The notes beneath the pieces were generated by a model that worked only from the letters and a program-made list of their open reading frames with translations, was not told the DNA's origin and did not search any database. From the IMG/VR virus record IMGVR_UViG_3300030085_000871, positions 1 to 35,838 of that record: a stretch of DNA of 35,838 nucleotides, one strand, 5' to 3'. The position numbers were made by a program, and so were the translations under genes. The DNA is from a virus. Each line of letters opens with the position of its first letter. Position 1 is the first letter of the stretch. This document shows, one piece after another, positions 1-35,838 of this stretch.

Positions 1-348
1 AGCCTTACTCGTATATGTAACGAGCGTGATCACTTACCTTCATGGCGTACCATACTGCGCTATGTGCAAGAGGACGAGGATGCGTACACACAATATCGTA
101 CAGCTCGATCATTGCAGTGTGAGGTCATGCGTGACCAAATACTAGACTTGGTTGAAGCAGCATTACCTGAGGATCCAAAGCTCGCTATGGCAGAAGTACA
201 GAGGCGTAGACTCCAGGCTGATCATATGGACAAGCACATACGTCAGATGCAACCGCTAGGTATACGTGATAAGGCAGAGGATAAGCAGCAAGCAGGGCAG
301 ATCACATTGACCTGGAGTGGTGGTGATGTCACTGCTGAAGCTAGTTGA
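1..348 (+). CDS. terS: Terminase small subunit, 3' part (5' end lies outside the window)
   Basis: The frame is open from base 1 to the stop at 346-348, giving 115 residues. It begins in mid-protein with SLTRICNERDHLPSWRTIL, the DNA-binding helix-turn-helix pattern of Sf6-type small terminases. This is followed by a helical oligomerisation region and a short polar tail ending GGDVTAEAS. The small subunit recognises the packaging site on the concatemer and hands the DNA to the large subunit. The missing N-terminus is supplied by an equivalent gene starting at 35708, and the joined length of about 137 residues matches the Sf6-type family (about 140). The first Met at 64 is internal and is not the true start. 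The family call rests on pattern and on position directly before the large terminase. Confidence 0.8.
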   Translation, partial: SLTRICNERDHLPSWRTILRYVQEDEDAYTQYRTARSLQCEVMRDQILDLVEAALPEDPKLAMAEVQRRRLQADHMDKHIRQMQPLGIRDKAEDKQQAGQITLTWSGGDVTAEAS

Positions 349-438
349 TTTGTGTGTGTAGTGCATAGGCTGTGGCAGTGCTCGCGCGCACGAGGCAGAC
401 ACCCAGAAGATTTGATTTTGTTTTAGATATGCCTGGTT

Positions 439-460
439 CTAGGCGCCCACTAGGCGCCCA
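439..460 (+). repeat. Tandem 11-base repeat (ctaggcgccca x2) in the terS-terL gap
   Basis: Two perfect adjacent copies of CTAGGCGCCCA (439-449 and 450-460), each centred on the palindrome GGCGCC. Near-identical units recur in both orientations at 27941-27970 and 28124-28146, flanking the attachment core. The rest of the 260-base gap (349-608) holds GC-rich stretches (around 385-400 and 530-575) and no supported gene. The role is unknown; a protein-binding site or packaging-related signal is possible. Confidence 0.6.
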
Positions 461-608
461 AGGCAGCTAAGCTATTGTAATTACAGAACATGTGGTCGGG
501 TTGCACACCCGATGACCCTATAATTTTGCCAGGGGCGCACCCCCACCCCCCAAAAAAGTGGGCGCTCCTTCTATACACGTATAAAACCCAAACAAGACAC
601 TCCGTCAC

Positions 609-1883
609 ATGCACATCGAGATACCCTATTCACCAAGACCATTACAAAACCAATTGCACCAGGCGTTAGCTGAGAAGCGCTGGGGCGTAGTTGTATGCCA
701 TCGTAGGTTTGGCAAGACAGTGATGGCTATTAATCACTTGTTGAGGGCTGCTATATTGTGTGACAAGCCTAACCCTAGGTTTAGTTACATAGCACCGACA
801 TATCGTCAGGCCAAAGCAGTAGCCTGGGATTATCTCAAACAGTTTGCTGGAGCGATCCCTATGGTACGGTTTCATGAGACTGAGCTACGGTGTGATTTGC
901 CGAATGGCGCCAGGATCCAGTTACTGGGTGCAGAGAACCCTGATAGTTTACGTGGGATATATCAGGACGGTACGTGTTTAGATGAGATGGCAGATATGCC
1001 AGAGAGTTTGTTTCCTGAGATCATCAGGCCAGCGCTCAGTGATCGAAAAGGGTGGGCGTTGTTTATTGGTACGCCTAGAGGTCACAATGCGTTTTATGAA
1101 TTGTATGACGCAGCGGAGAGGCAAGACGATTGGCACACGGCTTTATTTAAGGCGAGTGAAACAGGAATACTGGATGATGAGGAGTTAGAGGCTGCATCGT
1201 CTATGATGAGTCCTGACCAGTATGCCCAGGAATATGAATGTAGCTGGGTGGCAAATGTACCAGGTGCTGTTTATGGAAAAGAGTTACAAGAGCTGCATGA
1301 GAAGGGGCGCATAACTTCAGTTCCCTATGATCCATCTGTAAGGGTAGAAACTTTTTGGGATTTGGGTGTGGGCGATAGCACGGTAATTTGGTTTGTACAG
1401 CAAGTTGGGCGAGCTGTGCATGTAATAGATTATTATGAAAACAGGGGAGAGGGATTGCCGCACTATGCAAAGGTGCTGCAACAGAAAGAGTATTTATATT
1501 CGATGCATCATGCACCGCATGACATTGAGGTTAGGGAGCTGAGTACTGGGAAGAGTAGGCGAGAGGCTGCGTATGACCTGGGGATTAATTTTAGGGTTGT
1601 TCCAAAGTTACCGTTAGAGGATGGGATCCATGCTGCGAAAATGTTACTCCCTCGTTGCTGGTTTGATGCAGAGCTGTGCAAGCCTGGTCTTGAGGCTCTC
1701 AGGCAGTATCACCGCGCTTATAACGAGCGTTTGCGTAGTTTTAGGAACACACCTGTTCACGATTGGAGTTCGCATAGCGCGGATGCCTATCGGTATTTGG
1801 CGGTGGGTATCAGGGCTGTGTCGGACAGTTTACGTCCAGCTCAAAGGGATGCTGACAGCGGTTATAATCCGTTTGCGGCGTAG
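609..1883 (+). CDS. terL: Terminase large subunit (ATPase/nuclease)
   Basis: This 424-residue protein is the DNA packaging motor. Residues 30-37 (CHRRFGKT) are the Walker A loop of the N-terminal ATPase. An acidic Walker B-like segment (GTCLDEMAD) lies near residue 122. The C-terminal RNase H-like nuclease has its first acidic strand at TFWDLGVGDSTV (near 250) and a late acidic patch at WSSHSADAYRYLA near the end. The motor docks on the portal and cuts concatemeric DNA. Length and motif order are usual for the family. ATG 609 has only a weak ribosome binding site, but upstream sequence gives no better start. It is separated from terS by a 260-base gap rather than being coupled to it. Confidence 0.95.
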   Translation: MHIEIPYSPRPLQNQLHQALAEKRWGVVVCHRRFGKTVMAINHLLRAAILCDKPNPRFSYIAPTYRQAKAVAWDYLKQFAGAIPMVRFHETELRCDLPNGARIQLLGAENPDSLRGIYQDGTCLDEMADMPESLFPEIIRPALSDRKGWALFIGTPRGHNAFYELYDAAERQDDWHTALFKASETGILDDEELEAASSMMSPDQYAQEYECSWVANVPGAVYGKELQELHEKGRITSVPYDPSVRVETFWDLGVGDSTVIWFVQQVGRAVHVIDYYENRGEGLPHYAKVLQQKEYLYSMHHAPHDIEVRELSTGKSRREAAYDLGINFRVVPKLPLEDGIHAAKMLLPRCWFDAELCKPGLEALRQYHRAYNERLRSFRNTPVHDWSSHSADAYRYLAVGIRAVSDSLRPAQRDADSGYNPFAA

Positions 1884-1892
1884 GAGATAAGT

Positions 1893-2579
1893 ATGCGTAA
1901 TTTTTTTAGACGGTTGCGAGATAGTTTTAGAAGAAGAACAAACACTTCAAGAAACAGAACAAGTCAACGCACCGCTAGTGCAAATGCACGAAGGGCAGCA
2001 ACTGAAGACGGTTCAGAAGCAAGATACCGCAATAGAAGTGCTTTGGGTCGTGCCGCTAGTGACTTTGCAATGGATGTTGGCCTTACACAAAGAGATAATC
2101 AATATTACGCAAATCTTGCAAACCGCCAGGAAGCATCACAGCAAGCATTAGCTGATATGCGTCGTAGGCGTGATAGGCGCAGAAATCGCACTGATGACAC
2201 AACAGAAACTAAGCCAACAGAAGAAGTAACAAACGTAACAGAAAACACTAGTACAACAACGCTAGATCCAACAACCGATACATCGCTGACGAATGTTGAA
2301 AATATATCTAATCAAACATTTAGTAATAACGATAACATTTCTAACTACTTTGATAACACAGCAACGTCATTGGTAAATACGGCTGCTGGTCAGGAACAAA
2401 ACCAGGCATCTGCGTTGACTACATCTGTAGGTGAGGCCGAAGATGAGGCCATTAGCTATATGACAACTGGTACAGCATCAAATGTTTTGAACCCTGGTGG
2501 CGCACAAGGATTGCTGGGCGGTGATGATGAAGACGAAGACGATCCGTTTAACAGACGCAAAACGCTGATAGGCGCTTGA
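1893..2579 (+). CDS. Low-complexity head-module protein, unknown function
   Basis: I do not recognise a known domain in these 228 residues. The first ~40 residues are strongly basic (MRNFFRRLRDSFRRR), followed by an Ala/Arg-rich helical part with a second basic patch (MRRRRDRRRNR). Then comes a long Thr/Asn-rich, probably disordered stretch, and an acidic end (GGDDEDEDDPFNRR). The gene lies 9 bases after terL and 210 bases before the portal, so it is co-transcribed with the head genes. A charge-segregated, disordered protein here could be a minor virion or assembly factor; that is inference. Start ATG 1893 follows AGGAGATAAGT, a good ribosome binding site. Confidence 0.75.
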   Translation: MRNFFRRLRDSFRRRTNTSRNRTSQRTASANARRAATEDGSEARYRNRSALGRAASDFAMDVGLTQRDNQYYANLANRQEASQQALADMRRRRDRRRNRTDDTTETKPTEEVTNVTENTSTTTLDPTTDTSLTNVENISNQTFSNNDNISNYFDNTATSLVNTAAGQEQNQASALTTSVGEAEDEAISYMTTGTASNVLNPGGAQGLLGGDDEDEDDPFNRRKTLIGA

Positions 2580-2580
2580 T

Positions 2581-2790
2581 ATGATGATAGCCAATAAGAA
2601 AAAACCTAAAAATATTGCTGGTATGATGGGCAAGAAGGCATCACAGCCAGCGCAAATGATGGGTAAAATGACGGTGGATCCGTTAGAACGTGCGATGCAG
2701 AAAATGGCTGGACGGACGCAAGGCGGTGCAATGGATGGCATCAAACTTAAAAAGAAACCGACTATTATGACAAGTTATGGAATTCTGTAA
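2581..2790 (+). CDS. Small basic Met/Lys-rich protein with KKxxIMxxYG C-terminus
   Basis: A 69-residue, very basic protein rich in Met, Lys and Gly. It is tightly packed between the previous gene (1-base gap) and the portal gene, whose ATG overlaps its stop codon. It ends KKKPTIMTSYGIL. The same C-terminal pattern, lysines then IM-[ST]-x-YG, occurs in two tiny proteins at 27140 and 27199, far away in the lysis region. The shared ending suggests a common binding or packaging role, possibly DNA or virion association. No known family can be named from sequence alone. Confidence 0.75.
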   Translation: MMIANKKKPKNIAGMMGKKASQPAQMMGKMTVDPLERAMQKMAGRTQGGAMDGIKLKKKPTIMTSYGIL

Positions 2791-4394
2791 TGGCTGAAGT
2801 CACAAAACTCGTACAGCAGCTGGATAGGCGATATAAAACGCTACAGACACAGCGCAGCAACTGGGAACAGCACTGGCAGCAACTAGCCGACTATATGCTC
2901 CCTAGAAAGGCTGATATTGTCAAAAAACGTACACAGGGTGACAAACGAACAGAATTAATTTTTGATGGCACGGCAATACATGCAGTAGAGCTGCTGGCCT
3001 CAAGCTTGCACGGAATGTTGACTAGCCCAAGTACGCCCTGGTTTTCGATGCGCTATCGCAATCCAGGGCTACAGAGGGATGATGCAGCAAACGAATGGCT
3101 AGAAGTGTGTACAGATCAAATGTACCAGCACTTTAATCGTTCTAACTTTCAGCAAGAAATACACGAACTGTACTATGACTTGGTGGTATTTGGCACTGGC
3201 AGTTTTTACGTCAACATGGAAGAAGACGGATTGCGGTTCGCGTGTCGGCATATAGCAGAAATATGCATATCAGAAGATAGCCAGGGTCGGGTCGATACGA
3301 TCTATAGAAAGTTTAAACTGACCGCTCGATCTATTAAAATGCAGTTTCCAGACGCAACAATGCCGAAAGCTGTAGAAAAAGATGTCGATAATGATCCGTA
3401 CAAAGAACATGAAGTTGTTCATGCCGTGTTTCCCCGTGCGGAAGCTACTGGGGCATTTGCAAAAAATAAACCAGTAGCATCTGTATATTATTTAGCAGAT
3501 AGTCGGGAGCTGCTCAGTGAAGGTGGCTTTGACGAAATGCCGTTTATGTCACCACGTTTTGTTAAAGATAGCGTAAGCACCTATGGGCGCAGCCCAGCAA
3601 TGACTGCACTGCCTGACGTTAAGATGCTTAACAAAATGTCAGAAACAACAATTAAGGCTGCACAAAAACAAATCGATCCACCACTGATGGTTCCAGACGA
3701 TGGGTTTTTAGGCACAGTACGCACCTCGCCAGGTGCACTAAATTTTTACCGATCAGGAACGCGAGATAGGTTAGAGCCGCTGCAAATCGGAGCCAACAAC
3801 CCACTAGGGCTGAACATGGAAGAGCAAAGGCGTAACGCAATACGTCAAGCATTCTATGTAGACCAGCTGCTACTGGGTCAGGGGCAAAACATGACAGCGA
3901 CAGAAGTGTTGCAGAGGAACGAAGAAAAAATGAGGTTGCTTGGCCCTGTTTTAGGACGGATGCAAGCAGAATTGCTCCAACCTCTTATATCACGCTCTTT
4001 TGCATTGCTTCTCAGGGCTGGCCTCCTCCCTCCAGCGCCTGAGGAGCTACAAGGTCAGGATATTGATATTGAATACGTAAGCCCCCTAGCGAAAGCGCAA
4101 AAACTTACAGATCTCCAGGCAATGCTGCGTGGATTTGAGATATTGCTGCAAGTCAGCCAGGTCGCACCAGTAACAGATTATCTCGATGGCGATAAGATGG
4201 TGCAGTATCTTGTTGAGACAGCTGGCCTACCAGCCAGGGTTATAAGAGGCGATGATGAGGTGGCAGAGATCCGACAGCAACAGGCAGAAGCCGCACAACA
4301 GCAACAGGCAATGCAAGAACAGATGCAAAGCGCTGAAGCAGCAAACAAGATAGCGCCATTTATTAAGGCGGCTGGAACAGTACCACTAGAATGA
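2790..4394 (+). CDS. Portal (head-to-tail connector) protein, T7 type
   Basis: The 534-residue protein matches the head-tail connector family of T7-like phages in length and pattern: an N-terminal helical stretch (LDRRYKTLQTQRSNWEQHWQQLADYMLPR), a FDGTAIHAVELLASSLHGMLTS-like segment split by a short turn, a conserved SPAMTALPDVKMLNKM region in the middle, and a Gln-rich C-terminal helix (QQQAEAAQQQQAMQEQM). Twelve copies form the ring through which DNA enters and leaves the capsid, on which the terminase and tail assemble. ATG 2790 overlaps the stop of the preceding gene, and its own end overlaps the next gene, so translation is coupled. Confidence 0.93.
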   Translation: MAEVTKLVQQLDRRYKTLQTQRSNWEQHWQQLADYMLPRKADIVKKRTQGDKRTELIFDGTAIHAVELLASSLHGMLTSPSTPWFSMRYRNPGLQRDDAANEWLEVCTDQMYQHFNRSNFQQEIHELYYDLVVFGTGSFYVNMEEDGLRFACRHIAEICISEDSQGRVDTIYRKFKLTARSIKMQFPDATMPKAVEKDVDNDPYKEHEVVHAVFPRAEATGAFAKNKPVASVYYLADSRELLSEGGFDEMPFMSPRFVKDSVSTYGRSPAMTALPDVKMLNKMSETTIKAAQKQIDPPLMVPDDGFLGTVRTSPGALNFYRSGTRDRLEPLQIGANNPLGLNMEEQRRNAIRQAFYVDQLLLGQGQNMTATEVLQRNEEKMRLLGPVLGRMQAELLQPLISRSFALLLRAGLLPPAPEELQGQDIDIEYVSPLAKAQKLTDLQAMLRGFEILLQVSQVAPVTDYLDGDKMVQYLVETAGLPARVIRGDDEVAEIRQQQAEAAQQQQAMQEQMQSAEAANKIAPFIKAAGTVPLE

Positions 4395-4597
4395 AGGTAG
4401 AAGATTTAAAACTTGCCTATCGCAGAACATTTAACACTGACGATGGCGAGATTGTATTAGGTGACCTCAAGGCACGGTTTGGCTTTGAAACCACCACGTA
4501 TTCGGACAATCCATATAATTCTGCATTTAACGAAGGTCAGCGAGCAGCTGTGCTGCTGATTGTCCGTATGCTGACCGAAGGGAAGGAACCCGAATGA
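4391..4597 (+). CDS. Bbp19-like small phage protein
   Basis: A 68-residue protein whose pattern (GEIVLGDLKARFGF, then NPYNSAFNEGQRAAVLLIVRML) resembles the Bbp19-like phage domain, usually found beside portal and scaffold genes in podovirus head modules. It overlaps the portal gene by 4 bases and the scaffold gene by 4 bases, a translationally coupled arrangement. Function is unknown; the position suggests a head assembly accessory. Family assignment is from remembered pattern, not a search. Confidence 0.75.
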   Translation: MKVEDLKLAYRRTFNTDDGEIVLGDLKARFGFETTTYSDNPYNSAFNEGQRAAVLLIVRMLTEGKEPE

Positions 4598-5418
4598 GCG
4601 AAGAGGCAATCCAAGACACTGGATCTCAGGAAGTCGCAACAGAAGCTGTAGCGGAAAGCGCAGTAGAAGAAGTTAGTTTTAGAGACAGTCTACCAGATAA
4701 TTTGCGTAATGCGCCTGGTATGATGAAATTTAAAGATCTAAACGGTTTAGCACAAGGGTATGTAAACCTAGAGTCTATGATTGGCACAGATAAAATCGGT
4801 GTGCCACAAGACAGCTGGACTGACGATCAATGGTCTGAGTTCTATAGCAAAACAGGACGCCCAGAAGATACCGCTGCATATGTTGCAGATTTTGATAATG
4901 TTTTGAGCGAGGAACAGGCAAACGGTTTTAGACAAGCTGTGTTCGAGGCTGGTCTATCGCCCAGGCAGTTCGATAAAATTGCAGCGTATTTTGTTAATGA
5001 AAATGCTGCAATGGAACAAGATGCTGAAGCGCGAGCTGAAGCGGCCTTTGATGAAGGTGTTGCTGCACTGCAAGCAGAGTGGGGGCAAGCTACAGATCAA
5101 CGTATTAAGCTAGCACAGTCAGCGGCTAATACATTGCTAGGCGGTATAGAAAACAACGAGTTTTTTACAGAAACAATGGCAGATGGTACGCAACTTGGCG
5201 ATCATCCAGAGATTATAAAAATGTTTGCAGCACTTGGTGAGCAAATGGGCGAAGACAACCTGGTAGGAGAAACGTCAGAGCTGATTATGACACCAGAGCA
5301 AGCACGACAAGAACTAAAAGAGCTAATGCGTCCTGGCACTCCATATATGGATGCCCAGCACCCAGAACATGATGCGTATGTGCAAAAAGTACAGGAGCTT
5401 TTCCAAGCAGCATCGTGA
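4594..5418 (+). CDS. Capsid scaffolding (assembly) protein, T7 gp9-like
   Basis: This 274-residue acidic protein sits between portal and capsid, the usual place of the scaffold in T7-like phages. It has an acidic, low-complexity N-terminus (residues 1-25), then the family's typical stretch SLPDNLRNAPGMMKFKDLNG with ...LAQGYVNLESMIG (about 30-65), a Trp-rich segment, and a helical C-terminal half. Scaffolds guide capsid protein into the procapsid and leave before or during packaging. Its ATG overlaps the previous stop. It is followed by a 141-base gap before the capsid gene. Confidence 0.88.
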   Translation: MSEEAIQDTGSQEVATEAVAESAVEEVSFRDSLPDNLRNAPGMMKFKDLNGLAQGYVNLESMIGTDKIGVPQDSWTDDQWSEFYSKTGRPEDTAAYVADFDNVLSEEQANGFRQAVFEAGLSPRQFDKIAAYFVNENAAMEQDAEARAEAAFDEGVAALQAEWGQATDQRIKLAQSAANTLLGGIENNEFFTETMADGTQLGDHPEIIKMFAALGEQMGEDNLVGETSELIMTPEQARQELKELMRPGTPYMDAQHPEHDAYVQKVQELFQAAS

Positions 5419-5449
5419 TACGTGGATAACCGTAAGGCCCACACGCCAA

Positions 5450-5464
5450 GCATGTGTGACATGC
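5450..5464 (+). other. Perfect inverted repeat in the scaffold-capsid gap
   Basis: GCATGT-GTG-ACATGC forms a 6-bp stem with a 3-base loop, about 95 bases before the capsid start. No U-run follows, so it is not an intrinsic terminator. It may be an mRNA processing or stabilising hairpin for the highly expressed capsid message, or a protein-binding site. This is speculative. Confidence 0.3.
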
Positions 5465-5559
5465 GGAGTGACTGCCCATAGCAGTAAGCACGGCCCCGAA
5501 AGGGATAACCAAGCGCAGCAACCCAAAATTAATTGAAACAAACTGTAAAGGAGAGACGT

Positions 5560-6420
5560 ATGTCTACCCAAATCACTACAGCTTTTGTCAATCAGTTTTC
5601 CGCTAACGTCCAAATGCTATCACAGCAAATGGGTTCGTTGCTGCGAAATGCAGTTGATGTGGAAAGTGTGAATGGCGAGAAAGCTTTTTTTGATCAAGTG
5701 GGATCGACAGCAGCGGTAAAGAAAACAAGCCGCCACGCTGATACGCCACTTGTTGAAACACCACACACTCGTAGAATGGTCACCATGTCAGACTATGAGT
5801 GGGCTGACTTAATCGATGAACAGGACAAAGTGCGTTTGCTTATCGATCCAACATCAACCTATGGCAGAGCGGCAGCTGCTGCGATGGGAAGAGCGATGGA
5901 CGATGAGATTATTGCAGCGGCCCTGGGAACAGCAAAAACTGGCAAAGATGGCGGTACAGACACTGCACTACCAGCTGGTCAGAAAATTGCTCACGGTTCT
6001 GCTGGTTTAACAATTGCTAAACTTGTAAGCGCAAAAGAGCTTCTTGATGCAGCAAGTGTTGATCCGTCAATACCGCGTCATATCGTTGTGTCACCAAAAC
6101 AAATTTCTGATTTGTTAAACAATACAACGGTTACATCATCTGATTTCAATACCGTCAAAGCGTTAGCTCAAGGTGAAATCAATTCGTTTGTAGGCTTTAA
6201 CTTCATCGTGTCGAATAGACTAACAACAGATTCAAACTCAGACCGTCAGGTTATTGCGTTTGCACAAGATGGTCTAAAAGTAGGCATGGGCAAAGAGCCT
6301 ATGGCAAAGATCGATGAACGAGCCGACAAGTCATATGCAACGCAAGTTTACTACTGTCAGACACTCGGGGCAACTCGAATGGAAGAAGAAAAAGTAGTCG
6401 AAATTGCGTGTAACGAATAG
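5560..6420 (+). CDS. Major capsid protein (Phage_capsid_2-like)
   Basis: The protein is 286 residues when started at ATG 5560, which follows the strong ribosome binding site AAAGGAG. A longer reading from 5533 lacks one. The N-terminal part (ITTAFVNQFSANVQML...) and the run VKKTSRHADTPLVETPHTRR, then YEWADLIDEQDKVRLLIDPTS, are the signature of the HK97-fold capsid family found in many T7-organised marine phages. It forms the icosahedral shell around the scaffold. The 141-base leader before it and the terminator after the next gene suggest strong, separately tuned expression. Confidence 0.9.
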   Translation: MSTQITTAFVNQFSANVQMLSQQMGSLLRNAVDVESVNGEKAFFDQVGSTAAVKKTSRHADTPLVETPHTRRMVTMSDYEWADLIDEQDKVRLLIDPTSTYGRAAAAAMGRAMDDEIIAAALGTAKTGKDGGTDTALPAGQKIAHGSAGLTIAKLVSAKELLDAASVDPSIPRHIVVSPKQISDLLNNTTVTSSDFNTVKALAQGEINSFVGFNFIVSNRLTTDSNSDRQVIAFAQDGLKVGMGKEPMAKIDERADKSYATQVYYCQTLGATRMEEEKVVEIACNE

Positions 6421-6431
6421 GAGACTTATAA

Positions 6432-6893
6432 ATGGCTACTGTTTATTCCACACAAAGAACTAATTCACGAGCTACACCAGCTACGATGAATAAAGCAAAC
6501 GAGCTTGGCGGTCGTATCCGCGTGGCTCACGGCACGTATGAAGCATCTTCACTTGCATCAGGTGATGTGATTGAAATGTTTATATTGCCAGATGGCGCAC
6601 GTTTGTTGGAAGGATCTCTAGCGCATGATGCACTAGGATCATCAACAACATTGAGCGTTGGCTATGCTGCACACACAAACGCAGCTGGGTCAGCGGTAAG
6701 CGCGGCCGCAGCAGCTTATAAAGCAGCAGCAGCATCAACATCAGCACAGAAAGTAGACATACTTGCTACTTTAGCTCTTGGCTCTGGTACAGAGACAGAC
6801 ACAAATGGTGATGGTGTGGCAGTCACAGTTACGATGGGCGGTGCAGCTGGCACTGGTACTATCGAGCTAACCATCAAATACGTGGTTGATTAA
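6432..6893 (+). CDS. Probable head decoration protein
   Basis: A 153-residue, Ala/Gly/Thr-rich protein, 11 bases after the capsid gene, with a GGAG-type ribosome binding site. The first half has GGRIRVAHGTYEASSLASGDVIEMF, read in two pieces around residues 27-52; the later part is predicted beta-rich with an Ala-rich insertion (SAAAAAYKAAAAS). Proteins of this type follow Phage_capsid_2 capsids and are thought to decorate the shell. That role is inferred from position. An intrinsic terminator follows at 6901, so it closes the head operon. Confidence 0.65.
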   Translation: MATVYSTQRTNSRATPATMNKANELGGRIRVAHGTYEASSLASGDVIEMFILPDGARLLEGSLAHDALGSSTTLSVGYAAHTNAAGSAVSAAAAAYKAAAASTSAQKVDILATLALGSGTETDTNGDGVAVTVTMGGAAGTGTIELTIKYVVD

Positions 6894-6900
6894 TTAAGAG

Positions 6901-6924
6901 GGGCGCGAAAGCGCCCTTCTTTTT
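6901..6924 (+). terminator. Intrinsic terminator after the head genes
   Basis: A perfect stem GGGCGC / GCGCCC with GAAA tetraloop (6901-6916) is followed by TTCTTTTTTT. It is very GC-rich for this genome. It separates the head operon from the tail-tubular operon and probably leaves partial read-through to the genes starting at 6940. Confidence 0.92.
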
Positions 6925-6939
6925 TTATGGGATTTTAAA

Positions 6940-7545
6940 ATGACTTCTACGGTTGATATTGCAAACTATGCGCTAAACTCGCTTGGTGCGAATAACATAA
7001 GCACGTTTGATGAGAACTCTAAGCCAGCGCGATTGGTCAACCAAAGATATAATTCAGTGCGCGATAATGTGTTTCGACAGCATCCTTGGAACTGCCTCAT
7101 AAGGCGTGTGGAGCTACCCAGAGAAAGCGACACACCAGCCTTTGACTACACATATCAATACGCACTACCAACGGATCCGTTTTGTTTACGTGTCCTAGAG
7201 TTCAGCAATGGCACACTGACGTTTCCGTATGATAATATGACCAGCAACTCTGGTGGCCCTGTTTACGTTATCGAGGGGCGTAAGCTTGTAACAGATGAGG
7301 GTATTGCAAAAATACGCTACATCGGGCGTGTAACGGATCCGCAAGAGTATGACGCTGGGCTAGTGGAAACGTTGGCATCTGCACTTGCTTTCGAGTTAGC
7401 CTATGCAATCACTGGATCAAACACAGTTAAGCAGATTATGGCAGCTGAATATTCAGACAAACTGAAAGCAGCTAAATTTGTTGATGCCACAGAGGGTGCG
7501 CCTCAAAAGATCGAGGCCAGTGACTTTTTACAAGCGAGAACATAG
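6940..7545 (+). CDS. Tail tubular protein A (gp11-like adaptor)
   Basis: The 201-residue protein has the pattern of T7 gp11-type tail adaptors: an N-terminal helix with IANYALNSLGANNISTF, then ARLVNQRYNSVRDNVFRQHPW, in which the RQHPWN turn is especially typical. Twelve copies form the ring that connects portal to the nozzle. It lies just after a terminator and directly abuts the tail tubular B gene (no gap), which matches the adaptor-nozzle order of podoviruses. Confidence 0.88.
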   Translation: MTSTVDIANYALNSLGANNISTFDENSKPARLVNQRYNSVRDNVFRQHPWNCLIRRVELPRESDTPAFDYTYQYALPTDPFCLRVLEFSNGTLTFPYDNMTSNSGGPVYVIEGRKLVTDEGIAKIRYIGRVTDPQEYDAGLVETLASALAFELAYAITGSNTVKQIMAAEYSDKLKAAKFVDATEGAPQKIEASDFLQART

Positions 7546-9555
7546 ATGGCGCGATCTGCACCAGCTCTCTCCACTTTTACAGCTGGAGAAATATCGCCAC
7601 GCCTGGAAGGTCGTGTTACGATTGAGAAATACCGCGAGGGTTTGGCTGACTTAACAAATATGGTTGTGCAGCCTCATGGCGGTGTCACCAGGCGTCCTGG
7701 CACACAGTTTCTAGGCGAGGTAAAAGCCAGTGGAAATGTCACCAGGCTGATACCGTTTGAGTTCAAAACGTCTGACACGTATGCGCTAGAATTTGGCAAC
7801 CAATACATGCGGATCTATCGTAATGGTCTGCAAGTTCTAACAGGTAGCGCGAAAGCTATATCTGCAATAACAAAAGCAAACCCTGGCGTATTTACGTCAA
7901 ACAGTCACGGCTATAGCAACGGAGATGAAATAGCGCTGGTTAATACTGGCGGTGGCATGACAGAGTTAAAAGAACGTAACTATCGTGTGGCAAATGTAAC
8001 GACAAATACATTTACGCTAACTGATTTGTTTGATGTGGCACTAAACACAACAGGTTTTACCACCTACACTGGGTCTGGTGTTTCGGTTGATAAGATCTAC
8101 GAAGTAGCCACGCCTTATACGTCAGCACAAATTAACGATGTGCGCTTTGCTCAGTCAGCTGATGTAATGTACCTAGTGCATCCATCACATGCCGTTAGAA
8201 CGCTTACACGCACAGATCACAACGCCTGGTCGTTTGCAACGCCAAGCTTTACGGAAAACACAACGCCTAGCTTGGCTGGGTCAAATAACTATCCTAGCGT
8301 TGTAACATTCTTTGAACAGCGCCTGGTATTTGCAGCAAGTAACAACAATCCACAAACACTGTGGTTTAGCAAAAACGCAGATTATACAAATTTTACAACA
8401 GGCACTGGCGATAACGATGCATTGATTTACACAATTGCATCTAACAAGGTAAATGCGATCAGGTATTTGTCTGCTACCAGGATCCTCAATATTGGTACGT
8501 CTGGTGGCGAATACGTGCTAACGACAACAAACGGTAGCCCAGTAACGCCAACGTCTACCGTTATTCGTAAGTACAGCAACTATGGATGCGTAAATGCAGA
8601 AGTTGTCCAGGTTGCAGATGTGACGCTTTTTGCACAGCGCGGAGCGCGAAAGGTACGTGAGTTTAGATATGTCGGTGAAGTGGACGTAGGCGGCTACACA
8701 GCGCCAGACATAACGGTATTAGCAGAACACCTTACTGAGGGTGGCATAGAAGAGTTTGCGTTTCAGCAAGAGCCTGAGAGCATCGTGTGGGCAAGGCGCA
8801 ATGATGGCACATTGCTGGGTCTAACATACAGACGCGAGGAAGAAATAGTAGCCTGGCACAAGCATGTTCTAGGCGGTGCATTTAGTGGCGGTCAAGCGCG
8901 AGTAGAAAGCATCATTTCTTTGCCAACCGATAGTGGTGAGGATGAGCTTTACATGATCGTCAAGCGCACGATTAACGGACAGACAAAACAATACGTCGAA
9001 GTGATGAAAACGTTTGATTTTGGCAACGATACTACAAGTGCATTCTTTGTAGACAGTGGCCTGGCATACTCTGGAAGCTCTGTATCGAGCTTGTCAGGGC
9101 TGTATCATCTAGAGGGCGCTACAACGTCTGTTTTAGCAAATGGTGCAACACACCCTGACAAGACAGTCTCTAGCGGTGGTATAACGCTCGATTTTGCCAT
9201 TACCAGTGGCGCGGTAGGTCTGGGTTACACCAGCAAGATGCAAACGCTACGCATTGAGGCTGGATCTAGTGACGGTACAAGTCAGGGAAAACCAAAACGC
9301 ATACACGATGTAACGTTGCGCTTCCATGAAACGGTAGGTGCAGAGGTCGGCACGGATGCGGCAAATGCAGATAGAATATTCTTCCGCGACAGCAGCATGG
9401 ACATGGATACCGCTGTGCCGCTGTTTACTGGTGACAAAGAAATAGAATTCCCTGGTGGTTTTGAAGAGGGTGACCGCATTTACGTGCAGCAAGCTCAACC
9501 ACTACCAATGACCGTATTAGCGCTCTATCCGCGCATGAACACACACGATGTATAG
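7546..9555 (+). CDS. Tail tubular protein B (nozzle, gp12-like)
   Basis: This 669-residue protein starts with STFTAGEISPRLEGRV and ...NMVVQPHGGVTRRPGTQFLG (about residues 8-55), the hallmark of podovirus tail nozzle or stabilisation proteins. The middle is beta-rich with VTFFEQRLVFAAS and LWFSKNADYTNF segments typical of the propeller region. Six copies form the short tail tube tip through which DNA leaves. It starts at the codon following the gp11-like stop, so the two are produced together. Confidence 0.9.
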   Translation: MARSAPALSTFTAGEISPRLEGRVTIEKYREGLADLTNMVVQPHGGVTRRPGTQFLGEVKASGNVTRLIPFEFKTSDTYALEFGNQYMRIYRNGLQVLTGSAKAISAITKANPGVFTSNSHGYSNGDEIALVNTGGGMTELKERNYRVANVTTNTFTLTDLFDVALNTTGFTTYTGSGVSVDKIYEVATPYTSAQINDVRFAQSADVMYLVHPSHAVRTLTRTDHNAWSFATPSFTENTTPSLAGSNNYPSVVTFFEQRLVFAASNNNPQTLWFSKNADYTNFTTGTGDNDALIYTIASNKVNAIRYLSATRILNIGTSGGEYVLTTTNGSPVTPTSTVIRKYSNYGCVNAEVVQVADVTLFAQRGARKVREFRYVGEVDVGGYTAPDITVLAEHLTEGGIEEFAFQQEPESIVWARRNDGTLLGLTYRREEEIVAWHKHVLGGAFSGGQARVESIISLPTDSGEDELYMIVKRTINGQTKQYVEVMKTFDFGNDTTSAFFVDSGLAYSGSSVSSLSGLYHLEGATTSVLANGATHPDKTVSSGGITLDFAITSGAVGLGYTSKMQTLRIEAGSSDGTSQGKPKRIHDVTLRFHETVGAEVGTDAANADRIFFRDSSMDMDTAVPLFTGDKEIEFPGGFEEGDRIYVQQAQPLPMTVLALYPRMNTHDV

Positions 9556-9562
9556 GTAATAT

Positions 9563-10081
9563 ATGTTTTTTGAATTAGCGACATTAGGTCTTACTATTAT
9601 GGGCGGTGCTTCACAAAAACGAGCATCAAACAGAGCTGCTGAAGCAGCCAAGCGAGTGGGTGAGTTTAACGCAAAACTGATTGAGCGTGACGTAGATCTA
9701 TTAGAAAAACAGCGCGAAATTATCAATCGCAATGCTGTCTTGCAAGAACGTGTAGATCGTTTTCGTTTTAGAGAAGCGCAAGGCAGTGTTGTGGCAAACT
9801 ACGCAGCAAGTGGCATTGTTGTTGGAAGTGGCACACCGATGCGTGTTCTACGGCAAAACGCTAGAGAATTTGAATATGACATGGCGGTGGCTGAGTTTAA
9901 CAACGCAGTCACAAACATGCAGATCAATGACCAACAAGAGAACGCACGACTAAGCGCAGAGCTGTCTCGCATGGAAGGTGGCGCACAAGCAGCTGGGTTG
10001 CGAGCACAAGGTACACAAGCGTTTATTGGCAGCTTGGGTAGTGCTGCACGATTTGGCTACAGTAGTGGGATGTTTGCTTAA
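9563..10081 (+). CDS. Internal virion protein (gp14-like)
   Basis: A 172-residue, Ala-rich helical protein placed where T7 gene 14 lies (after the nozzle gene, before the large internal proteins). It has a hydrophobic N-terminus (FFELATLGLTIMGGA), a long coiled-coil-like middle, and a conserved glycine-rich turn (NYAASGIVVGSGTP) near residue 80. Related ejection proteins leave the capsid first and form a pore in the outer membrane. Function is inferred from context and pattern. Its stop overlaps the next start (TAATG). Confidence 0.75.
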   Translation: MFFELATLGLTIMGGASQKRASNRAAEAAKRVGEFNAKLIERDVDLLEKQREIINRNAVLQERVDRFRFREAQGSVVANYAASGIVVGSGTPMRVLRQNAREFEYDMAVAEFNNAVTNMQINDQQENARLSAELSRMEGGAQAAGLRAQGTQAFIGSLGSAARFGYSSGMFA

Positions 10082-11913
10082 TGAGAATACCAGTTTACAG
10101 ATCTGGAGCGCAACTAAGTGATCGAGCACCAGGCGCACGTATTACAGCTCGTATGAACCCAAACACATTTGTTAATGCAGAGCTACAAAAAGGCGGTGTG
10201 TTAACTGAAATTGCAAACCAGGCAGCTGCCTACAGTCAAGAAAGATATAAAGCAATTGTCGAAGCGCAGCGTAATGAAGCTGTATTCGGGGCAAAAGAAA
10301 AATTATTACAAGCGTCATTCGCTCTTGGTAATGATGACGATATTTACAATATTTTTGATGGCAAAAAAAAGTATGACACAACTGTTAAAAAGATTTTTGA
10401 AGATAGTTTAAAAGTTGTTGGCAATAATAAATACGCACAAGAAGATTTTAAGCAAGCTTTTAATACTTTTGAACTTGCAGAACGATTTAGACTGAAAGGG
10501 CGCATTGACGAAAAAATAGAAAAGCGTGTTGAAACGTCATTAAAATCTCTAAAAGACCAACAAGAAACGTTGCTTGGTGATCCGTATTTAGATTACACGC
10601 TTGATGACACACTGTTTTCAGCAGCTGGCTTACAAAACCTTTATGATAAAGCTGGTGAAAAGGGAATGATACCAGAAGTGCTTCAAGCAAATGTTACACC
10701 AGAAGTTTTAAGCAATGCGTTAAAAAAAGCGATACCAGCATTTGCTGGTTCTGACTTACGCAACGCATTAGCACTGCGAGTTGTGCAAAACGGATTTGAA
10801 GCCGTTGAGGCTGGTACAATGACGTTAGAAGAGTTTAAACAAGTCGTGGCTGACAAAGCACCTGGTGTGCCAGATCATGTTCTTAACTTAATGCAAGCTG
10901 TGCCAATGAATGAGGTCAATGACGTTATATTGCAAACTGTCAAAGATGCAGCTGCCATGAAAAAACAATTTGATGATCTAGAGGCAGATGCAGAAAATCA
11001 ATTTAATGATAACGTTAATGCAATCTACAACAGATATTATTTTTACAAAAGCAAAGATAATAAAAGCCAAGAGTTTAATGTTAATGAATTAACACAAATG
11101 TTTCCTAATATAAAAATAGTAGGAACGCGAACAGTGATAGACGCAGATGGTGAAAGAACAGTAGCGCCAGGTTACAGAATGGCTGAAGCTATTAAAAATC
11201 ATTTGGCTAGTGTAAATGAGCTTACTTTTGAAATGCGTCAACAAATGGATAAGTTTGACCAAGAGCCGCCAGAGAAAAGACAAGCATCTGATAGGGATGT
11301 AATTAATTTTCTCAATGAGTTAGACGCTTTTGATAATTTAGATTTACAAACAGTGCTTAGTAAAAGCGATTATTTAACACAAGCAGACTTGTTGCGATTT
11401 ACTGAAAAAGCACAAAGTGAAGCTGTTGCTGGTGAAAATGAAGCAAAACAATATATTAAAAACGCACTACGCTATCAAACGTCAGAGCTTATATCAGCAG
11501 AGGTCGATAAAGATCTAGCGTTACGAGTAACAAATCAAATCGATGATATATACACACAAATTGACGATTTAATAAGACAAAAGAGAATAGCTGGTGAGCC
11601 ATTAACAAAAACGCAAATAGAAGAAGCTGCACGTAATATGCTTGCTGCAAGTGCTCCGCGATTTAAAGAAGTTATTCTGGAACAGTATCAAGACACATTG
11701 AATTCTGCGGTTCGAGTGTCTGTATTTTTTCCAATCAAAACAAATTTGCAAGCTGCACAAACGCCAGCAGATGCCATAATCATTATATCGGATTGGTATA
11801 ATAATTTAAGCTCTCCTGACGCTAATGAAACAAAAAGATATGGTCAGTACTTGAGATCATTTACTGAAATGAAAAATAAAATTGATGCAATAGATAACGT
11901 GAATAGACAATGA
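10081..11913 (+). CDS. Internal virion / ejection protein (gp15-like position)
   Basis: A 610-residue, largely helical, charged protein. I see no enzymatic motif. The N-terminus (YRSGAQLSDRAPGARITARM) followed by long amphipathic helices resembles middle-sized ejection proteins of podoviruses, and the gene is in the gp15 slot between the small and the giant internal proteins. It overlaps its upstream neighbour by one base and its downstream neighbour by four (ATGA), so the three are translated as a unit. Base composition becomes more AT-rich from here through 14909. Confidence 0.65.
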   Translation: MRIPVYRSGAQLSDRAPGARITARMNPNTFVNAELQKGGVLTEIANQAAAYSQERYKAIVEAQRNEAVFGAKEKLLQASFALGNDDDIYNIFDGKKKYDTTVKKIFEDSLKVVGNNKYAQEDFKQAFNTFELAERFRLKGRIDEKIEKRVETSLKSLKDQQETLLGDPYLDYTLDDTLFSAAGLQNLYDKAGEKGMIPEVLQANVTPEVLSNALKKAIPAFAGSDLRNALALRVVQNGFEAVEAGTMTLEEFKQVVADKAPGVPDHVLNLMQAVPMNEVNDVILQTVKDAAAMKKQFDDLEADAENQFNDNVNAIYNRYYFYKSKDNKSQEFNVNELTQMFPNIKIVGTRTVIDADGERTVAPGYRMAEAIKNHLASVNELTFEMRQQMDKFDQEPPEKRQASDRDVINFLNELDAFDNLDLQTVLSKSDYLTQADLLRFTEKAQSEAVAGENEAKQYIKNALRYQTSELISAEVDKDLALRVTNQIDDIYTQIDDLIRQKRIAGEPLTKTQIEEAARNMLAASAPRFKEVILEQYQDTLNSAVRVSVFFPIKTNLQAAQTPADAIIIISDWYNNLSSPDANETKRYGQYLRSFTEMKNKIDAIDNVNRQ

Positions 11914-14909
11914 CATATGTTTTCAACAGCACATTAGATGAAGAGTTAGATCGTTACATCAGCGCAGAAGAAACATTAGCTGCAAACGTTGGATCTAATC
12001 TAAACAATACAAAAAAAGTTTACAATGTCGCGTCTAATAGTAACGAGTATTATACTGAGCTTCTTGGCGGTGGTAATGTTAAAGTACATGAGCAACCGCT
12101 AACTGCATTAGAAGATGCAGAGAAGTATAATCAATCATTGCTAGACCAGGGCATAACACCAACTGCTGATGATTTTTACGCAGCTGGTTTTGATGATAAA
12201 ATAATTAACGAAGGTGGATTTATAAACGTACAGCCAAAATCTGGTATTACTGAGCCGTTGACTGAAGAGGTGCAACAGCAAGCATTTGATTTAGGTTTCG
12301 ATGTAGTCAGCCCAGTTGATCAGCCAATTTTTGAAGGCAGTATAAAAGAAATAATAAAAGGTCTTGCTCGTGGTGGTATAGTAAACCCAGCGCAATTTCT
12401 TGAAACTTTAGACACGCCAGAAGATTCAAAGTTTGATTTGTCTGGTGGTATTGGATTTCAACTTTTTAACCCAGAAACTGGTGAATTTGATCCAGCGATT
12501 AAAATATTATCTGGCAAGGAAAGAGATGAAATAAATCAAAAAATTAAAAGTGGTGAATTGCCATACGCAGTAAACTTAGAAAGTTTGACACAAATAGATG
12601 AAGCGTCAGGCGGTGGAGCTAAAGTACTTGGATCATTTTCACAGTTTATTGGAGCATATGCTGGGCTTGGTAAGTTTTTTAGATTAGGCAAAAGTCGCAC
12701 CATGCAAGGTTTTACTGGGGGAGCTGCTGCTGATTTTCTAGGGTTTGAGGGTGATGAAGGGCGCTTATCAGATATCATTTATGATTTGGGTGAAGCGTTT
12801 GGCGTTGAAATCCCACAAAACGTTATAGTCGATTTTATGCAAACAGATCCTACCGATCCTGATTATGTCGGTAGATTTAAGAACGCATTAGAGGGTGGCG
12901 TCATAGGTGTTATTGCCGAACCAATATTAATGGGTCTAGGCAAAACATTTAGAATGTTGAAAGACGGTGATATTACACAAAAACAAGTATTACCGTTTGT
13001 TAAAGCTGCAACGGATAACATGCGTGTTTCATTTGCACAACAAGTCGAAAAAGCAAACAATAGAATAGCAAATGAAGGTAATACGCTTTTTAGCAATCCG
13101 ATACAACCAGGCATTGATAGAATACTTTCAGCAGTAGGCCGCACCTTAGAACGCACACAAAAACAAGGCATAAGGTCAGAAGGTGGTTTACCTATTGTTG
13201 AAGAAAAAGGTGACAATAATTTTCGTTTGCACAATCAACGATTAGTTGCAATGCGCGAAAAAAGTGTTGGTTATCCTGGAGCGCCTAAAAATGAACGCAC
13301 TGTAATAAACGCGCCAGAAAACTCTGATTTGCCTGATGTTGTGGTTGGTAATATCGAGCCGCAAGATTGGCAAAACCGAATTGAAGCAGCAATGTCAAAA
13401 GAAGAAATAGATCGAGCTGCAACGTGGTACAAAATAGTATTTGACGAATTCCAAAACCAAGCAGATGGTGATCCAGAAGAAATAGCTCGATTGACAGATG
13501 CTTGGTTTGCTGGGCAACAAAACTCTAGTCCACAGCAAACATTAAATGATGTGTTGTTTGTTTATGAGCAAATAAAACGCGGTGTGTCAAAAGAAGATTT
13601 AATAGGTAAAGGTCTACCGTCTGCAAACAGAATTGTAATCGATATATTAACGCAATCACCGATTACTGCTGGCGCTGGACAAAAGATAGCTGATTTTCTG
13701 GATAGCGGTTATAACAAAAATGTAAGATCTATTATGGGCAATAATCCAGAGGGTGGTTCACCGTTTGTTGTTGATGTGCATACTGCAAGAGATACTGGTT
13801 TAGTTGATCAAGTATATATTAATCACTTAAAACGTTTAGGTTACAATGTGCCAGATAATTTGCAGATCGATTTTGGTGGCGGTGGTATCAAAGACGCTAT
13901 GTATGAAAACAGAGCCTTGTTTGGTCAACAACTTACAGATCATCTAAACCAACAAAACTGGATGGGTAGATCTGATTGGGAACCAGCAGAAGTACAAGCT
14001 ATCGGATGGATGCAACTATCTAACATGTACGGTGGTGCAAACGTTGGTGGTGATATTATTGACGCTTTTAAGAAAACAACGCGCAACATTTCAATGGAAG
14101 TAGATCCTGGCGCTGGGTCACCTTTTGCAACAAAATTTGGTGATGACTATAGTGCTTTGCCTATAGAGGCACAGCGTGATATAAATAATCAAGTTACATT
14201 GAAAGCCATTGAGACTGTTAATAACCAACTTGGGATTACTCTTGGCAATGTCGTGCATGGCACTGGTGGTTGGGAACTGTTTCAAAACCCTTCAACAGTA
14301 CAACAGGCTATCGCTTCTAAAGATACAGCTATAGAAGCAGCAGCGCGATTAGGATACATGTTGCAACAAACAGAAGTATGGGTAAATGCGCCTAAAAGTA
14401 TAACTAAAAATCCAAAGCACTTTTCTATAGATATTATAGAAAATGCTGGAGAAAATTTACGCAACAGCGATAAGCTTACGGAATTGTTTAATAGAATTAT
14501 TGCAGATGAACCAAATGGATTATTTCGTGGTTACCAACCAATCATAGTTGACGGTAAACCAGGCATCCGAATTTTAATTACAGATCAAGCTGTAAAAGAA
14601 AGTCCACTCACAAAAGCAAAAGCGATAGAATACATACAAGATTTTGCAAATAATAAATTATCACAAATTACGGACGATTTGCAATTTGATGCTGAAGTTG
14701 ATATTATGGAAGCAGATCTAACAATGTTAGGTAATGATTGGACAAAGGATAAAAACGGTGGCGGTTACAAAAGTTACTTTAGTAGACAGTCAGGACAAAA
14801 TGCGTCCAGCAAAAACTCCGACTCCACAGTACTCGATAATGATGGGAAAGAACTTGAACAATTCTTCCAAGGACTCATCGAAAGAGCAAAGTCAGGAAAC
14901 GCTAGATAA
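11910..14909 (+). CDS. Large internal virion protein (polyvalent-protein-like)
   Basis: A 999-residue protein in the ejection-protein cluster. No complete enzymatic motif was found: I looked for a transglycosylase Glu motif and did not see a convincing one. The middle has a putative membrane-interacting stretch (VIGVIAEPILMGLGKTF, near residue 330). A central segment with PFVVDVHTARDTGL and EVQAIGWMQLSNMYGG (about 600-710) resembles domains seen in large polyvalent phage proteins. It probably forms part of the internal core ejected with the DNA. A terminator follows at 14945. Confidence 0.65.
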   Translation: MTYVFNSTLDEELDRYISAEETLAANVGSNLNNTKKVYNVASNSNEYYTELLGGGNVKVHEQPLTALEDAEKYNQSLLDQGITPTADDFYAAGFDDKIINEGGFINVQPKSGITEPLTEEVQQQAFDLGFDVVSPVDQPIFEGSIKEIIKGLARGGIVNPAQFLETLDTPEDSKFDLSGGIGFQLFNPETGEFDPAIKILSGKERDEINQKIKSGELPYAVNLESLTQIDEASGGGAKVLGSFSQFIGAYAGLGKFFRLGKSRTMQGFTGGAAADFLGFEGDEGRLSDIIYDLGEAFGVEIPQNVIVDFMQTDPTDPDYVGRFKNALEGGVIGVIAEPILMGLGKTFRMLKDGDITQKQVLPFVKAATDNMRVSFAQQVEKANNRIANEGNTLFSNPIQPGIDRILSAVGRTLERTQKQGIRSEGGLPIVEEKGDNNFRLHNQRLVAMREKSVGYPGAPKNERTVINAPENSDLPDVVVGNIEPQDWQNRIEAAMSKEEIDRAATWYKIVFDEFQNQADGDPEEIARLTDAWFAGQQNSSPQQTLNDVLFVYEQIKRGVSKEDLIGKGLPSANRIVIDILTQSPITAGAGQKIADFLDSGYNKNVRSIMGNNPEGGSPFVVDVHTARDTGLVDQVYINHLKRLGYNVPDNLQIDFGGGGIKDAMYENRALFGQQLTDHLNQQNWMGRSDWEPAEVQAIGWMQLSNMYGGANVGGDIIDAFKKTTRNISMEVDPGAGSPFATKFGDDYSALPIEAQRDINNQVTLKAIETVNNQLGITLGNVVHGTGGWELFQNPSTVQQAIASKDTAIEAAARLGYMLQQTEVWVNAPKSITKNPKHFSIDIIENAGENLRNSDKLTELFNRIIADEPNGLFRGYQPIIVDGKPGIRILITDQAVKESPLTKAKAIEYIQDFANNKLSQITDDLQFDAEVDIMEADLTMLGNDWTKDKNGGGYKSYFSRQSGQNASSKNSDSTVLDNDGKELEQFFQGLIERAKSGNAR

Positions 14910-14944
14910 AGACTAGCTGTAACTAACAGACAATTTGAATATGT

Positions 14945-14969
14945 AAGGTCGCTTTGGCGGCCTTTTTTT
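14945..14969 (+). terminator. Intrinsic terminator after the first internal protein operon
   Basis: Stem AAGGTCGC / GCGGCCTT with a TTTG loop (one G-T wobble), running into a seven-T tract. It lies between the 999- and 1122-residue internal proteins and implies that 14982 onward may depend on read-through or its own promoter. Confidence 0.85.
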
Positions 14970-14981
14970 ATGTGAGGCTTC

Positions 14982-17900
14982 ATGGCAGTAAATCCACTAG
15001 ACTTAGCTGAAGAGCAAACACAGAGAGCGCAGATAGATGCAGCTGGTGCGCCTACAGAGTTTGCAACCGATCCAGCGCAAAATCAGTTAGCGTTAGGGGG
15101 CAAAGGCGCTAAAGAAACATTATCACTTTTAATGGATATGCTTGGTTCTGCCTCTAAAACGCAAACACAAACTGACCAGGCAATACCGCCAGCATTTACG
15201 CAACTGTCAAATACACAACCGCAACGGATCCCGACAGAACAAGAAGAAGTTATAGCGCCAGAAGGGTATGACCCAAAGGCAGCTAAAGTATCTTTAGCTC
15301 CGCAAATATTATCTGAGCAAGGTGTAAAAACTTTTGCAGATCGAGGGTTTTCTTCTGGCAACGCACGCCAAACAAAAATAGATGAAGGTGCTGCAGCTGT
15401 TGACGAGTTGCTAGATGACGTTGATCCTGTTGAAACAGAATTTAACAAGCTTATGGACGATGCAAATGCGTCTATACTCAATGTATTTACTGGCCGAAAA
15501 AACCAAATTGAAAAGCTCGATGAGACTGTTCAAAAGCAAGCTGATGAACGAGCTGCTGCGGCTGCGCCAACTGGTGTCGATGGCATAAACTTTGATTTGT
15601 TGCAAACACAAGAAGATGTAGCAAAACTTTTAAAACAAAAAGCGCAATCAATGCCGCAACTTATTAACAAAGCTACACGCGGTAAAGTACCGATTTCTGT
15701 AAGCAAACAAAAAGCAGCTGAAGCATTTCACAATACTTTTAACACAACCAGGCGAATACTAGGCAAACGGTTAGACGAGGGGCTTTTAACACCCGAAGAT
15801 CTTTATGCAGCTTATGAAATTCTGACCGAAACAACAAAGCAAATGCTTAAGCTGGAAGACAAAATTTTAAATAAGACTGCTACTCAAGACGATAAGTTTA
15901 AATACATGCGTCTAAACAAAATTGTGCCAGCTATTTTTTTGCAAGTTACTGGCAATAGATCTGAATACGGACGTGGTTTAAACCTACAAAAGTTTATGGG
16001 TGGCGATACTGGGTTAATGGAAATTGCTCAAGCGCAAACAGACATGGTGTCACAAAATCTTGGCGAATTAAGTGTTGAGGAAATAGCAAAACGATCAAGA
16101 GATATTAGACGTAACGATAAAGGGTTTTTAGGTTTTATCCGTTTCCATGCAAAAGCTGGCATGGCAAAAACATCTGACGCATTAGGAGAAGCTTATCAGT
16201 CAGGCATGTTGTCAGGTACTGGCACACAAGTGCGTAATTTTCTAGGCAACACGTTATGGATGTTATGGCAGTTACCAGAAGAATCGATTGCTGGTTTATA
16301 TGGCTTACCAGTTCGTAAATATCGGGATGCGTTTGGTTTAGACAACTCAGATCAAGTTTTTAAAACCGATGTAATGTTTAGGCTAAAAGGTTATATCGAT
16401 TCATTTGGCGATGCATTGCGTGTAGCAAAAGTTGCGTTTGTGCGTGAGCAAGCTGCTGTTGGTGCAAAACAAGATATAGAAAACTATGGTGGTGCATTAC
16501 GCACTGATAGCAAAACTGTTTTTGGCACAGCAATAAATACGGTTGGTCAAGCCAGTAGATTGTTTTTAAGAACACTTACAACGGCTGACGATTTTTTTAA
16601 AACGATATCACAACGTGGCGAGCACTACGTCCAGGCAAACCACGCATATCGCAACGCTTTACGCAGAGGGGAAGATAATAGAACTGCGCTCGATGAAGCT
16701 GGCATGGTTTTATTAAGCCCAGAAGATTACAAAGACGAGCTTTCTGCTGTAGCTAAATATAACACGCTACAAGATGATATTGCTGCTATACGCAAACCAT
16801 CATCATTAATACAAAATTTTAGAATAGGGTTTATACCAATTGGTAGAATTATTTTGCCATTTGCACAAACGCCAGCAAACGCTCTTGTAAAAGGACTTGC
16901 TGGTGCGTTTCCCTTTCATAAAACTTTTCAAGCATTAGGCACTGGCACAGCTGCACAACAACAAAAAGCATTAGCAAAATTTTCAATGGCATCAATGATG
17001 GGCGCTTACATTGCTAATGAATTTGCAAACGGCAGATTTACTGGACAAATGCCAACAGATAAAAATGAACGCGAGGCATTACTCAGACAAAAACCTGGTT
17101 GGCAACCGAATAGCTATACTTTTAGAAAAGATAAAAATAGCTGGCCGCGTGATCCAGAAACAGATGAATTATTGCCATTCTATGATGACATGGGCAGACC
17201 TAATGGAGAGCTTTACTATTTATCGTTTAACGGTTTAGAGCCAGTTGGTGCGATAATACATCTTCACAATTCCGTTATCGAGGCAATGCACAAAACAGGA
17301 GTTATGGAAGATAAAACAAATTTTCGATTATACGATGACGTTATCTTATCGGTTATTGGCGCCACCTTTAAATATATGAAAGATCTCCCAATGCTTGAGG
17401 GAATGTCTGATGTTGCTTCATTAGCTGAGTTTGAAGATTTTCAAGATTTTAAAGAAAGTGTGGTGCGATTGGCTAGAACGCCAGCAGAAGGCGCTAGTTA
17501 TTTCGGTGTGCCTAATCCAATTGCTGCACTGCAAAGACAGTTTAACAGAATAGAAGATCCAACACGATTATATCCTAGAGGCGATTATGAATACTACACG
17601 TTAGAAGATATAGAAGCTTTAGACGAAAACGGTGATCCTGTTCATTATGTTATTAATGATCGTGGTCAAAAGATCCCAGATGAAAAAGCATACTTTTTAG
17701 TTGGTCAGCCTAAAACAGAAAGAACTGATGAGTTTTTTAGAGCGTACAATGATATTATCGCAATGGCTGTTCAAGGCAGTGCGTTTGAAAACAGGCAAAC
17801 ACTAGAGAAAGATCTCAATACTGTTGGCTATGATACATTAGGTAATAAGATTGGTTATGAAGATGTAAGTTTTGCAATCAATCCAAAGTTAGCGCTATGG

Positions 17901-18350
17901 AATAATTTTACTGGAATTAGAATTAGAGAAGGTAAAATGCAAAATGAGCTGGAACTTGCTTTAGGTGAATTTTATCAGAAAACTGGTGTGTGGCCTTTAA
18001 GAACAAAGGTTAGTCATAACGGTTTACGTTTATCTAAAGGCGCGAGATTTGATCTTGTAAACCTGGCAAAAAACGAAGCTACGTTACCACAATATGGCAA
18101 CATGACTTTTAGAGAAGCGTTAGAATATGAACTGACATTTCCGACTAGCGTGTATCGACAAGGCGTAGATCAAGGCAAGTTAAATGACGATGATCTACTA
18201 CAAATTATTAAAACAATAGAAGACGATTATTACGAGGCTGGGTTTCAGCTTTTGTTGCAGCTACCCGAAAACGCAGATCTAGCAACAGCATACGAAAACA
18301 GACAAGAAGCCAAACAAATTATAGATGAACTAGGGATTATTCAACAATGA
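14982..18350 (+). CDS. Giant internal virion protein (gp16-like position)
   Basis: A 1122-residue protein, the largest in the window, in the slot of T7 gp16. The N-terminal third is polar and disordered with Gln/Ala-rich parts. The centre (about residues 380-690) is helical, with hydrophobic runs such as FIPIGRIILPFAQTPANALV and a Gly/Ala-rich helix (FSMASMMGAYIANEF) that could insert into the inner membrane. The C-terminal third contains recurrent aromatic-acidic segments. No lytic transglycosylase motif is obvious, unlike T7 gp16. It likely forms the trans-envelope ejection channel. Its ATGA end overlaps the tail fibre start. Confidence 0.7.
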   Translation: MAVNPLDLAEEQTQRAQIDAAGAPTEFATDPAQNQLALGGKGAKETLSLLMDMLGSASKTQTQTDQAIPPAFTQLSNTQPQRIPTEQEEVIAPEGYDPKAAKVSLAPQILSEQGVKTFADRGFSSGNARQTKIDEGAAAVDELLDDVDPVETEFNKLMDDANASILNVFTGRKNQIEKLDETVQKQADERAAAAAPTGVDGINFDLLQTQEDVAKLLKQKAQSMPQLINKATRGKVPISVSKQKAAEAFHNTFNTTRRILGKRLDEGLLTPEDLYAAYEILTETTKQMLKLEDKILNKTATQDDKFKYMRLNKIVPAIFLQVTGNRSEYGRGLNLQKFMGGDTGLMEIAQAQTDMVSQNLGELSVEEIAKRSRDIRRNDKGFLGFIRFHAKAGMAKTSDALGEAYQSGMLSGTGTQVRNFLGNTLWMLWQLPEESIAGLYGLPVRKYRDAFGLDNSDQVFKTDVMFRLKGYIDSFGDALRVAKVAFVREQAAVGAKQDIENYGGALRTDSKTVFGTAINTVGQASRLFLRTLTTADDFFKTISQRGEHYVQANHAYRNALRRGEDNRTALDEAGMVLLSPEDYKDELSAVAKYNTLQDDIAAIRKPSSLIQNFRIGFIPIGRIILPFAQTPANALVKGLAGAFPFHKTFQALGTGTAAQQQKALAKFSMASMMGAYIANEFANGRFTGQMPTDKNEREALLRQKPGWQPNSYTFRKDKNSWPRDPETDELLPFYDDMGRPNGELYYLSFNGLEPVGAIIHLHNSVIEAMHKTGVMEDKTNFRLYDDVILSVIGATFKYMKDLPMLEGMSDVASLAEFEDFQDFKESVVRLARTPAEGASYFGVPNPIAALQRQFNRIEDPTRLYPRGDYEYYTLEDIEALDENGDPVHYVINDRGQKIPDEKAYFLVGQPKTERTDEFFRAYNDIIAMAVQGSAFENRQTLEKDLNTVGYDTLGNKIGYEDVSFAINPKLALWNNFTGIRIREGKMQNELELALGEFYQKTGVWPLRTKVSHNGLRLSKGARFDLVNLAKNEATLPQYGNMTFREALEYELTFPTSVYRQGVDQGKLNDDDLLQIIKTIEDDYYEAGFQLLLQLPENADLATAYENRQEAKQIIDELGIIQQ

Positions 18351-19960
18351 CAGTATCTAGCAGCACTAACAAAGTCAGTTATTCTGGTAATGGTTCACTT
18401 ACCACGTTTGCGTATAGCTTTAAAATCTTTGACCAGGGAGATTTGACTGTCATTCTGAGGGCAGCAGATGGAACTGAAACCACACAAACTATAACGACAC
18501 ATTACACAGTGTCTGGGGTAGGGTCGGCTAGTGGCGGTAATGTGGTGTTCGGATCCGCACCAGCGTCAGGTGTAACTGTTGTTATCATACGTGAGCAACC
18601 ACTGACCCAAGGTCTTGACCTGGTTGCTAACGATCCATTTCCAGCGGAGAGCTTAGAAGAAGCTTTAGACAAAGTTGTTTTTATGACACAAAAGCACGAA
18701 GAAGAACTTAGTCGTGCTATTAAGGCATCAAGGACAAATACGCTAACTGGTTCTGAGTTTACGATCTCTGCTACAGATCGAGCAAACAAAATCTTTGCTT
18801 TTGATAGTTCTGGCAATCTTTCCGTAACGCAAGAGTTAGGCACATTTAAAGGCAATTGGGCTGCATCTACAAGCTACGTTGTGCGTGACATAGTTAAAGA
18901 CACAAGCACTAACAATATATTTATAGCTAACACAGCGCATACCAGCTCTGGTTCTCAGCCTCTTACAACAAACACAGATAGTGCAAAATGGGATTTGCTT
19001 GTTGATGCTGCATCAGCAACTACATCACAAACAGCAGCGGCTACAAGTGCTACAGCAGCTGCAAGTTCCGCAACAGCGGCTGCATCAAGCGCTACGACTG
19101 CTACAACAAAAGCAAGTGAGGCATCATCAAGCGCAACAGCGGCTGCAAGTTCTGCTACATCAGCAGCAGCTAGTTTTGACAGTTTTGATGATAGATACCT
19201 TGGTGCTAAATCTACATCAGGCGGTAATCCAACAGTAGATAATGACGGTGATGCTCTTGTTGACGGTGCGTTATTTTTTGACACTACTAACAATGTAATG
19301 ATGGTGTACAACTTAGGTACAACGACGTGGCTACGTACAACGCCAACTAGCTCAGATCAAACAAATATTAACGCAGTAAATAGCAATAGTAGTAATATAA
19401 ATACAGTGGCTGGCGTTTCTAGCAACGTAACAACTGTTGCTGGCATATCATCAAATGTAACTACTGTCGCTGGTATAAGCAGTGACGTAACAACCGTAGC
19501 AAATGATGGTACGGATATTGGAACAGTTGCTGGTATAAGTGCAAATGTAACAACAGTGGCTGGTATATCGGCTAACGTTACTACTGTAGCTAGCATAAGT
19601 GCCAATGTAACGACAGTAGCTACAAATAACGCAAATGTTACAACTGTGGCGTCTAATATTACTGGCGTAAATAGTTTTGCAGAGAGATATAGAGTTGGTT
19701 CATCTGATCCAAGCAGCTCATTAGATGAAGGTGATTTATTTTATAATTCTACATCTAATGTGGTTAAAGTTTACAATGGCAGCGCATGGCAAAATGTAGC
19801 TCCAGTTGCGACTAGCGTTACAGTTTCGCAAATTTCAGATTTATCAGCAACGGCAACAGAATTAAATTACACTGATGGCGTTACATCAGCAATACAAACT
19901 CAATTAGACGCTAAAGCAACAACTGGTAAGGCTATAGCGATGGCAATGGTATTTGGATAA
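18347..19960 (+). CDS. Tail fibre protein with T7-type N-terminal anchor
   Basis: A 537-residue fibre. Residues 1-125 (NKVSYSGNGSLTTFAYSFKI, then DLTVILRAADGT and the helix KVVFMTQKHEEELSRAI) follow the T7 tail fibre N-terminal domain that attaches to the tail. Next comes an Ala/Ser/Thr-rich helical shaft (about 220-285), then about nine copies of a ten-residue repeat VTTVAGISxN (about 345-440), and a short C-terminal part ending GKAIAMAMVFG. No large receptor-binding head is present; the following genes may provide it. The end style is common in marine phages. Confidence 0.85.
   Translation: MTVSSSTNKVSYSGNGSLTTFAYSFKIFDQGDLTVILRAADGTETTQTITTHYTVSGVGSASGGNVVFGSAPASGVTVVIIREQPLTQGLDLVANDPFPAESLEEALDKVVFMTQKHEEELSRAIKASRTNTLTGSEFTISATDRANKIFAFDSSGNLSVTQELGTFKGNWAASTSYVVRDIVKDTSTNNIFIANTAHTSSGSQPLTTNTDSAKWDLLVDAASATTSQTAAATSATAAASSATAAASSATTATTKASEASSSATAAASSATSAAASFDSFDDRYLGAKSTSGGNPTVDNDGDALVDGALFFDTTNNVMMVYNLGTTTWLRTTPTSSDQTNINAVNSNSSNINTVAGVSSNVTTVAGISSNVTTVAGISSDVTTVANDGTDIGTVAGISANVTTVAGISANVTTVASISANVTTVATNNANVTTVASNITGVNSFAERYRVGSSDPSSSLDEGDLFYNSTSNVVKVYNGSAWQNVAPVATSVTVSQISDLSATATELNYTDGVTSAIQTQLDAKATTGKAIAMAMVFG
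19393..19672 (+). repeat. Thirty-base repeats encoding VTTVAGISxN in the tail fibre
   Basis: About nine in-phase units of 30 bases encode ten-residue repeats (VTTVAGISSN, VTTVAGISSD, IGTVAGISAN and similar). DNA copies vary mainly at third positions, so protein sequence is conserved more than DNA. They probably form a repetitive fibrous shaft and could vary in number between relatives. Confidence 0.8.
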
Positions 19961-19975
19961 TAAAGGAGTTTTTCA

Positions 19976-20338
19976 ATGGCAAATCCAAATGTAGTCGCAG
20001 TAAGTAGTATCTACGCCAATACAGCAGTAGATGCTGATGTTGCTGCAAGTGCGGTAAGTTTATTAACTGCTGCATCAAATAAATTATTAAAGATAAATTC
20101 ACTTATCATAGCTAATATAGACGGCACTAACTCTGCTGATATATCTGTGTGGATCACACGATCAAGTGTAGACTACTACATAGCTAAAAACATTACAGTA
20201 GCAGCAGGTAGTACACTGCTACCCATAGATAAGAACATGGGGCTATACTTAGTCGAAAGTGACATACTGAAAATACAAGCAAGTGCAGCAGGGGATCTAT
20301 CCGCTGTTTGTTCATATGAAGAGATTGATGACGCTTAA
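19976..20338 (+). CDS. Small tail-associated protein
   Basis: A 120-residue beta-rich protein (MANPNVVAVSSIYANT...; SADISVWITRSSVDYYIAKN) with a good AAAGGAG ribosome binding site, 15 bases after the fibre gene. Proteins of this kind commonly follow 'AMVFG' fibres in marine phages and are thought to be minor tail or fibre components. No enzymatic motif. The role is inferred from context. Confidence 0.65.
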   Translation: MANPNVVAVSSIYANTAVDADVAASAVSLLTAASNKLLKINSLIIANIDGTNSADISVWITRSSVDYYIAKNITVAAGSTLLPIDKNMGLYLVESDILKIQASAAGDLSAVCSYEEIDDA

Positions 20339-20352
20339 TAGAAAGTAGCTTA

Positions 20353-21816
20353 ATGAAATCTTTCGGTAATATTGCAAAGGATGGTCAGGTCAGAGCAGTA
20401 GCTTCTGGTGCTTTGACTGATGGTGCTAGTGTTATTATTAACTCTAATGGAACTGTGAGTGTTGTGTCTGGCAGCGATGATGGAGCAGGTACACCTACAC
20501 AGATTTCAACTGATTCTAACCTAATGCAAATGCAAGCAATTTATGATCCCGATTCAGGTAAAGTTGTTATTGCCTATCATAGAGATACATCATCGTATTA
20601 CGGTGCAGCAGTTGTTGGAACTGTTAGTGGCACAGATATAAGTTTTGGTAGCATAACAAAATTCCAAGCCGACAACTCACAGGGCATGGATGACTTGACT
20701 ATGGCATACGATACAAACGAAGATAAAGTTTTACTCGTTTATAAAGACAAAGACAACTCTAATTATGGTACTGCAATTGTAGGAACTGTGTCTGGAACCT
20801 CTATAAGTTTTGGCACTGCTACTGTTTGGCAAAGCAGTTCTGTAAGTAGAACTCAGATAGGATTTGATAGCAACTCTAATAAATTTTTAGTTGCTTATAT
20901 GAGAAGTGTGCCAAGAGCTAGAGTTCTTACTGTAAGTGGCACATCTGTTTCTGCGGGTAGTGAAACAAATATAAGAACAGATACTGATGGAAATATACTT
21001 AGACCTGATATGGCTTTTTCAACTTCAGCTAACAAGTTTGTTGTAATATATAAAGATAATGATCAATCGGGCAAGGGTCAAGTTGTAGTTTCAACGATTT
21101 CAGGCACAAGTGTGTCTCATGGTACGGTGGCTGACATAGGCAGTGTTGCAGTAAATTCAATATTACGAATTGATTATGACGCTACCTTAGATAAGTTTTT
21201 AATAGTTTATATTGATAGTGATGACTCTGATAAAGGTAAAGCAGTTGTTGGAACTCTAAGTGGTACAAGTGTTAGTTTTGGAAGTATTGCGACATTTAAC
21301 GATGCAGCTACGTTAGCCCCTAGTGTTACATCTGATGGCAGTGGTAATTTTATAGTTAGTTTTACTGATGTGGGTAATTCTGATCGTAAGACTTTTGTAT
21401 CTGCAACTGTATCTAGTACATCTGTTAGTTTTGGTAGTGAGGTTGTCATAGAGGATGTTGATGCAGATGACCCACAATCAACGCCCTTATCTGAAATGGC
21501 ATATGATAGTGCTAATAATAAATTTGTTATACCTTATGGTGATTTTACTAATAATAAATTAAAAGCAGCAGTCTTACAATTAGCCTCTACTAACCTCACC
21601 TCAGAGAACTTCATAGGCTTCTCTGACGGTGCATTTGCAACCACTCAAAGTGCAACAATAAACACAACAAACACAATAGACAGAAACCAAAGCGGTCTAA
21701 CCGCAGGTCAAACATATTTTGTGCAAACAGATGGCACACTAGGATTAACAGCAGCAGACCCCTCAGTAACAGCAGGAACTGCTATATCAGCTACGGAAAT
21801 AATAGTGAAAGGTTAA
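20353..21816 (+). CDS. Seven-repeat beta-propeller-like fibre protein, copy 1
   Basis: A 487-residue protein. After a short N-terminal domain (KDGQVRAVASGALTDGASV, about 8-26) it has seven repeats of ~50 residues of the form FDSxxNKxVIAYxDxxxSxxGxAxVGTVSGTSISFGS. The most divergent copies are units 3 and 6. The C-terminal ~75 residues (NLTSENFIGFSDG ... LTAGQTYFVQTDGTLG) form a separate conserved domain shared with the proteins at 22089 and 23546. Seven four-stranded units suggest a seven-bladed propeller, a common carbohydrate-binding fold, so a receptor-binding role is plausible. The fold is inference. Confidence 0.8.
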   Translation: MKSFGNIAKDGQVRAVASGALTDGASVIINSNGTVSVVSGSDDGAGTPTQISTDSNLMQMQAIYDPDSGKVVIAYHRDTSSYYGAAVVGTVSGTDISFGSITKFQADNSQGMDDLTMAYDTNEDKVLLVYKDKDNSNYGTAIVGTVSGTSISFGTATVWQSSSVSRTQIGFDSNSNKFLVAYMRSVPRARVLTVSGTSVSAGSETNIRTDTDGNILRPDMAFSTSANKFVVIYKDNDQSGKGQVVVSTISGTSVSHGTVADIGSVAVNSILRIDYDATLDKFLIVYIDSDDSDKGKAVVGTLSGTSVSFGSIATFNDAATLAPSVTSDGSGNFIVSFTDVGNSDRKTFVSATVSSTSVSFGSEVVIEDVDADDPQSTPLSEMAYDSANNKFVIPYGDFTNNKLKAAVLQLASTNLTSENFIGFSDGAFATTQSATINTTNTIDRNQSGLTAGQTYFVQTDGTLGLTAADPSVTAGTAISATEIIVKG

Positions 21817-21819
21817 AGA

Positions 21820-22083
21820 ATGAAAACTATCGTAGAAACATCAACTAAGTTATCTAAGTATTTACTTGCAGATGACGTAACAATAACAGCAACATCAGAC
21901 AGTATCACAGTAGGTGATCCTGCTCAGTTTATTATCGCTGATCTAAATAGTGGCAACACTACTATTACAGAAAATGTAACCAACGCACCTAGCGATTGGG
22001 TGGGCAACAAGTATAAGTTAGATGGTACAACTTGGTCAGCTAATCCTGATTGGGTAGATCCTTCAGAGGATGACGGAGACTAA
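21820..22083 (+). CDS. Small acidic protein within the fibre cluster
   Basis: An 87-residue protein (KTIVETSTKLSKYLLADDVTI; later DWVGNKYKLDGTTWSANPDW). Small proteins of this pattern are familiar beside tail genes of marine phages. The duplicated Trp-Asp/Asn segment and acidic tail (DPSEDDGD) may help fibre assembly or bind the fibre. It sits 3 bases after copy 1 and 5 before copy 2 of the repeat proteins, in one transcript. Confidence 0.65.
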   Translation: MKTIVETSTKLSKYLLADDVTITATSDSITVGDPAQFIIADLNSGNTTITENVTNAPSDWVGNKYKLDGTTWSANPDWVDPSEDDGD

Positions 22084-22088
22084 AAATA

Positions 22089-23543
22089 ATGATGCGTGTC
22101 ATAGGCAACGATCAGAATTTACCAAGACAGGAACACGCTGTAGCTAGTGGTGCTATAACAAATGGTAAGGCTGTTGGTGTAAACAGTGATGGAACGGTAT
22201 CCACTATAGCAAATGTTGCTACCTCTGCTTCCGCAGGTACACAAGTAGTTTTTGAATCAGCACAAGTACCTGCAGCAAGCGTTGTTTTTGATAGTTCTAA
22301 TAATAAAGTTGTTGTGGCATATAGAGATGCAGGAGATAGCAATAAAGGTAAAGCAATAGTTGGCACAGTTAGCGGCTCAACAATAAGTTTTGGAACTGCT
22401 GTTGAGTTTGAATCTGGAAATACTCCATACATAAGAGCAGTGTTTGATAGCTCTAGTAATAAAGTTATAATTGCATATGTAGATTCAGGAGATAGCAGTA
22501 AAGGTAAAGCAATTGTAGGAACTGTTAGTGGAACATCTATAAGTTTTGGTAGCGCAACAGATTTTGAGTCTGGTAGCGTTGGAGATACGCCTGGAATATG
22601 TTTTGACTCTACAAATAATAAGGTTGTTATTTTTTACAGAGATGGAAACAATAGCAACTATGGCACAGCCATAGTGGGTACAGTTAGTGATACATCTATA
22701 AGTTTTGGTACGGCTGCAGTTTTTAACTCAGGTAACACCCGAAGAGTCAAAAGTACTTTTGATACTACAAATGGAAAAACTGTAACTGTATTTAGAGACT
22801 ATGGCGATAGCAGTAAAGGTAAAGCGATTGTAGGAACTGTTAGTGGAACAGATATTTCGTTTGGTTCAGAGGTTGAAGTCACAGCATCTATTGACTCCAC
22901 AGGTATTGCATATGATTCTAATACTGGAAAAACTGTCGTTAGTTTTCAAGACGATGGTGATAATGCGAAAGGTAAATCAAGAGTTGGAACAGTAAGCGGA
23001 ACGTCTATATCTTTTGGTACTGTAGCTACTTTTGATAGTGGTACAAATACACTTGTTGACTCTACATTTGATCCTACAACTAATAAAGTCATAATAATTT
23101 TTAAAGATAACAGTGATAACAAAGGTAACTTTATAACAGGTACTGTATCTGGCACAGATATTTCATTTGACAGCAAAGTAGAGTTTTCATCTTCAGACGC
23201 TAATCCTTTTGACGTAACATATGATACTAACGCAAAAAAAGCTATTGTAGTGTTTGATAATCCTACAGGTAGTAACAGTGGAGATGCTACTGTTATAACC
23301 CCTAGTGGTAACTATCCCAACCTTACCTCAGAAAACTACATAGGCATAGCTAATAGTGGTGCAGCAGATGGTGCAGGGGCTATCATAGATACGCAAGGTG
23401 CAATAGCCGACAACCTATCTGGGTTGACAGCAGGGCAAAGCTACTTTGTTCAGAGTGATGGCACACTAGGTACAACGGCTGCTGATCCTAGCGTCTTTGC
23501 AGGTACGGCTGTGTCTGCAACTAAATTAATAGTGAAAGGGTAA
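22089..23543 (+). CDS. Seven-repeat beta-propeller-like fibre protein, copy 2
   Basis: A 484-residue paralogue of the proteins at 20353 and 23546. It has a short N-terminal domain (ARQEHAVASGAITNGKAV-like, about 12-30) and seven units around GKAIVGTVSGTSISFGS with conserved NKVVIAYRDxGDSxKG. The most regular units are 1, 2 and 4. The C-terminal domain is shared (NLTSENYIGIANSG ... LTAGQSYFVQSDGTLG). Units differ mainly in the loops preceding FDS and around FESG, where receptor contacts would be expected in a propeller. It ends 2 bases before copy 3. Confidence 0.8.
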   Translation: MMRVIGNDQNLPRQEHAVASGAITNGKAVGVNSDGTVSTIANVATSASAGTQVVFESAQVPAASVVFDSSNNKVVVAYRDAGDSNKGKAIVGTVSGSTISFGTAVEFESGNTPYIRAVFDSSSNKVIIAYVDSGDSSKGKAIVGTVSGTSISFGSATDFESGSVGDTPGICFDSTNNKVVIFYRDGNNSNYGTAIVGTVSDTSISFGTAAVFNSGNTRRVKSTFDTTNGKTVTVFRDYGDSSKGKAIVGTVSGTDISFGSEVEVTASIDSTGIAYDSNTGKTVVSFQDDGDNAKGKSRVGTVSGTSISFGTVATFDSGTNTLVDSTFDPTTNKVIIIFKDNSDNKGNFITGTVSGTDISFDSKVEFSSSDANPFDVTYDTNAKKAIVVFDNPTGSNSGDATVITPSGNYPNLTSENYIGIANSGAADGAGAIIDTQGAIADNLSGLTAGQSYFVQSDGTLGTTAADPSVFAGTAVSATKLIVKG

Positions 23544-23545
23544 CT

Positions 23546-24991
23546 ATGCTAAAACGTATAGGTGCTGAAGAAAGTGGTGAATTTAAGGCGGTAGCCAGTG
23601 GTACGTTGCCAAGCGGTAGGCCAGTGGTTGTGAACAGTGATGGAACTGTGGGTGTTGTTACAGGAACTACGGCTTCTGTAGGTTCTGACGTTGTTTTTGC
23701 AAGTGCATCTACTAATCAAATTGCATCTACCTTTGATAGCAACTCTAATAGAATAGTTATTGCATATAGGGATTCAGGAAACTCAAATCAAGGTACAGCG
23801 ATTGTAGGTACAATTAGTGGTAGCTCAATAAGTTTTGGTTCTGAAGTTGTTTTTAATGGTGGTAACACTTCTGAAATAAGTATGACTTTTTATGACGATA
23901 CTAATAGGGTAATTATAGCTTATAAAGATGCAGGTAACTCTGATTATGGAACAGCTATTGTAGGAAGCGTAGACTCTTCTGATAACTCTATAAGTTTTGG
24001 CACTGAAACAGTTTTTGAGAGTGCACACACAACTTTTATTTCAGTAGTAGAAGACCCTAATGCTGACAAAGTTGTAATTTGTTATAATGACGTTGGTAAC
24101 TCAAATGCAGGTACAGCGATTGTTGGAACTATTAGTGGTACATCTATTTCTTTTGGTTCTGCCAATACTTTTGAAAGTGGAAATACAGAGCGAATATCTA
24201 CAACATTTGACTCCAACTCTAATAAATTTGTTGTTGCATTTGTAGATGAGGGTGATAGCAGTAAAGGAAAGGCTCGTGTTGGTACTGTTTCTGGTACAGG
24301 TACAAGCTTTGGAACCACTGTTGAGTTTGAGTCAGGTACTGTTAGTTCAACAGCTATAACATTTGACAGTTCTAACAACAAAGTTGTGATTGCAATTAGG
24401 GCTAGTTCTGATGTGGGTAAAGCATATGTTGGAACTGTTTCTGGTACATCTATTTCTTTTGGCTCCGCTGTTGATTTTACGAGTGGATCAGATGATAACC
24501 GTTTAGCCACTATTGTTTTTGATACAAGCGTAAACAAAGTTGTTATAGCTTTTGTTAATAGTAATACTTCAATATCTGCTATTTCGGGAACTGTTAGTGG
24601 CACAAGCATAAGTTTTGATGATATAACAACAGTTAAAACAGGAAATAATTTAGATAATATAACCGCTGCTTTTGATAGCAACGCTAACAAAGTTCTAATA
24701 GGTTATAGAGATGTAAATAGTTCAAATCATGGTACGGTTAATATTTTTACTCCTGGATCTACAACCCTCACCTCAGAAAACTACATTGGTATGTCCAAAG
24801 GTGGCGCTGTAGCTGACACCAAGGGTGCAACTGTAGATATTATTGGTGCAGTAAATGATGAGCAATCTGGCCTCACCGCAGGGCAGCAATACTTTGTACA
24901 GACAGATGGAACGATAGACACAACAGCGGATAGCCCAAGTGTACTGGCAGGAACTGCTATTTCTGCAACTGAGTTATTAGTAAAGACATAG
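23546..24991 (+). CDS. Seven-repeat beta-propeller-like fibre protein, copy 3
   Basis: A 481-residue third paralogue. It carries the same N-terminal motif (FKAVASGTLPSGRPVVVNSDG), seven ~48-residue units with GTISGTSISFGS or GTVSGTSISFGS cores, and the same C-terminal domain (LTSENYIGMSKGG ... LTAGQQYFVQTDGT). Unit 2 carries a small insertion (GSVDSSDNSISFG). Three tandem copies point to gene duplication followed by divergence, a usual way to widen host range. No reverse transcriptase or recombinase stands nearby to drive directed variation. Confidence 0.8.
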   Translation: MLKRIGAEESGEFKAVASGTLPSGRPVVVNSDGTVGVVTGTTASVGSDVVFASASTNQIASTFDSNSNRIVIAYRDSGNSNQGTAIVGTISGSSISFGSEVVFNGGNTSEISMTFYDDTNRVIIAYKDAGNSDYGTAIVGSVDSSDNSISFGTETVFESAHTTFISVVEDPNADKVVICYNDVGNSNAGTAIVGTISGTSISFGSANTFESGNTERISTTFDSNSNKFVVAFVDEGDSSKGKARVGTVSGTGTSFGTTVEFESGTVSSTAITFDSSNNKVVIAIRASSDVGKAYVGTVSGTSISFGSAVDFTSGSDDNRLATIVFDTSVNKVVIAFVNSNTSISAISGTVSGTSISFDDITTVKTGNNLDNITAAFDSNANKVLIGYRDVNSSNHGTVNIFTPGSTTLTSENYIGMSKGGAVADTKGATVDIIGAVNDEQSGLTAGQQYFVQTDGTIDTTADSPSVLAGTAISATELLVKT

Positions 24992-24998
24992 GTGTATA

Positions 24999-25196
24999 AT
25001 GGACAAAAGAACACGTACACTATCAATGGCGCATTCTCGCATTGACCAGGTAGAAAAAGATGTTGTCGAAATAAAGACTGAAATGAAAATACAGTTTAAA
25101 GATTTGTATAACCGAATTAAGCGACTTGAAGCTATTTTAATTGTTATTACTGGAGCAAGTTTGTTGCTCTTACTACGCATGAACTTTCTAGGCTAG
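24999..25196 (+). CDS. XhlA-like membrane protein, holin candidate
   Basis: A 65-residue protein with a coiled-coil first half (SRIDQVEKDVVEIKTEMKI ... LYNRIKRLE) and one C-terminal transmembrane helix (AILIVITGASLLLLL). That layout is typical of haemolysin XhlA-type phage lysis proteins. It opens the lysis/accessory block directly after the fibre genes. The role is inferred from architecture. Confidence 0.65.
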   Translation: MDKRTRTLSMAHSRIDQVEKDVVEIKTEMKIQFKDLYNRIKRLEAILIVITGASLLLLLRMNFLG

Positions 25197-25215
25197 TTCA
25201 ACAAGGCAAACCTAC

Positions 25216-25704
25216 ATGGATCCTATTACTGTTACAGCTGCTATTTCAGCGGCCTCTTCTGCTGTGGGTTATATTAAGAAAGCTGTAAACGCTGGGCGTG
25301 ATATGCAAGATTGTGTGGGCCAGCTCGCAAAATGGGGATCTGCAATGTCAGACCTCAACCACCTAGAGCAAAAACATAAACAGAATAATATTCCCTGGTG
25401 GAAAAAAATGAGTGGCTCTGTAGAAGCAGAAGCACTTGCTGTGTTCGAGGCCAAAACAAAAGCAGACCATATGAGGGAAGAGCTTTATTCTTTTCTTAGC
25501 GCACACTGGGGGCCAAGCTACGTTAAAGAGCTTAAGAAGATTGAGGGGCAAATACGTAAGCAGCGCAAAGAGCAACTGTATAAAAAACAGGAAGCGATAG
25601 AAAAGCTTATTACTCTTGGCGCAACAATAGGGTGCTTAATAGTTGGTGGCCTGTTGCTTGGCGGCATGATCTACGGTGTCGGTTTATACCAGGGCCGCTG
25701 GTAA
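25216..25704 (+). CDS. Membrane-anchored helical protein, unknown
   Basis: A 162-residue protein: an Ala-rich N-terminus (VTAAISAASSAVGYIKKAV), a long charged helix around residues 60-130, and a C-terminal hydrophobic segment (LGATIGCLIVGGLLLGGMIYGV, about 136-157) that is clearly membrane-spanning. The protein type recurs in marine podoviruses at this position. It could act in lysis (spanin- or holin-like) or in tail assembly. Its stop overlaps the next ATG (TAATG). Confidence 0.7.
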   Translation: MDPITVTAAISAASSAVGYIKKAVNAGRDMQDCVGQLAKWGSAMSDLNHLEQKHKQNNIPWWKKMSGSVEAEALAVFEAKTKADHMREELYSFLSAHWGPSYVKELKKIEGQIRKQRKEQLYKKQEAIEKLITLGATIGCLIVGGLLLGGMIYGVGLYQGRW

Positions 25705-25865
25705 TGTGGGTGTTGTTATGGCTTCAGCTAGTGTCTGGAACATTCGATCATTATCACGTTGGTAGCTACAGCTCAGAAGAGCAATGTAAGACTTCAATGT
25801 CAAAAGCCAAAGTATTGGTAACAAATAATAATTCTAAAGTTGTATGCATTAAAATAGAGCGTTGA
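25704..25865 (+). CDS. Small secreted or membrane protein with two cysteines
   Basis: 53 residues when started at ATG 25704, which overlaps the previous stop; a longer upstream reading would run into that gene. It begins with a hydrophobic segment (MWVLLWLQLVSG) and then SYSSEEQCKTSMSKA ... VVCIKIER, with two Cys that could pair outside the membrane. The protein at 27709 has the same plan. Possible role: periplasmic lysis accessory; not established. Confidence 0.6.
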   Translation: MWVLLWLQLVSGTFDHYHVGSYSSEEQCKTSMSKAKVLVTNNNSKVVCIKIER

Positions 25866-25990
25866 TTTTACGTGAGTGGAAAAACAAATTCATTCTTTAC
25901 GATGAGAATGGATACGTCCTCTGCATTACACGCGAAAGGGCTATAGCACTATACATGGCGAGGGAGCGAAATGGTAGCAATAACAGCTAG
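25862..25990 (+). CDS. Small protein with TTG start, unknown
   Basis: A 42-residue frame (LREWKNKFILYDENGYVLCI...ALYMARERNG) that starts at TTG overlapping the preceding TGA and ends inside the next gene. The coupling (TTGA), codon pattern and lack of any gap support a real gene. The TTG start is a guess because no ATG or GTG exists at the 5' end. Function unknown. Confidence 0.45.
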   Translation: MILREWKNKFILYDENGYVLCITRERAIALYMARERNGSNNS

Positions 25991-26228
25991 TTATCTAGAT
26001 GAACTTAAACTACTTCCAAGGCTGGCATTCTTATGTCAGATCATACTGACTTGGAAAGTATGCTTGTGGTTCATGACACTTGAGGATCCGACAACACAAC
26101 AGTCAGCATTCGTAAGCTTAGTAACAGCAATGCTTAGCGCAAGCTTTGCGTTGTGGCTTGGCAAAGAAGCTAAGACAGATAGAGGAGGTGTGCAAAGTGC
26201 TCCAATCACTGATAGCGCCACTAAGTGA
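25971..26228 (+). CDS. Small membrane protein, holin candidate
   Basis: An 85-residue protein after AGGGAG. It has a hydrophobic stretch about residues 14-36 (LPRLAFLCQIILTWKVCLWF) and a second around 43-63 (SAFVSLVTAMLSASFALWLG), then a polar tail. Two transmembrane helices and a position upstream of the endolysin suggest a class II-type holin. It overlaps both the preceding small gene and the following 3TM-like gene. Confidence 0.6.
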   Translation: MVAITASYLDELKLLPRLAFLCQIILTWKVCLWFMTLEDPTTQQSAFVSLVTAMLSASFALWLGKEAKTDRGGVQSAPITDSATK

Positions 26229-26583
26229 ATTAGCTGGCGGTTGGTTAAAAGGTAAAGCTCAAGCGCAAGCAGCTAATGCAAACCTTAAATTAGTTGAGGC
26301 TGAAGCAAAAGCTGCTGTTATGAAAAACGCAGCAATGAGCGAGAGCGAGTGGGAAAAACTCATGGCTCAAGGAACTATGAACTCGTGGAAAGATGAGTAT
26401 TTAGTAATCCTTTTCAGCATTCCATTGATACTTGTGTTTACTGGTGAGTGGGGGCGCACTGTTGTTGCAGAGGGTTTTACTGCGCTAGAGCAAATGCCTG
26501 AGTGGTATCAATACACCTTAGGCGTAATCGTAGCTAGTAGCTTTGCCGTAAGGTCAGCAACAAAGTTTTTTAGGAGAAAGTAA
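26197..26583 (+). CDS. Putative holin (3TM-like)
   Basis: 128 residues if started at GTG 26197, which lies 8 bases after a perfect AGGAGG; an ATG-led reading from 26146 has no such site. The N-terminal half is helical and Ala-rich (AQAQAANANLKLVEAEAKAA), and the second half has two hydrophobic helices (YLVILFSIPLILVFTGEW and YTLGVIVASSFAVR) and a basic end (KFFRRK). This matches the layout of GTA/phage 3TM holins that open the inner membrane for the endolysin. It ends directly before the tiny gene at 26584. Confidence 0.65.
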   Translation: MLQSLIAPLSELAGGWLKGKAQAQAANANLKLVEAEAKAAVMKNAAMSESEWEKLMAQGTMNSWKDEYLVILFSIPLILVFTGEWGRTVVAEGFTALEQMPEWYQYTLGVIVASSFAVRSATKFFRRK

Positions 26584-26676
26584 ATGGAGATTTGGCAGTG
26601 GGTCATGCTGTTTAGCGCGGTCAGCCTAAACACATTAGTTAATTGTTGGCGGTTATATCTGGAGATGAAACGATGA
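26584..26676 (+). CDS. Thirty-residue membrane peptide
   Basis: ATG 26584 directly follows the previous stop. The 30 residues are a single hydrophobic helix (WQWVMLFSAVSLNTLVNCW) with a charged end (LEMKR). The stop overlaps the endolysin start (ATGA), and the GGAG inside this gene serves the endolysin. It may modulate holin timing or simply couple translation; function unknown. Confidence 0.5.
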   Translation: MEIWQWVMLFSAVSLNTLVNCWRLYLEMKR

Positions 26677-27128
26677 CATTTAAATTAAGCAATCGCAGTT
26701 TGGAAAAACTAGAGGGTGTAGACGAGCGCCTGGTAGCAATCGTCAAACATGCTATCGGTGCGACTAAGATCGACTTTGGCGTTATCTGTGGACTTCGCAC
26801 AATAGAAGAACAGCGCGAGCTGGTTGCTAAAGGAGCGAGCCAAACAATGAAGTCGAAGCACATCGATGGTTTAGCTGTAGACCTTATGGCCTACGTTGGT
26901 TCTAGAGGCAGCTGGGAGCTTAACCTCTATGATGAAATTGCTGACGCTATGGCTGAAGGTGCTCGTGCTGTGGACGTACCGTGTCGTTGGGGAGCTAGTT
27001 GGACAGTGCCAAATATCGCGCAGTGGGATGGCACAATGGAAGCTGCCATGAATGACTACATTGATACTAGAAGAGGGCAGGGGCGTAGGCCGTTTATCGA
27101 TGCCCCACATTTTGAACTGATGGTGTGA
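26673..27128 (+). CDS. Endolysin, M15 (VanY/T5-type) peptidase
   Basis: 151 residues from ATG 26673, preceded by GGAG at 26661. A longer upstream reading lacks a ribosome binding site. It carries the zinc peptidase signature: SKHIDGLAVD at 61-70 (zinc ligands H63 and D70) and PHFE near the end (catalytic E and ligand H146). The family cleaves L-alanyl-D-glutamate or D-Ala peptide bonds in peptidoglycan. No signal peptide is seen, so it needs a holin, which the neighbouring genes can supply. Confidence 0.88.
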   Translation: MTFKLSNRSLEKLEGVDERLVAIVKHAIGATKIDFGVICGLRTIEEQRELVAKGASQTMKSKHIDGLAVDLMAYVGSRGSWELNLYDEIADAMAEGARAVDVPCRWGASWTVPNIAQWDGTMEAAMNDYIDTRRGQGRRPFIDAPHFELMV

Positions 27129-27139
27129 AAGGAGCTGCC

Positions 27140-27199
27140 ATGAAAAAGAAACCAAAGCCAAAGAAAACAATAATGTCAGGATACGGAAAGGGAAAGTAA
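27140..27199 (+). CDS. 19-residue Lys-rich peptide with IMSGYG motif
   Basis: A complete tiny frame after GGAG: MKKKPKPKKTIMSGYGKGK. The stop overlaps the next ATG. It shares its C-terminal motif with the proteins at 2581 and 27199. It is probably a real gene because of the ribosome binding site, coupling, and motif conservation. Confidence 0.6.
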   Translation: MKKKPKPKKTIMSGYGKGK

Positions 27200-27351
27200 T
27201 GCCAGGGATGAAAAAGCTTACTCCAAAGCAAATGAAGATAGCATCAGCTGCTGCACCTAAAGATCAGATTACTGGTGCTGACTTTGCAGAACTAAAGAAG
27301 AAGCAGCCTAAGAAGAAAAACATAATGAGCAACTACGGAAGGAGCGCCTAA
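27199..27351 (+). CDS. Small basic protein with IMSNYG motif
   Basis: 50 residues: a basic N-terminus (MPGMKKLTPKQMKIASAAAP), then DQITGADFAELKKKQPKKKN and the ending IMSNYGRSA. It is coupled at both ends (TAATG on each side). Small proteins of this kind are recurrent in marine podoviruses. The motif shared with 2581 and 27140 suggests a common partner or a virion-associated role, which is not established. Confidence 0.65.
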   Translation: MPGMKKLTPKQMKIASAAAPKDQITGADFAELKKKQPKKKNIMSNYGRSA

Positions 27352-27509
27352 TGCCACACGGTAAGAAGCATGGTTTGTATGAAAACATCAGGCTAAAAAA
27401 AGCTCGCATTAAAGCTGGCTCTGGTGAGAAGATGAGGAAGCCTGGATCTCCTGGTGCTCCAACTGCCAAGAATTTTAGGGAAGCAGAAAAGACTGCGAAA
27501 AAGAAATGA
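27351..27509 (+). CDS. Small basic Gly/Lys-rich protein
   Basis: 52 residues (MPHGKKHGLYENIRLKKARIKAGSGEKMRKPGS...KNFREAEKTAKKK, described in pieces) with a high content of Lys and Arg. It follows the previous stop by overlap and overlaps the next gene (ATGA). The pattern is familiar from podovirus lysis-region small proteins, but no function is known. Nucleic acid binding is possible from charge alone. Confidence 0.65.
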   Translation: MPHGKKHGLYENIRLKKARIKAGSGEKMRKPGSPGAPTAKNFREAEKTAKKK

Positions 27510-27712
27510 GCGCACCACCCGAAAAGTCTGGCAACTCTGGTAGGCGAGCTGCTTTTCTCCAGCGCATGGGCAAGATGGCTGGGCCAGAAAAAAAAGATGG
27601 CAAGCCAACGCCATTGTTAATGGCATTACGTGATTGGGGAGCCAGCTCGAAAGCTGATGCGGTTCGCAAAGGCAAACGTATATCACGCATAAACGCTAAC
27701 AAGAAAACATGA
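27506..27712 (+). CDS. Small basic protein, unknown
   Basis: 68 residues with a basic, Pro/Gly-rich start (APPEKSGNSGRRAAFLQRMG) and a C-terminal Arg/Lys patch (RKGKRISRINANKKT). It overlaps both flanking genes by four bases (ATGA). It belongs to the same run of tiny basic proteins and is likely expressed with the lysis genes. Function unknown. Confidence 0.65.
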   Translation: MSAPPEKSGNSGRRAAFLQRMGKMAGPEKKDGKPTPLLMALRDWGASSKADAVRKGKRISRINANKKT

Positions 27713-27939
27713 TTGCTTACTGGACGATCTTGTGGCTTACGTATGGCATCCAAGACAATGCGTATCAGCACATCATTATGTTTGAAAGTTACGATGATTG
27801 TGTGGCTGTTACGGAGACAGATTTGCGTGATGTAATGCAAGATCGATACGGTGTAATACTGATGCGGTGTGAGCAAACACATCGAGTGTCTAAGATGCCT
27901 AAACCGAAGCTGAGACCAGAGCCTGATTTTGATTCGTAA
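27709..27939 (+). CDS. Small membrane-anchored protein with two cysteines
   Basis: 76 residues: an N-terminal hydrophobic stretch (MIAYWTILWLTYGI), then FESYDDCVAVTET and VILMRCEQT, ending in a Pro/Lys tail (MPKPKLRPEPDFDS). The plan matches the protein at 25704 (short hydrophobic start, S-Y-x-x-x-x-C then C), so the two may be distant paralogues. It is the last gene before the attachment region. Confidence 0.6.
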   Translation: MIAYWTILWLTYGIQDNAYQHIIMFESYDDCVAVTETDLRDVMQDRYGVILMRCEQTHRVSKMPKPKLRPEPDFDS

Positions 27940-27940
27940 T

Positions 27941-27970
27941 TAGGCGCCCAGGGCGCCTAGTGGGCGCCTG
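27941..27970 (+). repeat. 11-base repeat cluster left of the attachment core
   Basis: One forward unit (TAGGCGCCCA, 27941-27950) faces two reverse units (GGGCGCCTAG, 27951-27960, and TGGGCGCCTG, 27961-27970). These are the same motif as at 439-460 and 28124-28146. The position about 85 bases left of the tRNA-like core suggests an integrase or accessory arm-binding site. The facing pair could also form a hairpin that terminates lysis-region transcription, but no U-run follows. Confidence 0.55.
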
Positions 27971-28052
27971 ACGTGTATGCACACCTATGCGCGAAGTGGT
28001 GCAAAATACTGCAAAAACTGTAGAAAAATGCAATATAAACAGCTATTTGTCA

Positions 28053-28077
28053 GGTTCGAGCCCCGTCAACCGCGCCA
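28053..28077 (+). other. attP: Probable attP core: tRNA-Asp 3' end
   Basis: The 25 bases from GGTTCGAG to the CCA at 28075-28077 read as a tRNA 3' end: T loop TTCGAGC, T-stem 3' strand CCCGT, acceptor 3' strand CAACCGC, discriminator G, CCA. This matches an alphaproteobacterial tRNA-Asp (acceptor 5' strand GCGGTTG). The sequence upstream does not continue as a tRNA (the T-stem 5' side is unpaired), so it is not a gene copy. Next to an integrase, it is the expected phage attachment core that restores the host tRNA upon integration. Confidence 0.75.
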
Positions 28078-28123
28078 CTGTTTTTCCATATAAATCAATA
28101 ACTTAACTCTTTTCAAGGGTGTC

Positions 28124-28146
28124 TGGGCGCCTAGCTGGGCGCCTAA
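28124..28146 (-). repeat. 11-base repeat pair right of the attachment core
   Basis: TGGGCGCCTAG (28124-28134) and TGGGCGCCTAA (28136-28146) are reverse complements of the 439-460 units, spaced by 12 bases. Together with the cluster at 27941 they bracket the tRNA-like core on both sides, as arm-type sites do in tyrosine-recombinase attachment regions. The binding protein is inferred. Confidence 0.55.
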
Positions 28147-28173
28147 AAGGTAGGGGGGGGTCGCGGGAAACGC

Positions 28174-28202
28174 TTGTAATTTGACTAAAAAAATCATATA
28201 TT
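28174..28202 (+). promoter_or_regulatory. Sigma-70-like promoter for the integrase
   Basis: TTGTAA (28174-28179), 17 bases, then TATATT (28197-28202). Transcription would begin about 28209. GCGACAAG follows at 28214-28221, directly before the ribosome binding site; the same octamer precedes the nuclease (31655-31648) and repressor (32492-32485) genes. Confidence 0.55.
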
Positions 28203-28236
28203 CTTGATATAAAGCGACAAGAATATGGAGATGGTT

Positions 28237-29376
28237 ATGTTACAAGTTACACCTAAAAAATGGAAATCAAGAGCGAAACAAGGCAAGGCTCCTTGGTGCG
28301 TTGATACACGTTATGAATTAGCGGATGGTGCGCGAACTTATTACAACACACGCGAAGAAGCACAAGCGTACATCGATGCGCTTCTTAAAGAAACATCAGA
28401 CGTAAATAAATCTAACGATGCTTGGAAGTGGTCATTCTATGAGCTTGGAAAAAATTACATTGCACAAGTTGAAAAAGAATATCTAGCTGGCGAGCAATCA
28501 AAAAGCTACCACCAGGAAAAAGTCCGACACGTAGATTGTTTTTTAGATTGCGTTGTCGATGGTATGTCTGTTGCTGACATGCGTGTTGCAAATCTTACAA
28601 AGGGTATGGTTGCACACCAAATTATGGATCAACTTAAAGTAGGTCGCAAAGTCAAAACTGTAACAAACATTTGTGGCTCAATCGGCATGATGATTAACTA
28701 TGGTATCATCGAGGGTTGTAGAGAAACTAATCCGTTTGATGGTGTGAAACGCAAAGGTGAAATACAAAGCAGTGCTGGCGAGACTAAAGCGCAGCGCATT
28801 GCTACTGATGTTATCAACAGCATAATATCTCAGATGTGTCCTCGATGGCAGTTCTTTGCCAGGTTTGCGTCAACCACTGGTGTACGTCAGGGTGAGCAAC
28901 GCGCTATGACTTGGGGTCAAATAGATTTAGATGGTGGCAAGGTGGTTATTGACCGCGCTATCGAACACAAAACTACAAATGTAAAAGATCCTAAAAGTTA
29001 CTCAGGGTTGCGTACTATACCTTTGACACGCGATGTACTTGCTCACCTCAAAGAGTTGTACATCCAGCAAGGTAGACCAAACGATCCGAACACGCTTGTC
29101 TTTGGCACAGAGTTCAATCACCCAGTTACATCAGCAAAGTATCTAAAGCGCATCAAAGACGCTTGTAGACGCGCTGGTGTTGCGCCAATTACCTGGCATG
29201 AGCTTAGACACTACTATGCATCTAAGCTTCTCCAGGCGTACCCTGACGATCTGTGGCGTGTAAAAACATACATGGGTCACAGCGACATTCGTATTACGCA
29301 AAGCATTTACGGTCACTGGTTAGAGTCAGACGCTGACAATGCAGCGGCTGTAGATAAGCTATCCGCGATCTTTTAG
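28237..29376 (+). CDS. int: Tyrosine integrase
   Basis: 379 residues when started at ATG 28237, which has GGAG 6 bases ahead; ATG 28225 does not. An N-terminal arm-binding domain and a SAM-like core-binding domain (about 55-165) precede the catalytic domain. In the catalytic domain I see the active-site Arg in TTGVRQGEQRAMTW, the box HELRHYYASKLL, and MGHSDIRITQSIYGHW with the His and the nucleophilic Tyr. It joins attP to the host tRNA and excises with an accessory factor. The attachment core lies about 160 bases upstream. It converges on and overlaps the minus-strand gene at 29359. Confidence 0.93.
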   Translation: MLQVTPKKWKSRAKQGKAPWCVDTRYELADGARTYYNTREEAQAYIDALLKETSDVNKSNDAWKWSFYELGKNYIAQVEKEYLAGEQSKSYHQEKVRHVDCFLDCVVDGMSVADMRVANLTKGMVAHQIMDQLKVGRKVKTVTNICGSIGMMINYGIIEGCRETNPFDGVKRKGEIQSSAGETKAQRIATDVINSIISQMCPRWQFFARFASTTGVRQGEQRAMTWGQIDLDGGKVVIDRAIEHKTTNVKDPKSYSGLRTIPLTRDVLAHLKELYIQQGRPNDPNTLVFGTEFNHPVTSAKYLKRIKDACRRAGVAPITWHELRHYYASKLLQAYPDDLWRVKTYMGHSDIRITQSIYGHWLESDADNAAAVDKLSAIF

Positions 29377-29589
29377 TTGCACTACCTTATCGCTAGGTTC
29401 CGCTGACAAGTTAATCTCCAGCTTGTCAGCTAACTCGTTTCTAACAACGAATGTTTTTTTCCCGATAACAATTTTCTTTACATTGAGCTGATTAATTAAA
29501 CGCCTAGTACGATCCTGATGCGTTCTATCGTAATCACCAAACAGAAACTGTGCAGCGTCTTTTACGCTTAATAGATGTTTGTCGCTCAT
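29359..29589 (-). CDS. Small excisionase-like / DNA-binding protein
   Basis: 76 residues. The start (LLSVKDAAQFLFGDYDRTHQDRTRRLI, described in part) followed by INQLNVKKIVIGKKTFVVR gives the helix-then-wing plan of MerR/excisionase-like winged helices. It is the last gene of the minus-strand recombination operon and overlaps the 3' end of int by 18 bases in convergent orientation. An excisionase or directionality role is plausible from location and size. The ATG overlaps the stop of the gene at 29589. Confidence 0.55.
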   Translation of the reverse strand: MSDKHLLSVKDAAQFLFGDYDRTHQDRTRRLINQLNVKKIVIGKKTFVVRNELADKLEINLSAEPSDKVVQLKDRG

Positions 29590-29993
29590 TACTCAAATCC
29601 CACCATTTCATCAGCCTCATCACTGTTACCAAACGGTATCTCATCATTTAGATCTTGTGACGTTTCTACAGCATCATTTTGCTGTGTCTGGAAATCTGGC
29701 TTTTGCATGTTTCCTACGTATAGATTTACAATAGCAGCGCGAGGGAATTGTTTTACATCATCGATGCCACTCATGCGCTCATCGATGTTAAGTTGTAACT
29801 GTAGACCAGGATGCTGCGCGAGCTGTTCAAACAACTTGCGGCAAATACTAATTTCCTCTGGTGTATTTTTATCAAACCTTTTTTCTGCATCATTCCAGGT
29901 TTGTTTAAAACTTAGCCACGCAGTAATACGATATTGTTTTGTGCTATCTAGGCTCGTTCTAAATTGGTGGTTACTTTTTCCGAAATGTGGCAT
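29589..29993 (-). CDS. Recombination-operon protein with SSB-like acidic tail
   Basis: 134 residues. It has beta-rich stretches (YRITAWLSFKQTWND, PRAAIVNLYVGNMQ) and an acidic end with DLNDEIPFGNSDEADE. 'DEIPF' resembles the conserved SSB C-terminal tail that binds partner proteins. The gene lies directly downstream of ERF and the nuclease, where a single-strand binding protein would be expected. I cannot confirm an OB fold by eye, so this is a suggestion only. The GGGGAGAG ribosome binding site lies 5 bases before ATG 29993. Confidence 0.55.
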   Translation of the reverse strand: MPHFGKSNHQFRTSLDSTKQYRITAWLSFKQTWNDAEKRFDKNTPEEISICRKLFEQLAQHPGLQLQLNIDERMSGIDDVKQFPRAAIVNLYVGNMQKPDFQTQQNDAVETSQDLNDEIPFGNSDEADEMVGFE

Positions 29994-29994
29994 T

Positions 29995-30681
29995 CTATCT
30001 CTCCCCAGTATTGAGTTGTTCTAATCTTAGTTTCCAGTATGCGTTAAGCTCACTGCTGTTTTTTGGATTGTCTTTTTTAATCACCATAAAATCTTTGCCG
30101 TGCTCTTCTAAAATCTTTTTGAGCTGCCAGGTTTCTGTGGCTGCTTTAATTTTATCTTCCATCATTTTTTTTAGCTGTTGCGGTGTACTAGGCGCAGTAT
30201 TTTGCTCTTCACGTACAGCAGCATCGTGCTCTGCTTCTGGATCAGGTTTCTTTGGCTGTGGTTTCGGTTTAGGCGCAGCTGGTGGCTCATCAGCTGCATT
30301 ACCATCATCGTCTGCATCTTCATCAGGCTCAATACCAGCCAAGCCTAGCAAACCATATCGCTTGGCATAGGTTGCAGCGGATCCTAATCCTTGCATACCT
30401 TTTTTCTCAGGCTCCATGTAAAACTTACTGGTAAACAAACCACCGCTTGTATGCTCAAAGGTAGTCTGTATGTAATGACCTTGCTCATCTTTGCCAGCAG
30501 CCTGGATCAGTGCAAACCCATTGTCGTTAAGAGCTGGTTTAATTGCTTTAATGCATGACTTCAGACTAGCGTATCTGTTTCTGAAGTGCGGATTAGTGGC
30601 ATCCTTGTGCGGTGTTTTCATTTGTGACTGCGCTAATGCTAGTGCAGCTATTGCTTCTTTGTTGCTCACTCCATCCCCCAT
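29995..30681 (-). CDS. erf: ERF-family single-strand annealing protein
   Basis: 228 residues from ATG 30681; GTG 30669, which overlaps the nuclease stop (GTGA), is an equally good start. The N-terminal domain has the ERF signature: LALAQSQMKTPHKDATNPHF, RYASLKSCIKAIKPALNDNG, and SAATYAKRYGLLGLAGIEPD. The C-terminal third is Pro/Lys/Ala-rich (PKPKPQPKKPD) with a helical end. ERF proteins anneal complementary single strands during phage recombination and circularisation, which fits a phage with a terminase-processed genome. It works with the neighbouring RecB-like nuclease. Confidence 0.88.
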   Translation of the reverse strand: MGDGVSNKEAIAALALAQSQMKTPHKDATNPHFRNRYASLKSCIKAIKPALNDNGFALIQAAGKDEQGHYIQTTFEHTSGGLFTSKFYMEPEKKGMQGLGSAATYAKRYGLLGLAGIEPDEDADDDGNAADEPPAAPKPKPQPKKPDPEAEHDAAVREEQNTAPSTPQQLKKMMEDKIKAATETWQLKKILEEHGKDFMVIKKDNPKNSSELNAYWKLRLEQLNTGER

Positions 30682-31631
30682 AGTAGTCTTGCCTCGCGTA
30701 AATACGCTGGGCTTTCTTGCCAAAAAATTGAATTCCAATCTGGTGATACCAGGCCTAGCAGCTCTTCTTTTGTTTGAGCTGCACGTAATATGTTTTCTGT
30801 AATTTTGTGTTGCAGTGCTATGTCTTGCACTACGTCATCCAGGTAATCAGGCTTCAGCTCTGGCGTGTTGGTTTGATCAAACACACGGTAGTCAGTAGCG
30901 TTTGCATAAACCAAAAACGGTGGCTGTTTGCCGTTCAATGCATAGAACCCAGCAACCTGATAAACATTGTTCATATCAAACATGCCTGACAACGACGAGG
31001 GTAGGGATCCTTTTGCCCAGGTACGCTCGCCCTTTTTGTTTGTCGTAGGTCTAGACCACTTGGTTTTTAAATCACCTCTACGTCCGTAATCAGGTAGTGT
31101 GTTATGCGGTAGTACATTGCCTGGTAGCTGTTCAAGCAGCTCGATCTCACCGATAAACCTATTATCACGTGCCATAGCTTCTTTTAGCCCTATGACTGCG
31201 TTCTCTACTACGTCAGGTATTTCTTCTAGGTATTTGTCTAAACGCTCTCTATCGTCCTCTTCTACGCTCTTATCGTAGTTCTTAGGACGGTATGCTGCTA
31301 AGTTCTCTTTGGCTATTAGCTGCGCTTCTTGTAAGCTCAGTGTCTGTCCGAATTCACCATCAGGGATAAGGCATAGATCACAACCATCTTGCACAGCTCT
31401 GCCAGCAGCCATTGCAGCAGACCCACGATTGTTTTTAAATATATCAATCGTGAGCCTTGCCTCTGCTAGATCACTTTGGTGTGCCTCAATATCTTTAAGC
31501 GTTGCAAACGCTTTGTTTAGAGCTGGTCTTACATGCACTTTCTCAAATAACTTCTTAGCCCGATCACCAGACCTAGGGTTAGAATGATGAAAGTAGTCAT
31601 GTCGAACAGCCCATTCTGGGATGTCAAACAT
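30666..31631 (-). CDS. RecB-like PD-(D/E)XK exonuclease
   Basis: 321 residues from ATG 31631, which has AAGGAG 8 bases ahead; the GTG at 31640 lies inside that site and is rejected. A GRRGDLKTKW segment (D-x-K core) with VYQVAGFYALNG downstream (the QxxxY motif of RecB-type nucleases) identifies a lambda-exonuclease/YqaJ-like family member. It chews 5' ends to make single strands for ERF. It is the first gene of the minus-strand operon, driven by the promoter at 31661-31690. Confidence 0.8.
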   Translation of the reverse strand: MFDIPEWAVRHDYFHHSNPRSGDRAKKLFEKVHVRPALNKAFATLKDIEAHQSDLAEARLTIDIFKNNRGSAAMAAGRAVQDGCDLCLIPDGEFGQTLSLQEAQLIAKENLAAYRPKNYDKSVEEDDRERLDKYLEEIPDVVENAVIGLKEAMARDNRFIGEIELLEQLPGNVLPHNTLPDYGRRGDLKTKWSRPTTNKKGERTWAKGSLPSSLSGMFDMNNVYQVAGFYALNGKQPPFLVYANATDYRVFDQTNTPELKPDYLDDVVQDIALQHKITENILRAAQTKEELLGLVSPDWNSIFWQESPAYLREARLLWGME

Positions 31632-31660
31632 CCTTACCACTCCTTATCTTGTCGCACTCT

Positions 31661-31690
31661 TAGATAATCAGCTTACAAAAATGATGTCAA
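31661..31690 (-). promoter_or_regulatory. Sigma-70-like promoter for the recombination operon
   Basis: On the minus strand: TTGACA (31690-31685), 18 bases, TATCTA (31666-31661). The match at -35 is perfect. The octamer GCGACAAG begins 5 bases after the -10 (31655-31648), so it lies at the transcription start and just ahead of the AAGGAG site. It reads the nuclease, ERF and downstream genes. Confidence 0.65.
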
Positions 31691-31742
31691 GAATTGATTT
31701 AAGAATGCGTAAGAAAAAGAATATAGAGTTGAATGCTATCGG

Positions 31743-32474
31743 TCAAGAATTGCTGCAATCATCACAGCCACATTCCTGTGATTCTATGTCTACGTATGTC
31801 ACGCCACGTAGGTCAGGTCGGAAAAGTACAGAGCAATACGGTGTCGCCCACTCAACTTCTAAACCCTTTAAGTGGATGCCAAGCTTTGGGCTGTGTACCG
31901 TGTATCGTTTGCCTGGTTCTGGATAAAGAACACCGCCAACAAGGTGTGTTGGGTTGCGTCCAGGTAATGTCAGTTCCTCTTTTAGTCGTATGACACTTAC
32001 GTGTTCGATACAGCCAGGGTGGACGATTTTCTCAACAACTGGATGCCTTAAAAAGAAAGCTAGTGCATCACGATACTCATACCATTCCCCTTGATATTCT
32101 GGGTCTGTTGACCATTTAACAGCAGCTAGATCATCACCAAGATAAGCAGCAATTTGCACACCAGTAGTCCATTTATTATAATATTTACGCTCTATTTGCC
32201 CATCTTTAGTAATAAATGACTCGCCTATAATTGGTGTTGGTGGATTTTGAAACATAACTTTCTGCACAGACACACCTAGTATATCAGCATACTTCTCAGC
32301 GTTCTCTAACGTCATCTGTACATGACCATGAATGTGTCTTGATAGTGTTTCGGGCATGACGCCAGCTGCTTGTGCAACTTGCTTTTTTGTCATGCCAGAG
32401 GCGCGGATCACTGCGTCTAAATTATTTGGCATAGTAGCTGGATCTTTAAATAGATTATGAATTGTTGCTTGCAT
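31743..32474 (-). CDS. CI-like repressor with XRE helix-turn-helix
   Basis: 243 residues. Residues 15-75 form an XRE-type helix-turn-helix (SGMTKKQVAQAAGVMPETLS, then HGHVQMTLENAEKYADILGV). The C-terminal part is not a recognisable S24 peptidase: I do not see the usual Ser/Lys catalytic pattern. Instead there are GVQIAAYLGDDLAAVKW and a Cys-rich end (ECGCDDCSNS). The prophage may thus be induced without RecA-driven self-cleavage. It is divergent from the Cro-like gene with a 98-base shared control region. Confidence 0.75.
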   Translation of the reverse strand: MQATIHNLFKDPATMPNNLDAVIRASGMTKKQVAQAAGVMPETLSRHIHGHVQMTLENAEKYADILGVSVQKVMFQNPPTPIIGESFITKDGQIERKYYNKWTTGVQIAAYLGDDLAAVKWSTDPEYQGEWYEYRDALAFFLRHPVVEKIVHPGCIEHVSVIRLKEELTLPGRNPTHLVGGVLYPEPGKRYTVHSPKLGIHLKGLEVEWATPYCSVLFRPDLRGVTYVDIESQECGCDDCSNS

Positions 32475-32572
32475 AATATCTTACCTTGTCGCTTTCGGTC
32501 AAACTGATAACAGAATTAAGAGGGTTGCAAATTAAAGTCAAGGTTTTTACAATTCTTGCAATAAGGATTGCT
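32475..32572 (+). promoter_or_regulatory. Divergent repressor/Cro control region
   Basis: Rightward: TTGCAA (32525-32530), 17 bases, TACAAT (32548-32553), with AAGGA before the ATG at 32573. Leftward: TTGACT (32541-32536) and a weaker TAATTC (32518-32513), 17 bases apart. GCGACAAG lies at 32492-32485, ahead of the repressor start. Two TTGCAA boxes (32525 and 32555) could be operator half-sites. Operators are inferred from position. Confidence 0.55.
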
Positions 32573-32785
32573 ATGACACTTGACGATTATAGAAAGCAAA
32601 ACGGCTGGAGTTATTCAGAGCTAGCCAGACAACTGGGTGCATCACATGCAGCAGTGGCTAGGCGCTGGTGTTTAGCTTTTGACGATAAGAACAGACTAAT
32701 ACCAAACCTCGAATACATGTCAGCGATCATGTTAAAAACCAATGGTCAGGTAATGCCAAATGACTTCTACATCGAACGTTACTGA
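32573..32785 (+). CDS. Cro-like helix-turn-helix protein
   Basis: 70 residues from ATG 32573 (AAGGA 5 bases ahead); a longer reading from 32486 would cover the promoter and is unlikely. LDDYRKQNGWSYSELARQLG followed by ASHAAVARRWCLAF is an XRE/Cro-type helix-turn-helix. It diverges from the CI-like gene and begins the rightward operon, as expected for Cro. It overlaps the next gene by 26 bases. Confidence 0.75.
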   Translation: MTLDDYRKQNGWSYSELARQLGASHAAVARRWCLAFDDKNRLIPNLEYMSAIMLKTNGQVMPNDFYIERY

Positions 32786-33143
32786 GGACGATTTACAGCG
32801 TCAGGTGGCTTCCTGGCTTGATGTAGCGCTGCCTGATGGGTGTGTTTACCACCACAGCCCAAACGAAGGTAAGCGGCATATCAACTACATCAATCGGTTA
32901 AAAAAGATGGGTACAAAGTACGGCTGGCCTGACCTGGAATTGTTTTGTCCTTCTACTGCAACCAAGAGCGGCAACAACGAAGCGATCTTTATCGAGCTCA
33001 AAGCAAAGCGTGGTGTGATGAACGAGAACCAAAGGCGTATGCGCGATCAGATATTAGAGGCTGGTTTTGCTTGGGCGCTGTGTAAGAGCATCGAGGACGT
33101 AACAGAGTTCTTGACGCCATTGGTTAAACTGAAGGTGAAGTGA
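32760..33143 (+). CDS. VRR-NUC domain nuclease
   Basis: 127 residues covering a complete VRR-NUC domain: VYHHSPNEGKRH near residue 22, the catalytic KYGWPDLELFCPS (D of PD), and FIELKAKRGVMNENQ (E-x-K), then a helix with WALCKSIEDV. Stand-alone phage VRR-NUC proteins are structure-specific nucleases, for example for Holliday junctions or flaps. Placement between Cro and the methyltransferase suggests early expression and a role in phage DNA recombination. The stop overlaps the methyltransferase start region (TGATG). Confidence 0.88.
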   Translation: MTSTSNVTEDDLQRQVASWLDVALPDGCVYHHSPNEGKRHINYINRLKKMGTKYGWPDLELFCPSTATKSGNNEAIFIELKAKRGVMNENQRRMRDQILEAGFAWALCKSIEDVTEFLTPLVKLKVK

Positions 33144-34093
33144 TGTTACGGCATGTGGATCTTTGCAGTGGGATAGGTGGATTTAGTCTTGGTTTTGAGT
33201 GGGCAGAGTTAAGTAAACCAGTTTTGTTCTGCGACATAGAGCCTTGGAGCCGACAGATATTAGCAAAGCATTGGCCTGATGTGCCGATAGCTGAAAACGT
33301 AAAGGAGTTAGCAAATGACCCAGATGGACTTGTTCCAGACTGCGACATCATCACAGCCGGATATCCGTGCCAATCATTTTCACTTGCCGGGAAGCGAAGA
33401 GGCACAGAAGATGACCGACATATCTGGCCTTTCATTTTTACCATTATTAAAGGCAAGCGACCCTCTTTTTGCGTTTTCGAAAATGTTTATGGGCATGTCA
33501 CTTTGGGGCTCGACCAAGTGTTATCTGACTTGGAGAGGGAAGGCTACGCCACAAGGCCGTTCATTGTTCCAGCTTGTGCCACGGACGCACCTCACAGAAG
33601 AGATAGACTCTGGATTATCGGAAGAAATGTGGCCGACACCGACATCTTCAACAGGGGGGCCATCGAAAAATCCAGAAAACCCAAGAGGCAAACATGGGGG
33701 CAATCCTCTAGCAACAGCAGTAGCGATGTGGCCGACACCCAGAGTGACAGGACAGGAAAATCTAGACACGCTGATAAAACGCAAGGGTCTACAGAAAGCT
33801 CTGCAACACAACCTTACGGCAGCAGTACAAATGTGGCCGACACCCAGAGCAAGCGAGTACAAAGACACGGGGCCAGTGGGCAGCAAGAGCCACACTCACA
33901 TGCAAGAGAAAAAGTATTTATGTGCAGCAGTGAAAGACCCAGAGCAACCACTTGGGATGTTGAACCCCCAGTGGGTCGAGTGGCTCATGGGATACCCAGA
34001 AGGGTGGACAGACTTAGAGGATTAGGAAACGCCATAGTGCCACAGATAGCGATGCGTATCGGGCAGACAATTAAGGCAACGTATGATGCCTGA
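33143..34093 (+). CDS. C5-cytosine DNA methyltransferase
   Basis: 316 residues from ATG 33143, with GAAGGTGAAG ahead; a GTG at 33140 is possible. Motifs in order: I DLCSGIGGFSLGFE (6-19), IV GYPCQSFSLAG with the catalytic Cys, VI FENVYGH, VIII RRDRLWIIG, a variable target-recognition region, and IX/X VDRLRGLGNAIVPQIA. It methylates cytosine, probably to shield phage DNA. The target-recognition region (about 163-265) is polar with three VADT repeats at 163, 196 and 231, and is dual-coding with the gene at 33315. No cognate restriction gene is present. Confidence 0.93.
   Translation: MLRHVDLCSGIGGFSLGFEWAELSKPVLFCDIEPWSRQILAKHWPDVPIAENVKELANDPDGLVPDCDIITAGYPCQSFSLAGKRRGTEDDRHIWPFIFTIIKGKRPSFCVFENVYGHVTLGLDQVLSDLEREGYATRPFIVPACATDAPHRRDRLWIIGRNVADTDIFNRGAIEKSRKPKRQTWGQSSSNSSSDVADTQSDRTGKSRHADKTQGSTESSATQPYGSSTNVADTQSKRVQRHGASGQQEPHSHAREKVFMCSSERPRATTWDVEPPVGRVAHGIPRRVDRLRGLGNAIVPQIAMRIGQTIKATYDA
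33315..34025 (+). CDS. Gene nested in another frame of the methyltransferase (MWPTP-repeat protein)
   Basis: 236 residues, read one base forward of the methyltransferase frame and entirely inside it. ATG 33315 lies 8 bases after AAAGGAG. The protein has FAFSKMFMGMSLWGSTKCYL and TWRGKATPQGRSLFQL, three MWPTP boxes (residues 105, 138, 173), and ends NPQWVEWLMGYPEGWTDLED. I recall this WPTP/LMGYPxGW pattern in proteins near phage cytosine methyltransferases, so it is likely real; no function is known to me. It may accompany or modulate the methyltransferase. The frame's long open span and ribosome binding site support expression. Confidence 0.75.
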   Translation: MTQMDLFQTATSSQPDIRANHFHLPGSEEAQKMTDISGLSFLPLLKASDPLFAFSKMFMGMSLWGSTKCYLTWRGKATPQGRSLFQLVPRTHLTEEIDSGLSEEMWPTPTSSTGGPSKNPENPRGKHGGNPLATAVAMWPTPRVTGQENLDTLIKRKGLQKALQHNLTAAVQMWPTPRASEYKDTGPVGSKSHTHMQEKKYLCAAVKDPEQPLGMLNPQWVEWLMGYPEGWTDLED

Positions 34094-34283
34094 TGACGAT
34101 GTGATCATGGTTCGCTGTTCACGTTGTCGCGGTTATGGAGAGAGAGAAATGACTTACTACGTGCATTGGCCTCACGAAACAAACAACGGTGAGTATGTGC
34201 AGATGGTTCCCTGCGAAGTGTGCGGTGGGTCAGGCAAGGTCAGCTTGCTTGAGGATGAAATTATAAATGAGGATCCACAATGA
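34083..34283 (+). CDS. Small DnaJ-type zinc-finger protein
   Basis: 66 residues with two CxxCxGxG-type knuckles: CSRCRGYG near residue 12 and CEVCGGSG near residue 47. This is the cysteine-rich zinc module of DnaJ without J domain. Stand-alone copies are common in phages. It may bind partner proteins or nucleic acid. It overlaps the methyltransferase stop by 11 bases and the next gene by 4. Confidence 0.8.
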   Translation: MMPDDDVIMVRCSRCRGYGEREMTYYVHWPHETNNGEYVQMVPCEVCGGSGKVSLLEDEIINEDPQ

Positions 34284-34516
34284 GCAAATATAGCACCACG
34301 CACCGTCAGGTTAGAGTAGGGCATATGCTGTTCACGGTCAGTGTATCTGATGGCGAAGCTACCTGGTCAGTACGTCCATCAGAGGCTGTGGAAAACACGC
34401 AGACCAAGGTCTTGTTTAGCGGTGTTGTGACTGAAGACATGGGCGATGAATTATTAAAATTAAGCTGGGTGATACGCCGGGCAGAAGATGAAGCGAAGGG
34501 GATAACAAATGTCTGA
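34280..34516 (+). CDS. Small early protein, unknown
   Basis: 78 residues (STTHRQVRVGHMLFTVSVSD ... LSWVIRRAEDEAKG). Beta-strand-rich N-terminus, helical C-terminus; no known family. It has GAGG before ATG 34280 and overlaps both neighbours, so it belongs to the rightward early operon. Confidence 0.65.
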   Translation: MSKYSTTHRQVRVGHMLFTVSVSDGEATWSVRPSEAVENTQTKVLFSGVVTEDMGDELLKLSWVIRRAEDEAKGITNV

Positions 34517-34709
34517 GACTACACAAAACGTGGCTACAATATTGAGCTACATGATGCGGATGGATGATGATGATTTTAATCACACGTTGGATACATTGCA
34601 GCAGATCAAGCGCAATCGAGCGAAGCAAAGTAAAAAAAACTTATACGTAAATACACGAGGAAGTACGTCAAATAACGTGTTAGACGTTTGTGGAAAAATA
34701 GGGGATTGA
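34509..34709 (+). CDS. Small early protein, unknown
   Basis: 66 residues. The first half is helical and acidic (ILSYMMRMDDDDFNHTLDTL), followed by a basic stretch (QIKRNRAKQSKKN) and a polar tail. AAGGGG precedes ATG 34509, and it overlaps the previous gene by 8 bases. It is the last gene before the promoter and box array at 34706. No function can be assigned. Confidence 0.6.
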   Translation: MSETTQNVATILSYMMRMDDDDFNHTLDTLQQIKRNRAKQSKKNLYVNTRGSTSNNVLDVCGKIGD

Positions 34710-34735
34710 CTGGTTTTGAATCACGTTTTTATAAT
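34706..34735 (+). promoter_or_regulatory. Strong sigma-70-like promoter
   Basis: TTGACT (34706-34711), 18 bases, TATAAT (34730-34735). The -35 overlaps the stop of the preceding gene. It fires toward the DUF6362-like gene and, past it, the terminase genes. The palindromic boxes begin about 16 bases past the expected start, where a bound protein would block transcription. Confidence 0.7.
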
Positions 34736-34757
34736 CGACGCAGTCGCAACACAGTAT

Positions 34758-34873
34758 ACACTAAGTGTTAACACTAAGTGCTTACACAGCGTTGTAAATG
34801 AGCATCCATAAAGCTCATTTGCAAAAGCGATAAATACACAAAGAGTTATCACTAAGTGAATACACTAAGTGTA
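34758..34873 (+). promoter_or_regulatory. Four palindromic CACTAAGTG boxes in two 13-base-spaced pairs
   Basis: ACACT-A-AGTG-type palindromes are centred at 34763 and 34776 (pair one) and at 34854 and 34867 (pair two). Each pair is spaced 13 bases, with the pairs 91 bases apart. The fourth is palindromic over 15 bases. Between them lies the hairpin at 34796-34820. Candidate operators for a dimeric repressor, or iterons of a replication origin. Both readings are inference. Confidence 0.7.
34796..34820 (+). other. Hairpin between the box pairs
   Basis: AAATGAGC and GCTCATTT form a perfect 8-bp stem with the 9-base loop ATCCATAAA. There is no U-run, so it is not a terminator. It could be an origin structure or part of looped operator architecture. 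Confidence 0.45.
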
Positions 34874-34906
34874 TATAGGCATCATATTTTTTTGGGAGCA
34901 TAGTCT

Positions 34907-35338
34907 GTGGACAACCCTGACGTAGCACAGCTATCAGATATGTTTTTTGAGGCAGCAGAAACTGAACGTGCGCTCCCACCAGCAATACGAAAGCAAAAAC
35001 TAGGATCATGGCCTGAGTATGCACAGCAGTGGAGTGCGTATGGTTATTCTGAGTTTAAGCCTAAACATCCTAGACCATCTCCCCAGCAAGTAGATGCATA
35101 CACCAAAGCGCTATACCTGGGTATTGAGCATATGAATGCAGATGATCGTAAGATGGTTTGGGCTGTAAGCCACAGTGCCGCCTTCCGAGAAAGAGGCGCA
35201 CAGTGGCAGAAGCTTGCAAGAATGAATGGTTTACGTGATGGTAGACAGATCAAACGCAGATACCAGGATGCATTGGTAAGGCTCTGGGCAAAACTCAAAT
35301 ACACAGATGATGAGATCCTTGCAGAATATTTTTCATAA
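34907..35338 (+). CDS. DUF6362-like DNA-binding regulator
   Basis: 143 residues from GTG 34907, with GGGAG 8 bases ahead. ALPPAIRKQKLGSWPEYAQQ, then a Pro-rich link (KHPRPSPQQVDAY), and a C-terminal helical domain (VWAVSHSAAF ... WQKLARMNGLRDGRQIKRRY) resemble DUF6362 proteins seen in alphaproteobacterial phages. The C-terminal half looks like a helix-turn-helix of sigma/transposase style. Placed right before the terminase genes under an operator-laden promoter, it is a good candidate for a late-gene switch. This is inference from location and pattern. Confidence 0.65.
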   Translation: MDNPDVAQLSDMFFEAAETERALPPAIRKQKLGSWPEYAQQWSAYGYSEFKPKHPRPSPQQVDAYTKALYLGIEHMNADDRKMVWAVSHSAAFRERGAQWQKLARMNGLRDGRQIKRRYQDALVRLWAKLKYTDDEILAEYFS

Positions 35339-35419
35339 TAAGGGCTTGCTTAAAACTGTCTTCTAAGATAGGCTTTTCTTGCAAGTATCAGCGCTTTTAG
35401 AAGTGCGAATATCAAAAGG

Positions 35420-35446
35420 GCGGTAGTTACAGCTACCGCTTTTTTT
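35420..35446 (+). terminator. Intrinsic terminator after the DUF6362-like gene
   Basis: Stem GCGGTAG / CTACCGC with loop TTACAG (35420-35439), followed by seven T. It ends the regulator transcript; the terminase genes would then need their own promoter or antitermination. Confidence 0.9.
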
Positions 35447-35539
35447 CTTTAGCTAAAAAAACTATTGCTTGTATGAATGCACGAAATGTAGTATGGATTA
35501 TGATATACTTAGGCAGATATTGTTTAAGTTATGTCAAAC

Positions 35540-35592
35540 GCTGGCAGCTCCTCCATATCTTGTCGCAAAGAAACGGATCTTGAGCTGTCAGC
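35540..35592 (+). other. Long inverted repeat upstream of terS, with CTTGTCGC in the loop
   Basis: GCTGGCAGCTC (35540-35550) pairs with GAGCTGTCAGC (35582-35592): 11 pairs, one G-T. The 31-base loop contains CTTGTCGC (35559-35566), which is the reverse complement of the GCGACAAG octamer found at the int, nuclease and repressor leaders. The rest of the 369-base gap 35339-35707 holds the terminator and no supported gene. This may be an RNA leader for terS or a protein-binding site. Confidence 0.5.
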
Positions 35593-35707
35593 ACGACATA
35601 CCAATTTACCTCGATAGTAACTTACCTGGCTAGGCACTAACCAACTGGCGCTTATCTGTCTCACTTTTAGCAACACGTCTAGTCAGGTCTTTTTCTAAGA
35701 AAAGAAC

Positions 35708-35838
35708 ATGCCAAAAAGAAACGTAACAAAAGCACATATGGAAGAGATATGCGAAGGCATAGCGGAAGGTGTAAGCCTTACACGTATATGTAACGAGCGT
35801 GATCATCTACCTTCATGGCGTACTATTCTTAGGTATGT
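35708..35838 (+). CDS. terS: Terminase small subunit, 5' part (runs off the window)
   Basis: From ATG 35708: MPKRNVTKAHMEEICEGIAE, then GVSLTRICNERDHLPSWRTI and LRYV to the end. This is the N-terminal helix-turn-helix part of the same protein whose C-terminal part begins at base 1. The 21 complete shared codons encode identical residues but with 8 base differences. The ribosome binding site is weak (AAGAAAAG). A diverged second terS in the same unit spacing is odd for a simple circular genome. Confidence 0.85.
   Translation, partial: MPKRNVTKAHMEEICEGIAEGVSLTRICNERDHLPSWRTILRY

Follow-up and report, generated by a model that had tools for sequence, protein, structure and literature searches.

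We found that the cytosine methyltransferase gene of a viral DNA stretch of 35,838 nt (hereafter the window; IMG/VR record IMGVR_UViG_3300030085_000871) contains a second, complete gene in its +1 frame. Taken together, sequence comparison, selection, and predicted structure make it highly probable that each frame encodes one subunit of a single split C5 cytosine methyltransferase (MTase). In the arrangement that we propose, the outer gene would encode the alpha chain, a SAM-binding catalytic domain with motifs I-VIII that is connected through an unfolded linker to motif X. The nested gene would encode the beta chain, made through internal initiation at the AAAGGAG/ATG within the outer gene. 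The N-terminal domain of beta would dock on alpha, its WPTP modules would form the target-recognition region, and motif IX, which holds the recognition domain in single-chain C5-MTases, would come from its C-terminal helix. We infer from these data that beta is translated, that it forms a heterodimer with alpha, and that its modules read DNA. The two-chain precedent of M.EcoHK31I and existing annotations of nested ORFs were already known; the breadth of the nested pair, the inversion of selection, and the array of shuffled modules are new. The coordinates of the two genes and their parts are given in Table 1.

Table 1. Positions in the window of the MTase gene, the nested gene and their elements
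Feature	Position	Strand	Basis or remark
Outer MTase gene, proposed alpha chain, 317 aa	33140..34093	+	Motifs I-VIII and X
Shine-Dalgarno sequence AAAGGAG of the nested gene	33301..33307	+	7 nt to the ATG; in MTase codons V-K-E
Nested gene, 236 aa, ATG start, proposed beta (specificity) subunit	33315..34025	+	PHROG_1008
Nested N-terminal domain, residues 28-90, two helices and a beta hairpin, YLTWRGKATPQGRSLFQLVP	33396..33584	+	Predicted
Three WPTP modules of the nested protein, in TRD position	33630..33956	+	Starts at 33630, 33729, and 33834
MTase linker, residues 181-283, predicted unfolded	33680..33988	+	pLDDT <50; frame-0 dN/dS about 1.35
Motif IX in the nested frame, MLNPQWVEWLMGYPEGWTDL	33957..34016	+	Motif scan, hhalign
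MTase C-terminal element (motif X), EPPVGRVAHGIPRRVDRLRGLGNAIVPQIA	33962..34051	+	MTase frame, over and past the motif IX DNA

The outer chain matches the C5-MTase profiles PF00145 (E = 7.5e-38), TIGR00675 (1.1e-31), and PHROG_363 (1.6e-67), and contains the characteristic motifs I, IV (PCQ), VI (ENV), VIII, and X. Neither motif IX nor a folded recognition domain was found in the same chain by motif scanning and AF2 modeling. Translation more likely starts at the ATG at 33143 than at the GTG at 33140. Directly 5′ of the MTase lies a gene for a VRR-NUC nuclease (32760-33143) whose stop codon overlaps the MTase start (TGATG), and the MTase is therefore probably translationally coupled to the nuclease gene. 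The AF2 model of the MTase, built with 111 sequences, is of high confidence over most of residues 1-165 and matches the fold of M.HhaI (Z 24, 206 residues, rmsd 3.3). The helices of motif X (residues 288-296 and 301-316) are also confidently predicted, while residues 181-283 have no secondary structure at all at a pLDDT below 50.

An earlier note on this DNA had described a frame of 236 codons lying wholly inside the MTase gene, shifted by +1, with its own AAAGGAG site, WPTP boxes, and an NPQWVEWLMGYPEGWTDL end. The ORF coordinates bear this out: the nested ORF begins and ends within the outer ORF, its Shine-Dalgarno sequence is spaced 7 nt from the ATG, three boxes are present, and the protein ends in NPQWVEWLMGYPEGWTDL. 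The Shine-Dalgarno sequence is kept upstream of the nested gene in the 80 loci compared. The Lys codon within it is AAG in 57 of 57 MTases, compared with 349 of 794 (44%) elsewhere in the same genes. Rfam gave no RNA match in the region.

The +1 frame of the MTase is above average in length even when its codons are shuffled (mean 115 codons), and the nested ORF might thus be an untranslated by-product of MTase codon usage. We regard this as scarcely credible. When the MTase was shuffled 20,000 times among synonymous codons, no +1 open stretch of at least 236 codons arose (maximum 234), nor did one arise in 20,000 shuffles drawn with the codon usage of the window (mean 92). In addition, the start codon and the Shine-Dalgarno sequence are conserved, the nested frame is under purifying selection (see below), and insertions and deletions of whole modules leave both frames open. 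The +1 open stretches in the other long genes of the window span 38-103 codons. Because no shuffle reached the observed length and both frames are open in 188 related loci, we concluded that the nested ORF is not there by chance, conservation being stronger evidence for the gene than its length.

A search of the nested protein against phages, proposed in the earlier note, did find relatives. All of the first 80 viral relatives carry the nested frame in the +1 frame of an MTase, and with a single exception these matches have an ATG start at the same place. Among the 600 stretches listed in a viral profile search, at least 588 encode relatives. The profile search of genome contigs detected 258 stretches in Bacillota, Pseudomonadota, Bacteroidota, and other phyla, whereas a scan of genome contigs with the single sequence gave no relatives. 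Viruses and genomes together contain at least 188 distinct loci with +1 nesting and an MTase frame open through the end motif, among 193 distinct loci classifiable by the patterns used; loci first scored as lacking an MTase turned out by tblastn to have an overlapping one. Homologous MTases therefore retain the open nested frame along with its ribosome-binding site, and the claim that this is a second real gene, with both proteins conserved, is upheld by these loci and by the selection on the nested frame. In a Roseovarius MAG (OX638333), the nested pair occurs at five places of a single bacterial chromosome (L214-L216, L219, and L220) with identical match scores; a prophage present in several copies or a repeat in the assembly may account for this.

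Among annotated phages, 93 records match the nested protein (tblastn). The nested ORF is listed in phage K1ind2 as ORF28, a 'putative Mte8-like protein', and in Paenibacillus phage Shelly as 'g55 internal gene', whereas other records, among them C72C1, pTO42E, and E. coli E21, have an entry for the MTase alone. The K1ind2 and Shelly proteins are records of PHROG_1008 ('DNA methyltransferase'), the same family in the same nested position in a C-specific methylase. They offer a name but no function. Literature searches did not find a paper that explains this nested gene. Judged by sequence comparison, the nested pair is widespread in phages and prophages, and its second gene is usually missed by annotation.

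In a +1 overlap, the third codon positions of the MTase are the second positions of the nested gene. We analyzed selection in 58 non-redundant loci using the closest pairs; at larger divergence the signal is blurred by module exchange. The differences at codon positions 1, 2, and 3 followed the pattern of an ordinary gene 5′ of the overlap (0.026, 0.008, and 0.093) and amounted to 0.017, 0.005, and 0.126 on its 3′ side. Within the recognition segment the pattern was inverted (0.098, 0.030, and 0.018). Here, dN/dS was 1.35 for the MTase and 0.18 for the nested gene, compared with 0.18 and 0.35 in the catalytic overlap and 0.47 and 0.37 in the end segment; outside the overlap, ordinary values of 0.11 and 0.07 were found for the same genes. 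Close pairs contained 1041 changes in the recognition segment that were silent in the nested gene and altered the MTase (rate 0.133), against 144 of the reverse kind (0.018). The inversion was present in 18 of 20 disjoint pairs, with one pair showing the opposite and one a tie (sign test, P about 4e-5). Codon-position inversion together with a dN/dS of 1.35 against 0.18 indicates that the recognition segment has the nested frame as its coding frame.

This codon-position test, which the earlier note had called for, thus revealed purifying selection in the nested frame. The accompanying claim of joint constraint on sequence recognition and the second protein was not borne out: both frames are under selection in the catalytic overlap, but constraint within the recognition segment falls on the nested frame alone, and there MTase residues 181-283 are predicted to be unfolded.

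The two chains also divide the conserved motifs between them. A motif scan found motif IX ('NPxWVEWLMGYPxGWTDL') in 117 of 117 nested chains and in none of 111 MTase chains; the first count is partly due to selection, since most nested loci were found by patterns that include the end motif, and the homologue searches relied on the conserved nested end. Motif X was present in 108 of the 111 MTase chains and in none of the 117 nested chains. The nested motif IX aligned with motif IX of single-chain MTases by hhalign (94.6%, E = 6.5e-8), an alignment of only 18 columns. The nested end resembles motif IX of M.HhaI, which reads ECARVMGYPDSY. Motifs VIII to X had all been assigned to the MTase at first; VIII and X are indeed there, while IX sits in the nested protein.

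Over residues 4-234 the nested protein matches PHROG_1008 (profile match, 6.2e-31). It had no match in Pfam, NCBIfam, or PADLOC, and no relatives in the PDB, either by sequence or by Foldseek with a low-confidence query model. Modeled alone with AF2, the chain is of low confidence (mean pLDDT 61, pTM 0.26), its N-terminal block reaching a pLDDT of about 78-83 at best. The DNA encoding the N-terminal domain overlaps MTase motifs IV-VIII and is under purifying selection in both frames. We propose that this is a docking domain; the low predicted order of the isolated chain would fit folding on a partner but does not prove it.

A protein with its own start site, an N-terminal domain, and no match to a known structure could also be an effector with a function of its own that happens to be overprinted on the MTase gene; it might, for instance, inhibit host restriction or the MTase. 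This explanation is improbable, because the nested protein carries a motif that the MTase lacks, its family occurs as an in-frame fusion to MTases at the recognition position, and 188 of the 193 classified loci are nested in +1, with tblastn finding an MTase at those scored as having none.

The fusions are seen in the single-chain MTases of loci L163, L168, and L092, in which PHROG_1008 matches the C-terminal half (9e-43, 4e-32, and 3e-29, respectively) and MTase PHROGs match the N-terminal half. We therefore take beta to be the best reading of the nested protein: it carries the motif IX that the MTase lacks, and its family is the C-terminal half of a single chain. Among the roles that the earlier note had considered, this partition of motif IX and the fusion to the single-chain recognition half support that of a specificity partner.

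Relatives differ in how they distribute motifs over the frames. Propionibacterium PFR2, Gordonia Trax, and the IMG/VR loci L163, L166-L168, and L170-L171 have motif IX in the MTase frame. Mycobacterium Tucker, Streptomyces Vash, Mycobacterium Phanphagia, and L169 have both IX and X in the +1 ORF. At L260, one +1 chain contains modules, IX, and X in canonical order, and the MTase frame stops past VIII. L170 and L171 (IMG/VR; 2648-3209) have an intermediate form with a module in the +1 frame and IX and X in the MTase frame, from which it follows that motif IX moves between frames in this family. These single-chain and split relatives link the nested protein, through gene fusion and gene fission, to the recognition half of C5-MTases.

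The order of motifs I-VIII, modules, and motif IX across both frames of the window equals that of single-chain MTases. Programmed frameshifting would yield the same order, by joining motifs I-VIII to the nested recognition segment and motif IX in one chain made beside the plain MTase. However, the nested gene has a conserved Shine-Dalgarno sequence and ATG about 290 nt upstream of motif VIII, its frame is constrained from its start, ahead of any plausible shift, and the product of a shift would be without motif X. We therefore consider frameshifting very improbable and retain two separately initiated subunits.

Two further loci contain additional ORFs. On the Paenibacillus bovis plasmid NZ_CP021170 (L190, 3438-3905), an intact nested pair is followed downstream by a second ORF that stands alone and has one WPTP module as well as motif IX (NPAWIECMMGFPEGWT); this ORF is perhaps an alternative beta chain, and no phage relatives of it were found. 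Streptococcus phage P0092 (L088, 1652-2071) has a single-chain C5-MTase with an annotated +1 ORF of 139 codons, labeled as a DNA methyltransferase, that has neither WPTP nor motif IX and is probably an annotation artefact.

The nested proteins contain between one and six segments, each starting with [WL]PTP and about 25-55 residues long; the window has three. Clustering of 295 such segments gave 86 clusters, which recur at varied places beside varied neighbors. Cluster 4, which includes the third module of the window, has 10 different left neighbors among its 13 members, and the protein at L051 is like that of the window, yet has one module only. Such recurrence beside varied neighbors is what an exchange of recognition modules would look like. 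L168 carries a module of the form LPTP[AV]VNDMGxGKTV...GNGHGxSL in its MTase frame, and L170 carries it in the +1 frame (57% over 47 aa, E = 4e-17). A tentative reading, which we hold to be possible though somewhat short of an even chance, is that of a swappable array acting in trans: each WPTP module would read its own site and phages would recombine the modules. Since over the array the MTase frame is only an open linker, the set of protected sites could then be rewritten with the catalytic chain untouched.

M.EcoHK31I (YGGCCR) is a proven two-polypeptide C5-MTase. Its small chain, too, is encoded within the large gene in another reading frame. The Bacillus phages SPR, phi3T, and rho11s encode single-chain multispecific C5-MTases with serial recognition modules between motifs VIII and IX. 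The window likewise has modules in series at the recognition position, three in number; in the Bacillus phage enzymes, however, modules and catalytic domain form one chain, whereas here the modules belong to a second protein in the +1 frame.

Both M.EcoHK31I and M.AquI are two-polypeptide C5-MTases; the small chain of M.EcoHK31I holds motif IX only, both of its chains are needed, and its recognition domain is predicted in the large chain (PMC3404938). Split MTase fragments reassemble best if the cut lies between motif VIII and the recognition domain (PMC3404938). Compared by description, the window shares with M.EcoHK31I a large chain with motifs I-VIII and X and a small chain with motif IX. 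M.EcoHK31I differs in being part of a restriction-modification system and in the predicted location of its recognition domain; in the window, the large-chain segment is predicted to be unfolded and is drifting, and the small chain has a shuffled module array. M.AquI (CYCGRG) is split after motif VIII and has the recognition region and motif IX in its second chain, as in the window, but in the window the first chain keeps motif X, and the second gene lies nested rather than at the end. The actinophage pairs Tucker 91/90, Vash 32/33, and Phanphagia 65/66, as well as L260, resemble M.AquI in having both IX and X in the second chain.

The window is probably a temperate phage or prophage, since it has genes for an integrase (28225-29376) and for a CI-like repressor (31743-32474). 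Within 29995-32782, leftward genes for an Erf-like annealing protein, a long ORF without family match, and the CI-like repressor face a rightward gene for a small Cro-like HTH protein at 32573, and the arrangement makes up a lysis-lysogeny switch next to the MTase. A DUF6362 protein (34907-35338; PF19889, 1e-10) with a weak Myb-like match is encoded about 0.8 kb downstream of the MTase.

Several recent annotations that we examined give the outer gene only, which under RefSeq-style annotation is often labeled a complete 'DNA cytosine methyltransferase'. If the pair is indeed one split enzyme, such MTases expressed alone would be inactive or lack specificity, and attempts to find their targets would be unsuccessful. 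The overlap would also be of a rare kind, in which a specificity protein evolves in one frame and the host protein gives only an unconstrained linker. A modular recognition subunit acting in trans would be useful for targeted methylation, and module swaps make the relation between sequence and target testable. For the temperate phage, the likely purpose of the pair would be to modify its own DNA against restriction, swapping modules to change the protected sites.

Follow-up and report, generated by a model that had tools for sequence, protein, structure and literature searches.

A nested frame in a phage C5-cytosine methyltransferase gene carries exchanged modules that probably determine target recognition

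Two overlapping genes and a 14-base repeat

The window, a 35,838-nucleotide virus record (IMG/VR IMGVR_UViG_3300030085_000871) analyzed at its full length, carries two overlapping genes on the plus strand, here termed alpha and beta. Alpha (33143..34093, ATG at 33143) encodes a C5-cytosine DNA methyltransferase of 316 aa, which matched PF00145 (E 7e-38) and phrog_363 (E 6e-67) and resembled HhaI and HaeIII by sequence and by fold. The PCQ, ENV and motif VIII arginines that mark C5-methyltransferases (PF00145) are all present. Catalytic PCQ, within motifs I–VIII, is encoded at 33365-33373 and motif X (GNAIVPQ) at 34025-34045, both on the plus strand. Among the columns that do not vary across 44 alphas are P75, C76, Q77, E113, N114, V115, R153 and R155, together with the motif X residues G295, N296, P300 and Q301. 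Canonical motif IX was not found in the window's alpha frame; a motif-IX-like sequence, LNPQWVEWLMGYP, lies in beta. Alpha therefore lacks the combination of motif IX and a recognition domain within one chain.

Beta (33315..34025, ATG at 33315, plus strand, 236 aa) lies wholly within alpha, in the reading frame one base ahead. Its assignment draws on phrog_1008 (residues 4-234, E 6e-31) and on the shuffle and codon-position tests described below; searches of Pfam, NCBIfam and PDB sequences returned no match. The protein comprises an N-terminal part (33315..33626) read over alpha catalytic motifs IV–VIII, three modules headed by MWPTP, and a motif-IX-like C-terminus (LNPQWVEWLMGYPEGWTDLED, 33960..34022) where the alpha frame reads EPPVGRVAHGIPRRVDRL; both frames are constrained over the N-terminal part and over the C-terminus. 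A Shine-Dalgarno sequence, AAAGGAG, is situated at 33301..33307 (plus strand), 7 nt 5' of the beta ATG, and 65 of the 66 clade relatives have a similar sequence before beta. All 66 have AAT as the alpha Asn codon that creates the beta ATG. Other Asn codons in the same alphas were divided between AAT (622/1117) and AAC (495/1117).

Structure prediction, which the initial annotation had suggested for both proteins, gave a divided outcome. AlphaFold modelled the alpha large domain and motif X helix confidently, the fold matching the large domain of both M.HaeIII and M.HhaI, and assigned residues 194-279 a pLDDT <50 with no secondary structure (predicted disordered). Beta alone reached a pLDDT of 47, too poor a model to show a TRD-like fold.

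The 14-mer ATGTGGCCGACACC occurs exactly at 33627-33640, 33726-33739 and 33831-33844, with spacings of 99 and 105 bases, and nowhere else in the window; allowing ≤3 mismatches, six sites were found against 1.6 expected. All three copies read (N/D)VADT in the alpha frame and MWPTP in the beta frame, as initially annotated. For copies 2 and 3 the likeness extends over about 30 nt (90% identical). Each copy opens one beta module on the plus strand: module 1 (33627..33725, MWPTPTSSTGG...LATAVA), module 2 (33726..33830, MWPTPRVTGQEN...LTAAVQ) and module 3 (33831..33959, MWPTPRASEYKDTGPVGSKS...).

In the neighbourhood, positions 34754-34878 hold iterated ACACTAAGTGT-like palindromic units, with three copies of about 32 nt, just 5' of a DUF6362-like ORF (34907). 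Such units may serve as an operator or belong to a replication origin. Near alpha/beta in several unrelated phages lies a phosphoadenosine phosphosulfate reductase-like gene. It is annotated in L002 (2432-3106), L093 (1-533) and L007 (2875-3780), and in L011 (3247-4102) is our reading of an ORF.

Constraint on each frame

Synonymous codons of one frame were shuffled, and an HMM built from other phages (leave-one-out) scored the other frame. Window beta scored 186.6 bits, whereas the best of 200 alpha-preserving shuffles reached 92.9; window alpha scored 294.9 bits and the best beta-preserving shuffle 191.7. Every shuffle contained stops. Seven other phages gave the same outcome with a training set that held wrong alpha coordinates for one member (L005), and the window test repeated with the corrected coordinates agreed. 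Each of the two proteins is more conserved than the other frame requires. The nested frame, which the initial annotation had taken for a gene, is thus a real one, and the synonymous shuffles rule out a frame left open by chance.

Constraint was next resolved by segment, using alpha-protein codon alignments of close pairs, with 4-fold sites taken from 18 independent pairs. Differences at alpha codon positions 1/2/3 were.021/.010/.104 before the overlap,.055/.019/.085 over the catalytic overlap,.113/.037/.041 after motif VIII and.010/.001/.154 past the beta end. In the overlap after motif VIII, alpha 4-fold sites differed at 0.024 (95% CI.004-.054) and beta 4-fold sites at 0.122 (.078-.178), the latter like alpha 4-fold sites outside the overlap (CI.08-.24); all 36 of 36 beta-synonymous changes there altered alpha. 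The module region alone gave 2/238 differences at alpha 4-fold sites and 35/247 at beta 4-fold sites. Over the motif-IX overlap the counts were 5/49 for alpha and 1/48 for beta. This split indicates that only beta matters over the modules and that alpha matters again over the last 60 nt. The alpha HMM score over the window modules was equalled by 4.7% of beta-preserving shuffles, and the beta score by no alpha-preserving shuffle.

The exact identity of the repeats had been attributed initially to dual constraint. Among 102 MWPTP sites in 95 related beta genes, the 14-mer itself was the commonest variant (44/102), and the remaining sites comprised 10 further wobble variants. At these sites alpha reads VA, then D/N/Y/H, then T/A/S/P, as set by the beta wobble base. 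Wherever beta has MWP, alpha must read VA, and the next alpha residues follow the beta wobble bases, so VADT is a passenger of MWPTP. The beta motif, together with codon preference and the common ancestry of the modules, accounts for the repeat and makes dual constraint superfluous; the wobble statistics and the 4-fold sites rule it out, alpha-synonymous sites being frozen over the modules while beta-synonymous sites drift and alter alpha. The initial annotation had named conservation of one motif with free variation in the other frame as evidence against its reading, and this is the pattern in homologues, with VADT the motif that varies.

Distribution, modules and division of motifs

Loci were collected by scanning IMG/VR with the window beta (80 loci) and with an Arthrobacter beta (37 more IMG/VR loci). 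To these were added 80 bacterial genome loci from many phyla and annotated phages of Paenibacillus, Lacticaseibacillus, Synechococcus, Cylindrospermopsis, Bacteroides, Erwinia, Rhodobacter, Escherichia, Klebsiella, Acinetobacter, Mycobacterium, Arthrobacter, Vibrio and Microcystis. One row whose alignment was read in the alpha frame (L103) was left out of the HMM used for the census of 220 loci, and a few loci labelled as fused in that census owe the label to this misframing or to motif IX/X lying in the other subunit. The +1 overlap was found in 213/220 loci, a count that includes the window copy (L001), with beta always one base ahead. Median overlap was 723 nt, and the median beta lies entirely within alpha. 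No stand-alone beta was found among the full-flank loci of the 220, and the four beta-only loci end at a contig edge.

Public records of the locus give alpha only, beta only or both. The annotations of L005, L006, L091 and L103 give the beta frame, under the names hypothetical, methyltransferase or Mte8-like, but miss catalytic alpha; other records do the reverse. A distant clade (L082-L090) has modules headed MWATP, NYPTP and KYPTP and a diverged N-terminal part, and retains the overlap. One Roseovarius assembly holds the pair at five places with identical scores (L150-L152, L155, L156), which suggests that a single prophage is present more than once or that the assembly is at fault.

Cutting 213 betas at the motif yielded 562 modules with a median of 41 aa, mostly 1-6 per beta and at most eight. 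The number of MWPTP modules differs between betas, a question that the initial annotation had raised for the repeat. Its suggestion of a recombination-prone module was also borne out, since the repeats bound units subject to gain, loss and exchange. A close relative (L061), 90% DNA-identical to the window in the beta N-terminal region, lacks a 204-nt stretch of exactly two modules (33616..33819, plus strand), with breakpoints in the homology flanking the repeats. Identity to a further relative (L011) was 66% in the N-terminal part, 85% in module 1, 91% in module 2 and 62% in module 3 at the DNA level. Module 2 was 89% DNA-identical to L012 and has relatives in L047 and L081. A relative of module 1 lies in a Paenibacillus chromosome (L141), and relatives of module 3 in L061, L035, L013, actinophage-type contigs (L117/L112) and bacterial contigs (L181/L158). 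L141, L112 and L117 carry these relatives of modules 1 and 3 although their N-terminal parts are only about 40% identical in protein sequence. Here, as in multispecific phage C5 methyltransferases, several discrete modules vary in number and order, and they recur in divergent backgrounds; the modules are putative DNA-recognition units.

Three architectures were distinguished by sequence patterns; 16 loci fell in other bins, several of them on contigs that end early. The first, with motifs I–VIII and X in alpha and modules plus motif IX in beta, comprises 165 loci including the window. In the split type (23 loci, including Arthrobacter phage Eesa) alpha stops directly after motif VIII, lacking IX and X, and beta carries modules, IX and X; Brevibacillus L178, whose alpha is without motif X, belongs here by the 220-locus census. 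In the remaining nine loci alpha has motifs I–VIII, IX and X, its PF00145 match reaching through motif X, and beta has modules only. By these patterns the motif sets of the two chains are complementary, and the modules are read in the beta frame in each of the three architectures. An HMM built from the motif IX–X segment of alpha in the nine-locus type matched Eesa beta (2e-33). For type-1 beta C-termini, 179/183 matched motif IX at E up to 10, as did 12 decoys, the matches being short and singly weak. Modules of the nine-locus type gave 68/96 differences at beta 4-fold sites and 8/47 at alpha 4-fold sites (3 pairs, in beta-protein alignments, which lean towards beta); the alpha-protein alignments described above agreed that modules are beta-coding. 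A search of L104-L140 for a single-chain enzyme that has the modules in its catalytic frame found none.

Proposed mechanism and relation to known systems

The recognition domain of C5 methyltransferases sits between motifs VIII and IX (PMC3404938). Since the motifs of the two chains are complementary, the module array is always in beta, and the array occupies the position of the recognition domain, we infer that beta is the recognition subunit. We consider it likely that the locus encodes a two-subunit, M.EcoHK31I-like methyltransferase in which overprinted beta supplies tandem, swappable target-recognition modules. Target recognition, which the initial annotation suggested that recombination could reshuffle, very probably lies with the nested protein rather than with the frame annotated as methyltransferase; beta would thus specify the DNA that the enzyme marks.

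In this mechanism, a single stretch of DNA, translated in two frames, would give both subunits of a phage C5-cytosine methyltransferase. Alpha would provide the catalytic domain (motifs I–VIII) and motif X. Beta, started at its own ribosome site inside alpha, would supply the small domain in trans, made up of its N-terminal part, the tandem MWPTP-headed recognition modules and motif IX. Over the modules, on the VADT side, alpha would act as a linker, with no detectable constraint beyond staying open so that translation reaches motif X. The 14-base repeats would be conserved module heads giving the homology for module loss, gain and swap. Such swaps should change or widen the set of methylated sequences, probably shielding phage DNA from restriction. 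A physical alpha–beta complex, one target per module and an anti-restriction benefit are the inferred parts of this proposal.

It is unlikely that both frames code and that recognition instead resides in the VADT region of alpha, with beta adding motif IX only and its modules serving as scaffold. Alpha residues drift at the neutral rate over the modules, where the alpha HMM score is also within reach of beta-preserving shuffles; the region is predicted to be disordered, and alpha of the split type ends before it. This counts for more than the constraint on alpha over the motif-IX overlap, or than the placement of the predicted TRD of M.EcoHK31I in its large subunit (PMC3404938), both of which would suit recognition by alpha.

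Beta is quite unlikely to be a separate overprinted protein, such as an anti-restriction factor or a regulator, that is merely carried in the methyltransferase gene. The empty Pfam, NCBIfam and PDB searches and the want of a confident fold for beta alone would fit such a protein, but motifs IX and X lie in beta and not in alpha in 23 loci, with the reverse in nine, and beta was never found apart from alpha except where contigs end. That the nested ORF is untranslated, an accident of composition and alpha constraint with the repeat internal to alpha only, is very improbable: biased sequence can contain long +1 ORFs by chance and most records annotate alpha alone, against which stand the shuffle, codon-position and 4-fold tests, the conserved Shine-Dalgarno sequence and ATG, and the phyletic breadth. 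A ribosomal frameshift would unite catalytic part, modules and motif IX in a single polypeptide, and is just as improbable given that beta has its own Shine-Dalgarno sequence and ATG 5' of the modules and a conserved N-terminal part overlapping the catalytic motifs.

Long, fully nested bacterial or phage genes are seldom accepted; beta is backed by about 200 loci, its own ribosome site and segment-wise frame tests. If the two-subunit reading with recognition in beta holds, standard annotation misses either the specificity part or the catalytic part of a common phage methyltransferase. We also lean, with less assurance, towards a broader proposal, that this is a widespread phage and prophage C5 methyltransferase family that keeps its specificity in the swappable modules of an overprinted nested subunit, and in which motifs IX/X migrated between frames at least twice. 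One stretch of DNA would then have held the enzyme's missing parts in either frame, and recombination at the 14-base module heads would retune a phage methylome in a single step and keep the catalytic frame open. Because constraint acts on both frames over the catalytic part and on a single frame over the modules, the locus offers a natural system for gene birth by overprinting. It also makes a modular code testable, in which modules of about 40 residues, with presumed DNA targets, are swapped by phages.

Among known enzymes, the large subunit of M.EcoHK31I carries motifs I–VIII and X and a predicted TRD, and the small subunit motif IX only (PMC3404938). Window alpha (I–VIII and X) and beta (IX) divide the motifs likewise, a likeness that rests on described architecture rather than on sequence comparison; unlike M.EcoHK31I, with its TRD assigned to the large subunit, the window has a recombining module array in beta, the constrained frame of the overlap. 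Lee, Kam and Shaw reportedly described in 1995 that the small M.EcoHK31I gene lies inside the large one in a different frame, which would parallel the nesting of beta. M.AquI, a two-subunit C5 methyltransferase, has motifs IX and X on its small subunit (PMC3404938). The split-type relatives (Eesa and Brevibacillus L178) resemble it, dividing after motif VIII with IX and X in the small subunit; in the window, unlike in M.AquI, where the subunits share the variable region, alpha retains motif X and wholly encloses beta.

M.EaeI is another naturally split C5-cytosine methyltransferase. Bacillus phages SPR, phi3T, rho11s and H2 encode multispecific C5 methyltransferases. Between motifs VIII and IX these enzymes have several recognition modules in succession, about 40 aa each, whose number and order vary. 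The window's phage enzyme likewise has several consecutive modules of variable number and order, but the Bacillus phage enzymes are single chains, whereas here the modules lie in a separate overprinted subunit rather than in the catalytic frame.

The family that includes beta is phrog_1008 ('DNA methyltransferase'), matched by proteins of K1G (1e-55), Shelly (8e-74) and Eesa (gp40, 6e-58); its name is silent on the +1-frame coding of the family within another methyltransferase family, phrog_363. In Escherichia phage K1G both ORFs are annotated. Paenibacillus phage Shelly gp56, annotated as 'g55 internal gene', shows the same nesting and is listed as hypothetical, without function or family context. 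A literature search, whose coverage excluded most subscription journals, found no paper on the phage nested pair. Relative to these systems, what is new here is an overprinted frame with putative recognition modules, the recombining array that they form, the change of frame of motifs IX/X and the wide spread of the arrangement.
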